Positions 1-64,000 of a stretch of DNA of 64,000 nt are shown one piece after another (positions within the stretch are counted from its first letter, which is position 1; each line of letters begins with the position of its first letter). Made by a program: the position numbers and the translations under genes. This DNA comes from Cylindrodendrum hubeiense (lineage: Eukaryota > Ascomycota > Sordariomycetes > Hypocreales > Nectriaceae). The notes beneath the pieces were generated by a model. That model saw nothing but the letters and a program-made list of their open reading frames with translations, was not told where the DNA came from and searched no databases. The stretch lies in NCBI GenBank assembly GCA_014621425.1, contig JAANBB010000002.1:251001-315000 (forward strand). The letters run 5' to 3'.

Positions 1-771
1 GAAAATTAACTACGTGGGACCGCCTTGATCATGTGACGAGCTGATTGGCCCGCCAACGTGCGGCACTGGTCACTGGCGGGAAGCTAAGGTGCTGAGTGAA
101 CCAGATCTACCCTACAGTCTCTCGGATGAAGCAATTCACCATCAATTCGCTCCGTCCACACCCTGTTCCTCCAGTTTGATGGCCTCATCCTTTCTCTGCT
201 CCAGTGATTTAGTTGACACTGTAGATTTAAAACAGTGTTGTGTTAGTCAAGGCTCCGACTTGTCGATTTACACTCTTTGAACCGATTGAGAGAACTGGTC
301 GGACTTCAAACACTCCGTACCCAACCAACACATCGCAAATAAAGTGCAACACGACCATGATTAATACGCCGTAGAACCCCCCCAGTGTTTGAATCGTAGC
401 TTTACTTCCATCAATGACCACCCGCTGCCAAGTTGACTTCCGAGATACATTGCCAGATTTGTGTGATGATCCAGTATTGTGGCTTTCTCTCAACTAAGCG
501 ACATTCAACCAGTTAGCGAGGTTCATGTCCAATTAGATACCGCGTTATGAGGCGAACCTGAACCAAAACCTGACTCACCAGGTGCGCCGCTCTTCTAGCT
601 TGTTCTTTCCCCAGCTCAAGTTGCTCGACCCAAGGTTAACTTTTGATCAACCTGCATTAGCCCTAATCAATATCAGGGCTCTAAGTAGAATAAGGAGGGA
701 CAAGCCAGTCGAGTGAAAACCGCTAAAAAATCGTAGAACAACGGCCCAAGACCAGTGACCATGCAGCGACC
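1..771. other. intergenic, no supported gene
   Basis: Only short open frames occur here. None has a recognisable domain or convincing splice context. One minus-strand frame near 227-493 has a hydrophobic stretch, but I see no homology or gene structure to back it. Confidence 0.6.
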
Positions 772-1617
772 CTAGTCCTCCTCCTCCTCCTCCTCCTCGT
801 CAACGGCAAGACCAAGCTCGGCCGGCATGGCCTCAAGCCCAACACGGACGGGCAGCATCAAGGGCGCAGGAATAGCACTGCCCCGGGTCTGGGACATCAG
901 CTGCTGCGTCAAGCAGCGCAGGTGGTTCGCGATGTCGATTTGCACCTGCAGGTTGGTAACCTCCATCAATTGCGCACGCGCAGTGACATCGCTGGCCTCT
1001 CGGGCCGTGGCGGCGGCAGCGTCAGCGGCGGCATTGCGAGCGCGGGCAGACTTGTCTCCAAACTTGAGACGATGGAGGAGGCGGCGCGCAGGGGTGCGAA
1101 CAGCCTGCGTGGCTTAGGTTTAGCGAGTTAGCAGCGATACTAGATCAAAGAGGAATGTTAATCCTTACTGTGCAGTCATCATACTCAGCCTTGGTCCTGG
1201 GAAAGTCCCCAGCTAATATATATGCGAACAGATTGATCAAAACTGGCCGGTCAGCGCGGGTAAGCTAGATCATCCCTAGTTAGCAGCGTACCAGCAACAC
1301 GGAACGAGGAGACTTACTGGCTCACACGGCTTTCCGTTCTTCGAGCACCGGGAGCACTTAGGTGAGGCGGCTACATACAAGTCAACAAGCGAAACACTAG
1401 CGACACAGCAGCGCACTCACAACCAGCAACGGGAATGCAACAAGTTGGCGCCTCCACGAACCTGAATACGCCCTTGGAGCGGACCGTCTTCTCGGGGTAC
1501 CACGACGCGGCAGCGTCGAGACAGCGGCGGCAATACGAACTACACGACGGGAGGTTAGCAGCGACAACAAGACAGTGCAACGCGCCGCGGTGGCCGGGGG
1601 AAGACATACGGAGCCAT
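772..1617 (-). CDS. small cysteine-motif protein of unknown function (5 exons)
   Basis: I do not recognise the family. The spliced model is 1617..1610, 1539..1421, 1370..1318, 1264..1169 and 1104..772, giving 202 aa. The introns have good donors (GTATGT, GTGAGT, GTAAGT, GTAAGG) and TAG/CAG acceptors, and the frame holds across all four. The first exon is only 8 nt and starts in a strong ATG context (CACCGCCATGGC). The protein begins MAPSYCRRCLDAAASWYP, has a Cys pair (TCC) near residue 36, then CSRCSKNGKPC, a CxxCx6C zinc-knuckle-like motif. An Ala-rich helical stretch follows (DKSARARNAAADAAAA), then a leucine-rich helix and a run of seven Glu plus Asp at the C-terminus, encoded by a CTC/TCC triplet repeat at about 776-798. 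The motif resembles half of a Zn2Cys6 cluster, so nucleic-acid or protein binding is possible but unproven. The exact start is the least certain part. Confidence 0.6.
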
Positions 1618-2327
1618 GGCGGTGAGGAAAGGTGGCGGCGGCAGAAGAATTCACATGAAAAGGGATATACTGCTGCACATTAGTAGTGGCTCATCAGCGA
1701 TGTCAAGGGCGTCAGGTAAACGGGTAAGGGATACGTTAGAGAAGGGAGACATCAGAGAAGGGAGGCGTCAGGCGCCGGAAATCGGGGCCGGCTTAGGCGG
1801 GTCTACTACCAGCCTCGGCAAGTAATGTTGCAACCCCTCTATGCTGTCGGCGGACAGGAAGCTACTTAGCTGATGCCCACTAGCGAATACAGAGATGTAA
1901 TCCACAACAGTGGCGTATATATGGCAGTCGAGAATCCTGGGCAATAGACGAGGCAGAGATCAATGGAAGTCACCCATCACACCAAATATCCACCAGCTAC
2001 CTAGTGGCCTGTTTGCTCTCTTCACTTCCTACCGTACAAAGTGGCCTGACAAGAGAAGAAAGAGGAATTGCAGCGAAAGGTCGGTCGTGGTACATCAGTA
2101 ATAATAGGAGAGATGAGAGGCGAGGGAGCCTTGTATAGTTATTATGTGACTTCCAGTCTCAGGCTGGTAGCAGATTCATGGAACATGGCTCTTGTCGTAC
2201 CAAATGACATATTGTATTCTTGACTTTTCCTTTCCTTTCGTCAGTCCCGCTGACTGGGTGATATCCATGTTGGTTCTATCTTAGTTCTATAGTTCTATGT
2301 TTATTCTATGTTTATTCTATGTTGATT
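1618..2327. other. intergenic, no supported gene
   Basis: No coding frame with family features is visible. The right end runs into an 11-bp tandem repeat (2274-2347) at the 3' end of the transporter gene. Confidence 0.55.
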
Positions 2328-2347
2328 CTAACTTGATTCTATTTTGC
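2274..2347. repeat. 11-bp tandem repeat (TTCTATGTTTA-like)
   Basis: Five consecutive 11-bp units of the form TTCTATGTTTA, TTCTATGTTGA or TTCTAACTTGA lie at 2293-2347. They are preceded by one related 11-mer (2274-2284) and a shortened 8-bp unit. The array overlaps the last codons and the stop of the transporter gene, so its 3' end and 3' UTR were probably shaped by slippage. Confidence 0.75.
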
Positions 2348-3434
2348 TCTCTTCATCCGAAGCAACAGTCTTCCGTCGGCCACCTAGAATGCCTAATCCT
2401 AGTCCTGCCAGCTTTCCCTGATATTCACCTTCATCAGCATCCACCGAAGGCTCCGTGGCCATATACATCCACCAATAGTACACACCACAGAACAAGCTGC
2501 CTCCGAGGATGTTTCCACAAAGTGCAGGAATCATACCTTGACGTGGATAATTAGTGACATTCTCCTGCAAGATATACAGAATCACTTACCTTTCCAGATA
2601 TATAACCCAACAGTCAAGTTGGGAGTACCCAACCAGATCCCCAAAGGCATAAAAAACATGTTGGCCACGACGTGATCGAATCCCAATGCCACAAATGCAA
2701 AGATTGGCAACCACATGCCGATCACTTTCGAGCTCAAGTCTTTTGCTTGAGTGCCCAGAAAACACGCAAGGCAAACAAGCCAGTTGCATCCAATGGCGCG
2801 GATGAAAATTTGATGCATAGCAGGATCCAGCTGCTTCTTTGTAGTGAAGGCAATGACTTCCTGCCTATAGACATCGGAATCGAAAGTGCCTCCGTCTGTA
2901 GGTCAATGTATTAGCATGACCTCATTAACAGAATCTGTTGCAGCTGCTGAAACTCACATCCGATAATTATGGCCATGATAAAGAGAGAGCCCAGAAGATT
3001 TCCAAAAAAGCAAACGAACCAGTGCAGCAGCATCCTCCATATGGACAGTTGTCCGTTGAGAACAGCCACCATAGTGAACTGAACACAAGATTAGAAGCAA
3101 GTTTGACAGCAGGTTTACATTAATGACCCACCATATTGGTTGACGTAAATAGATCAGCGCCTGTTAACACTACCGTGACTAAACCCAGAGGGAAAACCGA
3201 AGCGCCAATGAGCTTGATAAGACCCGGTGCATTCTCCTGATACCAGGGTGCCGTCAAGGCTGTTAATGACACGGCGCACCCGAAGCTGAGGATGCAGCCA
3301 GCGGACACGGCAGACAAAAACATCTTATCTGGACGCAAGTTTCCTTTCTTGACGCCATCGCGGCAGATGAGCTCGACGGTTTCAGTCGGCGTGTACGCCC
3401 CCAAATTTGGAACATCAATGGTAGGACTGGCCAT
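2328..3434 (-). CDS. formate/nitrite transporter family protein (NitA-like)
   Basis: Plasma-membrane channel-type transporter of the FNT family, which moves formate or nitrite; in Aspergillus the homologue NitA imports nitrite. Exons are 3434..3132, 3078..2958, 2895..2590 and 2536..2328, giving 312 aa, the usual length for fungal NitA. The N-terminus has the family pattern [18 protein letters not shown] followed by [14 protein letters not shown] (TM1). Further hydrophobic segments include [17 protein letters not shown] (TM3 region), [37 protein letters not shown] and the conserved [13 protein letters not shown]. Introns have GTGGGT, GTGAGT and GTAAGT donors. An in-frame ATG at 3473 would add 13 residues (MSKQLSSPHSSDI), so the start is uncertain. 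The extreme C-terminus (ESKIESS) lies in the 11-bp tandem repeat. GATA sites upstream fit nitrogen control. Confidence 0.9.
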
Positions 3435-3701
3435 GATATCGGATGAATGGGGACTAGATAGCTGCTTGCTCATCGTATTTTGGCACTGCCTACGAATGCT
3501 GGATCTGGCTGGATCTTTGTTTCTTTTCAAGAGCAACACTAGCGCCCAACGCTCGGTGGTCACGGAGAGTTTAGCGGTCCCATACGGAGTAGACCCCGAA
3601 ATGTTTCCAACATGCCGAACATGTCGAGAAAAGACCGCACGGGGTCCACTTGCTAGTAGATCTAGTTTTTCGCAGCCAAACTGGGCGGCTTGCACCATCT
3701 A

Positions 3702-3719
3702 CGATAGCAATCCTTATCT
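3702..3719. promoter_or_regulatory. paired GATA sites (possible AreA sites)
   Basis: CGATAG on the plus strand (3702-3707) and AGATAA on the minus strand (3714-3719) both match the fungal HGATAR consensus. They lie about 270-285 bp upstream of the nitrite-type transporter start. AreA control of nitrite transport is known in Aspergillus. Use of these particular sites is inference, because short GATA motifs occur often by chance. Confidence 0.35.
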
Positions 3720-4455
3720 ATCCTCAGCGCCGAAGGTGAGTCACGCTTGTATTTCTTTCGTCTTAGTGTGGCACTTGTGATGGTGCGAGGTTGTAAGTCG
3801 ACGCCGCAAACCCCATAGCTACTGTACGGAGCACCACTGCTGCATTCCGAGATACCGCAGACTGATCAGGCCACATGGGAAGCACAGGATTCGGTGGGAG
3901 GCGCTGATAATGGCGTATATGGAGATGCCGGAAATGTGACAATCACTGATCAACCGTGTCCACTCATTGTGCAGCCAAATATGCTTAGACGGCGGCTCAA
4001 TCTAGTGGCTGGCCCACTTCCTAAACAAGGCCGTCTTGGCGTAGATCACCGATGTCGCTGTTAGCCTCCCATTTTAGCTTGAAGCGACCCCGGCCTGTCG
4101 CCGAGATCCCGCTCACAGTCTCCTCTCCGCGTGGATCAAAACTTCGGCAATTATGCTTAAAAATGTAAACAGATAAGCATTGATGGGGCCCTGATTGCCG
4201 AGACAGCGGGGATCCGGAAAACCAGGCATACTATCCCTTTTAAACCATATTTTTGCCACCACAAGCAAGCTCAGTATCCGCGTTTCCATGTCAAAATTCT
4301 AGCGGTGCAGGAACAGGTGTCAACTTTGCGGCTAAGCAGATTATGAACTCTATTGTTGGCGAGTCTAGGTTGGCGGGGCCAGTTGTATCACGCGGTGTGA
4401 GCCTCAACGTCGGCTCTAGCGAGACGGGGAACGCACCTTTTTAGCCCAACACAAC

Positions 4456-4475
4456 CACACACACACACACACACA
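4456..4475. repeat. (CA)10 microsatellite
   Basis: Ten uninterrupted CA dinucleotides in non-coding DNA. Confidence 0.9.
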
Positions 4476-5567
4476 ATCCGTTATTTAGGGCTGACTAGAT
4501 GAATGGCTTGTGTAGACTAGCAGATAGACTGATCTGAGATGGAAATTACTCAGCAGCCAAAGTAGCTTATGACCCGTAAGAGCATGCATATGATCACACG
4601 GTTATTCGGCACAGGGGATTACAGAATGATTGGCAGAAAGACCTGAAATACTTGCTGGACCTACTGTTGGTCCAGTGACTAAAATAGTCAAAGAAACTTG
4701 TAGACACTGAAAGTTGATGCTCTTTGTGAGAGGATTGAAGGCCCCGCCTCCTTTGGGCAGCGGTCTGCTACACCGATGCTCGTAAATTTCCCCGACTCTA
4801 CTCCCTAAACTCATCGCACTAGCACGTACTTCTATAGGAATGTAATGCGGTATATCCCAAATATCCAGTATACTTCTTTAACTGAGGTCATTAGCTTATT
4901 ATGTGATGTGCTGGTGGGTGTAGTTGGTTTCACCGGTGAGCTTTCGTGCCCATCTCAGTGCTAAGGTCGTCATGAGTAAATCCCTCTTAGTATGCCTACC
5001 CTGGAGCTACTGCGTCATGATGGATTCTGCAGTCGGCAGCTGGAACCACAACGCAACAACTCGTATATTCATCACCTGCTCAAAATAAAAACGCATATTG
5101 AACGGAGTAAGTTAGCTAAAGGTCTTGATCATTCAAAATTCAACATTTGCCTGCAGAAGTTCGGTTAGTCAACTCCGCCGTCGTGGGTACAACGCAAAAT
5201 TTGGGAAGACATCCATCTGCTGAAGTAGTTATAGAGTAATTGCAACTAAACTAGACTTGGAATGATATATAATAAAGAAAGTCTAGTTGCAGGCAACGGA
5301 CGAATCCTTCTTATCCAAGCGTGTGTTTGTCCACTGGAGCTTCACGCAATTCAGGGCTTCATTGATTTGGAAATTTGTAATTTATTTATTTGGATGTTTC
5401 TGTCATTGAGGAGATGAGTCAGAAAAACTGCTCCTCGCTCTTCAGATGAAACAGTGGGCATGGTAGTGGTGGTGATATCGAAGATATTATCGATCGTCTA
5501 TTCTGCCTCTACCTCATGCTCACTAATAACCGCACTTAAGCCACTGGACACACAGGTGGGATTAGTA

Positions 5568-5993
5568 TCAGATAGATGGGGTATACTGGGCAGAGAGTGA
5601 GAGCGTACAGAAGATAAACTCTCCATTAGAGTTGCTAATGCGCTCAGCGAGGTTGAGGTCTCGCTCAATGCCCTCACCGTCAACGTTGTGAAGGGTGGCG
5701 CGGAGGATAGGAGAGTTGTCGTCGCCCTCGAGGCTAAATGAGATGTCCTCACTGGACTCAGAGAAGTCTGGCGGAGGTTTGATGTGTTAGAATGCGGGAT
5801 AAACAGGGGGCTGGATGGTAAGAAAGGGGGTCGCACTTTCACCGCCCCATTGGAAGGAGCCGTTGTCATTCCCGATGTAATAATTCAGGTCGAATGTGGC
5901 ATCGACCATGTCGCCGTCCCCGTTGCCGAGCTTGGCCACGAGGATGTGACCGTCCTCGAGGCTGATGTCTTCGGCGCTGTGGTGGAATGACAT
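5568..5993 (-). CDS. cyanovirin-N homologue (CVNH) lectin-like protein
   Basis: A stand-alone CVNH domain, a mannose-type glycan-binding fold made of two tandem half-repeats. Exons are 5993..5843 and 5767..5568, giving 116 aa. Repeat 1 contains MSFHHSAEDISLEDGHILVA, DLNYYIGNDNG and SFQWGG. Repeat 2 contains DFSESSEDISF, LRATLHNVDGEG, RDLNLAERISNSNGEF. The DLN..IGNDNG and DLN..ISNSNG motifs are the family signature. The intron (GTGAAA donor, CCAG acceptor) falls between the repeats. There is no signal peptide, as is usual for fungal CVNH proteins. CVNH proteins normally end soon after the second NGEF; here about 15 extra residues (to AQYTPSI) follow, so a short terminal intron or read-through tail is possible. 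The ATG at 5993 begins exactly where other family members do. Confidence 0.88.
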
Positions 5994-8808
5994 GTTGATA
6001 TGTAGTATGTTTCTTGTGGTAGGAATGAAAGAGTTAAAATTGGCTAGCTGGAGGAGATACTGAAACTCGAGGGACACCCGGTTTATATCATTGTGCTGCA
6101 ACTCCTCGATCATTCGAGCAAGTCCGTTGGTTGTATTGATGCCAATATCGCGCAGTCTACCCCTCATGATGACTTCACATCTGCATGTCAGCGGAAGCCA
6201 AGGCCGAGCAAAGCCACTGCCAAGTCAGCACCGGGCCGTGTACTTCGTTCCCCCGCCTCTCAAGTTGCCGTGACAGTTGCGTTTGCTCTCATGTTTGGAA
6301 CGTCGGCGCGGGCCGCTTAAAATAATCCTGCCTTGGCGCATGGATACGACATGACAACTGGTCTTGGCGCTCGGCCTGCGTGCGCCGCCAAGCGAGACTG
6401 CCGCATCCAACCTGACCCCTAAAAATGGAATACTCACTCCTGATGATGCAGCACGTAATATGGCATGGCCATTGAATGGGACAGATTCGAGGCAGCCAAG
6501 GTCAAATAAGACAACTTGAGATTAGCTCTTCGAGATGCCACATATTAGATCGCAGCACGGGGGGCATTACACTCAGCTGCCAAGATTGGCCAAGTAGCCA
6601 AGAAGAGGGGACTGCGAGGTGAGTCCCACTCTGCCAGACGTGGTACCTGTTATTACCCTGAGTCCAAGAATTATCCCCACATCTAGCAGCATCCATGTTC
6701 ATGTTGATAACACGTCTTCTCAACTTCTGCTCACCGTACAAGCTTACCGTAGGAGTAAAGCTAGCATCATTGGTGCTTTCGTAAGAGTTACACCTTTAAG
6801 GGTCCATATACAGTGGGCCTCACAACGGCCGGTTAATTCCGCAACCCCGCATCTTCAACCGCTCTTAACACCAATTACGTATGGGATGCCTCCCATTACA
6901 TCAAGACCATGGCATAGCCCTCGTCATACGAATTAAGATTGAGTATATTTATCCTCCTGGTGTCTCCCTCAAGAAGTGGCCTGCCGAGCTCATGTTATCC
7001 CTCCGGCTGTGCACGGCGTCGTTCAACGATGAGCTGTGCAGCGAAACGGATGGGATCCACGGCGGGGGGCTGGTCGCGAACCCGTAAGCTTGATATTAAT
7101 TAACACAACAAAGCTACAAGTCGGCTGCATATGACCCCACTTGGTCCTTCTTACCTGATACAAATGGCAAGCTTTTAGATACCTCTCATGTGGGTATTTG
7201 GCGTCATAGGAACGATTACCAGGGAGCTTTGGCGATTCTCAAGGCTTGTGCCTTCAATCGGCAGGTCATGTTTGCTCATTGGGGTATGTTCATACATATG
7301 ACACCCAGCAGCTTTGGCCAGAATGAAGTTGCAGTAGGAGCGGCTGGGAGCGGAAGCCAAAAGCCGACGCAATGCCAAGTTTTTAGACAACATCGATTCA
7401 CATTGTGACACCATTGTCGCCTTGGCTCATTCGATAACCACAACGACTACTGGAAGTTGAGAAATGACCACGGGGAAGTTAACACTTCCAGTTAAACAGT
7501 AGAAAAGATTTAAGGGCTCGGCTATGCCGTATTGATTCGCTACAAATTCCTGACATATGATCGTGGTACACTGAGCCCTTTTTAATGATAGTGCAACTTT
7601 AATTATTCGAGTCTCATCCTGTAGGCTGATACAGCGAGCCTAAAACGGCAATATGCGATGTTCTAATTAACAGCACCAGGTTTATGGCCCTATGACAGCA
7701 GGTTTACCCAACAGTTAGGTTTGAACACTTTCGAGCGACACTCCTATTGTCGGTGATGGCTTTGATGGAGTTGTTGCTGTCATTGGATCTATCTTTCAGA
7801 TACATAAGTCGCATCTTAACTGAAGAGGACAATGGCGACCAGCTGACCAGTTAAGCTGTATCTCTAGATGAATCCTAATCGGTTGAGAAATTAATGATAC
7901 TGGTTCTTGGCGATTATTAGCATCTGACAGACGAGGCAAGATAAAGGCCGCCGCTTGACCCAACCACCAGCCATATGAGCAAAGTACGCTATAAGCCTCT
8001 AATACCAACAGCCGTTATGGACGTTTATACCCATTACCGGCAGCAGGAAACTCATGTTAAAGAAACGCATGAAACCTGTCTCGTCTTGGACCGATGAGCA
8101 AGGGACAATCCGGGGTGTAGCATTTCGTCCGCTCGACGATTAAGACACCTTCACCGTCACATTCCAAGGACTACCATCTGTGTACATGGGATCCCGAAGG
8201 CTATAGTGATCTACGCTGATCGTAGATCTCCATCCCTTCCGGTGCAGAGGATCACACACAAATAACAGACGATCAGCCCAACAGGGCCGATAGAGCCAAA
8301 GGAAACTTCCCGCACCCGCACCCGCCGCCGTAGCCTTCAGCTATATCACTGCCCCCTAACCCTCATTCAGGAAAATCTAAACAGCCTCCATCATCATATC
8401 CCCGTCGCTAGATGTGACCCTTGTCCCTACTATGCCAGCAACGCCACGGCGCTAGGAGATTTGCTGCTTATGAGTAATACCCGTTACGCCACCGGATGTA
8501 AGTCTCGCAAGAACACCGGGGAGCACATGCAGCCACCACTACTGTATTAGTGCTGAGAGTCAATGTATCCTGTTTAGTACTAGAGCTCTGGTGAAGCTGA
8601 TTCCACATATAGGAGCATTGGCTTGGGTACGCCTGGCTGGAGATGACATAGGTAACGTCCACATACACACTAGGCACCGAGTTCCTCGCGAATAAGAATC
8701 ATTTGTATCATAATTCAGAATGTGTACAAAGCGCTATCATATCAAACAGATACAAGTTGGAGGTGAGCCCCTCCGCATCTCGCCATCATCCTCCACATCC
8801 AGTCACGC
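5994..8808. other. 2.8-kb region without a supported gene
   Basis: I see only short frames in all six directions. Two plus-strand frames near 6955-7085 and 7113-7408 could be joined by a GTAAGC/AAAG intron, but the joined peptide shows no motif I recognise, so I do not call a gene. No terminal repeats or transposase fragments are evident. Confidence 0.5.
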
Positions 8809-9795
8809 TTAAACAACCTTCGCCCAGGCGATGAGCGCGGAGAGGCGGGCACCCGACTCATAAAACAGGTACGTCTCTTCCTCGAATGTGACAATGTCTG
8901 GCGACGCGACACGCCCGACATCGTCACCAACGCCGCTGGCCTTGTGGAGCAGGATGGGCACCTCGCCGACCTCGCGGAGGCTGCTGTCAATAGTCCGGGC
9001 GTAGGTTTTGCCGCTGGAAGCGTGGTAGACGACATAGAGCTGGTCATTCCACTCCCAAAGGTTGGCGCCCGAGACATTCGCTCCCTCCTCGGGACCAGGC
9101 GCGACGACGTAGTCAGGGTCCACGACCCAGTCGCGTCCGTTGTGGGATTCGGCCAGGCGTATGCGGCGCACATTGTCGAGCTCGTTGCCCATGTAGAACA
9201 TGGCGTATTTGTATTCGGAGGGATCGGGGTGAAAGAAGACGCGTGCGTAGCTCGACTCGGTGACGTTAGGCCCTCCCATGCTGTTCCGTACTGCGATGCC
9301 GCCGTAGTCGAATGTCACACCATCGTCGGTCTCTGCCCAGCGTGTTACAGAGTTGGAGCCGTGGAAGTAAACGAACAAGCGGCCGGCGTCGGGGTTCCAA
9401 AATGCCATGGCGCTGGATACATGGGGCACCGAGTAGTGTCCCGCCCACACATTGCTGATGACGGGATTGCTGGCGTATTCGGTCCAGGGGCCCTCGAGGC
9501 TGTCGGAGTACATGAGCGAGACACCGCCGGGGTTGTCGTGCGGTGCGTAGTAGAGGTACCATTCTCCGAGTGGCTCGTCCAGGTAATAGCCGGCGTGGAA
9601 TACGCTGGGGAAGATGAACTCGCCTGTCGGGTTGTATTTGAGCGCGCTCGGTTCCGTTATTATGCCCTGGTAGGTGAACTGTGGCCAGCCATCCGGTTGC
9701 GGTGCTACCTGGGCGCTGACAAGTGTTGCTACAAGCATGCTGACAAGCAGGCGGAGGGTACCTGATGCCTTCGTTCTGGTCTTCATGGTGTACAT
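8809..9795 (-). CDS. secreted GH43-like five-bladed beta-propeller protein
   Basis: A single-exon, 328-aa secreted protein with the five-bladed beta-propeller look of glycoside hydrolase families 43/32/117. It probably acts outside the cell on plant or microbial polysaccharide. An N-terminal signal peptide is clear (LRLLVSMLVATLVSA, cleavage before QVAPQ). Blade-type repeats include WYLYYAPHDNPGGVSLMYSD, GPWTEY, RLFVYFHGSN, KYAMFYMG, RIRLAESHNGRDW, DQLYVVYHASSGKTYAR and SPDIVTFEEETYLFYESG. N-glycosylation sequons occur at NVT and NVS. The start may be the ATG at 9795 or the one at 9786. The catalytic Asp/Asp/Glu set of GH43 cannot be assigned with confidence, so substrate is unknown. It is isolated by long gene-free flanks on both sides, with no obvious co-regulated partner. 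Confidence 0.8.
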   Translation of the reverse strand: MYTMKTRTKASGTLRLLVSMLVATLVSAQVAPQPDGWPQFTYQGIITEPSALKYNPTGEFIFPSVFHAGYYLDEPLGEWYLYYAPHDNPGGVSLMYSDSLEGPWTEYASNPVISNVWAGHYSVPHVSSAMAFWNPDAGRLFVYFHGSNSVTRWAETDDGVTFDYGGIAVRNSMGGPNVTESSYARVFFHPDPSEYKYAMFYMGNELDNVRRIRLAESHNGRDWVVDPDYVVAPGPEEGANVSGANLWEWNDQLYVVYHASSGKTYARTIDSSLREVGEVPILLHKASGVGDDVGRVASPDIVTFEEETYLFYESGARLSALIAWAKVV

Positions 9796-12189
9796 GATCC
9801 TGTCGAGTCCGATGAGCTCAAAGACATCAAGGGGCTTGCAAGACTTGGAGTTTATTTGCTATGAGAGCGCGTGACAGCAGACCCTGGGGTATTTTTAAGG
9901 TCGCCGTCATGGCCTCTTCAGTCCTTTATACTCCTAATTATCTGCGTCAGATCTCGGGGTCATTTCGGGCATGTACCGATACTCCCCGGGATTCGCTGGC
10001 AGTGCTGAGAGAGAATCATGGTGTCTCAGAAAGTGACACGTGTGTGTGGGTCACATATCTCTGTCCGTTCCGCAAGGTTGTACGGAATGGATGTTTAATG
10101 GCCCCGGGACTTGAAGTGTGTAGTAGTCAATGCGAAGGCTGGCGCATGAAGTTTGCGAAAGCCCGAGGGCAAAGGGAGTAAAATGCACCGTTTTGCTTTG
10201 GGCAAGCCATAACGGCTTGGAAATTGACGATAGCGAGTTGCGCCCTGTCGCTCAGTGCATCCGGCGCCTAAAACCCGGTCTCATCAACTGAGTAATTAGG
10301 GCATTATAGGGGGTGGCGTCTGCAAGGGGCCAAAAAGCAATATTCTATGCACTATGACATGATTGACGGTGACGCGACAGACGGAGATAGGCTGTGCGAG
10401 GGGCTCTGAAGGGACGTAACCTGGATCTCGGGTGTCCATAAACCTCCGCAAAAAGCAGTTACGTAGTAGGTCTGGCCTCGGCATGATCGATTCAATTAAC
10501 TAGTGCTTTATGCTTATTCCCATTCGCACATCTTAATGCTTGCTGGAGTTTCTCAAGGACCCTGAAGCTGGTGGGGACGAGATACGAAGGGAACATACCT
10601 CGCTGCGGGTCCAGACCTCAGAGGATGCTAGGTCAGCCTGGGCTGACGTTTTGCAGCCCCTTCTACATATCTGACGGAGCCATATTTGGCTACACATTTC
10701 CATTGTTACATCCCTTTACGCGGGCAGGTCATGCATAAAGGCCAACCTGCCGACCCCCACCCCTGTCAGGACAACACATGCCACGATCTGCACTCACTCA
10801 ACTGCGCCTACCACCCTTGTCAGAGATCAACTCGCTTAATTCCGGGGACCGAGAGTCCCCGCTACGAGGCCCAACAGAATCCACGGTCAAGGCAGCGACG
10901 GAGAATTCGCTCAATGACAGTTGGTCTGCCACGTCTCGCGGGGAAGCCCGGCAAATATCCCTGCCCCGCAAGTCAGCTGCGTCGCCCAGTGTTGGTCATG
11001 GGGCGGCCTCATCAGCTGGGTGCTTAAACAAGTAGTGATGGGAATCTCTAGAAATCAGGATTCCAAAAGTCCTACTATAGCCCCACTTACAGCACCACCC
11101 AAGCTGATGATCTTCAGGCTAATCTGAGCGATCACTCAGGTTAGAGCAGTAAGAGCTTAGCTCTAGAAACAGAAAACAATGCTTGAGTTCTGTCTTGAAG
11201 TTATGACGTATTAGACAAACAACACTCACAAGTGGACTGTTATTTCCACGTGTTTCACTTGCTCAAATAATTGTTGTCTCCGCCAAAAGAAACGATGCAC
11301 TAACCTACAATGAAGTGCTGGTCTCAACTAGAAGAGTTAGGATGTTTCCCATGGCCGTGGAAAACACGTTTTTGGCGGAGTCTGTAGATCCCGCTCTAAA
11401 TAGAGTCCGTTTCACATGTGTCGGCTTCGTCTTATGCCAGTGGAGAATCAGGTCGCCCGCTGGAGAGATTAGCGACAGAGTTATGAGCAGGAAGCTGTTA
11501 AATGTTTCTGAAAACCCAAACGTGACGCAAATGTAGTTTTCGCCAGCGGACTTCTGATCTCATTCAATTCCGCGGAATTGATTTCAGTGCTATAGTCAAC
11601 ATACCCACACAGAGTTGGATCTAGAGATACCACCACTCAGTCACCAGGCTCACCGGCTCCCCATCGGTTGTCTTTAAAGTCGGTACTCCATAGAAAATTA
11701 GGACAACCCTGTATTCGGAATTCCAGAAACGCAATAAGTTTCGCTTCATTCCTGGCAGTATACTCCATCGCTGAATCAGATGGCTCAGAATTTAGCACTA
11801 GTGTTATCAGAGACTTCAGATCTTCCATTGAGACATTGCCAGCCAGCTGCTTTTAGATAGCGCCACTTCCCTTTACGCCAAGATTACTGGGACAGCCATG
11901 TAACAAGCTCACTGACGTCGTACGCGGGGACCCACACGTAGGGCTGATTTAATGAGGCTAGTGCTCTTCCTATCACATTGTTTACGCCGTTAAGCCTTCA
12001 CACCTCGTGGGAGCTTGGACACTTTCCCGAACTTTGCTCACGATCAGGGGCTTGGGTTCCCGCAGCGGCAACTAACCATATCTCGGGAGACATGTGGGGA
12101 TATGCATGACATGCGATTTAGGCTCTTTCATTCCCACAACTGAGATACCGCAGAGCCATGAGAAACATGGACTATTGGTACCAGGGTAT
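9796..12189. other. 2.4-kb region without a supported gene
   Basis: Six-frame reading shows only short, compositionally ordinary frames (longest about 113 codons near 10686-11027) with no domain signature or convincing intron set. It separates the GH43-like gene from the catabolic block. Confidence 0.5.
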
Positions 12190-13188
12190 CTAGTCAACCG
12201 CTGGCACTGGGAGTCCGTCAACAATATCCAGATCCAACCCCAGTTTCTGCAATGCCTTCTTGGACCTTTCTCCTCGAAGTTCGCGCGCCTCCTTGTCAGA
12301 CATAAGAACGAAGTCGTAATTGAGCAGCTTAGTACCAACAGGAACGTTGTACTTCTGGGAGAGGGCTTCGTCCACGGTCTCAAAATCGACAATCAAGCTT
12401 TCCTTGACACCAAAAACCGGATCCGACGTCTCGTACGGGTCTCCTCTAGGATACAGAGCAGTAATCAAAGTGTCATATCCTTTCTTCTCAAGCATAAAAT
12501 GGATGTGTCCCGGCCTATTGGGATGACGGTTGAGGAGATTAAGCATAGCGCCAACTGGGCCATCCATTGGAATTGGGTAAGGCACTGGTACTACCGCGGT
12601 GAAGTAAAAAACGCCGTCTTGATCGCTTCGAAGTACTGCACGGCCGTCCGGGTGGTCTCTGTCTGGATTCTGAACGTCGTAGAAGCCATGCGCATCGCCT
12701 TCCCAAACGTCGCAGACCACATCGGGGACAGGCTTTCCATCCAAATCCCGTACAGAACAAAGAACGAACAGTTTAGGAGCGTCTGGATCCTCATGGAGGA
12801 CATACCCGCAATCTGCAACTGGAGCATCGTGTGTGTGAAACGGCCCTAGGACTGTGCCTTCTGTTGCCATGTTGTGGCGAGGATGATTGATAGAATCCAC
12901 TAGCAAGCTCAGGCCAAGTGTATCAGAGAGTAGTATGACCTCTGATCGAAGGTTGTCGCTTATCTGACCGGCAGCTGTGAGGAATTCGACACCGGCTTGC
13001 CATTCTTCAGTCGACAAAGACGTTTCTCGTGCAAAGTCATGAAGATGTGTGACCAAGCGATCGAAGACATATCGCAAGCGTGGGCTCAGACACTGATTGT
13101 TTAATATTTTGACATTTTCTGTGATGTTTTCCGACGACAAGTCTTTCATCGGCGGGATCTCTTTCGTGACCGGCATGCACCGCGACAT
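12190..13188 (-). CDS. intradiol ring-cleavage dioxygenase (hydroxyquinol/catechol 1,2-dioxygenase type)
   Basis: A non-haem Fe(III) enzyme that opens catechol-type rings between the two hydroxyls, giving muconate-type acids that feed the 3-oxoadipate route; cytosolic. Single exon, 332 aa. The N-terminal dimerisation helices (about 25-105, including VFDRLVTHLHDFARETSLSTEEW and LGLSLLVDSI) are followed by TEGTVLGPFHTHDAP, which is typical of fungal hydroxyquinol/catechol dioxygenases. The iron ligands can be placed at Tyr170 (GDAHGFYDVQ), Tyr204 (VPVPYPIP), His228 and His230 (RPGHIHF). GYDTLITALYPRGDPYETSD and FGVKESLIVDF complete the beta-sandwich. ATG at 13188 or an in-frame ATG four codons later (MPVTKE) could be the start. 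It lies beside a deacetylase-fold hydrolase and an alpha/beta hydrolase on the same strand, which suggests aromatic catabolism. Exact substrate unknown. Confidence 0.92.
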   Translation of the reverse strand: MSRCMPVTKEIPPMKDLSSENITENVKILNNQCLSPRLRYVFDRLVTHLHDFARETSLSTEEWQAGVEFLTAAGQISDNLRSEVILLSDTLGLSLLVDSINHPRHNMATEGTVLGPFHTHDAPVADCGYVLHEDPDAPKLFVLCSVRDLDGKPVPDVVCDVWEGDAHGFYDVQNPDRDHPDGRAVLRSDQDGVFYFTAVVPVPYPIPMDGPVGAMLNLLNRHPNRPGHIHFMLEKKGYDTLITALYPRGDPYETSDPVFGVKESLIVDFETVDEALSQKYNVPVGTKLLNYDFVLMSDKEARELRGERSKKALQKLGLDLDIVDGLPVPAVD

Positions 13189-13864
13189 GGTGACTTGAGT
13201 AAGGTTTCTGACAAGATTATGTGAGATGGTAGACGTGAAATCGATCTGCTTGGTTGCTTGAAGGGGCTACTTTTAAGAGGTAGTTCGTGAAGAGAGGCTC
13301 GGGTGTCTTGTTCCAACGGCTGAAACGATTCAGATGAGAGCCAGAGTTGAATGAGAGAACCATGGTGCTGTCGGAAATACGGAACTACGGTTGACTCTGA
13401 CTGAAGGCGATGGGAGGATGTGGGGCCGAGCATGTGGGACTCGCGAGGCCCCACGCCCCACATGCAGATTGATTACTGTACCTACAGATAGCATGCAGAT
13501 AGATAGTATGGAGGTATTCCAAGGATGCCGCGGGGCTGGCCTCGAGGAATGACGTAAGAAACTAGCGGACTCCGGGCCTCAATTCCCAAGATCGAGTTCC
13601 ATCGTCCAACGGGTAGGGAGAGTGCGGTGTAGAGTGGCCCGAGACCTTGCCCTGACTTTCTCAAGCCAAGGAGATGATGCCAGCTGGTACTTATAGCCGT
13701 CCGGCCACATGGGGAGATGGGGCAACCGGCTATTTGACTCGGGGACACAACGGTGGATGCATCCATGGCAGAAAGGACACACGGAAGGCAATGGATCTCA
13801 GTCTATATTTACTATCGTCCGTAATAAATAGGTCCAATTCACTTCCTTCCATGTGCTTATCTGT
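13189..13864. other. intergenic, no gene seen
   Basis: The 5' region of the dioxygenase and 3' flank of the deacetylase-fold gene. No recognisable coding features. Confidence 0.6.
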
Positions 13865-14797
13865 TCAACGCCAGGACGACAGGTCCCATTCAGGATCAGT
13901 TCCGACAACGCTTGGATGCTCCCGAACGAAGGCTTCCACATCCTTGCACCGAGCCAGCCAGATATGGCCCTCGTCCCTCTTCTGTGCTAAATACTTCAGA
14001 ACCGTTTCCATGGCTTCGAGGCGCTCCGGGCGGTCAGTCAGAAAGGGATGAAAAAGAATCGCCAGAAATTCCTTCCCCTCAATCGCCTTGTCGACTTCGG
14101 AAATAAAGTGCTCAACCAACACTTGAGGTTCTTGTGGAGCGCTCGGAAGTTCTCCCTTGAGCTTGCGTAGACCTGTGAAGGTCTCCATGTAGAAATATGC
14201 ATCAACGGCTGCCCATTTGAAGGGAAGGATGACAATGCCATCTCCATCACGTCTACTCTGGACGATCGCTGCTTTCTCGGCTGCAGGACTGAGATATCCT
14301 AGCCCAAACTCGCTGCACATGTTGAGTGTCGTTTCGTCATTGATAATTCCACCTGGCGGGCGAAAACCACGGTACGGCTCGATCTGATTCGTAGAAAGCC
14401 ACTGGCCGATACCTTCTGACCCGAAGCTGCGTTCAAAGTTCGTCCTCTCTTCCTTGTCACCTTTCAACTTCGACCACGCTTCGTGTTGCCAAGCGTGCCA
14501 GCCGACTTCATGTCCAGCCGCGACAACCTCGTTCAGAATGAAGTCGCCGTAGATGTTGATGTTCCAGGATTCGATGAAATACGTAGCCAGAATGTCATAT
14601 TTCTTGAGCAATTTCAAGAGCCGGGGAATGACTTTTTGGACTGTGTAATGCTTCCCGATAGGCTCGGTCTCGGGCCAGAGCTTGCGATTGAGGTCTGCAG
14701 CCTCACCCATGTTGTCCATAGTGATACTGACGGCGGCACGAGCCCCATTTGGCCAAGGTCCCTCGTGGCTGTGGCTATCGACATCGCTTGCCTCCAT
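13865..14797 (-). CDS. polysaccharide deacetylase-fold (NodB/PuuE-type) hydrolase
   Basis: Single exon, 310 aa, with no signal peptide, so probably cytosolic. The NodB homology fold is visible: RAAVSITMDNMGEA (motif 1; the usual DD pair reads DN), ATYFIESWNINIYGD (beta-2), HEVGWHAWQHEAW (motif 2, providing the HxxxH metal ligands), YRGFRPPGGIINDET (motif 3, RPPG), LGYLSP, and a C-terminal FLAILFHPFLTDRPER (LxHP motif). This pattern matches the PuuE/PgdA subgroup, which includes allantoinase-like and other amide hydrolases rather than secreted chitin deacetylases. Between a ring-cleavage dioxygenase and an alpha/beta hydrolase, hydrolysis of an amide or cyclic imide in a catabolic route is a reasonable inference. 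Its substrate cannot be read from sequence. Confidence 0.85.
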   Translation of the reverse strand: MEASDVDSHSHEGPWPNGARAAVSITMDNMGEAADLNRKLWPETEPIGKHYTVQKVIPRLLKLLKKYDILATYFIESWNINIYGDFILNEVVAAGHEVGWHAWQHEAWSKLKGDKEERTNFERSFGSEGIGQWLSTNQIEPYRGFRPPGGIINDETTLNMCSEFGLGYLSPAAEKAAIVQSRRDGDGIVILPFKWAAVDAYFYMETFTGLRKLKGELPSAPQEPQVLVEHFISEVDKAIEGKEFLAILFHPFLTDRPERLEAMETVLKYLAQKRDEGHIWLARCKDVEAFVREHPSVVGTDPEWDLSSWR

Positions 14798-15199
14798 GTC
14801 GACTTCAAGCAGATGGACTTGAGCTTATCGCGTGTCGCTTGTCGCTGAGGAAGCCTGTGCAGTCGTTGTGAGGCCCGGTTCCAGCTGAAGATTTGTAGAG
14901 AATTATGGTGCAGGAAGAGCACTGATGCCTCCACTAGAGCACATGGGCTTGATACGTATTGCAACCCTGTGCCGCGTTTTCCCCACCAACTTGGAATGTG
15001 GGGACGCTGACGAGCTCATTGACTCAGGTGGAGACCCGATTGTCCAAGCTGGTGTGACGAACCGCTACACTACGCAATCCACGTCTTGGAGCAGTTCATT
15101 GGGAAGCAATTTAAATGACACCTGAATTCCCAGAACACTCTTTACATGGATTTAGCGCATGGACTCTTTTCCTTCATTGCAGTATATATAATTTCCGGG
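14798..15199. other. intergenic, no gene seen
   Basis: Short spacer between two minus-strand genes with no coding features. Confidence 0.6.
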
Positions 15200-16213
15200 C
15201 TATTGGTCTACGGCCTCATCGAGGAACCGCAAAATGGATTTCAAATGCACGGAAATATCCCCGCTTTCGCCCTCCGCTTCAACGTTCACACCGGGAGCTA
15301 CCTCCATTGCGTCAAACCCGTGGTCTTTTCCAGCAACTACCTCGAGAAGGACTTTGATTTTGGCGTTCCGCAGCTTTTCTGCAGCTTGCACGCTCTGCGC
15401 CACATTGACACACGAGTCCTGATCTCCGTGTAAGAATGCTGTAGGCGGAAAGCCTGCGTCAAGCCCGAAATCCAGCGGGAAGAATTGTCGCACTTCTTTT
15501 GGTATGATTTGTACGCCGTCCATGCGGATGGACTTCGATAATCCCGGCACTCCACAGATGATATCTGGGTATATAGTCGCCTCATGTAAGGCTGCGATCC
15601 AACCCATCCGCCTGTCGTTTTTGTCTTCTGGAAATGGATACCCTGAAATCGGCTCACCCTTTTCGGCGGCGGCCTTCAGATCCTGAACCACTTTCTCCAA
15701 ATTCGCCATTGGAGGCGCACCCATCAGCGTGGAGCCGAGAGTGGTATAGTCCGCGGATGCCGGGCTGTTAATTCCGTAAATGGAGAGAACTGCAACAGGT
15801 CGTATCGAACGTAGTTGGGCGGCGGCAAGTAGGGCTAGATAACCACCAGCACTCGACCCAGCAATAATGATGCGCCTGGCAAGATGTTGATGGACCCATC
15901 GAACGGCGGTTTTGGCGTCGTTAGCCGCATCTTCACCCGTCGCTTCAGGTAATAGGCGGTACGATGGGCTGATATAGTGCCACCCACGTCGTTCACAAGC
16001 AGAGATTAACCAATTGGGAGGAAATGTTTGTTTATCGCCCACGACCTACTCTGGTTTTAGCACACGTAATTGCCATGTCCCACGCCCGCATCATATTACC
16101 AGGAATCCGCCGTGAAAATGCACAAGTGCTACATCTTGGTCGACGCCATTTGTTTTCTCCGGAGATATTATATCCAGCGTGATTTGCTCTGCATTTGCCG
16201 TTTTGAAGGCCAT
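15200..16213 (-). CDS. alpha/beta hydrolase (esterase/lipase-like)
   Basis: Exons are 16213..16100 and 16045..15200, giving 319 aa; the intron uses GTAATA and TAG and stays in phase. The oxyanion-hole motif HFHGGF sits at the end of exon 1 (about residues 32-37). The nucleophile elbow is AGSSAGGYLALL with Ser103. A later HGDQDSCVNV supplies the acid region, and GKDHGFDAMEV supplies the catalytic His. RRGWHYISPSYRLLPE and DAKTAVRWVHQHL are typical of the HSL/esterase-lipase group. There is no signal peptide, so it is cytosolic. It may hydrolyse an ester, lactone or formamide. Its position between the deacetylase-fold gene and the P450 suggests a role in the same pathway, which is inference. 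Without exon 1 the protein would lack its oxyanion hole, which supports the spliced start. Confidence 0.88.
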
Positions 16214-16790
16214 GGTATTCGTGTCAGTTATGGAGAAAAGGTTCATCGAGTAAATGGTGGGCATGTACGTCTTTATCCTGTAAGTCGAAACCTCTGTATT
16301 GTTCGCCAGGTGTGGAGTTTTTCCGTAGTCTCCCTATCTTCCCATGCAAGTCGGAAACGTTCCGAGGACGTACGTTAAAGCCAATTGGAGTTTTTCCACA
16401 GGTAGCTGTTTCAGCTGCAATAGGTTAGTGTGGACATCATGAGCATCTGGGGGAAGATGCGGAGAAAGAGCTTTAGGAGCCTGTCGCGGGGTAGGTGAGA
16501 GTAGTCTTGAGCGGAAAAAAAGGAGTTGCGTCACGTCCAATCAACTGAATTTATTTACCAATTCTCAAGTTAATCTTTTATCATAGTCAGGGTGGAGCCT
16601 GTAGTGGTTGGGACATAGGATGTTGCGGGGACGAGGCGGATCATTGTGCCATTCGTCGACTGTTATCTCGAATATCACTGCTGAATGCTCACCTAACGCT
16701 GGTTTTCAGGATCTGGAATACTTAAGACAGGCCTTGGTCTCAATGATCCGGTTTGGCATTTTACACGACTATTTTAGTGCGTATTTCAAC
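16214..16790. other. divergent promoter region (hydrolase / P450)
   Basis: The hydrolase (minus) and P450 (plus) start on either side of this 577-bp stretch, so it probably carries both promoters. An in-frame ATG at 16608 would extend the P450 by 61 residues of non-P450-like sequence, so I leave it as upstream DNA. Confidence 0.55.
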
Positions 16791-18464
16791 ATGGCTACAC
16801 AAAGTTCAGCACGCCTGCTGCTGTTTGACAGCACACTTTTACCTCTGGCCCATATCTGGGCAGGTATTTTAGTACTAACAATTTTTTCTGTTATTTCCGT
16901 GATTGGAATTTCCCTTTATCGCCTTTTTCTCCATCCACTAGCCGGCGTACCTGGGCCTTTTGCTGCAAAGATCACCGGTCTGTGGCGCACGTGGCGGTAC
17001 TTTCGTTTGAGTTGGCATGATGACATCATCTCCCTTCACGATACTTACGGACCGGTTGTACGAATTGCGCCTGGTGAGGTCTCGGTTGTGGATGCAGACG
17101 CGGTCAAGCGCATGTACAGCCACGGCAGTAACACGAAGAAGACTGCGTGGTACGACACCTGGTCGAACGGAGTCACAGTACCCATTCTATTTAGCGAAAC
17201 GGATAAAAAGATCCATGCAGCTCTGCGCCGAAGGGTGTCGTCGGCGTACAGCATGACGAATGTCCTTAAATACGAGTTATACATGCAGGAATGCTTCGAC
17301 CTCTGTATGAAGAAATTCCGCAAGTATGCCGATGGGCGAACGGCTATCGACATGTCTGAGTGGACTCACGCATTGGCTTTCGACATTGTTGGGGAGCTGT
17401 GCTTCGGTAAGAAGCTGGGCCATCTGGAAGCGGAAGTTGATGTTGGTGGTCTTCGCAGTGCGAATACAGCGGATATTTACTGGGCAGGAAATTTCGGTCA
17501 CTTGTGGTTCCAGACAAGCCTCTATCTGAACCCATATATGGACGCCATCTTAAAGCTTTTTCGCTTGAACAATGCGGGTATGGATGAATTCTATGCTTGG
17601 AATTTCGGACAAATCATGGCACGAAAGGAGGGGCGCGGTGACCCACAGCGTGAGGATATGTTGACGCACTTCCTAAGGATGAAGCCTATGCCTGGAAACA
17701 AGGAACTGGACGATATGGAGGTTTTCGTGGAGGCTGTAAATGTCATGTAAGTTCCCACCCGGTTTGATAACTATCTAGAATGCTAATCTGTTGCTAGTGG
17801 TGCTGGAGCTGATACCACAGCGATTGGTATGAGAAGCTGTCTCTACTACGTTTGTACGCATCCAGACGTCTATAAGCGCCTGCAACAAGACATCGATGAC
17901 TACCATACACAAAATCAACTCGATGGGCCGACGACTTATACACAGGCGCAGAAGCTCCCCTACCTACGAGCTGTTGTTGCAGAAGCCACGCGGCTCCTGC
18001 CCTCAATTGTTTACCAGCTGCTCCGAGAAGCCCCAGAGGAGGGAATCACAGTCAATGATTGCTTTATTCCCCCTGGCACCTCCATTGGAATAAGTCCGTT
18101 GGCACAAAACCGAGACAAGGGCATTTGGGGAAAGGACGCCAACGAGTTTCGACCCGAGAGATGGATCGAGGACCCATCGAAAACAGCTTTCTACGAATCA
18201 TACAACATGACATTCGGTGGCAATGGCCCAAGAGCCTGTGTTGGCAAAAACCTGGCCCTGGTTTGTGACCCTTATTGTTACCATTTAATCCCATGGAGTG
18301 ACTAACAAATCTTTTAGGTTGAGATGTATAAGTTCCTATCTCAACTGTTGCGGGATTTTGACGTCGAGATTGTCAATACGGCAAAGCCGTGGAACATCAA
18401 AACATATTGGTTCATGGATCAAACGGAATTCTTCGTGCGACTGCATACAAGGACAGTAACCTGA
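16791..18464 (+). CDS. cytochrome P450 monooxygenase (pisatin-demethylase-like)
   Basis: Exons are 16791..17746, 17798..18260 and 18318..18464, giving 521 aa, the normal length for a microsomal fungal P450. Anchored in the ER by an N-terminal helix (WAGILVLTIFSVISVIGISLY) followed by the HPLAGVPGPFAAK proline hinge. The I-helix oxygen-binding motif GAGADTT is at about 320-326 and is formed across intron 1. The ExxR motif is EATR in VVAEATRLLP. The PERF region reads FRPERW. The haem loop FGGNGPRACVG puts the axial Cys at about 466. The overall pattern (SLYRLFLHPL, VRIAPGEVSVVDADAVK) resembles the pisatin demethylase/CYP57-type group, which hydroxylates or demethylates aromatic and plant compounds. 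It is divergent from the alpha/beta hydrolase and fits an aromatic-degradation block. Substrate unknown. Confidence 0.93.
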
Positions 18465-18988
18465 TAAAAGTCGAGAGCTAGATTGTGACCAATCGGGGAT
18501 GAATACAGCGATCAATCAGTATGCTTTAACTATCCAAATCAAATGCTCAGACATTGCTCTATTTACTTGACGTTGTCTTTCTACTTTCTACACCATGAAT
18601 ATTGCTTTATGTCGATATATCACGTGGAGTATCGAATGAGGCTGAAATGCTAGCAAACCTCTCATACGGTTTTCTATTCACACAAATACTAGCTAGATGT
18701 AGGGTATCACTTCAAGCCTGCCAACTTAATAGCTTCTCGACATCAAGTCTCAATACATTTTGGATTCACGTCGGTTTTATCGAGCCTGTGAGGAGCAAGT
18801 GTAGCGCCATTCTGAGGAAACACCTTCTTAATTCCAGTCGTCAGTGGACACTAATTGGATTCCTCTTGGACTCAAACAAGCCTAATTTGCGCGCGGTAAT
18901 TAGGTAGCACTTGGCCGTTTGCCTTAGCTAGGGGGAGTACATGGGTGTTAAAACGCCTCCTACATAAGTTGACGGAGTAATAAATCCA
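18465..18988. other. intergenic, no gene seen
   Basis: 3' flanks of the P450 and of the convergent HET gene. AT-rich, no supported coding sequence. Confidence 0.6.
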
Positions 18989-21091
18989 TCAAATTATTGT
19001 TAGAGTTGTAGTAGCTGCTCTTTCCCAGAACGAGCTATCGATTCCCCATGCTACACCGACTCGTCGAAAGCGGGTTGGAACTGTCGTAAAAATCTGTTGT
19101 GCTACGTCGCATTCCTCACCCTGAAGAGCGATGGCGAATGTCCCCATCTTCCCATCCGAAGACCTCTTGCTATTCATGCAGCACAATAGCCATACAAGTC
19201 GTATCGTATCAACAGGTGCACAATCAGAGCAGAGCGGGACGTCGTAGCGGATCTCGCCAATCTTCCCAGGTGTTCCCGCCCCACCCACTCCATAAAGGCT
19301 TAAGCGGTCTTGGGGACCTGAAGTATACGACGAATGCGTACTATCCATTGGCGTGGCGTAGGCCTCCTGTCTTGAGTATACCAATCCCACTTTGCCTTCC
19401 ATTACAACTGACCCGTCTTTGAGAATACCGTACAGGTCCGATGACGTTTGTAGAGAAACGTCAATCAGCTTGGGTACGTATGCAGGATCTGGCTCGGCAT
19501 TAAAGGTGTACCAGTAGCCATTGATCCAGGACAGATAGTGAACAGGGCCTTTGATGGAAGCCCATGACCAGCTGGGTGCAAGATAATCCGAAGGACGGCT
19601 GTGTTGTGTAAAGCCTTGTCCGACGTGCCACTTGCTGGCCCATAGTAGGCAATGAGAGAAATGCGACTTCCACAATCCGGCATAGTATTCATCAGATGTG
19701 CTCTCAGCTGTAGACCTGGCAATACCAGATAAAGCAAGCAAGACATCCGTCTGTTTGGTGAGGGAGCGGCTGGTGTATCGGTCGACGAGCTCGAACCACG
19801 ACAGCCTTTGCTTCGTGATATCCTCCATTGATGTTGAATCGTTAATTGGCATACCAATCCCGGTGGGCCGGGCGGATGACCCGCCCTCGAACAAGCGTCC
19901 CACATCGAAAGAGTTTGGATCACCCCAAGGGAACTCAATGGTTGCCCTTAATTGATGGCACTCCCAGCGGATTGTGTCTTTAGAGTAGTGCACAACTCGG
20001 GGTGAAAGCTCCCTTTCTTGAAGACACCATCCACGTTTCGTCAGTGGATCGGATGTTAGAATCTGACCAACAGGGTATGTGTCTCTACTCCACAGTCGAA
20101 ATGCTGTAGTCGAGTCCTTTGTTGATGAGGCTTCACCGTTAATGGGATACTCGATGTCAACAGGCCCGTATGATCGCGCATTTTCGTCCACATGACAACC
20201 TCCCCTTCCATCAGCAGATCCGGATGCCGAGATGGTGAGATGTGCAAGTGAGTAGACGGATGCCATTTGTGCCGCTTCCTTTTCCCAATCCTCACGGGAA
20301 TCTTGAATAATACATAGCGAATCGATCCACACGTATTGAATACCGAGACGTCGCGCAATCTCGATGCAATCTTGGAAGGTTTGGGGTAGGTCTTCTGCGG
20401 AAATGGAGACATAGTGACACTCCAGCGTCTTTGAAGTTGTTTTAGCAGCATTGGGCATTGATAACCCCCAGCAATGACTCAATGCAATATAGTGGCGGGT
20501 CGCATGCTCAATATCTGCGCTTGAGACCAGCAGAAGCGCTGGCTCAGCAGCCGTACCTACATCAATAAGCCGAGTTGGAAGGAAAGACGTTCCACGAGAG
20601 CAGCAGCTGTGGGTTTCGAGACAAAGCTTTGACCAGCGTTGTATTAATTCAGATTCGTACAGCAGGTAAGTTGAGCTGTCTTCTGTTCCAGGACTGGGGC
20701 TAGGTGGTTTTTCACTTCCTGCGCACTGATTTAGTCTCAATAATACCATGCATAACACAGCGGTACACATACTCCACTCAGAAGGAACAGCGAATGTTCG
20801 AAAAACTCCGGCTTCTTTCCAGCCGACTCTCACAGATTGCTGGCCAAACTTGGTACTGCTCAAGCGTACTCGGTCATCCTTTTCCCATGTCCTCGATAAG
20901 CCGTACTTCCCGGAATGCTCGGCCGTGCTTCGCTCTATGGCATGGAGAAAGAGAGCACACCCCTGACAACCTGCCGCGGCTGACTCTTGCAGCGCAATGA
21001 AGGTGCTCTGATGGTCATAGTCGCATTGCTCATCGCGACGGAAGCTAAATAATTTCGCCGGAATTTTGCTGCAATAGTTGCAAAGTGTCAT
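18989..21091 (-). CDS. HET-domain (heterokaryon incompatibility) protein
   Basis: A 700-aa cytosolic protein with a HET domain, a fungal TIR-like module linked to self/non-self recognition and cell death. I start at the ATG at 21091, giving MTLCNYCSKIPAKLFSF; this matches the usual N-terminal Cys pair plus the later CQGCALF. The frame stays open further upstream but without an in-frame ATG. HET motifs: HYIALSHCWG (about 205-215), FQDCIEIARRLGIQYVWIDS-LCIIQDS (block 2), then YSLAHLTISAS, and RGWCLQERELSPRVVHY (block 3). The C-terminal part (SDYLAPSWSWASIKGPVHY) is the standard HET-gene tail. A 54-nt in-frame segment (20772..20719) has GTATGT/CAG ends and a CTAAAT branch-like site, so it may be an intron; removing it changes EWS-to-AGS into EWR-SEK. 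Confidence 0.9.
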   Translation of the reverse strand: MTLCNYCSKIPAKLFSFRRDEQCDYDHQSTFIALQESAAAGCQGCALFLHAIERSTAEHSGKYGLSRTWEKDDRVRLSSTKFGQQSVRVGWKEAGVFRTFAVPSEWSMCTAVLCMVLLRLNQCAGSEKPPSPSPGTEDSSTYLLYESELIQRWSKLCLETHSCCSRGTSFLPTRLIDVGTAAEPALLLVSSADIEHATRHYIALSHCWGLSMPNAAKTTSKTLECHYVSISAEDLPQTFQDCIEIARRLGIQYVWIDSLCIIQDSREDWEKEAAQMASVYSLAHLTISASGSADGRGGCHVDENARSYGPVDIEYPINGEASSTKDSTTAFRLWSRDTYPVGQILTSDPLTKRGWCLQERELSPRVVHYSKDTIRWECHQLRATIEFPWGDPNSFDVGRLFEGGSSARPTGIGMPINDSTSMEDITKQRLSWFELVDRYTSRSLTKQTDVLLALSGIARSTAESTSDEYYAGLWKSHFSHCLLWASKWHVGQGFTQHSRPSDYLAPSWSWASIKGPVHYLSWINGYWYTFNAEPDPAYVPKLIDVSLQTSSDLYGILKDGSVVMEGKVGLVYSRQEAYATPMDSTHSSYTSGPQDRLSLYGVGGAGTPGKIGEIRYDVPLCSDCAPVDTIRLVWLLCCMNSKRSSDGKMGTFAIALQGEECDVAQQIFTTVPTRFRRVGVAWGIDSSFWERAATTTLTII

Positions 21092-21707
21092 GGCGAGGAG
21101 GTACCGGTGGGAACGGTCTGCAATTTCGGCTATTAAGGAGTGCTCAGTCACGACTGTTGTAGTGGGCAAGTTGGCATAGTAAGGGAGATGGGTTTAGTCT
21201 CTCCGTCGAGGAGATTGAGGTGTTAAATAACTGCCACTCTAGTCATTCTTAGGTAATCCTATCTTATTGGCCGCAGTCAGGTTGCAAGTTTCATACAGGC
21301 CAAGAGCTGAATCCAATGAAAAGCGTACAATTAAATGTACATGATATGCTTAGATAATCTAGTGCGGTCCCAGGGTTGATAATGGCCAGCAGGGATCACA
21401 TATCTGGAGGTGGACTAGTCAAGAATCGGCTACTGCTTGACCAGTAATGTTATTTCTGGTTAAGAGCCCATCACATGGTTGACTGTACATCGCCTCATCT
21501 ACCGTCAGATTAATTGATCGCTGTACCTATTTTAGCTTTTATTTCACCCGGAATTATGCTGCTATTTGAGTAACTCGTACTAGGCTTTTATTTGTGAAAA
21601 GTGACAGCAGCATGGATTTTACACATCACTCGGTCAAACAGTTGTTTGGCAGAATAGTTGTGTCATGAGATATATTTAAGCTAGTTGCTTTCTTCATCCT
21701 GCGATAA
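21092..21707. other. intergenic, no gene seen
   Basis: The 5' flank of the HET gene and 3' flank of the small membrane protein, both on the minus strand. Nothing else recognised. Confidence 0.6.
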
Positions 21708-22163
21708 CTACTCAGCCTTTTTCCCCTTGGTACTAGACTGTCTAACCCCGACACCGAAGACAAATAGTAGACGTATAATAGTACATACAACAGTAATACC
21801 GCCACCAACCCAATCCTCTGGCCGCCAGTCCGAAATCGCAAGATGACCTTGAAGCCGCATAGCCACATACATAGCTGTAAGCACGGAAAAGTCGGCCCAG
21901 AGTACCGAGAACTGTACAATTTTCCACACATTGATATCATCTGTGTAGCGGAATAGGATAAAAAAGAGACACAAGTACGACGTGTCCCGGCCGCCGATCT
22001 GGTATAAAAAAGGCTTAAGCTCTTCAGTAGGCGGGTAGTCCGTGAAAAAAGCTGACATGGCCAATTTGTGGTCGAAGAGGCTCACGTACATCCCGAGGAT
22101 GGCCAGGATAGGGTCAATCCAGAGAAACCATACGCTGTAGATGGGATGAACATGGTCTGCCAT
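21708..22163 (-). CDS. small four-helix membrane protein (DUF7704-like)
   Basis: Single exon, 151 aa. The N-terminus HPIYSVWFLWIDPILAILGMY looks like that of an uncharacterised fungal membrane-protein family (DUF7704). Four hydrophobic stretches can be placed: about 9-29, 63-80 (SYLCLFFILFRY), 85-103 (VQFSVLWADFSVLTAMYVAM) and 122-140 (GGITVVCTIIRLLFVFGVGV). The tail is Lys-rich (TKGKKAE), as in proteins retained in the ER, although no canonical KKxx is present. Function is unknown in this family. No intron is needed. Confidence 0.78.
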   Translation of the reverse strand: MADHVHPIYSVWFLWIDPILAILGMYVSLFDHKLAMSAFFTDYPPTEELKPFLYQIGGRDTSYLCLFFILFRYTDDINVWKIVQFSVLWADFSVLTAMYVAMRLQGHLAISDWRPEDWVGGGITVVCTIIRLLFVFGVGVRQSSTKGKKAE

Positions 22164-22858
22164 TCTCGTTGGTTGAGAAACGTGGTCCTAGTAAGGTTTG
22201 TGAAGGCCGATGACAAGTCTTTCAGAATTATGGCTTTCGCAGTCAATATGATAATGGCAATGTGTTTCATTATACATCGAGGGAAGCTGCTCTTATAGCG
22301 GCAAATCAATACCTATCTAACTCTGACTCGGCTTATCAGTGCACCATTGCTGTGAATAATATTCTGCGTACCCCGCAGGCGCTGCACCAATTCCTCCGCA
22401 GTAGCTCCGGCAAATGGCCGTGTGAATCAGTGCGGGATCCAGACACTCGGAGTAAATAAGTTCATAAGACATCGTTGAATCATTGCGGCAGAAATTCTCA
22501 GACATCGGATTTGTGATGAGCCATAATTGACTTTGGTTGGCTGTGCTGAATTGTGACGGGCTGTACGGAGTAGCCGGACAGCAACTGGTGGCGAAGTTCC
22601 TGACCAGCCTGCGTAAATCTTGTCCGCATTTGGTTGTTCACTTCGCTCGTTTCCGATCCGTCCCATTATCTCTAAACCCCGTAAGACACGAATAGGAACC
22701 CAATACTGGTCGAGCAGGGCAGCGATTAAGGTCCATGCCCAACCTCCGCTCGGATATGTGATTCAGGTTGGAGCCCATCCGCCTATCATCAGTCTCAAAA
22801 GATGAAAAGTAATTTATCATTTATAGAGCGGCCATTCGCTTTCCAAGCAGCCTATCAT
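22164..22858. other. intergenic, no gene seen
   Basis: The 5' flank of the DUF7704-like gene and 3' flank of the MFS porter. Short frames only. Confidence 0.6.
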
Positions 22859-24390
22859 CTAGAATTTGACAAATACTTTCCAGCTAGTGCGTCTAATTCT
22901 TGTGACAAGTACAAACGTAGTACCAACAAGACAAAGGACCCCAGAGAAAACCTTGAGACTAACCCAACCACCCGCAGACTCCATGATGGCACCGTTAATG
23001 GGATTCGTCGTCAAGCCAGCAATTGCAGTGGCCAACAGGACAATTCCGGAACGAAATCCAATCTCGGCCATTGGAGAAATCTGCATGATCAGAGGCGTAA
23101 TTAATGCGACGTAAGCACCAGAGAAGAAACCAAAAAGAACAGCGAAGGCGATAATCGCCGGATCGCTTGTGTCGGGGAGCCAGAGCGCCAGTATCCAGAT
23201 GCCAGTCAGATAACAAACGACAATAACGACATTATATCGACCAATTTTATCGCCCAAAAAGCCTGAGAAAAGGCGGCCGAATAAGGACGCTGCGTTGAGG
23301 ATGGGTAGTAGGTATTGGACCAAGTTCGGGTCCATACCCACACTTATGGCCTGGACAGGAAGGTAGTTGAGAATGGCAAAGAAGCCGTAGCTAAAGCAGA
23401 AGAAACCAGCCGTAATGAAGAGGAAATCTATCTCTTTGAAAGGTTTGAGGAGTTGAGCGCTCGTGAGTTTATGTGGTTGTGGAGGGTGATAGGCCCGGAC
23501 GGTCATATTAGTGACGACCAGCAGGAGGAGCATGAGAAATGCGCAAATGCGCATTGTCCACCCGTAACCAACCTCACGGATGAGGGTTGACACCATAATA
23601 GGGAAGATGACACCCCCAATACTGGAACCAGTAAATAGGATTCCAAATGCTGCACCACGCCTGTGGTTGAACCACCCTGTAACACATGAGACAGCTGGGA
23701 CGCCTCGTTAGTATATTGGCATGAGACGACGAAGATGGAGACCCCGTGACATACAGAGCTGAAAAATGGCCGAGGTACCAAGGGCGGAGCACAATCCCTG
23801 TGCAAGAAGGATTTGATAGTATTCCGTGCCAAGGCTAGCCATCATGATACCGAAGATATGGAGGAGGCTTCCAATGAGAAGAAGCCACCTCGGGCCAAAG
23901 TGATCATATATGGTGCCAACGAAGGGTCCCTGAAAAGGAATCAGTAAGCTAGCGCCGATGGAATGAGGATAGAACACACCATTCCCATCATGAAGAATAT
24001 TTGCAACGATGGAATCCACGAAATAGTGCTCGGCGAGTAGTCACTGAGTAGCGTATTTTGGTAGTACTCCTGGAAGACTCCAACACCTAATTGTCGTCAG
24101 TGTAAGTAAGTGGGTCTGAGCATGATGACGCGATGGGAGAGCGTCGTACTGTTCAGCCAGCCAAAACTGCAAAACGAGGCACACCAGGCCCCAAGAACGA
24201 CGAGCCAAGCGGCAAGACCGCCGTCGGGGGCGTCATGACTTGGAAATTTGCCTGGTGTATGCTTCTCGGCATCATGAATGTTCAAATTAGACAAAGCGGC
24301 CGAATGGCCATCTTGGTACTCTGCATTCCCCGAATCTGTCTCAGTCGACTCGTTCTTGGATGACGCATCGTTCTGTTTCGTGTCGGACAT
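22859..24390 (-). CDS. MFS transporter, monocarboxylate porter-like (MCT family)
   Basis: Twelve-helix major-facilitator porter of the fungal monocarboxylate/MCH group. Exons are 24390..24150, 24086..23980, 23929..23755 and 23694..22859, giving 452 aa. After an acidic Ser-rich cytosolic N-terminus comes the family hallmark [17 protein letters not shown] (TM1). Then come [32 protein letters not shown] (TM2), [35 protein letters not shown] (motif between TM4 and TM5), the central loop, [19 protein letters not shown] (TM8/9 loop) and [17 protein letters not shown]. All introns have GT...AG ends and keep phase. The typical C-terminus W-K-V-F-V-K-F is present. It is divergent from a Zn2Cys6 regulator across a 447-bp spacer, an arrangement common for inducible catabolic transporters. 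Cargo unknown; an organic or aromatic acid would fit the neighbourhood. Confidence 0.92.
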
Positions 24391-24837
24391 GTTGGCGTTT
24401 AGAAATAAAAGCTGGGGGTAAATTGGTGAAGGGCAATGGGTTCTGTTAAGCACGAGAAAAGAAGGAAAGGTCCTGCGTGGTCTAGGTCATTATTTACTGC
24501 GATTTAAACTGATACTTATAAGCTGCAAGATAGGTCATTTCGACGTTCAGACGCTCGAAACCAGGCCCCGGGGTTATTACGACCGAAGCTGCGGACCATG
24601 TGAAGCCTGGTCACTGCAACAGACTCCATGTCAGCGCAATTGTTAGATTCAAAGCGGCTTTTCGGCAGCCAAACGAGTCTAGCGTATGAGCTTCAATTAG
24701 CTGACCCATATCCCTGGTTGGTAAGCGTGCTTCGGGCTCGGTCGTAAAATAGTATGAATTAAGGCCGACTGTTCAGCTGACTCAGCCTCTCGGCGTTAAA
24801 ATTTAGTGTCGGTGGACGGCATGTCATCGATCGATCA
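24391..24837. promoter_or_regulatory. bidirectional promoter, MFS porter / Zn2Cys6 regulator
   Basis: A 447-bp spacer between divergent starts, so both promoters must lie here. A CGG-N9-CCG-like arrangement was looked for, but I could not assign one with confidence. Confidence 0.5.
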
Positions 24838-27115
24838 ATGAACCTCACAAAGCAGCGTCTGGATATTTCCGTGGACTTTCACATGCCACTTGAACCTGCA
24901 GCCCAAGCCAGAAGAAATATTCAAAAAATGATCATGGACTCCGAATCGACATCAACCCCATTAATCATCACCCCCCGATCCGAACCCGACCGAGAGCAGC
25001 AGACAGCTTCGTCTCATAACAGCGGCTCGCTTTCCCGTTCGTGTCACAATTGCCATCGCAAAAAGATCCGATGTAACAAAAAAGATCCATGCTCGGCGTG
25101 CGTAAGAGCCGGTAACCCCTGCGACTACCCGCCGTTGGGTCCACGGATACGGCGGACCAAGAAGACCATTATGGCGGACATGGTCTCCCGCATCGCCAGT
25201 CTAGAGAAGTCTCTTGCCGAGGCCAGGGATGAAGCGGCATCGGTTCCAGAGCCATTCTTTTCTGAGCCCAAAAACACTGCGCCGTCGGTGCAACTGGCGA
25301 TGCCCACTCCCTCCGGAAACCTCGGCCAAGGGTCCAGAGACGAGATCGTCGTCCAAAAGGGATCGTCAAGCCAATATTTCAACGAAATCATTTTGTCAAA
25401 GGTTATACAAGATGTGAGCAGCATAAATGCCATTCAAATAAATCTAATTTGTTGTTCTGACTGTTAGCATAGGAGCGAAACATTGACTCCATCTTGACAC
25501 CTCCTCATACAGGGTCCCCACACCCAGCAGCATCCTCCCCGTTTGATGCTTTGGGGATTCTCTCCTCTCCCTCTTTATCAATAACACCCGCTAGCCTTCA
25601 CCCTTCTCAAGAACTGGCTGCGAAACTATGGAAGATATATGTGGAGAATGTGGAGGCTTGCATGGGCTTGAAAGTATTGCATATCCCTACCGATGAGATC
25701 AAGGTGTATTCAGTCATCAATGATCCGACAACCGCACCTCTAGACAAGCTTTCCCTAAGCTTTGCCATTTTATTCGCGTCAACAGTATCTCTTGGAGATC
25801 AAGAAGCGTGGGTGACTCTAGGTCAAGACAAACATACCTTTCTACTACAGCTCAAGGTGGGTTTGGAACAAGCATTCGCTCATGGGAACTTTTTGGACCG
25901 TCCAACCATCACAGGACTTCACGCATTGGCCATCTATCTGGTGTGTTTCATTTTCCTCTTTCAAGCCTCTGATATAAACTAATACGTGTTTAGTCCGCGC
26001 TTCGTGTCTCCAATCGTGGCAAAGGTATATGGATCTTAAACGGCCTCGCAATCCGTATAGCCCAGTCGCTCGGGCTTCATTGCGACGGACAGCGACTTGG
26101 CCTCTCTCCATTCCAGTCTGAGATCCGGCGTCGCCTTTGGTGGCACTTGCTTAGCCGAGACGCCCGCGCAGGCGAAGACTATGGCCTAGAAAATACAAAC
26201 AGTTTATTACTGACGTCAACTGTCAACCTACCCGCCAATATTGATGACACATATCTCTTTCCAGAAATGGAAAGACATCCTGCATCAAAACGGGAATGGA
26301 CGGCTATGACGTTATCACTGGTCAGCATTGACATTTCCAAGGTCATGCAAAGATTAGCAGCCGTCGCTATTTCATCGTCTCCACCTGCGTCCCCTCCTAG
26401 CGAAAAGCTCAGGGCAGAGATAATACAAAAGACCAGACTAGAGATCGAAAAGCGGCTTGAGTATTGTAATCCTGTCATACCACAACAACGTCTCACACTC
26501 CTTTGTTCCCATTTTCTACTTCGGAAGCTCGACTTTATCACAAGGCTACAGTGGATTTTATTGCATCCCACTAGCCCGGATGTAGATTTTGTGACCGAGC
26601 AAAATCTCACTGAGGCGTTACAGATCTTAGAACAGAGACTCCACAGTGAAGAGGAAGGCCTATTGAAGCAGTTTGAGTGGGCTAAGAAGGCATATCCACA
26701 GTACCATGTCATGATGTATATTTTGTGGCATCTTTGTGTCAAACCCGAAGGCCCAAGCATCGATAGGGCCTGGATGGTTGTAGAGGCATTCTTCTTGGAC
26801 GGGCTATGCGATGGTGATTCCATTATCGGCTTGGGATCTAAGTTGGCAGTATTGAAAGCCCTCAAGACAAAGGCTGTGGCAATAAGAGAAGATATCCAAG
26901 GCCATAACTTGGGAGGGAAACCCAGTATTACCCATAATGATCCAGACTTTATGTCTGGGGAAGATATATCCGAAGGTGGCTGCCTCTCTGCCTATCTAAT
27001 TGGAGATGCGAGTGGCGATCAGTTTGGTATCAATGGTGGCGAGGAAGAGTGGCCAAATTGGGACACATTGGTTCAGAGCTTTCAGTTCGATAGCCCCAGT
27101 GGGATTGGGGAATAA
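24838..27115 (+). CDS. Zn2Cys6 fungal transcription factor
   Basis: Nuclear regulator of 721 aa; exons 24838..25413, 25473..25940 and 25994..27115. The binuclear zinc cluster is CHNCHRKKIRCNKKDPC-SACVRAGNPCDYP (about residues 66-94; all six Cys present). It is followed by a basic linker (GPRIRRTKK) and a short coiled-coil (MVSRIASLEKSLAEARDEA). The fungal-specific transcription factor middle domain is evident in exons 2-3: LAAKLWKIYVENVEACMGLKVLHIPTDE, the intron-split LHALAIYL-SALRVSNRGKGIWILNGLAIRIAQSLGLH, and SEIRRRLWWHLLSRDARAGEDYG. A later ATG (MIMDSES, about 24928) could be the true start. Divergence from the MFS porter suggests pathway-specific control of that porter and perhaps of the OCD, dioxygenase and P450 genes; that link is inference. 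Confidence 0.93.
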
Positions 27116-27366
27116 ATACAACATTACGCGTGAACTAGCTGTTGGATGGAGTCAAACATCCCTTCGAGTGATCATTAAAATTTATTCTGTGTGTCATTTG
27201 TATAGGATGTAGAAATAAAAGCCCGCTACTAACATATGGAATCGTGTTGCTTAGAAGAAGAGTGTAGATCGAAATCCAAAAACAGCAACGCAAAAATACA
27301 TCTTGTTGAAGTAAATGAAGTATATTTCCACTAGCAAGGTCATGTTTCAATATCTACGATGATAAG

Positions 27367-28536
27367 TTAAAAGTCTGTGATTACATTGCCAACTCTCTTA
27401 TCCTTTGCCATGGATAGGATAGCAGCTCCAGCTGCCAGGTCGGTTACACTAACCCCGACACTCTTATATATAACAAATCCATCTTTAAGCCATGAAGATA
27501 GCTTTCTTCTAAACTCTTGGTCCTTGGAAGAATCCTCATGATTCCAGTCTAGTATCTGGCCAATGTCAACCATTTGCTCGCTGCCCAGGCCACTTTGTAA
27601 AATCTCGCCAGCGTGAATTGACGCTGTTTGGCGGTCGTCAACTATTACTATACCCAGATTGCCACTATCCAGATCGGATCTACTGCTTTCAACCGCATGT
27701 CGAAGAAGTTCTGGGTCCAATTCGATCATGTCAGGTTGCCATGAGCCAACTGCAGAGATAAATGGATACCCTCTCCCTTCTCTTCTGTCTGCTATGAACC
27801 GAAGTGGAAATAATGGCTTCTGAGACGGTGTAGCGCAAAATATTACATCGGCTTCGGAGAGAAGAGACTCCAAAATCTCATCGTAGCCAATTTGAGCAGA
27901 GTGAAGGGAACTGAACTCGCATAAAGACTTCCATCTTGTTTCGTTCTCTTCTTTTACGCTGTTCAACAACGCTAGAGCCGCAGCTTCTGATCGGTTGACA
28001 ACCGTGATAGTCTTGATTTCAGATCCCCGAAGTGCCAGGACATGACGAATATGCCACAAGGCCTGTTTGCCAGCTCCAAAGACAACAATGTTTGCTGTAT
28101 TGCGTCTCCACATGTATGGAATCATTGCACTGAGCGATGTGCGAAAACCAGTAACCTCCTTGGCATTTATAACGCCCATAGCATGACCGTGATTATTACA
28201 GAGAGCCAACATGCCGTTTAATGGCAGTTGCGGAGCCTTGTTGCTTGTGGCAGGTCCGGTCATCTGGTCCTGCGAAGGGTCGGGGACGGCCGGAGCCGGA
28301 TGCACAATGATCTTTATCCCGACTGACGACGGCGAGGTAAAGGGTCGGAAGAGCGTCTTTTGTCCATTTTCTCTGATCACAACACCTGGACTCGGTTGGT
28401 ATTGCCTTTCGCTGCCGGCGGAGAATTGAATGAGCGATTCCTCGATGTCATGTTGAATCGAGATGATTTCGCTTTTTGAAAGATTAAGAAGAATTTCCCT
28501 CACAGCTGAATCGCCGAGAACGACAAAGCTACCCAT
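27367..28536 (-). CDS. ornithine cyclodeaminase / mu-crystallin family protein
   Basis: Single exon, 389 aa, cytosolic. The OCD/mu-crystallin family holds NAD(P)-dependent enzymes acting on imino/amino acids (ornithine cyclodeaminase, ketimine reductase, alanine dehydrogenase-like). Family features include LPLNGMLALCNNHGHAMGVI and the conserved EVTGFRTSLSA, the Rossmann-fold IVVFGAGKQALWHIRHVLAL (GxGxxA variant) with TITVVNRSE after beta-2, ADVIFCATPSQKPLF and FISAVGSWQPDMIELDPELLRHA. VIVDDRQTASIHAGEI and FVIYKSVGVSVTDLAAGAAIL complete the C-terminal fold. It is convergent with the Zn2Cys6 gene (251-bp gap). Many fungal members sit in secondary-metabolite or amino-acid catabolic clusters. Substrate unknown. 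Confidence 0.9.
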   Translation of the reverse strand: MGSFVVLGDSAVREILLNLSKSEIISIQHDIEESLIQFSAGSERQYQPSPGVVIRENGQKTLFRPFTSPSSVGIKIIVHPAPAVPDPSQDQMTGPATSNKAPQLPLNGMLALCNNHGHAMGVINAKEVTGFRTSLSAMIPYMWRRNTANIVVFGAGKQALWHIRHVLALRGSEIKTITVVNRSEAAALALLNSVKEENETRWKSLCEFSSLHSAQIGYDEILESLLSEADVIFCATPSQKPLFPLRFIADRREGRGYPFISAVGSWQPDMIELDPELLRHAVESSRSDLDSGNLGIVIVDDRQTASIHAGEILQSGLGSEQMVDIGQILDWNHEDSSKDQEFRRKLSSWLKDGFVIYKSVGVSVTDLAAGAAILSMAKDKRVGNVITDF

Positions 28537-29660
28537 TCTAAGAGGAGTTGAAGTGATCAGCGCAATTTAGAATCCGTGATTGAGTTGGGTGAGTGGTTTC
28601 TGCGGCTTCTGGGGGACATAAATAACTCGGGTTCCATCCCGAGAGTTCACGGGCTTGATAGCCGAGCTAACGTGGTCTTCCCCGCAGATATGGATGTGTG
28701 AAATTTGATGATAAGACTTCCGGGCTAGCGGCTCCGCTAACCTGACAGAGGGACATATCATTCGTGCTGGCATTGCCCAAATGGTGTGTGAGACTAGAAG
28801 TAACGGCTTTGAAACAGGAAGGGCAACGTGACCGCATTCTCTTCTACCATCGCCGATGTCTCCAGACCCCGCGCCGACTTACTGGGTGCTACTAGGTGTC
28901 GCTTGGCGACCTACGTCAACAGCAATTTGCCTACTGTGTTGGGTGGGAATGACTTGATGGATAGGGATGGAAACGCGCGCTTAGGCACCTGTTAGGGGTG
29001 TTTAAAGCGCTACGGGACTCTCTCTTTTACGGGACATCTCATTCGGACTTGATAATATACCCGTAGTTTTGTTCACTTTCTTAAACCTAGCCCAGCTGTT
29101 GCTACGACAATGAACTTTTTAACAGTTATTTATTATTATCACTTGGCGATTTCTATTCTTACCATGTAATCACATTCGGATTGTCAATTACCTTCGTGGT
29201 TGAGGTGTGGCTGTGGAGCTCTTACTTAGATTTTAGTTGAGATCAATCCTGCTACCCTAAAGCTAGCACTTAGGTGTGGTTAGTTTTACCCGGTGACCAT
29301 ACATACCAATTACCCTACTCTCTTCATTGGCTACAGACTCAAACCCTGAGGGGCTGCAAAATCTGTCGAAAACATCATGTGAAATGTCACTTGGCGTAGC
29401 TCTTCTGCAACCAGTCCCGTCTTCTCGGTGTGTTTGCGAAGGTTCTGATTCAAACCTCCGATGGACCGTCCTAGCCGGCTCGGACAAGCTTCTCCTAAGT
29501 GTAATAAGCAATCGTGTAGGCAACTATTCCAGACTGCAACTGAATCCCCATAGGTACATTCAATTGGGATGATTTATAAATTCAATAGTATTGATGCCTC
29601 TCCAAGAACAATATTGAACGTCTACTTTCATTGACAGTTGTCCCGATATATACGCCAATC
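28537..29660. other. 1.1-kb intergenic region, no gene seen
   Basis: Short frames only. It separates the OCD gene from the 3' end of the NACHT-ankyrin gene. Confidence 0.55.
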
Positions 29661-32600
29661 TCATTCCCCGTATGCTGCTTGAAGCATCAACGCCGCTTGA
29701 TGGTGGTCGCATCTCGATGCGTACTCTGCCGGTGTATGGCCGTCTGCATCTCTTGGCGCCTTTGTAAGCTGAGAGCAGAAAATAATATCAGAGATGATAG
29801 AGGCAAAGCCCTTCTTAGCCGCGATGTGAAGAACGTGGCTCCCATCTTGGCCAACCTTGTCAACGTCTAGGCCATGGCTCATCAGGCGCTTAGCAATCCT
29901 GGACACCTCCTTCTCACTGAGATACTCCAGTGCAGTGAATAGTGCTGTTCTTTGAGCGCCGTCGACGCAGTTGATATCCAAGCGACCAGATTCCAGTAAA
30001 GCAGACAAGGTCTTGCGCTGAGACATTCTTACAACGAGATGCAGAATTGGTTCCCTATTCCCGTCATATTCATTGCTTGTGTTGGACGGATCAGCTCCTG
30101 CTGAAACCAATTGTGTGGCTATACGCTGTTGCTTCTTTTCAACTGCAGCATACAATAGCGAAGTACCCTCAAAGACGAAATTTGGATTAGGATCAAGCCT
30201 CATCAATAACTCGGCGACGTTCGGCAAGTTGTTTCGGATTGACTGCATCAGAGCAATACCCTTGACCTCAGCTTCTGTGCGTGCTAATGAATCACTCTTT
30301 GCCATGGAATACGCAGCAACTGCATCTTCAAGACTGACACCCCCCGGGGCATGGTCTTCAGTGGGCCAGAGATCGGTTCGTTGCGCTTCAAACAATTGAA
30401 CCAGCGCATCTGCATGATCATTCTTCCAAGCATAGTAAAGAGGTGACTTGTTCCACTTGTCCAAGGCACCAATTTCGTCGTCGCGTAGGATAATTCTCAC
30501 TGCATCTGAGAAACCATGTTTGGCAGCTTCGTGTAATGCCGTTGAGCCATGGAGATCCAGTTTACTCTCGTAATTCTCTTGATTCTGTAGCACTGCCTCC
30601 ACAGAATCTTCCAGTCCAAGATGGAGCACCGTATGAAGCTTCGGTAGAGTCCTGATCCACTCGGAAAATACGTCCCAGGACTCAAAAGGTAAATTGAGAT
30701 GAGTCGTATTTGTGTATAGGAAGACTTGAGTCGCCAAACGAGAGTTCCGAGTGTCAAGAAAGTTCAAGACTCTATGCTGAAAGGCGTTGTCTCGAGACGA
30801 GTAGCTTTTCAAATAACTTGCCCAACGCGCTGCAGTTTGAAGAAACGTATTCGTTCGAAGCAGTTCCATGAACGCTGATTCTGTATCACAGCAACCACTG
30901 TTGAACTCGGGCCGCTCGAGATACTCCAAGCAAGCTTTGGAAACGGCTAGTTGGATGTCTATACTTTGTTCTGTTTCATCATATTCGTGGCGGACCAAGG
31001 TTGCTACGTATGGCGAACTGAAGTAGAGAAGCTGGGTACCATGATCTATGGCAACGAACGGCTCACACCTCTTCAGAACCTCATAGTAATTGACATTCGG
31101 TGTACCTGGTTCCGTGACAAGATCGAGGATTGACTGGAACTGATCGATGTATTCTGTCGACAGGCGATGGTCGCCAGACTGTTGTAACCAAATCATCAAA
31201 ACAACTGACGCGGCAGCGACTGGGTCCGGGTCGTTTTGTAATTGCGTAAGGTAATCCTTGAAGATAACTTCTTGGGTTTGTAGCCAGTGTCGTATGATGC
31301 GTGGGCTTTGCGTAATCATGTGCTGGTGTGCTAATAGTTTCAGAGTGTAGATTCTCGCCGTTGTAAAGCTAGGAAGTGTTAGTTAGGGCGACGATTGTGC
31401 AATTCCGTTTCTTTCAACACTTACTGTCCATATGAAATGTCCGCTATAATCTTTGCACTAGTTGCAAAGAAGTCGGTTGGTAGTTGGCGGCCCAGGTAAT
31501 GATGCTCTGTTTGAAGGATTCCCTCCACGTACATTTGAACATCGCTCCACCGACCACGGTGCTTTGGATCCTCAAAAAGATCAATCTGCGAGGCAAGATG
31601 ACGGGATCGGAATTCTTTAACGGAACGGCTTGTGATGAATATTTTGCATTGTGAGGATAGCAAAGTCTCCAAGAGGACTCCAAACATGAGTGGATCCACC
31701 ATGTTATCCTCGTCCCATCCGTCCAAGATGATGACAACCTGGTTGTTGAGTTTTTGGAGTGTTTTATACAACAAATCCAACAAGACCTCTTCTGATGGGG
31801 GCTTCTGTGAACGTATCCTGGTGCTGATAAATTGAGTCAACGTGGGTGGGCCATGCGACATGACAGAATTGGAATGCCGTTGGCGGTTAGAGTTAAGTTT
31901 TGGTATTTCCTTGACGCGAGGCATCCCCCCGGAAAACTCTGAATTCTGGGCGTCGGGAATGTTTCGATTGTTTGATAGCCGGCGACTTAATCCATACTGC
32001 GTCGAGTCAATAGTGGTGAGAGATTTCATGGCGCTTGAACCAACACTAGCAATGGTGCCGGAGCCGACCTGGTTGGAGATGGACGGCAGTGCCACGGCCT
32101 TTTCATGGGAAATCGACAACCGCCTTGGGCGAGGACTTGACATTCTGGTCCCTCCAGTCGAATACGAGCTCTCAGCATGGCTGGATAAAGAAGCCGAGGA
32201 GTCGGACCTCCGAGGGGACGGGCGGATAGTCGGGCAGCCGTGTCTGGGCTGACTGCTTTGTGGAATCACAGACTTGGGCCTTTGAGGATACGAACTGGCA
32301 TCTGGGGATGGGGGCATGTCTTCTGCGAGAACGTAAAGTTGCTCAAGTAGAGCCAGGGTCACTCCCGCTGCTGTTTGCACCTTTCCATGGCCCAAGTAGA
32401 AGTATGCATGCCATTTTTCAATCTGTTGTAATACATCAATCGCCTTTGATCTTGGCGATATTAGTCTCGGACCGTCAAGGGTGGGGGTATTACTTACACA
32501 AGCATGCTTTTGCCTACGCCTGGTGGACCGTAGCACGCAAATACGGGTAGAGTAGAGTCATATAGCCAGCTCCTGAATTGCGTGTTTTGGGTAAGCCATG

Positions 32601-33589
32601 CGCCAGATCCCTCCACTCTGGAAGATGTGAGATGGACATGTCGCTTTGTGTAGGCACCCGGAATATCGCGATATGGACTCGAGGGACAGTGGACAAGAGT
32701 AGCGAAATGTCTCATCCCTGCGTCAAAGCGTGGTACAGGCATTCCTACTGATGCTCGATAGCCTTGGTCTTGTCGATAAGCCAGGGAGCTGTCCAAGTTA
32801 GCGAATCTCCAAGTTGCTCGATACCTAGATCAAAACATACCTTGCGTTTTGGGCAGGCAGAAACGGCTCTTGTCGAGGTGTCGTCGCTTTGATACCCCCT
32901 ATTATCCTGGTCGTCAAATTCTGGGCGATGTTTAGGCGTTGTAATGCCTGTGCTGGTGGAGATCTGCCTCTGTGCCGATGATGGGAATGTTGTAATGTAG
33001 AACTGGACATGTTTGGCCGCAAGATCGGACCGTCAGTCAGCAGCGATGGAATGGGCGTTTTGCGATCATCCTTTCGCGATGGTGACATGAGAGCGTGAGG
33101 AACCACGCGCTCAAAACCTGTTGGACTTGGCGAGTGTCGCTCCTGTGCCGCCAGACCGTGTAATCTATTGTGCTGCAGAGGCAGCATGGCAGCGTGTCGA
33201 ATATCATCATCAGGACCGTGCCCAAACTCCCTATCGGGTTCACTCGGAATGATGAAATCGCCATGTCTTTCAAAGTGGTGGTCTGTGTCGTATTCGAAGT
33301 GTTCTGGATGCCCTTCCCAGGAGGCATAATGCTGGTTGGGATCCGATACGAAACCAGGCTGGAAGTTCGAGGTCGGGACAGGCAGTTCAAGATCGGTGCT
33401 CTCCCCATATTCTTCGCAGGGATGGACGTAGGAGAGGTCGAATGTGCCGCCTTCTGGGCGCGGAGACCGCGAGTCCGTCGTGAAGTACGCCATGGATGTC
33501 GACGACACAGAGTAGTGCCTGGTGAGAATGGCCGGCGCACCACGACTTCGGACGCTACGGGACGGACTGGGCGAAGTTGGGTTGTGCAT
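29661..33589 (-). CDS. NACHT-type NTPase with C-terminal ankyrin repeats (NLR-like)
   Basis: Exons are 33589..32841, 32788..32498, 32450..31425 and 31368..29661; the frame holds through all three introns and gives 1,257 aa. The first ~280 residues are low-complexity and probably disordered. Walker A is CYGPPGVGKSML (337-344). After an AYFYLGHGKVQTAA beta-strand, a Ser/Pro/Arg-rich insertion of roughly 150 residues (about 390-545) precedes LLYKTLQKLNN and Walker B VVIILDGWDED (about 585-594). The sensor KIFITSRSVKEF follows. A helical winged-helix-like region comes next (VVLMIWLQQSGDHRL..., FVAIDHGTQLLYFSSP). The C-terminus has ankyrin repeats, for example DLHGSTALHEAAKHGFSDAVRI, DKWNKSPLYYAWKNDHADAL, GTSLLYAAVEKKQQRIATQL and DGSHVLHIAAKKGFASIISD. 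Such STAND proteins are fungal NLR analogues in non-self recognition and cell death. No clear N-terminal effector domain is present, which points to a partner effector such as the neighbouring genes. Confidence 0.88.
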
Positions 33590-34084
33590 CGGATTTCAGG
33601 CTGTAGTTTCGTGGCGTCTGACACGTAGCACAGGACACCGTATGCGGAATAGAGGCGGAACTGATACGGGGACCGCGTTTCCGGCACCTGACGTGCGTAC
33701 ACGGCTATTCGCCGCGGGGAACAATACATCTCGCTGACGAATTGCACACTACTGTATCCAAGGCATCGTAAAATCCCGCACAATGAGTTCTCCAATGGGA
33801 AGAGCGGGACTTGACACTTCTCGCACTGCGCGAGACAACGCCATGGCTTCTGCCGTCATGAAGAGGCGTTTTGATGAGTTCATTTAGCCTACAAAAGCAA
33901 TCTCTGGATGTCGCCTTATGGATCGAGGAGTGCTGGAATGCGTACGATGATCGATATCTGCGACTTTGACGTGTAAACTTCAGTAATATAAACGAGGAAT
34001 ACAATGGGGGGCCACATGTTCCAACAACGGTTATTCAAATGCACTATTCAGATCAGATAGCAAATACGAACCATATCTCTGCTT
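33590..34084. other. intergenic, no gene seen
   Basis: The 5' flank of the NACHT-ankyrin gene and 3' flank of the unknown 320-aa gene, both on the minus strand. Confidence 0.6.
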
Positions 34085-35047
34085 CTATTCACCCGTCTCC
34101 ACTTCCTCCTTCTTTTCCGCCCCCGCATTCGTCCCTTGATCACCACCCCACACTACAGCCAAATTGGGTAGCTCACCTTTCCCCCTTAGCCTTCCCAGAT
34201 TGTTGGGATCAATCTTAGCCAAGTCAAACAGATTCTCTCCCTCACCGCGCTTGATCGGCTCCTTGGTCGGCGCCACCTTGTAGGGCTGCGTCATTCCAGG
34301 CTTTAAGCCCAGCAAAGACTTGATTCCGCGTCTCAGGTTGTGCATGCTCCCTCCCGTGACGCGAATGTTGAATTCTGCAAGATACGGCTCGTCTGTGGTA
34401 CGGGACAGTAGCATTGCCACTGTGATTCCAGGCGGCACGCCACTGACTTCCATGGGGTTCGACTCGAGAACCCATCGGACACCACTGCGCTGTTGAGTCT
34501 TCTTGTCCATAATCGCGTACGCATGGCCGGTGTCGAAGTAGCTCTGCGACCATGAAATCTTGTTCTCAAGACCGGCTGACACCTCGGCAGTGCCACCTCC
34601 GCCTCCGCCTCCTAGTTTAGCCCCGAGTGCCGCTGTTTTCTCCCTATCGACCTTTGTCATATTAGATCGAACCATGGAATCAAACGGCGCCCAAGCTAGG
34701 AGTTTTGGCTCCGCTTTGTCGGGGGGTTTCAGGTCTTTGAACTCCATGCTGAAGGTCACATGCTTGATCTTCTGGCCAGGCTCGTTGGAAGCCAGCACGA
34801 CCTTGAGGATGATGAGGGTCATTCGCTGCTTTGTCTTTTCATCGTCAAACCCATCAACCTGTAGGAGCCGCTCGACGCTGACGGTAAATCCGGATGGGTC
34901 GTCAGAGAAGTGGACAAGCCCACCATCCTTAGTCTTGAACGACTTGAGGCCGCCATGCTCCTGCGTCGTTCGGTCATTGGTCTCGAAGAGTTCAGTCTCG
35001 ATATAATCGTCGAAGTCAGCGTAGTCGCCTTCCCATTCGTCAGCCAT
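34085..35047 (-). CDS. 320-aa intracellular protein of unknown function
   Basis: I do not recognise a named domain. Single exon, 320 aa, no signal peptide or membrane helix. The acidic N-terminus (MADEWEGDYADFDDYIETEL) leads into a compact, beta-strand-rich body: GLVHFSDDPSGFTVSVERLL, KHVTFSMEFKDLKPP, KLLAWAPFDSM, ISWSQSYFDTGHAYAIMDK, RSGVRWVLESNP, GVPPGITVAMLLSR, EPYLAEFNIRVTGG. A run of seven Gly after GAKL lies mid-protein, followed by AEVSAGLENK. The last ~85 residues (NLRRGIKSLLGLKPG onward) are basic, then acidic and probably flexible. It is head-to-head with a subtilisin-domain gene and next to a NACHT-ankyrin gene. In known fungal cell-death loci (HET-Q1/HET-Q2) a small executor is paired with a subtilase that cleaves it. 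This protein could be an analogous substrate, but nothing in its sequence proves it is gasdermin-like. Confidence 0.85.
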   Translation of the reverse strand: MADEWEGDYADFDDYIETELFETNDRTTQEHGGLKSFKTKDGGLVHFSDDPSGFTVSVERLLQVDGFDDEKTKQRMTLIILKVVLASNEPGQKIKHVTFSMEFKDLKPPDKAEPKLLAWAPFDSMVRSNMTKVDREKTAALGAKLGGGGGGGTAEVSAGLENKISWSQSYFDTGHAYAIMDKKTQQRSGVRWVLESNPMEVSGVPPGITVAMLLSRTTDEPYLAEFNIRVTGGSMHNLRRGIKSLLGLKPGMTQPYKVAPTKEPIKRGEGENLFDLAKIDPNNLGRLRGKGELPNLAVVWGGDQGTNAGAEKKEEVETGE

Positions 35048-35903
35048 GATGATGGAGAAGGTAGCGTTATGGTATCACTGGTAATTTGAGGATATCATCG
35101 AGCGAGCTCCTGTAAATATTCACAGAGGTTATACCAAGTGCACATTGGGTCTCCGTCACCCGTGCATGCGTAGTTGATCCAGCCCCAGGCACAATTGGCC
35201 ATTGAAATCACTACCGCAGACTCGGGAGCGTTCCCTTGCTCCCCGGCCCTGCGCCCCCCACAGTTCAGCGCCCGTCAGCCCGTGTCATGTGCACCAGTGA
35301 CGTGACGATAACTCATTTTCCCATCATTGGCTTGAGCAGCAGCCAGAAATGAGCGGTATTGTTTCTTGGCGTTTTTGTTTGTCATGTCATTGCTCCAATA
35401 ACCAACCACAGCAAGCTATGTCCATCTTGCGGAGTACAGGGCTGAGAATCATTTCGCGTGGCGTCCAATATTGCATTTTCAAACACTGGTCCATCAAGTG
35501 AGGCGGACAGTTCGTGCTTATCTAAGATCTCGAACGGGACGTTTCCGCAAGGGCCAATTGCCATCCTTGCACGATCTGCATGTCTTTCAGCTCGGCTAAC
35601 AACGTTGCAATGTGGCTAACAATGTGGCTAACAATGTGGTGGGGATAAACAGAGGACGACAAGGCTATGGCCGCCTCCTCGGAGGGCCCGGTACATGGGT
35701 GGGAGCTGTCTTGCAGCTGTCTCGTTGCCTATGAGTGGATTTCGATGTGTAACGCTCAATCCGTTGGCAGTCTGCTCCTCGCCTTTCACGACATAGCACA
35801 CATCGCGGCGAATTTCTTGGCAATACCCTACAAACCGTTGCTGCGAGCGCGACAAAAGACAAACCCACAGCTTGATACAATCCAGTGGGTCTGGACGTCC
35901 AAT
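35048..35903. promoter_or_regulatory. divergent promoter region, 320-aa protein / subtilase
   Basis: An 856-bp spacer separating the two head-to-head starts. The plus-strand frame is open from an ATG at 35667, which could add 79 residues to the subtilase gene, but that extension is Cys/hydrophobic-rich and unlike the following disordered N-terminus. I therefore prefer the ATG at 35904. Confidence 0.5.
35611..35639. repeat. 12-bp tandem repeat TGTGGCTAACAA
   Basis: Two exact copies (35611-35622, 35623-35634) plus the first five bases of a third. A degenerate copy lies just upstream (GGCTAACAACGT). Located in the divergent promoter. Confidence 0.8.
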
Positions 35904-38900
35904 ATGCCCAGCGCCGTGGAACCGAGTAGCAAAACCCCAGCGGCTCCATCCAAAGGTGACGATGGCCAGCCGAAGGCGTGCAACCAGCTGACGGCCAGCT
36001 TGCATGAGGTAACGAAGAACTGGGTACACCAAATTAAGCAAAGCGACTCCAAGGATCTTTCTACGGAAGGGGCAAATCTTGTGAACAACTTGCAACTTGT
36101 CATCTTGGCACAGATGCAGCAGAATGCCACAGCAGAGGATACCGGAGACGATCAATTCAAAACGGGCCTCCTGGAGGGGCAACAGCACCGCTTCGTTTGG
36201 GACGATGCCGTTGCCACTGAATTTCGAGACTTCATCAATAATCCTCCTTCCGGAATCGATGGTTGTGTTTTATGGTGCATGATGTCCGAGGCGGTGCGGC
36301 TTCTGCTGGATGCCCTCCGCCCAGACGATGGCAGCTACGACGAAAGCGACTTTGAGACTGATGAAGATACCGATGAGGATTCAGATGCAGAGAGTATCCA
36401 AATGCCCCGTTCTCCATCTCCTTCCCCTGTACGTCCAGCCTTTCCACCGGTTCAATCCAGGGATAGCCGTGCCTCAGCAACGTCAATTCGACCTTTGGTT
36501 GCTCGCGCCGACGCGTACTATGTTCTCAGCAAAGTCCTCATTAGCGTCCATCCAATGCTAGCCTTTCATCAATTTATTCCAGAAGGTTTGAAATGCAAGT
36601 ATAAAAAGCGTCATCAAACCCAGAAAGTCACTAAAATACCACCTTTCCGCCAAGCGATCGATGAAGGGCACATCGAACTCATTGAACTGATTATCCTCGA
36701 GTGTCGGAAACATATTCACGACGGGACAAAACGACCCAAAGTCGGCTGGCCTTTTCTGAGTGGCATATATAATCCCGTGCAATATATAGCCAAGGCAGCG
36801 AAAGAGAACAACCCTCAATACAGCGACATGTACTGCGCACTTAGAAAGTGCGTACAGCACAAGGACAAACGGCGGCTTGAAGTACTGCAGATACTCCTCA
36901 AGCTGGACGAGGATGAGAAATGCAATGTTCGTCTCGCAGATAAGACCATTTTATTCAAGGCGGTGCAAAGCACATTTACGAATATCAACGGAAATGATGG
37001 CAATGTCGCTGCGCTTCCTACGAATACCGTACCGCCCTATTACTGGCAGGAATCTCAAGACTCCGATGCACACCATAATCCGATGCTTGCAACTGTCGAG
37101 ATGATTCTCCAATACAGAGGTGATCTCAAGACAAAGGAAGCCGTCTTGAACGTGCTGAATCGTGGACCATCATCGGGTCAGCAGAGAGGAAAAAGGGAAA
37201 TGGAACGGATCCAGGCGCAATTGATTGATCTTGTTGCCAACAACGCAGAGAAAATAGTGGATGAGGACGTTTTGCAAATCATCATGGAAAATGAGCTGGT
37301 CGATGTGTGGTCGCGGACACCTATCAAACATGCAGTCAGTCGTCTGGTCGAAGATGGCGAAACAGCCAAACGGCTATTCTGCACCTCCCTGAAGCTTGAA
37401 AAGAACCTGTGTTTCTCAGAGAGCATTGTTAATGCATCCAGGTTCGAGCTCGACTTTGATCTGATGAGCGAAATCGTCAGATGTGGCCGCTTGGATGTCT
37501 TGAAGCTCGAGGGCGTCCAGAACCGCTGGAAGAAGATCCATGATAACGAACCAACACGATGCATGCTCCACATCGCAGTGCAACATCGACAAGTTGGTTT
37601 TGTTAAGCACTTCTTGAAAGAAGAGCCCCATTCAGTAACAAGGGCCGTCCCATTCGAAGGAAATGCCAATGAGGATACGTATCCGCTCTGGCACCTCAAC
37701 TTCGATGAGGACGGCAAACCTCGTTGCAGGCCTTTATTAGTTCCGGAGACCCAGGCGCCAATTCCAAACATCCATGTAGATGACACCGCCTCAATGGATT
37801 CTGCGGTAGACATGAGAAGTCGAATACTCACAACCCCATCGAAAACGTCGAGTCTCGTGCTGCCAAAGACCCCAAATATTACCAATGACCAAAGGTCGAG
37901 TGCCAAGCAGGAGGAGCAAGAAATCCGCAAATTGCTGGTGCATGCTACCATAGAACACGCGGATGGGATGAAAACCATAGCCAAGATCTTCCGGGACTCG
38001 AAAGGTAAGCTCATATACTGTTATTTCATGAGTTGTTGATTGGATTTTATGTCCCTCCTGAGAGGTTTGCTAACAATGAATCAAGAAGCCGGTAAGCCCA
38101 ATTCACAATCTGTACCGACCTACTCGTCCACACATAAGATGAAGTCACCATTTGGTTGTACCAATGGCAGTCTATCCTTGTACTTCTTGATTTATTACTC
38201 TGTTACTCAGATTTGCATCCCACTCATCTCTCTGCTAACTGTATAGCAGTGGGTCAGATCTGCTTCGATCTCTCACGCTTCGCAGCGAGTCTGTACTCAG
38301 TTAAAGAGTTTCTACAGTCGTTGAAAGCTCTTGAAGACGAGCATAGCAAGCGTCATCTTAAATTCGAAGAGGTGCTGCGATATTTCGAGTTTCCCGCTCT
38401 CGATCTTGATGGGTGGAACAAAGGCCCAGAACGTTATCACCATGTGCATCGTGAGGTTTTCGATACACTAGATTGGCTAACGGACAGACATGTCACAAGG
38501 ATAATGAAACTCACGGTCTTGGATCGAATGTACGATCCACACGACGAGGAGAAAATCGCCTTGATGGTAGAAAAGTTCAAGGTCTCGACATTGGACTGGC
38601 GACATCTTGACATGGCAATTTCTTGCTTCACAACGGATACCAAGAAGCGGTTGACAGAGCTGCACTTGTACTCAAGCGGAAAAACAGCAGTCGTAGACCA
38701 CTGGCTTAGTGCTGATGGTATTGAGTCTTTGGAAAATGTACATCTCAAGTATCCCCAACCACTGGTTCATCTCCTGTATACATAACTAACACGGATACAC
38801 TACAGGTCGTGACAGTCAAAATACATTTCATCCAGGTAAGACTTCTACTTGCATTGTAGCCTCACAGCTTTTAACATACGTCTCCAGGATCTTATGACAC

Positions 38901-40106
38901 CGGACTGTTTCACCAGACTCAAGAGAAAGATCACCCAAAAGGAGTTCAAAGGTCGGAAAGCGGGCTTCAAATGCACCCCGGTTCGCCAAACATGGGACTC
39001 CTTGCCGCCCAACAATGCCAAGGATCTCTCTGAAATGTGGGTTATTGGTGGAGCGAATTCATGAATTGAGAAGCAGAACTAATTGAACTACAGTGCCGAA
39101 AGAGCGGTGCCCGATCTGTCCCCTTACATCACCAAATACGACGACCAGTTCTCCGAGTACAAACACAACGGCAGGCGAGTTCGACCAACTCGTGTGGCAA
39201 TTCTTGATAATGGGATTCTTAACATACCCCCATTCAGTGCGGCCAAGAATCATAAAGGCTTGTGGCCGCGTATCAAAGAAGGGCACTCGTTTGTCGATAA
39301 TGCTAGCCGATTGCCCTCATGGCTATTCGCGTCTGATCCTCATGGCACCCAGATGGCGAATTTAATATGTGCAATTGATCCGCATTGCGAGCTCTACGTT
39401 GCAAAAATTGTTGAAGGAAGACAAGGCATTACACCGGACAACGTTGCTGAGGTATGATATCTTGTGGTTTTTCCTTTAGCCTATCGGACTGTACTAACTC
39501 AAGTAGGCGATACACTGGGCTATTAGCAAAAAGGTTGACATTATTTCGATGAGCTTTTCCATACCTGATTTCACCAACAGCGGCGAATATTCCATCGAAC
39601 TCAAGAAAGCCGTCGAAGAAGCAAACAGTAAGGACATCATTCAGTTCTGCAGCCACCACGACGAGGGCTGGAACGTTAAGCATTCGTGGCCGGCCAGCTG
39701 CGACACTACCAAGGTGATCGTGGCATGCAACGAATTCGGCAATTTTCCCGATCGTGATGTGGGAAATTACGACTACAAGATCCATGGCATGGACATCTCT
39801 GCCGGCACAGTGCCGTATTTAGAGTCTGACGACAGTGTTTCTGGGAGCTCCGTAGCTACTGCGATGGTGGCTGGGGTTGCTTCTCTTATGCTCTCGTGTC
39901 GCCGTATGGAATTTCCAGATAAGAGATTTGGAGCTACAGGGGTTGAACATTATTCAAGGAAGAACTTTGTCGAGTCGATGTTGAACAAGATTTCCGACGA
40001 AGGCAATAAGAGTGAATCAAACAGCAAGCGTTACATGCGGCTCGGCAACTTTTCCAATTTTTTAGAAGATAAGGACGGCGAGGAGATTTACTCGTGGCTT
40101 AAGTGA
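35904..40106 (+). CDS. large intracellular protein with C-terminal subtilisin-like (S8) protease domain
   Basis: Exons are 35904..38004, 38086..38091 (6-nt microexon, optional), 38250..38737, 38806..38835, 38888..39036, 39094..39451 and 39507..40106, giving about 1,243 aa. No signal peptide. The N-terminal ~900 residues are helical, with an acidic tract (DESDFETDEDTDEDSD) and ankyrin-like pieces (FRQAIDEGHIELIELII, MLHIAVQHRQVGFVKHFL). The S8 domain starts near 950 with all three catalytic residues: Asp963 (RVAILDNGI), His1008 (DPHGTQMANL) and Ser1159 (SGSSVATAMVAG, in place of GTSMATPHVAG). At the position of the oxyanion Asn the sequence reads FCSHHDEG, so the Asn appears replaced, probably by Asp. 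Skipping the microexon also keeps frame and removes only Glu-Ala. Fungal S8 proteases of this layout act inside the cell, and HET-Q2 in Podospora cleaves a neighbouring gasdermin-like protein. Here the head-to-head partner is the 320-aa unknown protein. Confidence 0.88.
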
Positions 40107-40624
40107 ACCTGAGGAAACACATTTGCGAACTTGTTTGTTTCAATATCATCAGATGGGTCGGGAATGCATAATAGCTGCGAAGAACAGGAGCACGCACTCG
40201 GCCCTACACTCAGTACCAGGGGATACAGTACTATATATAAGTAGGTTATGGCGCATTTGGCTTTAACTCAAACTTGGATCTCTCTTTCACTAGCCTTCCT
40301 ATCGGTGGGCAGTATATATATACACATATCCTGGAGTGATTTTATATCTTGACAGTAGACGGTTTGCAAAGCCACTTTCGGATACCTAATCATGCGCGCT
40401 CGACAATATGAGACATAGGCGTAGGTTGTTATGCTTTTCCCAGCATGTTACAGGTTGCCGTCATTATCCAGAGAGCTAGAGTGATCACCATAGACGTGGA
40501 GTGACTTACAGTCCCTGATCTTGACTCTTAACCCTGGTGCTGGATGGGATTGGGTTATTACGCTTTATGGCTGAGAATTGAGGAGTCATGGGTTAGGTTA
40601 TTACTTGGTACAATTAATCCCACA
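40107..40624. other. intergenic, no gene seen
   Basis: 3' flanks of the subtilase gene and the rhodopsin-domain pseudogene. Nothing else recognised. Confidence 0.6.
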
Positions 40625-42527
40625 CTAAATGTCCCCGGATCCCTTGTCGCTGCCACTCAGCATCTTCCTTTGGCTCTCTGTCTCAAAGACGGTGTCGCTG
40701 TTGCGGCCGCCGCTGGCCTCCGTCGTGGTGCTGAGAGTTTTGCAATTATCGTAAGATCCCTGAGCTTTTGGGGTTCCTCCACGCATCGTCAACTCATGAA
40801 CACTCCTTGTAGGTGCGCCTTAAGTTTTTAGGGAACCCGGAGTTGTTGCCGCCCTTACCACCGCTCCACTTTGATGTCTCGCTGCCTAAGTTAAGGAGTT
40901 TGCGGAAGAGCGGACGCAAGGTCGTCAAGCAGCCTACAATGAGCCCTAGGCCGTCTAGATGAGGATTTAAATGTCAGTACTAGACAATATCGCCGTTCTC
41001 TGCCCAGCAAGGAAACACTGTGTTATTGGCACTTACTCTCTGCGTAACCCCAGATCACAATATCACTGAGAGCATCTATAGTTATTACCACTTATCAGCA
41101 TATCCGTTTCTACGCAGATATTAGGGTGGTTTATTTCCGGGCTTACAGAGATAATCATGCTGTGCCGTGAGATTGACAGTGTATTTAAGGCGAATACAGG
41201 CCGAGAGTGAGGCAAAGAAGCCCAGCCCCAAGATGCCAGCAACTGAAATTTTGGTGTTTCGATTTAACTGAACATGCCAGAGCAAAGGAATAGGCATGAT
41301 TGCGGTGGTCCAGTCAGTAATAATGTTTACCGCAGTTGTAGCATATAATCATAGTATCTAAGTGAATACGTTGCCTCTTGTTTATGGGGAGCAAGGGATC
41401 TCACAGTAGATGTCTGCCAGGGTTTTCGTAGGATTACAGGTTCCTCCTTTTTCTAGGAGAGAATAGTCCCAGGCTGCAGCGACAGGATGACATTGAAAGA
41501 TGATATAAAAGGCTGGAAAAAGGAATAATAGATGTTAGTTCAGTCCAGAGACCGCACGCCAACAGTTGAAAGTAGCTAGGTCTTTAATGGGGCTCATCAC
41601 TAACCAGCAATGAGGTTCATGGTAGTGAACATTCCCATAACACCGTACTGCACATAAGCATACGTTTTTCGATTCTATTCGAAACCATTCGTTAGTAAGT
41701 CCATATGTTTTATTTCCCATGACATTGTATACTATGTTGAAACCCGAAGGCAAGAGTGCATTTATAGTGCCGTCATAATGGGTAGACAGAAACATAATGC
41801 GGAACAAACCTTGGCGATGCGAACGAGCATCATGCCGATCGACAGCTTGACAAAAATGACGTTGATGCAGTAAAAGACCTCAAATAGGAAGAACCACTAA
41901 TTTCTCATAGTCTGGAGTCAGCCACTCATACTCGAGCCTGAAATATTACTACTTACGAATAGGCCAAGTTTTTGATACTTTTCATTTCCAGGCAATGATA
42001 GTGTTGCGTTGGTGGCGCCTATACCTGTAAACGCACACGCGATGCACGCTATGGAAAGGACGGTAAAAAACGGCAGAGCTGCGGTCATAAGCCAGTCCTC
42101 GATACCCCACCGAGTGTGGTATAGTCTCACGTAAACACGGAGAAAGAAGGTTGTGTAGCCGACAATGCATCTGATCGGTTAGAATAAGCATGCTCAAATA
42201 GAGGGGCTTGGAATTCTGTTTGGAAGGATTGGCGAACTACCCAAACTACAACGTAAGTCATAGAATGTTGATGATGTGGGCATCATGTGCAGAAAGAAAA
42301 GATACGTAATCGACAATTTACCGGGAGGTGAATAGGCATCTTCTAAACTCACTATATAATATGTCAGTCGACTGTCAATTGAGTAGAGTTTCAGCTCCCT
42401 TTCCCCGCCGTTCTCGTAAGGGAGTCTAGTGGACATCAAAATATCGGAAACCTCAACAGGACATGGGACTCACCATTGTAATGATGGCTGCGGCCACGTT
42501 TGGTCCTCGTTCAACAAAGAGCACCAT
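40625..42527 (-). pseudogene. fungal rhodopsin-domain membrane protein, frame-disrupted
   Basis: Remnant of a seven-helix protein of the fungal rhodopsin-domain family (plasma membrane, function unknown, not light-sensing as far as known). Recognisable pieces in order: VERGPNVAAAIITM (42527..42474), RVYVRLYHTRWGIEDWLM (42170..41957), LFEVFYCINVIFVKLSIGMM (41896..41810), KTYAYVQYGVMGMFTTMN (41674..41605), FQCHPVAAAWDYSLLEKGGT (41512..41405), TTAVNIITDWTTAIMPIP to HDYL (about 41341..41147), DIVIWGYAE (41075..41037), and GLIVGCLTTLRPLFRKLL plus ELTMRGGTPKAQGSYDNCK (40954..40625). Most introns have good sites, but three joins fail: exon 1 to 2 is off phase, an extra ATTATATG (41349..41342) shifts exon 6, and an extra TGTTCAT (40802..40796) shifts the last exon. 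The intact domain order with localised shifts argues for a recent pseudogene. Confidence 0.65.
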
Positions 42528-44022
42528 TATTGAAGCTATCTTCGTCAGGTTCTGTTGAATGTGCAAGAAAGTTTGCACAAGTGGAAGATGATGTCCTGGT
42601 CTTGCTTGTCTTTTTCTTTTGTGTTCTCGCCTTTTCCGTATTCGCGTGACCCCAACAAAGCTGAAACGATGAATATGATGAGGGATGACGTAGGCTCTGG
42701 ATGTGCTGCACCAATCACTACTCATTGCGATTAGCCTTACAGCAGCCCTATAATTCCCTCTCTGGGCCGGGGTACAGGATCACTGGGAGACAGTGATTTA
42801 TAGGAAACGTTTGGCCGCCATACCCTATGGTATCTTTAAGACGCAGAAGTGTGGAATGCTCCGAGTGGCAAATCGGGACTAGACACAGGTACGTATTCGT
42901 TAATCGGGCATCTTCCACTAACGGAGCAACATCTGTGCCGGGAGAAAGTGTGCCCCAAAGTATCAGAACGTGGATCAATTTGATTAAGAGGCAAGCAGAG
43001 CGCTTCGCTGCCTACTAAGCTTCAGTGGCAAAAGCTATGTCCCGATGATCTGTGGACTTTTCTCATTCGAGTAATGATTGTTGGAGGTGGGGGAAAATGG
43101 TATTAGGGTCAAACTATCAGTTAAGAAAGCTTGAACTTCAAATGGTGTGGAGAAACACATGCTTATTAGGGTCGCATTGTTGGTGCAGTAACCAAACAAG
43201 CCCATTAACGCTTCACAACGACCTGGTCCCTCAAAATAAAGAACTCGGTGGCCTGACGTGCGCTTAAAATGAGAAATAGAGGAATGAGTGATCGCCGGGC
43301 AAATTCTGTCGTGCGGTATTAGCGCTAACTGTTAGACATCGCCAGATTCACGTAGCGCACGGAAGACGACACTGAATTGTCATAGCGTGAGTCTAAATAA
43401 TTAACCTAAATTCTCGCGTCAGGATTTATTTTCTTCCTATGCCATGCGCTACTCGAGACGTATTCTGGAGAGTTATTTGGGAATTTTACATTCGCTAAAG
43501 GGCTTCATTACGCACACCCTAGCATAGATCCATTCTCATAGCACGAAAAACGGAGCTGATATCCGGCGCACCATCATCTATTTGAGCATTCAAAGTTCAG
43601 CGAAGGGAGTGATGATCATTGGGCGATGCAGCGCTCACTTAAAGCTTCAAGTAGCTTTGGAATCAATCACTCCACGTAAGTCCACGTAATATTTGATTAA
43701 CTGAAGCCCGGACTGAGATGACATCATCTTGGAGTACATGCCCGCCTCGGCGACCTCCATCGGATGCTCGGACCCCACTTCCCCGGAGGACCCATACTTT
43801 CGGCGACCAGACGTCAGCACATTTATCTAAGCCGGGGTCTCGGTATTCGGGGACCTGTATTTTTGTTGATGCGTTGAAACAGCAATTACTAAGTCCCGGC
43901 ACTCATGGGATAAAGATGCGTAGAACTGACGGCAACTTGGAGATATATAACGCACATCAACTCTCGAAAAGACCATTCATCCAAACATCCTCTACCACAA
44001 GAGAAAAGAAGACTTCAAAAGA
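42528..44022. other. 1.5-kb intergenic region, no supported gene
   Basis: The right end is the promoter of the metallo-beta-lactamase-fold gene (TATATAA at about 43943). The remainder has only short frames. Confidence 0.55.
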
Positions 44023-44973
44023 ATGTCTCCCAAGGCAATCACTCATAACATCTTTGAGCCCAAAACTGCAACCTGGCAGTATGTGGTAGCTGATCCCAGG
44101 ACGAAGAATGCCGTCATCATCGATCCTGTGCTTGACTTTGATCCCGTCAAGAATACCCTGACGACCGAAAGCGCCGACAAACTCCTCTCACTCGTCAGGG
44201 AAAATGAGTACATTGTCGTGAGGGTCCTGGAAACTCATGTGCACGCAGACCACATCACCTCGTCGGGATATTTACAGTTGAAGCTCTCTGCGTCTCAGGG
44301 ACAGCGCCCGGATATTTGCATTGGCAAGCGCGTCGGTGAGACGCAAGATCGTTTCGGTCAGCGATACGGAATCCCAGAATCCGAATATAAGGACGCATTT
44401 GATCAGCTTTTAGATGACGATGAGATCTTCTCCATCGGCGAGCTTGAGGCTACGGCCATCCATCTGCCAGGTCATACTCCTGACCATCTTGGCTACGTCA
44501 TTGGGGGTATGTGATAACAAATACACCAGAAACTCCATTCGCTAACTATATGCGTGTACACAGACAATGTCTTCTGCGGCGACTCTCTCTTTAATCCAGA
44601 TGTTGGCTCAGCCCGGTGCGATTTCCCGGGCGGCGATGCATCTACCCTATACGCCTCGGTTAGGAAAATGCTCAGCTTGCCAGACAACTTCAAAATTTGG
44701 ACAGGTCATGACTACCCGCCGGGAGGCGCTGACGGCCGCGCTGATCCCATGGCCGTTACTACCGTGTCAGAGCAAAATCATTGCAACAAGCATCTAAAGG
44801 ATCAGGTTCCCGAGGCAGAATTTGTGGAGTGGCGGACTGAACGCGACGCCAACCTTGCTGCGCCTCGACTGCTTCATCAATCGCTCCAGCTCAACATCAG
44901 AGCCGGCAAGATGCCATCCAAAACGACGTCGGGTGATCAGTTCCTGCATCTTCCCATTCAGATTAGTTGGTAA
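44023..44973 (+). CDS. ETHE1-like metallo-beta-lactamase-fold hydrolase (persulfide dioxygenase type)
   Basis: Exons 44023..44506 and 44564..44973, giving 297 aa. The first metal motif THVHADH supplies His72, His74, Asp76 and His77. LPGHTPDHLGYV, the FCGDSLFNPD aspartate after the intron, and the IWTGHDYPPGG histidine complete the metal site. The opening IFEPKTATWQYVVADPRTKNAVIIDP and the SARCDFPGGDASTLY segment are characteristic of the ETHE1/Blh group, so glutathione-persulfide oxidation in sulfide detoxification is the best guess. No clear mitochondrial presequence is visible, so cytosolic action is likely. The intron (GTATGT...CAG) is phase 1 and splits a conserved strand (VIG-DNVF). The C-terminus PSKTTSGDQFLHLPIQISW is typical of the group. 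Confidence 0.9.
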
Positions 44974-45403
44974 CAGCTAACAAGCAAATACTAAGGTGAT
45001 GTGGAGGGGTATGAGAATGTGTATTGGGACGCGGGACACTGTATCAAATTGCCAACGTACGATAGTCAAATGCAGGGAAATGTGACTACTTTTACATTAT
45101 GACCGTTTGTCCGCAGTACGGTGCTGCTGGAATCTCACTTTGATGACTGCGTTGGGTGAATGCGGGCCAACGGAACCCAGCTGCACAACAGGATCTGCCA
45201 GAACGACTCTCATCCGGCAAACTAATTAAATAGGGCCAACTAATACCGCCTTCACGGTTCAAATCTCGTCTCCCTGGTCCTCAGACAAGCCGCCCACAGA
45301 TAACCCTAACGGAGGGGGTGACACGTGCGGTCTAGCTAATTATTGGTGACTTGAATCAAATGATCATGACCGGTATCAAGTCGCGTTTGTGATTGCTAGT
45401 AAG
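44974..45403. other. intergenic, no gene seen
   Basis: Convergent 3' flanks. A GGTTCAAATCT string at about 45256 looks like a Pol III B box but has no tRNA around it. Confidence 0.6.
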
Positions 45404-47357
45404 TTATAAACATCGCGTTTCTCCACTGTCCTTCCTCAACTCCACACGATCCAAACCCTTTATATAAACATTGAGCGTGTAACTCCTCCTCTCTAGAAAA
45501 TCAATAGGCTCAATTTTAACCTCAGCTTGGAAATCCTGCCCAGAAATTTCCAGTCCAGGGTCAACGAAAGGATGATCTTCGAATTGGCTGGTATATCGCG
45601 ATCGAGCCTTTCTGAGAACCTGAGAGGTTACGTCGCTCGGATGCGTCGTAGATAAGTCATCGAGCATAAAGGAGTCCCAATTCTCAATCCAACACACTAT
45701 TTGACATTTGGTAGACGTTGGCCCCCAAAAGCCAGGATTCTTCACTCCCCAGAGTACGAAAAAGCTGGACTTGTCGTCACTGAAGAACAAAACACCGAAG
45801 ACCAATGTGCCATCAATCATCGGATCGATGTTAGGATAAACGTTTTCAAAAGGGAGGATCTTGTCATTCGTTAATGATGGATGTGTGACTCTAAGACGCC
45901 AACTGTCACATGCTTGTATGGCGAGTCTCAATTGCGGCGGTTCATCGAAGTTAGTCGGACCAAGCGGCCCAGAAGAAAGAAGAATTCGGCGGGGCTCAAA
46001 GTCTTTCGCATCGTATTCAACTGGAATGATTTTAATGAGCATTATGAATGAGGAGAACGTTTAAATATCGCACATGACCATATGATTTGTTGACAAGTGC
46101 GTTGGGAGACATACCTGAAACATTATCGATTAGTGCATCCAGCGCACTGGAGAATATGGAGAGGCTGCCGATGACATGGGGTTTGGTGTCTGGTTTGAGA
46201 ATGACCAATGAGTTGTTATGGTCCCTAATATAGCCTCTGCTGGGTAGATCCGGTTGAAGCGGATGGACAAATATCGCGACCCGGGTAAGGTAGTCGGCCT
46301 CTACTGTACAGCCAAGTGCAGCCAACCACAAATGATATACCATCACTGTTTTGCCGCTAGCATCCAAAGCCGTTACAACGCAGGGCCCAATCACTACTTC
46401 GATCTCAAGGCCTCTCATCGTTGCAGCGACATCGCTCGGGCCGAGCTGCCAATCCTCCCGGTGCGATGCTTCCAGCTGGAAAGCAGATGGTCCTTCCGGT
46501 AGGTAAGTTGAATGTGGGCGGATGAACCCCGTTTCCTGTGATGGCGCTGTCCAGGTTAAAATAGTTTGGTCCGGGGTTGTCCGCAGAATTTCCTGTTGGA
46601 GGCGCTGGAATGCTGTTTTCCCCTCTCCGTATAGCAGCGGCATGACAACGCCAAACAGCCCAATCAGACAATATGCCATATCTTCTTCTTTGGTAGTTAC
46701 TCGATTTGCTGCCCACTTCATCCTGCCTGCAATCGATGCGTTCTTTAGGGATGTTTGTAGGTTGTCTTCACTCCTGCATGTGCGGCAATCCATGTGGGGA
46801 CGAAACGGGCCGGGAGAATAATAGTGCTTTCGTGACAATATGCTTTGATAGACCCCAGTGATCCTTTCGAGTTCGGTTGCAATCTCATGCCTACTGGCCA
46901 AGTGATTCCAATTGCGGTCGAAGAAAACGAGATGGTGGGGCGCAATCAACTCCTGCAACGTCCATCCCCGAGTGAACCACCTGCTAGTAGCAAAGTTTTC
47001 CACACTCCCATCCATATGAAGTATCACGTCCTCCATATAGACGTAGCATGCAGCCGAGTTTCTGTACCACTTAAACATAGAGTTTATAGCCTCGGACAAC
47101 TCGGTGCTGTTGGATTTGTCGATGCAGCACGTATCAACCCAGGCATAGTGTAGATTATCCTCCCTTGCTTGCGCGCATGTCGCATTTATCTTTCTGACAC
47201 CCCTTGAAGGTTTTTGAAGATTGTACTGGAAGCCTCGAGACATGTTGTCGTAGGGACACTCGTCCTCGCCCCAGGTATGGGAGAGAATTGCGTATGGAGG
47301 TATGTCCTGGCCGAGGAAGGACTCGAGTTGTAGTGTTGACGTATGAATGAGTCTCAT
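45404..47357 (-). CDS. HET-domain protein (HET-E/D-type N-terminus)
   Basis: Exons 47357..46115 and 46020..45404, giving 619 aa. The start MRLIHTSTLQLESFLGQDIP followed by PYAILSHTWGEDE is the standard beginning of this HET subgroup, so I prefer the ATG at 47357 over the one six codons upstream. Other blocks: INATCAQAREDNLHYAWVDTCCIDKSNS, SEAINSMFKWYRNSAACYVYMEDV, SRWFTRGWTLQELIAPHHLVFF, and the later AANRVTTKEEDMAYCLIGLFGVVMPLLYGEGKTAFQRLQ. These match HET proteins with a STAND-less C-terminal half. The final ~200 residues (VEYDAKDFEPRRI onward) are not recognised. The intron ends GTATGT/CCAG and keeps phase. HET proteins trigger cell death after hyphal fusion between incompatible strains. 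This is the second HET gene in the window. Confidence 0.92.
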
Positions 47358-48807
47358 TTTGACCTCCAAGTGCAATACAACGTTGTAGAATGGTGATATC
47401 GACGCAGTAACTTGAGATCTAAGGTGGCACTGAAGTCGCCGACTGTAATGGGAGGCAGGAGAGTTCTACAATAATCCGGGTGATGGAACAAACGTTCTTG
47501 AGGATTCCTTTCCCGAGACGTGGAGATCATATTGTTGCTAGTACCGTCACACAAAATAGGTGCATGCAGTGACTGTTTCGTATTTAGTTGCGATAACTCA
47601 CCGTTATGAGTGGTTACATGGAAGGGGCCTCCGTGCGACACTCCAAGTTGGGTCCGAGAGATCAGCCACACGGTATTGTAAGAATCGTTTCAACCATGCT
47701 TCCTTCCGTTGATCCTTGCTATTTTTGCATGTGACTACCAGTCGGCATATGAGTATGACAACTAAGGAAAGTGTTGTATTACGCCAATGCAGGCCTCTTT
47801 CAAGGCCTTCAGCTCATCCGTGCAATCTTTGTCACACGCTTCCTCCAGTCGGCTCAGCTTCCGGTACAGTAATGTTTTTAGTAGTCAACACTCCGTGGGC
47901 CTTATGTTTGGACAAGGGTTCCTAAGCTATCTGTGTTTCCCCAACTGTCGCCTCTTGGGCAATTTCTTGCGATCTGATCTGTCGTATCTCCCTTCCGTTG
48001 GAGGTGTCGCCCCGCGGGAGCATGCCCGCCTCAAAAGCAGCATCGACCCATTTTTGCATCATTCTAGTCGGTATCTTCATGTTTGATAAGGACGCTGCTT
48101 ACTATGGAACCGGGAAGGACATGTACGGAGTGCCCCCGCCACCAACTTGTCATCAAGCAAGTCAAGCAAAGGAGGGCTATCCGTCCGCGAATTGACAACC
48201 CGCAGGGAGCTCTGGAAGTGAGGCTTGGGAAACTATGCACCTTTAGCCTCAGCCATCATCCGGGCGCCCGCTGTGTTTAGCCAGTCGAGCTTTTAGCGTG
48301 GATTGAGGTGCGGAGGTGAAGCCGGGGAGGTCCGGGAATTCCGGAGACCCATGCCACCAAAATGGAGCACAAGGGAGAACTAGTATTGGGGTTTTCCGGC
48401 TGTTAGGGGGTCGACCGGGAATGTTTAGGCAATTCCTGTCAAACGTCGGCCTCGAGTCTCGTGGCCTACGTACTCCGGACGGGCATGGGATGGCATCATA
48501 CCGAATACGGCACCGTATGAATTGGGCCGATCATGGCGGGGTTGAGCACGCGGGCCTACGAGCCAATCGAGTTTCACCATTTGGATCTCCACTCGCATCA
48601 CGTCAGGGTGTCTATAGTGTATAAAGGCGTTAATTCGCTCGCGAGACTCACCCAGGGGAGGCTGCGAGTTCATTACGTATTGTACGGCTTCGCAGCTCGG
48701 AGTGTGCCTGAAGATAAGAAACACCAGTCGTGCTACATATATCGACATCCGGCCACCCTCCTTGCCCGTTCAATATCGTATCTGTATCAGAGCGACCTTG
48801 TTCCATC
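47358..48807. other. 1.45-kb intergenic region, no supported gene
   Basis: The upstream regions of the HET gene (minus) and carboxylesterase (plus). Several short overlapping frames occur in a GC-richer part (48200-48700), but none has family features. Confidence 0.55.
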
Positions 48808-50857
48808 ATGCCCCCCGCATCTCTCCCCAAATCGCCCGAGTTGGCTGCGATTGTCAAGCTGCCCACATGGGAGGCCCACAGTCATCTGCAGACGATAGTC
48901 GGCAAGCCATCACTGGTTTCGTCTGACCTAGAGGAGTTCCGGGGCATTCCATACGGCACAGTCAATGCGCGGTGGGAACACTCGCATTTACGCACACGAC
49001 TACCACAGGACGTGTTTTATGCAACAAAAAATGGGTAAGTTTCCTTAAAAATGCCAGTGTCTTGAAACAGGGCTCACTAGAACGTCAGGCCCAAGTGTCC
49101 CCAGCCGTCGGGACCGAACAACTCGCGCTTCTATCAGTCCTACCTCCCGTTCCCCGATGATAGCGAATCCGAATTTGATTGTCTGAACCTCTTCGTCATT
49201 CGGCCTAGCGCTGATGCTTTGCGTCGACATGGGTTCGATCCCATCACCTCTCCGCTCCCTGTCTTGGTTTGGATTCATGGAGGAGGATTAGCGTTCGGCG
49301 CTGCAACAGACCCGATGTGGGGTGAGTAACACACATGCCATCTACACTTCTTGTTCATGATTGCGATCATCAGGTTTGCTGACTCTCAATTCATTAATTA
49401 GATCCATCTCGCATTGTGATGCGCTCGCTTGAGAGAGGGAGTCCAATTATTGCTGTCTCTGTAAACTATCGACTGAATCTTTTCGGATTTGCTGCTTCCA
49501 CGGACATTCTGCGTTCACAAAGTCCTACGTCTTTGAGAGGCGTAAATTTTGGCCTCCGAGATCAGAAAATTGCCCTAGAATGGGTTTCTCGCAACATTGG
49601 TGCCTTTGGAGGCGACTCCAGTAAGGTGACAATTGGGGGGCAAAGCGCTGGCTCATTCTCCGTCAATGTTCATCTGATTGAGGCCGAAGAGAAGACAGAA
49701 ACGGCATTATTCCGTCGAGCTATCATGCAGTCTGGAGCGGTTGGAACGCTTGGACCGATACCTTTGGAAGAAGCTGACAAAACTTGGGCAGCTCTCTGTA
49801 AGATTTGGAATGTAGACAGTAAAGCCATCGAGCAGGACAGGGTTGACCTAATTCGGAGGCTTCCTGCTACGGCTTTACTTGAGGCATCAGGGAAACTTGG
49901 CCTTTGGCGATTCCCATCAGTGTTTGACAACTTTACCATTTTCCAGGACGACACTAGTCAAGGAAACACAGTGGTCAATCTTGGTCCAGTGGACCTCACG
50001 AATAAGCCATCTCGATATCCACAAGTGCACATTGATATACTGATGGGCTTCACTGGCGCCGAGGTAAGCCGAGATGCATTCATTGTTGTTGTTTAATTCT
50101 AATCCATTGGCAGATGAGCATGTTAGGAGGATTACCTCGTGACTGGGACAAGATTCAGTCGATCTTCACTCAGACTTACGCCGACCCAATTGCGCGGTCT
50201 GAGATAATGCGCGCATATGGTCTAACCGAGTCCTCATCTGAGGAGATCCTCTCGCGGGGGTTGTACAAATTCCTCAATGACTCCATGTTCGAGATATCTG
50301 TCGACTTGGCAAGGACTTCATTCAGAAATCGCCGTCGCGTGACGGGTCATGCTGAGGTGAAGAGCGTGCACAGTTTCTTCGTGGAATTTGGCAACCCATT
50401 TCCTGGATCTGGTCAGGGTGTTTCCCACCACTGTGTAGAGATGATTTATCTCTTCGAAGCCTTCCACGATGCCCTTGCTCTTGCTGACCAGGGCATTTTG
50501 GAACCATACAAAGAACTTGCCAATGCTGTCAGTGATATAAAGCGCGAGTTCGCAAGCACTGACTCTGATTCTGAGATCACACCAAGATCTGAAACCGGCA
50601 ACAAGCGTACCCATTTAGAGTTATCCCGTGCTCTACAGGATCACTGGCTCGATTTCATTGTGCTTGATGAGTTTTCACCTGAAAGCAGTGTGGATGACAT
50701 CACAGTTTTTGGTAAAGATCTAGGGACACGAGTTGAGAGCCTTGATGGGCAACCCTGGCAGCAAAAACGTGAGCGTTGGGGCTTGGTAGCGAGGAACCCT
50801 TCGGCTCTGGCCCAAACCCGAGATATGATACTGGATTCTCACACCTTCGGGTCGTGA
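48808..50857 (+). CDS. type-B carboxylesterase / lipase
   Basis: Exons 48808..49034, 49089..49321, 49402..50063 and 50114..50857, giving 621 aa. A serine esterase of the cholinesterase-like family that hydrolyses carboxylic esters. Exon 1 has VSSDLEEFRGIPYGTVNARW, exon 2 has SEFDCLNLFVIRP and the oxyanion loop VWIHGGGLAFG, and exon 3 has IIAVSVNYRLNLFGF, LRDQKIALEWVSRNIGAFGGDSS and the nucleophile GGQSAGS (Ser235). MGFTGAE at the end of exon 3 is the expected place for the catalytic Glu, and VSHHCVEMIYLFEAF in exon 4 offers the His. No signal peptide is visible, so it is probably intracellular, unlike most secreted fungal members. The 3' end is close to (224 bp) and convergent with the GH3 gene. 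Confidence 0.92.
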
Positions 50858-51080
50858 TCAGCGTTAAATATTCATGTATCCTAGATTGTATCGCCATATT
50901 TCGTTATTTTCTTCTATTGCGAAAAGGAATGTTCAATTCTACACCCCACGCTTTGTTACTGATCTCTTGTCTTCTCGCCTCTAAGATTGCGCATTCTTGC
51001 CTTCCTGGACCAAACTATGCCACTTTTTCAGATCCTTGTGTAATCTATCCTACTACCTTTCGGTTCCTCGATACATTTAA

Positions 51081-53650
51081 TTACATGCCTGACCACCAAT
51101 ACGTTTCATCAACTGTGAATGAGCTCGAAAGGGCTTGTCCCGCAGTGATAGCGCTGCTATTACTGACGACCACCTGGTATTCTCCCGCCTCCACGCACCA
51201 TTGATTGCGCTCCTCGTCAAAATATGAGACCGCATATTTCTCCAGTTCCTCTATCACAACTTCCTTGGTCTCGCCAGCGTCAAGCTCGATTTTCGCAAAT
51301 CCCTTCAGCTCCTTCACGGGCCTATTAACCTTTGCAGCCTGCGTGGGCTGAATGTACATCTGCGCCACCTCAGCACCCTTGATAGACCCTGTGTTTTGAA
51401 CTTTGAGAGTCACAGCCAGCTTCTTATCCTTCAATGTAACCGAAAGGTCGGAGAAAGCAAATGTTGTATAAGAAAGGCCGTGACCAAAAGGGAAGTTGAC
51501 CTCGATGTCCGCAAATTCGTAGTATCGGTAACCGAGATAAATATCCTCGCCGTAAAGCACACGGCCAGCCTCAGTTCGGAAATTGAGGAAGGCTGGAACA
51601 TCCTGGACGCGCTTGGGAAAGCTTAAAGATAGTTTGCCAGAAGGATTGTAATCGCCAAAGAGCACATCAGCGATACAATTACCAGTCTCATTACCGCCGT
51701 ACCAGGCTTGAATGACAGCAGGGACCTTGCTGAGCCAAGGCATCTCCTCTGGGGTACCCGTTTGCATGACAACAACGGTATTAGGGTTGGCACTGGTAAC
51801 CTCAGATATCAGCTGGTCAAGCACACCCGGGAGCTTCATGCTAGCTCGGTCACTGCACTCTGTCTCCCAATCTGCGTTAAGACCGCCGCATATGATGACC
51901 TGGTCGTGTTCCTTGGCTAATTGAACCGACTTCTGGATCTCCAGTTGGTCATCGATAACCTTACAGCAACCAATGCGAACCGAGCCGCTCCCAACCATGA
52001 CGTTGTTGGGTTTGAGAGTATAAGTTGGCGCGGATGAGAATTCGACCTTGATGTGATAAGAAGTTCCTTTCTTTAAAGTAGCGCGGCGGCGCTCCTCACG
52101 AGTAGCACAGCCGTAAAATGCATCTCCAGAGACCTGCTTAGTAGCATTATCAACAACGAGTTTATCATCGATGAATAGCCTTGCAGTTCCACACACGATA
52201 AGACCGAAATCATAGGCTCCATCCTCTTCAGGAATAAAGGTTCCTTCGATATCTGCGTACCATAAATCCCCGACCAAAGGGTTTATGTAGTCAACAAGAT
52301 ACATTTCCGTATTGGTTAACCAGAGATCGTCAACAGCCTGTCGTGAGGGAGTCCCGGGGGGCTCATTGTACACTTTCCAGCTCATGCCAGGCTTGTCACC
52401 CCGGGGTTGCATCTGACTCCCCAAGAGCGGAAGCAACTTATGAGTATAGGCACCAACAGTGTAAGGGGCCGGGGACCCTAATTTCTCGCTGATTCCATCA
52501 TAAGGGGTGACGGTGTAGTAGGCAGTCAACGAAGCAGAGCCACCACCACAATATGTTGCCACTTTGGCGTTGGGTCCAATAACGAGAGTTTTCTTGGTCT
52601 TGGATAGTGGAAGGGTATTGTTCTCATTTTTTAGTAAAACAATACCCTCATTGCCGATTTTTCGAAGTAGAGCTGCCGTTTCTGGAGTGTCGAGTGTCCC
52701 TTCCGGTCCGTTTTCCTTCACACCAGATGAAGCGCATTTGTTGACAAACTTTAGGACCTCGCGGGCGCGGTCATCGATAATATGCTGCCAAACCTTCCCG
52801 GTGGTAGTGGAAAATTTCAGAAGATCGCCTCGGAAGGTCGGGGGGCCTGGCATTTCGAGATCTAGACCGGCCTTGGTGGCTTCGACCGTACTGTATGTTC
52901 CACACCAATCGCTCATCACCAATCCGTTCCAACCCCACTCCTTTCGGAGCAGTCCGTCGATAAGCTTGGGATTCTCGCTGCAGAAGGTGCCATTGACACC
53001 ATTATAGGCCGTCATAAAGGCTCCCGGTTGCGAGTCACGCACGACCAACTGGAATGGCAGAGCATAGAGTTCACGAAGGGCTCGCTCAGTAACAATACTC
53101 TGCACACCCTGTCGTTTGTGCTCTTGCTCATTGCAAACAAAATGCTTGATAGTGGCCTGCACGCCAGTACTCTGGATGCCGCGTACCAGGGCAGCAGCAC
53201 CTAGGCCAGCCAAAAAGGGATCTTCGCCAATCGATTCGAAACCTCGACCGCCAAGTGGTGACCTCTGCATGTTGATGGTGGGGCCTAAAATGACATGAAC
53301 ATTCTTGGCAATGGCCTCCTCGCCCATTTTTCGACCGGCTTCCTCCAGAAGCTCCTGATTAAAGGTAGCTCCGAGCCCCGTTCCACAAGGGAAGCAGGCT
53401 GCAGGAACACTGTTGAAGAACTTGGTGCCTCGCAAGCCGTTAGGCCCATCGGAGAGTCGTAGGGAGGGGACTCCATGCTCAGGTAGGCCTTTAGTATGCC
53501 AAAAGTCGACACCTAATCACTTATAAGCTAAGTTCGAGGTTTCAATACGACTGAAGTCTTCGGTGTAGGTAAGAGCAAACCTGATAGTAATGCAATCTTG
53601 TCTTCGAGAGACAGCTTCTGGAGCGTTTGCTCCACGTTAATGTGCGCCAT
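51081..53650 (-). CDS. GH3 beta-glucosidase with PA14 insert, non-secreted
   Basis: Exons 53650..53581 and 53512..51081, giving 833 aa. A retaining exo-glycosidase removing terminal beta-D-glucose. The short first exon (MAHINVEQTLQKLSLEDKIALLSG) restores the GH3 N-terminus and joins in phase to VDFWHTKGLPEHGVPSLRLSDGPNG. Domain 1 shows GPTINMQRSPLGGRGFESIGEDP, the KHFVCNEQEHKR loop (Lys146-His147) and the nucleophile GLVMSDWCGTYS (Asp225). Domain 2 begins after KNENNTLPLSKTKKTLVIGPNA. A PA14 carbohydrate-binding insert lies at about 400-560 (DLWYADIEGTFIPEEDGAYDF, ARLFIDDKLVVDN). The fibronectin-like C-terminus has FPFGHGLSYTTFAFSDLSV. No signal peptide, so it is intracellular, as for the fungal BglI-type group. 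Two sugar porters lie just beyond it, consistent with import and intracellular cleavage of a glucoside. Confidence 0.95.
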
Positions 53651-55392
53651 TATCAATGATCAAGTAGCTCTAGCCCCCCAGTCAGAGATGTCAAATGACA
53701 CACCCAAGATGTGGTTTATTTAAATAATGAAACAAGGTTAACCCATGAATGTCGTCATTAACGCAAGAAACCCGACCAGGGGTCATTAAATAACACCATG
53801 GCCAGTTGAGATTTGGCAGCGGGGCGTACCAACGAACACCATGGCATAACGAGAAGCTCTTGGGGACGGGTTGCCATCCGTGTATCCTCCTCCACTTAGT
53901 ACTTATCGGGCCATCCTCAATGCCAAGCTGTAAGCTGTGGAGCAGTCGCTATGTCGATGTCCTCTTATGGCAATCCGGAGATCACGGTCCGAAATGCCGG
54001 TATTGCCCGTTTCTGCCGGCGCAAGATAACGCGAGGCTAGCCCCGTAATTATTATGGGGCTCCGTCTTAAACGCAGTTTATCAGATGATGAACCGATATT
54101 TATCCAGTAGCGAACTGCTAGTCGCGCCTTACTGAGTCCATTCTGGGCATCCAATATCCATCATATCTGGGATCAACAAGGGTCGTTGCGTGCGTGTGGA
54201 GCGAGCGACGATTGAGCCTTCGGGAGAGAAACCGATACAATTATCTTATCAAGTCTTATCCTTGCGAATCATGACTACATATGTCGGGATCTAATCCGTA
54301 TCAACGTCGCGGCAACGTTCCCGCGTGGCCCAGTTGATCAAGATGCCAACCATGACGACTCATTGATAGATGATACGATCGGACAATCGCACCCCTCATT
54401 CGCTCGGGTTTCTCCTAGTCTATCGACATCCAAAAAGAACCCTCATACATCGGGTTGAGGATTAGTGTGAAGTTGAAATGATTACGAGTAGGAATAAGAT
54501 GGGATTTGGTTTCATTGGAGGGCGGCATTCGACGAGGTGGTTTAGCGTCCAATCCAAAGCCGTAAACATCACGCAGAAGCATAGCCGGTATGTGTCCCTC
54601 ACTAAATAATGTCCCTTGGAACAGAGACATAATGTCACAATGATCTACTTCCATAACAAACAAGCTTTCCAGGTTCCTTAAAACCCCTCTAGGGTAGGCA
54701 GTGAAATTCGGGGAATCCAGCCCATGTGGGCTGGCCATTAAGGCATCGGGAAAACCTGGGTGACGGTAATTTTCAAAGTTTCATCTCTCAGATGAAAAGT
54801 ACACTTGAATAGGGGACAAAATACTGCCCCCGGCTTGTTCTAATCAATGCACATGTGATCTTGTAAAGTGCGGGGCTACCAAACTAGCTAAATGAAAGTC
54901 GCATGCAGCATGACGGGGATTCGATCAGCGAGTCATGCGTATCGAAGCCTCCAGCCCCTCTTGACTAGACTTGGTTAACAGCGCCCGGCTGCATTCAATG
55001 ATCGTTGCAGGTAAGCTCGAGTCTAACCTGGGTGTCTCTTCTGCCATCCCATATCTAGCGCGTCTGATACCGCCAGGCAACGAATCTTATCTCGAGAGAT
55101 AACCGGCAGCTCAACCGATACATACTTAAGAACCTAGCTTGCGGGGGAAAGCAAAAGGCAGGGTCTACGATGTCCAGATAACAGATATCGAAGATTAGAA
55201 TCTCTCACACCTCGAAAGGTTGACCAGTGATTCTTCAACCACTCATGATAGGCTTCACTCAGCTAAATGGGTTGCAAAGTATAAGTCCAGAGTATTTTGC
55301 CACTCGATTTTGAATAAGAATTTCTTCAACATCAAGAACAATTAACAACCAGAACTATCCCAGCACTTAACGCCTTGCGTCAAACTCGCACA
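53651..55392. other. 1.7-kb intergenic region, no firmly supported gene
   Basis: Holds the promoters of the GH3 gene (minus) and first sugar porter (plus). A minus-strand ATG frame of 107 codons at 54738..54415 has natural-looking composition, but no motif or neighbour supports it, so I leave it uncalled. Confidence 0.5.
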
Positions 55393-57237
55393 ATGGGCTT
55401 CATCAAAAGCTTGTGGGAGCCTCATGTGCCCAAGTCATCCAAGTTTGTCATCGTGATGCTTATGGCGTGTTCCACTGTTACATCTGCTGTATGTGGGAAT
55501 ATCTCTCCTGATGAGTTTAATACTAATTTCATCAACCTCTTTAAAGACAATTGGATATGACGCCTCTATGATGTATGTCACTCACCCCCGCACCAACAGG
55601 CTCCAGTTATGCTTACCATAGTTTCAACAGGAGCGGTCTTAATATTCTCCCGTCTTATACCGAATACTTTCATATCACCACGGCGACGAAGAGTCTGGGT
55701 TCATCGGCGACATACATCGGCGGCATTATTGCCGGTCTAACCTTTCCCCATATCGTCAACTTAATCAGCAGACGAGATGCCTTACTCTTAGCTGCCATGG
55801 TTACCATCGTCTTCATCATCCTTCAGGCTGCCTCTGTAAATATTGCCATGTTTATTATATCTCGAATCGGACTCGGCGTTGGAAAGTCATCCACCATGAT
55901 TGTCGCTCCGATCTACCTCGCCGAGACATTCCCGCACAAATACAGAGCTTGGGGATTGGGATTGATCAACGATTTCTACTACGTTGGTATGTCTGCATTT
56001 CTAATGAGTTTACCGGCGGCTGAGGTACTGATTTAATGCAGGCGCGTTGTTTGCGGCTGGTGTCACATACCGGACAGCGGATTTCAACTCAACCTGGTCT
56101 TGGCGATTGCCCTCGCTACTTCAGGGTGCATGGAGTCTACTTTGCATTTCCGTTCTTCCTTTCATACCCGAGTCGCCCCGATGGCTGGTATTTCAAGGCC
56201 GAAACCAGGAAGCTTTACGGGTTCTGGCTCAAGTCGGCTCGGACGGTGATGAGACTGATCCCGTCGTTCTTGCCGAGTACAGGGAGATCCTTGATACTAT
56301 CGAATATGAAAGGTCTGCCGTTGGTATCATGACAGTCAAGGAAGTTCTGAAGAGCCCAAGTGCACTCAAGAGGCTCAGCCTGGTTTGCAGTTGTGCACTT
56401 GCCACGGTTATTGTTGGTGAGTTTTACCATTTGTGTACTCTATTAAGGTATGAAGCTAACAAAATTAGGAAACCAAATCGCTAGCTAGTGAGTAATTATT
56501 GCGAGAATTTAATCAGGAAAAAGTCAGGGCACAATGCTAACTCTTAACTCAAGCTACTTCGGTACCATGTTGGAAAATGCAGGGATTACGAACACGACCA
56601 CTCAACTCCAAATCGTAGGTGAAGAAGTATCCATTTCATTTAATCCAACTGACCCATGATTTAGAACATCATTCTCAACGCTTGGTGCCTCGTTTGCGCC
56701 TTGGCTGGCACGTTTTTGGCTGAAAAGATTGGTCGCCGTATTACTGCATTGTCGTCCACAACCCTGCTTACGATCTTCCTCTTCTTGATTGGTGTATTCA
56801 CAAAGATATACGGCAACTCTGACAACAAGAGTGGGATCTATGGCACTGTGGCGTGCATGTTCCTCTTCATGGGTGCATACTCATTTGGTTGGACCCCTCT
56901 CTGTTATCTCTACCCCCCTGAGGTTCTCAACTATCCAATCCGAGCCCTCGGCATGGGTGTCAACACCTGGACCTACTTCTGTTTCGGTCTCGCATTCGTT
57001 TTCTCCTTCCCCTTCGCTATGGACGCTATGGGATGGAAGGTGTACATGATGAACGGTAGCTGGAATGTCCTTCTGATCCTCTTCATCTACTTTAAGTGGG
57101 TCGAGACTAAGGGTAAAACGCTGGAAGAAATCGACGGCATCTTTGAGGGCATGAAGCAGACTGGTGTCCCAGATTTGGAGAAACTTGAGTCTGCGAAGCT
57201 TGATATTGAAACAGACCCTGTCAAGGAGAAGATCTAG
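55393..57237 (+). CDS. MFS sugar porter (lactose permease/hexose-transporter type)
   Basis: Seven exons: 55393..55488, 55547..55572 (26 nt), 55631..55986, 56042..56416, 56469..56487 (19 nt), 56554..56614 and 56665..57237, giving 501 aa. Twelve-helix plasma-membrane sugar/H+ symporter. TM1 is spliced as TVTSATIGYDASMMSGLNILPSYTEYF. The PESPRWL motif is in exon 4 (PFIPESPRWLVFQGRNQEA). NQIASYYFGTMLENAGI is built across the 19-nt exon, followed by NIILNAWCLVCALAGTFLAEKIGRR (the second GR motif), YSFGWTPLCYLYPPEVLNYPIRALGMG and the terminal WVETKGKTLEEIDGIFEG. A GR/K-type loop after TM2 reads VNLISRRDALLLA, weaker than usual (no clear D-x-x-GRR). All intron phases agree. It faces a paralogous porter tail-to-tail. 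Confidence 0.92.
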
Positions 57238-57772
57238 TTGCATTGGACACGGAGGATTCGGCAGCGCAGCCGGCGTTTCCTTTGGCTGGTCACGTCAACG
57301 TTATTATTCTGGGATATGAGTCCCTGTTACTTCAGCCCAAGGGACAGCTATGTTACTCATATCTCTATTACTACTAGTAATTTATGAAGACTCTATGAGC
57401 TTATTTTCTTAGACAGAATTCGCCATAAGTGACTAAATCCCTCGTATTTAGCTTTCACCAGAAATATTTTAAGATAATTATGGCAAGTACTAGACATTTG
57501 TATCTCATCTTTGAATCAACTTGGCCTGTAATTTATCTTTCCATCTGCTTATTTTCGATAACTTTCGTTATCCTAAAGGCATAGTCTGCTGATAACATAT
57601 CATTGACTACGCATATAACCTTCCATTTGGGGCTTACGCAGAGGTGATACAATCAAACAATGGCGTATTAACAACTAGGTCAAGAAAGGAGATAGAAGGA
57701 TATGAAAATAATAATACATATATATTTTGCATCTGCTCACTTCAGAATAACTAACAATACCACACAAAGCTT
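57238..57772. other. convergent intergenic spacer
   Basis: 3' flanks of two tail-to-tail sugar porters. AT-rich, no coding features. Confidence 0.65.
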
Positions 57773-59565
57773 TCAGACTTTCGATTGGTCCTCCTTCGTA
57801 TGTACCGCAACATCAGAAGCAACACCATCGATGACTTTCATATTCGAAGTAATAATGTCAGTGTGTGAAATTCCATCAAAAATAACATCGATTTCTTCCA
57901 ACGTCTTTCCTTCAGTTGCAGGAAAGTAGACCCAGATGACTGTGCATTCGACGACCAGACACCATACCGCAGTGATAAGGTAAAATCCCCAAGCAGACCA
58001 GTCCATGGCGTAAGGAATAGCAAACGTATTTACGAATCCCGCCACGAAAACTATGCCGTTAAAAACAGCAAGACCATTGGCTCGCATCGAGTAAGATAAG
58101 ACCTCGATAGGGTAGACGCTGAACAATGGAGTCCACACTACGGAGTAGCAGCCGAAGAAAAGAAATATCAGCGCAACCTGGGCTGCAGATGCGCTGGTGT
58201 TTGACGAGCTGGCGTAGACCTTTGTGAGAATTGCAACAATAATTAGAAGAAAGGACATAGCGGCAGTGGCGACGACTAAAAAGGGTTCTGGTTAGATTCA
58301 TCCATCGGCACCCGATATTTCACTTACAAAGACCTCGTTTCCTTCCAATCTTTTCCGAGTAGAAGCTACCTATCGTAGCGAGAATGAGATTGAAAACAGT
58401 CAAACCTATGTTGAGTGCGAGCTGTGTTGAAACCTTCGAGATTCCAACGGAATCCAGGAAGTCTCCTAGGTAATAGGTCATTATGTTGTTTCCGCTCACT
58501 TGCGAGAAGACTAGAGAGAGAGATCAGTTGGATCCATCGAGTTTTGAAGGTCATGATCTCAACCTACCGGCCATTCCAGCAACAACACCCATTCTCCATC
58601 GGTTGCCCGGGGTGGCAATCAGAGATTTGTAGTCAGTTTTTTGCACACTCTTCTCATATTCCAACGTCTGACATATTTCCTCGTACTCCAGAGTAACAAT
58701 TGGAGAATTCGGATCTCCATGACCATGGTACTTAACCAGAATTTCTTTCGCCTCCTCGTGGCGATCTTGGTATATCAGCCATCGAGGGCTTTCCGGGAGG
58801 AAAGGTAGGGGAAGAAGACAGAGAATTGACGGCAGAAATTGTAACTTCGTAGCGATGATTAGTCAGATTTGGTGTTGTTCGATTATGATTATTATTGCAT
58901 ACCAGTGATGGGCAACGCCATGACCAAGTGGTGTCGATATACTGTGTTCCATAGGTGATGAGGGCGGCAAGCAGACTACCGACATACCATGTTGTCCCGT
59001 ATATGCCAACCATAAGCACTCGATCTTTCGGGTGAGAGATTTCAGCAATGTACCTAGAAACAACTGTCATCAGAGGAAGGCCAAACTGAAAGGGGGGTGC
59101 TTTTACGCTGGGGCTGAAACACAGCCGGTAGTCACAGACATGCCAACGATGAGGCGCCCAATACAAAACATTGCCTCATGCACTGCAGCACCCTGGATTG
59201 TAGCCCCAAGAATCGCCAGCAGAGCCGTGACAATCATGCCCCATTTCCTGCCCCATCCATCACACAGAGGGCCTGCAAAGGGCATAGCAAGGATGCCGCC
59301 AACAAACACAATTGCAACATTCAGAGACGAGGTTGAGGTTTTAATGTGAAAGTAATCCGAAAAGGACGGTAAAATTTGTAGGCCATTCATCATACTCTGA
59401 TCGTATCCTAAGATGGATTATGGACGTGTTCACTAGTCAAAGGTGGTTATGCTTACCTTGAGTTGCCGAATTTGCCGTAGCGACAAAGCATATCAGCCAT
59501 AGAAAATGTCGCCCTTGGCGATCTTGGTTGCCGGACGGCATGTTGAGGCTAGGCTTTATGGTCAT
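57773..59565 (-). CDS. MFS sugar porter, second copy
   Basis: Six exons: 59565..59457, 59407..59107, 59053..58903, 58844..58568, 58510..58328 and 58275..57773, giving 507 aa. A plasma-membrane sugar/H+ symporter of the same group as its convergent neighbour. Key pieces: FVATANSATQGYDQSMMNGLQILPSFSDYF (TM1), MPFAGPLCDGWGRKWGM (D-G-W-GRK, intact loop 2 motif), GRLIVGMSVTTGCVSAPAYIAEISHPKDR (PETxPx-like), LPFLPESPRWLIYQDRHEEA, VFSQVSGNNIMTYYLGDFLDSVG, SFYSEKIGRKRGL, YSVVWTPLFSVYPIEVLSYSMRANG and FPATEGKTLEEIDVIFDG. The start may be the ATG at 59565 or one at 59541. Compared with the neighbouring porter, loop 2 is better conserved, so this copy looks the more canonical. The two share intron position at the TM1 Gly-Tyr-Asp. 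Confidence 0.92.
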
Positions 59566-61580
59566 GTCAAGATGCAACTATATGCTTCCAACTGTTGGTC
59601 GAAAAAGGTGTAAAAAGTGTTAATCACCAAGGGCTATAAAATGAAATGTCAACAGCACATAGTTGTGTTTGCGTAGTTGGACGAGGCGGCTCTCTTGAGG
59701 ATATAGCAGCGTTATCCACTGGATGAGTGGATACTCTGGTGAGACCTCCAACGAGCCATCAATGCAAGGCTGGAGCGATAATGGTATCTCGACAGGTTTC
59801 AATCTGGATGGCTGGGTTTCCTAGAGAGAAGCAATGAGTATCTTGCCGGCCGGATAGGCAGGAATGATCTTCCAATCGAGTATCTTACCGGCCAGATAGG
59901 CAACAATGGCCTTGGAATCGATTGGTCTCCGGCAAGAGGGTCAGTGAGATAGGCCCGGATGCTGATTGATGATGAAGAATGATAGGCTGATAAGCATTAA
60001 ATTAGAAGCGGGGAGGATGGTGATACTGCGGCACTGCGGCACTGCGATAGGCCATATTGTGGAGTAGTTGCCCGAGGCTAATCAGTGGCAGCAACTTATT
60101 GATAACGAATCATACTTGACATATTTCAACTCCAATTGAAGTGGTGAGAGTTATATAAACTTTGGAATAGCATGAATTGCTATGCGGTCTGCCGTTGGCG
60201 GATATGAATATTTAGATCAATTCTCACTAGATGGAAAGCAAAGAGGTTTTGTATCTTTATGTAACCGCATTCGTCATTCTCTCGCGAAAGCTTAAAGGAA
60301 ATCAGGCTCAGTAACGCCCGATTAATTCACTTTAGGCTGTTACAGGCCTGAAATCTTAGTCCATCTCACACATTTTTGACCTGAGTTACGTGCAGAGGAG
60401 CATCATGGGTGTTTGAAATAGAAGCTCGTTTGGGGCCAGAAACCTGGCACGGCCTCCGGATAAACTCTTTCGACATACCAGTCATCTGTAGCTAAATATT
60501 GACTTACTCGAATGCTAAGCTCTAATATCAAACCCAAGATTCATGTCGTATTTAACATTAAGGGTGAGCAAGAGGCGCAGCCCACGAACGGTGGAAGGGT
60601 ATGACAATACTCCAGCGTTCGGTATCACCCCACCGGAGGTTTCATAGGAGCTAAATGTGACCACCGGGATAATATGTGCACAGAGCGCGTTGGGGTATAA
60701 CGGCTAAATTCTCAACTAGCGGCAAATGTTGGATGCGTACGGCACATTCGATCAGGGGTCTTAGAGTTCAATAGATGATTGTCTTGATCCTCGATCCTGC
60801 CGAGCCCCTCCTTTTTACGAGGGGTTTTATCTCAATCNCACGCCCCATCCGACCAAGACTAGAATATCGACATATCAGCGGACTGTATGACTCCGGTCTC
60901 AATCTAATAGTGATCCAAAAGATGAGCATGGAATTATTCGTTCGTCAACCGACTACAGAAAAAAGGCATGTGCTACCCCAATCCATATAGCACCTCCACA
61001 TTCACTCCGAGATACTACCAACCTATTATTTAACCATCGCAAGGTTACATGCCCCTTTTAGGATGAGTAATTTCCGTGCATCACAGTTGAAAGTGGCAAG
61101 CTGACCCTTTCTCCCCGGACTTTACCCTATAATTCACTCCGCAAGTCCCCGCCACGCAACGTACCTTGAAGCCTCCGGTGGGAGATGGAGACGCACTCGA
61201 GGGACTAGGATACATGGGCGCCAAGTCCTTAGTAGCTGACACTATTTTTCATTCACGAATAAATTTCTAATATTGACAGTGGTATGCCCTTTGTCACCGT
61301 CAATTCTTACCCCACTTGCGAGTCGGCCAAGTCCGGTGGGGTGAACGAAGGCCGCGAGATTACCTGGGGTCTTGACTCCTTGTGAGAGGTTCTTCCTGTA
61401 ATAACCGTAATTTCGACTGTGCCAATGTCCACCGGGATCATCAATAGTATGGGAGATTCAAGGCTTGGCGTCACTTTACCTTTCATGCGCCATGCATATA
61501 TATGTAGTAAAACTTCACGAGCATTGTCCTGTTGTCCCGAGTTCACTCACCCATAGTTTCATCTCCGCTTTCATGTCACA
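59566..61580. other. 2-kb intergenic region, no supported gene
   Basis: Contains a diverged 42-bp direct repeat, a short CACTGCGG repeat near 60030-60046 and one undetermined base (n) at 60838. The last ~100 bp form the promoter of the secreted glycosidase gene. No protein-coding model found. Confidence 0.55.
59836..59919. repeat. 42-bp direct repeat, two adjacent copies
   Basis: Copies at 59836-59877 and 59878-59919 both begin GAGTATCTT and share CCGGCC.GATAGGCA. They agree at about 34 of 42 positions, so this is a small, old tandem duplication in non-coding DNA. Confidence 0.7.
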
Positions 61581-63045
61581 ATGAAATCAGTCATAGTGAA
61601 TATTCTGCTCTTATGCCTGGCTGTCTCTGAGGCAGTCAGCATCCCAAAGCGAGAAGCGAAGGGTACTGCCACAGTCAATCTTGCAGTATCCAACGGCCCT
61701 GCCAATGCACTAGGGTCTGGATTTATCTATGGATTCCCCGACAATGGTACAAGTGCTTCTACAGCCATCCCCGATCATTTCCTCACGGACATTCGATTTC
61801 AAGCTGGTCGCGCCGGCGGTGCACAGATCCCCTACGGTGGTTGGAAGGACACGGGAAAATCAGGCTATTCCGCACGCTTCGATTCCACGTTGTCCAACTA
61901 TCGGACTACACGACGATACGATGGACAGTTTCTTATGCTACCTCACGATATGTGGGGCGCTCAAGGTGGCATGACCGAGGCTGATCTTCATCCCGGTGAC
62001 AACGGCAACTGGACCGAAATGGAAGTTTTCCTCAACCAACTAATTTCCGATATGAAGGAGAACAACATAATAGACGGAGTTGTGATTGACCTCTGGAATG
62101 AACCAGATCTGGGTGGATGTTGGAGTCGATCATGGGATCAATATCTCGAGTATATTGGCCGTTCCCATAAGATTTTCAAGTGAGCTATGAGGCCTTGCGG
62201 ACCTGAGAACGTGAAGCTAACTTGTATCACTAGGGCTCAGCTTCCTCAACTGCCAACTAGTGGTCCATCTTCAGCTCACTCACCGCATATTGACAATGAA
62301 AAGTGGCACGCCTGGTGCTCCTATGTAAAGAACAACGACGCGATTCTAGGTATCTATTCGTGGCACCAAATTGGAGCATGGGAACGAGAGCCTGACACGA
62401 CCATACCTGCACTGAATCAATTACGGGAGCAGTGGGGTTTGCCTCAGCGGCCTGTCCATGTCAATGAATACGCGTGGCCAGATGAGCAACAACCTGCCAC
62501 CTCAGCCTTCTATCTCTCCCAACTCGAACGTCACAATATACGTGGTCTTCGTGCCAATTGGGCTGGTGGTTCAGGACTACACGACTTTATGGCGGACCTG
62601 ATAGCTCACAACGGCGAGTAACACTACCCGAATGGGGATTGGCGTCTTTACCAGTATTACGGATACATGAAGGGTGAACGAGCCGGAACCACCGCTTCCT
62701 CGGATCTTCGCTTTGACGTTTTCGCTGTCAAGGGGGATTTTGTCAAAATTATCGCAGGTGGAAGGATGTCATCTGACGCGTATGATATTCACATCACTGG
62801 CCTGACCAGCGTTGGGTTTCCTGAATCCGGGGACATTGGGGTCCGCACCCTGCGTTTCGACTGGGCCGGCAAAACGGGTGAGGTGGGAGGTCCTGTGGAC
62901 CTGGGAGTTCAAGTCTACAAGTATAGCAACAACGAGGTAAGTTCGTCGTTTCCAGTACAGTCTTCGAACTTTACTAACGGTTATATAGTTCACAGTGAAC
63001 GTAGTTCCAACCACAGGCGAAACTGCGTTTGCTTTTGAGTTTTAA
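61581..63045 (+). pseudogene. secreted clan-A-like glycoside hydrolase (GH39-like) with in-frame stop
   Basis: Exons 61581..62179, 62234..62936 and 62989..63045 would give 452 codons. A signal peptide is clear (MKSVIVNILLLCLAVSEAVS, possibly followed by a KR dibasic site). A TIM-barrel glycosidase with two carboxylates: DGVVIDLWNEPD (acid/base Glu) and VHVNEYAWPDEQ (nucleophile Glu), the pattern of clan GH-A families such as GH39. WHAWCSYVKNNDAILGIYSWHQ and RANWAGGSGLHDFMADL are also typical. At 62619-62621 the frame meets TAA after AHNGE, and the sequence continues directly in frame with HYPNGDWRLYQYYGYMKGER and a C-terminal beta domain that ends FAFEF. A single nonsense mutation, sequencing error or stop read-through would explain this. 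The catalytic residues lie before the stop, so a truncated product would lack the C-terminal beta-sandwich. Confidence 0.75.
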
Positions 63046-63500
63046 GTCTGGGCTAACTACGCTGAACCGACACTTAAGGGCCTTTTTACTATGACTTAGG
63101 ATGGTGTCAACTCAGGAATGGTCTCTCTTCGTATCAGAATTAAAGCTACTCTAGATAGCAAGATCAGCATCTGACCTCGCAATGGACGAAATACAATTGA
63201 GATCACAGTGAACCATGTCGTGAGATACAAAATATGATTTCTTTCGTATAATCGTTAATTCACATCATTTTTCTTCTTCTATTATTTTAAAGCGAATTTC
63301 GGATATCTAGACATGACGGTGGACTTGAGAATGAGTTCGAGTTTTCGAACACGTTCTCGCTAGCAATGTTCCATTTCCAAACGGGAAGACAGGAACTGCG
63401 GCCACCTTGTACTTATGCAAGGGGCTCTCGAATCGGGAAAGTACATAACAAAAATGCCGATAAGAGAGAGGGCCCCTGAGTGACTCTCGAAAACTCTTGA
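63046..63500. other. intergenic, no gene seen
   Basis: 3' flank of the glycosidase gene; short frames only. Confidence 0.6.
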
Positions 63501-63947
63501 ATGAGACTTTTAACATCGCACTGCGTCAGCTTTGCAATCAATCACCTTAGTTTACTACTAGGGGGATGGATGTTCAGCAAGAAGACAAAAAAGAAATTGA
63601 TGCTCACGGATAAGAAGACTCGGCAATTTCTAGGAGCGCGCAAACTGCTCCAGCTGGAGCAACAAGACGGTTTCGCAGTGTTTGATTTTGGATTGGAGAT
63701 GGGTGCTGGCGGTTCCGATACACCTTTTATGAAGGTCAAGGAAGATAAGTGCGGTGAAAGCGATAAAAGACACTGCCAGGTCTACACTCAAGGAAAATGT
63801 GCTATTCCAGTGCATAGCCACCAATCAGAGTTGTGCCCCGGGCGATCTGAATGGGGGTGTGGATCCTCCGATGCACGAGTCGACGTAGACACGATGATTG
63901 AAAATATTCCAAAAAAGTACCTGAAGATCCTTAATGGCAGGGGATAA
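63501..63947 (+). CDS. hypothetical 148-aa protein, weakly supported
   Basis: An ATG-started open frame with a lysine-rich segment (SKKTKKKLMLTDKKTRQFLGA) and a Cys-containing second half (KCGESDKRHCQVYTQGKC, SELCPGRSEWGCGSS) ending MIENIPKKYLKILNGRG. The cysteine spacing looks non-random, but I recognise no family. The first 20 residues are only mildly hydrophobic, so secretion is doubtful. An upstream exon may exist. It could be a real small fungal gene or a chance frame near the window edge. Confidence 0.35.
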   Translation: MRLLTSHCVSFAINHLSLLLGGWMFSKKTKKKLMLTDKKTRQFLGARKLLQLEQQDGFAVFDFGLEMGAGGSDTPFMKVKEDKCGESDKRHCQVYTQGKCAIPVHSHQSELCPGRSEWGCGSSDARVDVDTMIENIPKKYLKILNGRG

Positions 63948-64000
63948 AGAGCAATGAAACGGCGAGATTGGGATCCCTGACTGTTTTTCCATCGATCTAG

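What the first reader, a model, noticed from the sequence alone, without database searches (positions are those of the whole stretch)
29661..40106. NACHT-ankyrin / unknown 320-aa protein / subtilase locus: candidate undescribed cell-death or immunity system
Three neighbouring genes look like sensor, candidate effector and protease. The NACHT-ankyrin protein has no recognisable N-terminal effector domain. The large S8 protease has its catalytic triad and is head-to-head with a compact, beta-rich intracellular protein ending in a flexible basic/acidic tail. Established knowledge: in Podospora, HET-Q2 (subtilisin-type) cleaves the gasdermin-like HET-Q1 encoded beside it, and fungal gasdermin genes are often clustered with protease genes. 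Inference: the 320-aa protein may be a different protease-activated executor, and the NACHT protein may add sensing. No sequence feature proves cleavage or toxicity.
Basis: partly seen in the sequence, partly recalled or inferred. Interest (0 to 1): 0.78.

Follow-up and report, generated by a model that had tools for sequence, protein, structure and literature searches.

The report
Fungal haemolysin-fold protein beside intracellular protease
A mould carries, back to back with a protease gene, a gene for an inside-the-cell protein predicted to fold like bacterial pore-forming toxins, which suggests a self-killing switch built like the known gasdermin switches but from a different pore-former.

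Summary
The three genes are real and lie as stated; the source is Cylindrodendrum hubeiense (Nectriaceae), not Eurotiales. The 320-aa protein (34085-35047, -) belongs to a large unnamed family of apparently cytosolic fungal proteins (144 at E<=0.1; no convincing Pfam and no PDB sequence match). AlphaFold models of it (weak, pLDDT 61) and of a second-locus paralog (pLDDT 77) both match the leukocidin/alpha-haemolysin pore-forming fold; for the paralog 37 of 37 Foldseek hits at E<=0.001 are of that family. The same genome holds a second locus of like order and orientation: ankyrin-S8 protease, head-to-head with the haemolysin-fold gene, then an ankyrin-repeat gene. The two proteases share a middle domain and Asp at the oxyanion position. 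True gasdermins of this genome also sit beside S8 proteases (6 of 9 loci within 3 kb), so the layout matches known protease/pore-former pairs while the executor differs. Best reading: a protease-gated cell-death or immunity module with a leukocidin-fold executor (about 0.55). Cleavage, pore formation and death are untested; a third family locus has no S8 nearby; the NACHT-ankyrin gene's role is weakly supported.

The parts
34085..35047 (-). 320-aa candidate executor, predicted leukocidin/alpha-haemolysin-like fold; confident core residues about 51-120 and 171-240
   Evidence: single open frame; family of 144; model and fold searches, supported by the paralog model
34547..34654 (-). codons of residues 132-167, long Gly-rich hairpin, candidate membrane-inserting stem
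   Evidence: strands 132-143 and 156-167 in the model, but at low confidence (blocks of pLDDT 38-51); coordinates
34148..34297 (-). codons of residues 251-300, C-terminal extension conserved among the four closest relatives; a possible inhibitory or cleaved segment (inference)
   Evidence: alignment A1; not modelled confidently (pLDDT 32-37)
35048..35903 (.). 856-bp shared upstream region of the two divergent genes (619 bp if the protease starts at 35667)
35904..40106 (+). ankyrin-like repeats / middle domain / S8 protease; exons 35904-38004, 38086-38091, 38247-38737, 38806-38835, 38888-39036, 39094-39451, 39507-40106
   Evidence: Peptidase_S8 1.1e-13; GT-AG introns and triad; ankyrin matches only in relatives (P0008, P0009; second-locus protease)
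38258..39195 (+). middle domain shared with the second-locus protease (exons 3 to 6, introns included in this span)
   Evidence: profile of 8 class proteins finds the second-locus protease at 4.9e-16 to 5e-17; whole-genome search 9.0e-4
39660..39662 (+). Asp codon at the oxyanion-hole position, where subtilases usually have Asn
   Evidence: alignment with the intracellular subtilisin 7xr8 and with other S8 proteases
29661..33589 (-). NACHT-ankyrin gene, possible third member; exons 32841-33589, 32498-32788, 31425-32450, 29661-31368
   Evidence: NPHP3_N 9.7e-20, Ank_2 2.1e-24, P-loop and Walker B motifs

Best explanation
The head-to-head pair encodes a protease-gated cell-death module. The 320-aa protein is an intracellular beta-barrel pore-former of the leukocidin/alpha-haemolysin fold, kept inactive as a monomer. 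The large protease, with ankyrin-like repeats, a conserved middle domain and a C-terminal S8 domain, is sensor and activator: on recognising non-self or damage it cleaves its neighbour, most simply in the N- or C-terminal extension; the protein then oligomerises, inserts its hairpin and the cell dies. Shown: the genes, the triad, the head-to-head pairing in two loci of one genome, the family. Predicted: the fold. Inferred: recognition, cleavage, pore, death, and any part of the NACHT-ankyrin protein as a further sensor.
For: Both models match leukocidin/haemolysin toxins above other folds. Second locus with like order and orientation although the executor proteins are only about 17% identical. 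The two proteases share a middle domain not found in the other fetched S8 loci and DEG at the oxyanion site (8 of 8 aligned class members; 3 of 3 other S8 proteases have Asn). Hirsutella has homologs of both, each with longest contig 8,232,972 bases. 118 of 120 family members lack a hydrophobic N-terminal stretch by a crude measure, so they look cytosolic. Internal control: 6 of 9 gasdermin loci of this genome lie within 3 kb of an S8 match, as in the published rule (PMC10197012 section 15).
Confidence: 0.55

Rival explanations
1. The 320-aa protein is a very divergent fungal gasdermin, and the pair is an ordinary HET-Q1/HET-Q2-type system.
For: Same S8 pairing as gasdermins in this genome; beta-rich, similar size; sequence searches can miss very remote gasdermins.
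Against: Two gasdermins of this genome match solved HET-Q1 or RCD-1 chains (5.7e-5; 1.3e-6), whereas a 120-member profile of this family matches no PDB chain at E<=10; the gasdermin queries did not return the family loci; leukocidins, not gasdermins, fill the fold rows shown, though a missing fold match proves nothing.
Confidence: 0.1
2. The family is a beta-sandwich adaptor, binding protein or inhibitor of the protease that never inserts in membranes; the pair may still be a signalling module.
Against: For the better model all 37 hits at E<=0.001 and all 50 VIA rows are pore-formers, across residues 44-254 including the hairpin.
Confidence: 0.2
3. The three genes are neighbours by chance or by general clustering of immune-type genes; the window lies in a region rich in such genes.
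For: 148 NPHP3_N matches in the genome, a lower bound; two HET-domain genes lie elsewhere in the window; the C4 family locus has no S8.
Against: Order and orientation recur at C257 between strongly diverged copies; crude chance estimate 1.65e-4; the two proteases share a special middle domain; Hirsutella has both homologs on contigs of equal length. The argument holds for the pair, much less for the NACHT-ankyrin gene.
Confidence: 0.12

Closest known systems
Fungal gasdermin/protease two-gene clusters (HET-Q1/HET-Q2, Q2L proteases)
   Same: Small beta-rich protein gene beside a large intracellular S8 protease with superstructure repeats; the layout holds for gasdermins of the same genome (PMC10197012 section 15).
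   Different: The small protein matches no gasdermin by sequence and has a predicted leukocidin fold; the protease class has a distinct middle domain and Asp at the oxyanion site.
Leukocidin/alpha-haemolysin family of bacterial beta-barrel pore-forming toxins
   Same: Predicted core fold over residues 44-254 of the paralog, with a long hairpin where the stem would be.
   Different: Fungal, apparently not secreted (118 of 120 without a hydrophobic N-terminus), no detectable sequence similarity, paired with a protease gene.
Fungal NLR proteins with NACHT and ankyrin repeats
   Same: NPHP3_N/NACHT plus ankyrin repeats in the third gene.
   Different: No N-terminal effector recognised by Pfam; the gene in the same place at the second locus is a different ankyrin-repeat protein with lipase-like and degenerate NACHT-like parts read by eye (no Pfam match in those exons).

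Membership tests
Fungal gasdermin (fGSDM) | sequence similarity to HET-Q1 or RCD-1 | tested here: not met
   no PDB chain at E<=10 for the 120-member profile; two gasdermins from the same genome do match
Fungal gasdermin (fGSDM) | gasdermin fold of the pore-forming domain | tested here: inconclusive
   not among the rows shown in fold searches, which does not exclude it
Fungal gasdermin (fGSDM) | gene next to an S8 or CHAT protease gene | tested here: met
   window and C257, 2 of 3 family loci
Leukocidin/alpha-haemolysin family | core fold | tested here: met
   predicted models only; 37 of 37 Foldseek hits at E<=0.001 for the paralog, 23 of 35 for the window protein
Leukocidin/alpha-haemolysin family | sequence similarity to the family | tested here: not met
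   no Pfam family at E<=10 for P0001 and P0015, no PDB chain
Leukocidin/alpha-haemolysin family | secretion signal | tested here: not met
   2 of 120 members have a hydrophobic N-terminal stretch by a crude measure, neither of them the window protein
Leukocidin/alpha-haemolysin family | amphipathic stem hairpin that inserts in membranes | tested here: inconclusive
   long hairpin predicted with a low-confidence tip; alternation score not distinctive
Leukocidin/alpha-haemolysin family | oligomeric pore | not testable with these tools
   needs biochemistry
HET-Q2-like (Q2L) protease | S8 domain with catalytic triad | tested here: met
   but Asp replaces Asn at the oxyanion site
HET-Q2-like (Q2L) protease | superstructure repeats beside the protease domain | tested here: inconclusive
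   no Pfam repeat match in the window protease; ankyrin matches in P0008 and P0009 and in the C257 protease
HET-Q2-like (Q2L) protease | neighbour is a gasdermin gene | tested here: not met
   neighbour is the leukocidin-fold family; no gasdermin match on contig C112 at E<=0.1
Fungal NLR | NACHT-type NTPase plus repeats in the third gene | tested here: met

The most novel reading that the evidence does not exclude
Filamentous Ascomycota have a further class of cell-death executors beside HeLo and gasdermin proteins: a widespread family of intracellular leukocidin-fold pore-formers, switched on by cleavage by a dedicated, divergently transcribed repeat-S8 protease, sometimes with an NLR as third gene.
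Probability: 0.45. Interest if true: 0.9.

Novelty: new variant of a known kind. Interest (0 to 1): 0.8.

Why it matters
If true, fungi use a pore-former fold known from bacterial toxins as their own intracellular executioner, controlled by the same protease logic as pyroptosis. That would add a pore-former class to fungal regulated cell death, give a function to a family with no name or Pfam entry, and make protease gating of cell death directly testable in model fungi with gasdermin-protease pairs as the positive control.

Tried and rejected
Gasdermin membership: no sequence support; gasdermins are also absent from the fold rows shown, which proves nothing. An early profile of 5 sequences against the PDB gave only 6 weak matches, E 0.6 and above. 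Viral structure library: no hit at E<=0.001. NCBIfam: nothing for 4 executor-family proteins. Strand-alternation score of the hairpin: unremarkable, dropped as evidence. NACHT-ankyrin gene as a conserved partner: same place in both loci, but the window protein and the long exon of the C257 gene match only over ankyrin repeats and NACHT-type genes are common, so not claimed. DNA of other fungal genomes cannot be fetched here, so linkage outside this genome rests on equal contig lengths in Hirsutella alone. The 1.65e-4 estimate assumes independence and a uniform genome, and the S8 list is a lower bound.

Literature: searches (2 of 2 papers listed; 20 of 1,144; 20 of 2,512; 2 of 2; 8 of 8; 20 of 180; 10 of 13; 10 of 112), in the open library only. 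No listed title or start of abstract describes a leukocidin-fold cell-death protein of fungi. The listings count no leukocidin in PMC12881547, PMC10197012 and PMC9815663; hemolysin is absent from the latter two. Subscription papers and preprints were not searched, so novelty in print is not proven. Seen: passages of PMC12881547, passages and section 15 of PMC10197012, passages of PMC9815663; all others as listings. The primary gasdermin-protease paper (PMC8851545) is not held.

Full report
What is there. The three genes stand as described. NACHT-ankyrin: 29661-33589 (-), 1257 aa, four exons. 320-aa protein: 34085-35047 (-), one open frame. S8 protease: 35904-40106 (+), seven exons, 1244 aa from the likely start, triad intact. 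Executor and protease genes are divergent, 856 bp between starts; the NACHT-ankyrin gene lies downstream of the executor on the same strand. The deposited protein P0005 (97% identical over the aligned 70%) names the organism, Cylindrodendrum hubeiense; its contig has the length of the window's contig, 550,424 bases.

The 320-aa family. The single sequence finds three other proteins (66-73% identity: Ilyonectria destructans, Hirsutella rhossiliensis HRG_005643 and an unnamed JGI protein). Inside the genome it finds one weak relative on contig C4 (E 0.16); that relative in turn finds one on C257 at 2.2e-16 and the window gene at 5.9e-4. A profile of these three finds 144 proteins at E<=0.1, of which 120 were listed and aligned; most are about 285-300 aa, and the named ones are filamentous Ascomycota (genera placed from recall). 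At least four of the 120 bear the name intracellular serine protease (names are cut in the listing), yet no S8 family is among the 17 Pfam families that any of the 120 matches at E<=1. The best of those 17 is E 0.013; NCBIfam finds none in four members, and no PDB chain matches the profile at E<=10.

A second locus. On contig C257 of the same genome an ankyrin-S8 protease (Ank_2 5.1e-7, S8 5.5e-5) is head-to-head with P0015 (360 bp between the protease start at L028 2078 and the P0015 start at 2439). A long ankyrin-repeat gene follows P0015 on the same strand; I read lipase-like and degenerate NACHT-like parts in it by eye, but Pfam matches only its ankyrin repeats. Order and orientation equal those of the window in mirror image. 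A profile of the window protease's middle part, built from 8 proteins, finds the C257 protease at 4.9e-16 to 5e-17 and none of the other fetched S8 loci; a profile of the N-terminal part does not find the C257 protease. Over the whole genome the C257 middle part finds only itself and the window protease (9.0e-4). Both proteases have Asp-Glu-Gly where ordinary subtilases have the oxyanion Asn: 8 of 8 aligned members of this class, against Asn in 3 of 3 other intracellular S8 proteases of this genome, two of which (C319, C390) are gasdermin neighbours. From recall, prohormone convertase 2 also carries Asp there and is active. The third family locus, C4, has no S8 match on its contig and lies beside, or is fused to, a CorA-like membrane gene read by eye (no Pfam match).

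Outside this genome. Hirsutella rhossiliensis has both the executor homolog (70%) and the protease homolog (47% over 93%), each with longest contig 8,232,972 bases. That is consistent with linkage but does not show adjacency. Ilyonectria destructans gave an executor homolog but no protease hit among the 10 listed, in a search that scored only the 7,994 best candidates.

Control. The genome has 9 gasdermin-like loci by two queries at E<=0.1 (the C157 locus is weak, E 0.012); 6 of 9 lie within 3 kb of an S8 match, one at 5.1 kb, two on contigs without one. Two of the nine were compared with the PDB and match HET-Q1 or RCD-1. This agrees with the published figure of about 80% (PMC10197012 section 15). 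So S8 proteases of this fungus pair with either of two small protein families that show no sequence relation: gasdermins or the leukocidin-fold family.

Mechanism. Most likely the protease senses and cleaves, and the leukocidin-fold protein inserts its hairpin and kills the cell. By analogy with gasdermins, and with toxins that need proteolytic activation (recalled), the N- or C-terminal extensions are the likely cleavage sites; nothing here shows whether or where they are cut. The NACHT-ankyrin protein may be a further sensor; this rests on position alone.

Verdict. It works, on present evidence, like a gasdermin-protease pair; it is not a gasdermin by sequence; it has a predicted leukocidin fold without the sequence similarity or the secretion of that family. 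New variant of a known kind, interest 0.8.

Noticed in passing
18992-21193 and 46035-47465 (both -): Two HET-domain (heterokaryon incompatibility) genes lie in the same window (E 2.6e-31 and 1.3e-14), hinting at an immune-type neighbourhood.
   Followed up: no
L018:7560-9999 (G000 contig C4): The third executor-family locus lies beside, or is fused to, a gene whose end reads like a CorA-type two-helix membrane domain (by eye), with no S8 match on the contig: perhaps another way of delivering the same domain.
   Followed up: partly
39660-39662: Asp in place of the oxyanion-hole Asn in the whole protease class (8 of 8 aligned); could mark slow or specialised catalysis.
   Followed up: partly
38086-38091: A 6-base exon in the protease gene, supported by the deposited protein P0005.
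   Followed up: yes
P0056, P0086, P0117, P0119: Executor-family proteins of Fusarium and Colletotrichum are named intracellular serine protease in databases although no S8 match was found; perhaps the name came from fused gene models.
   Followed up: partly
L020:4355-5281 (+) and L021:3250-3852 (-): True fungal gasdermins beside S8 proteases in the same genome.
   Followed up: yes
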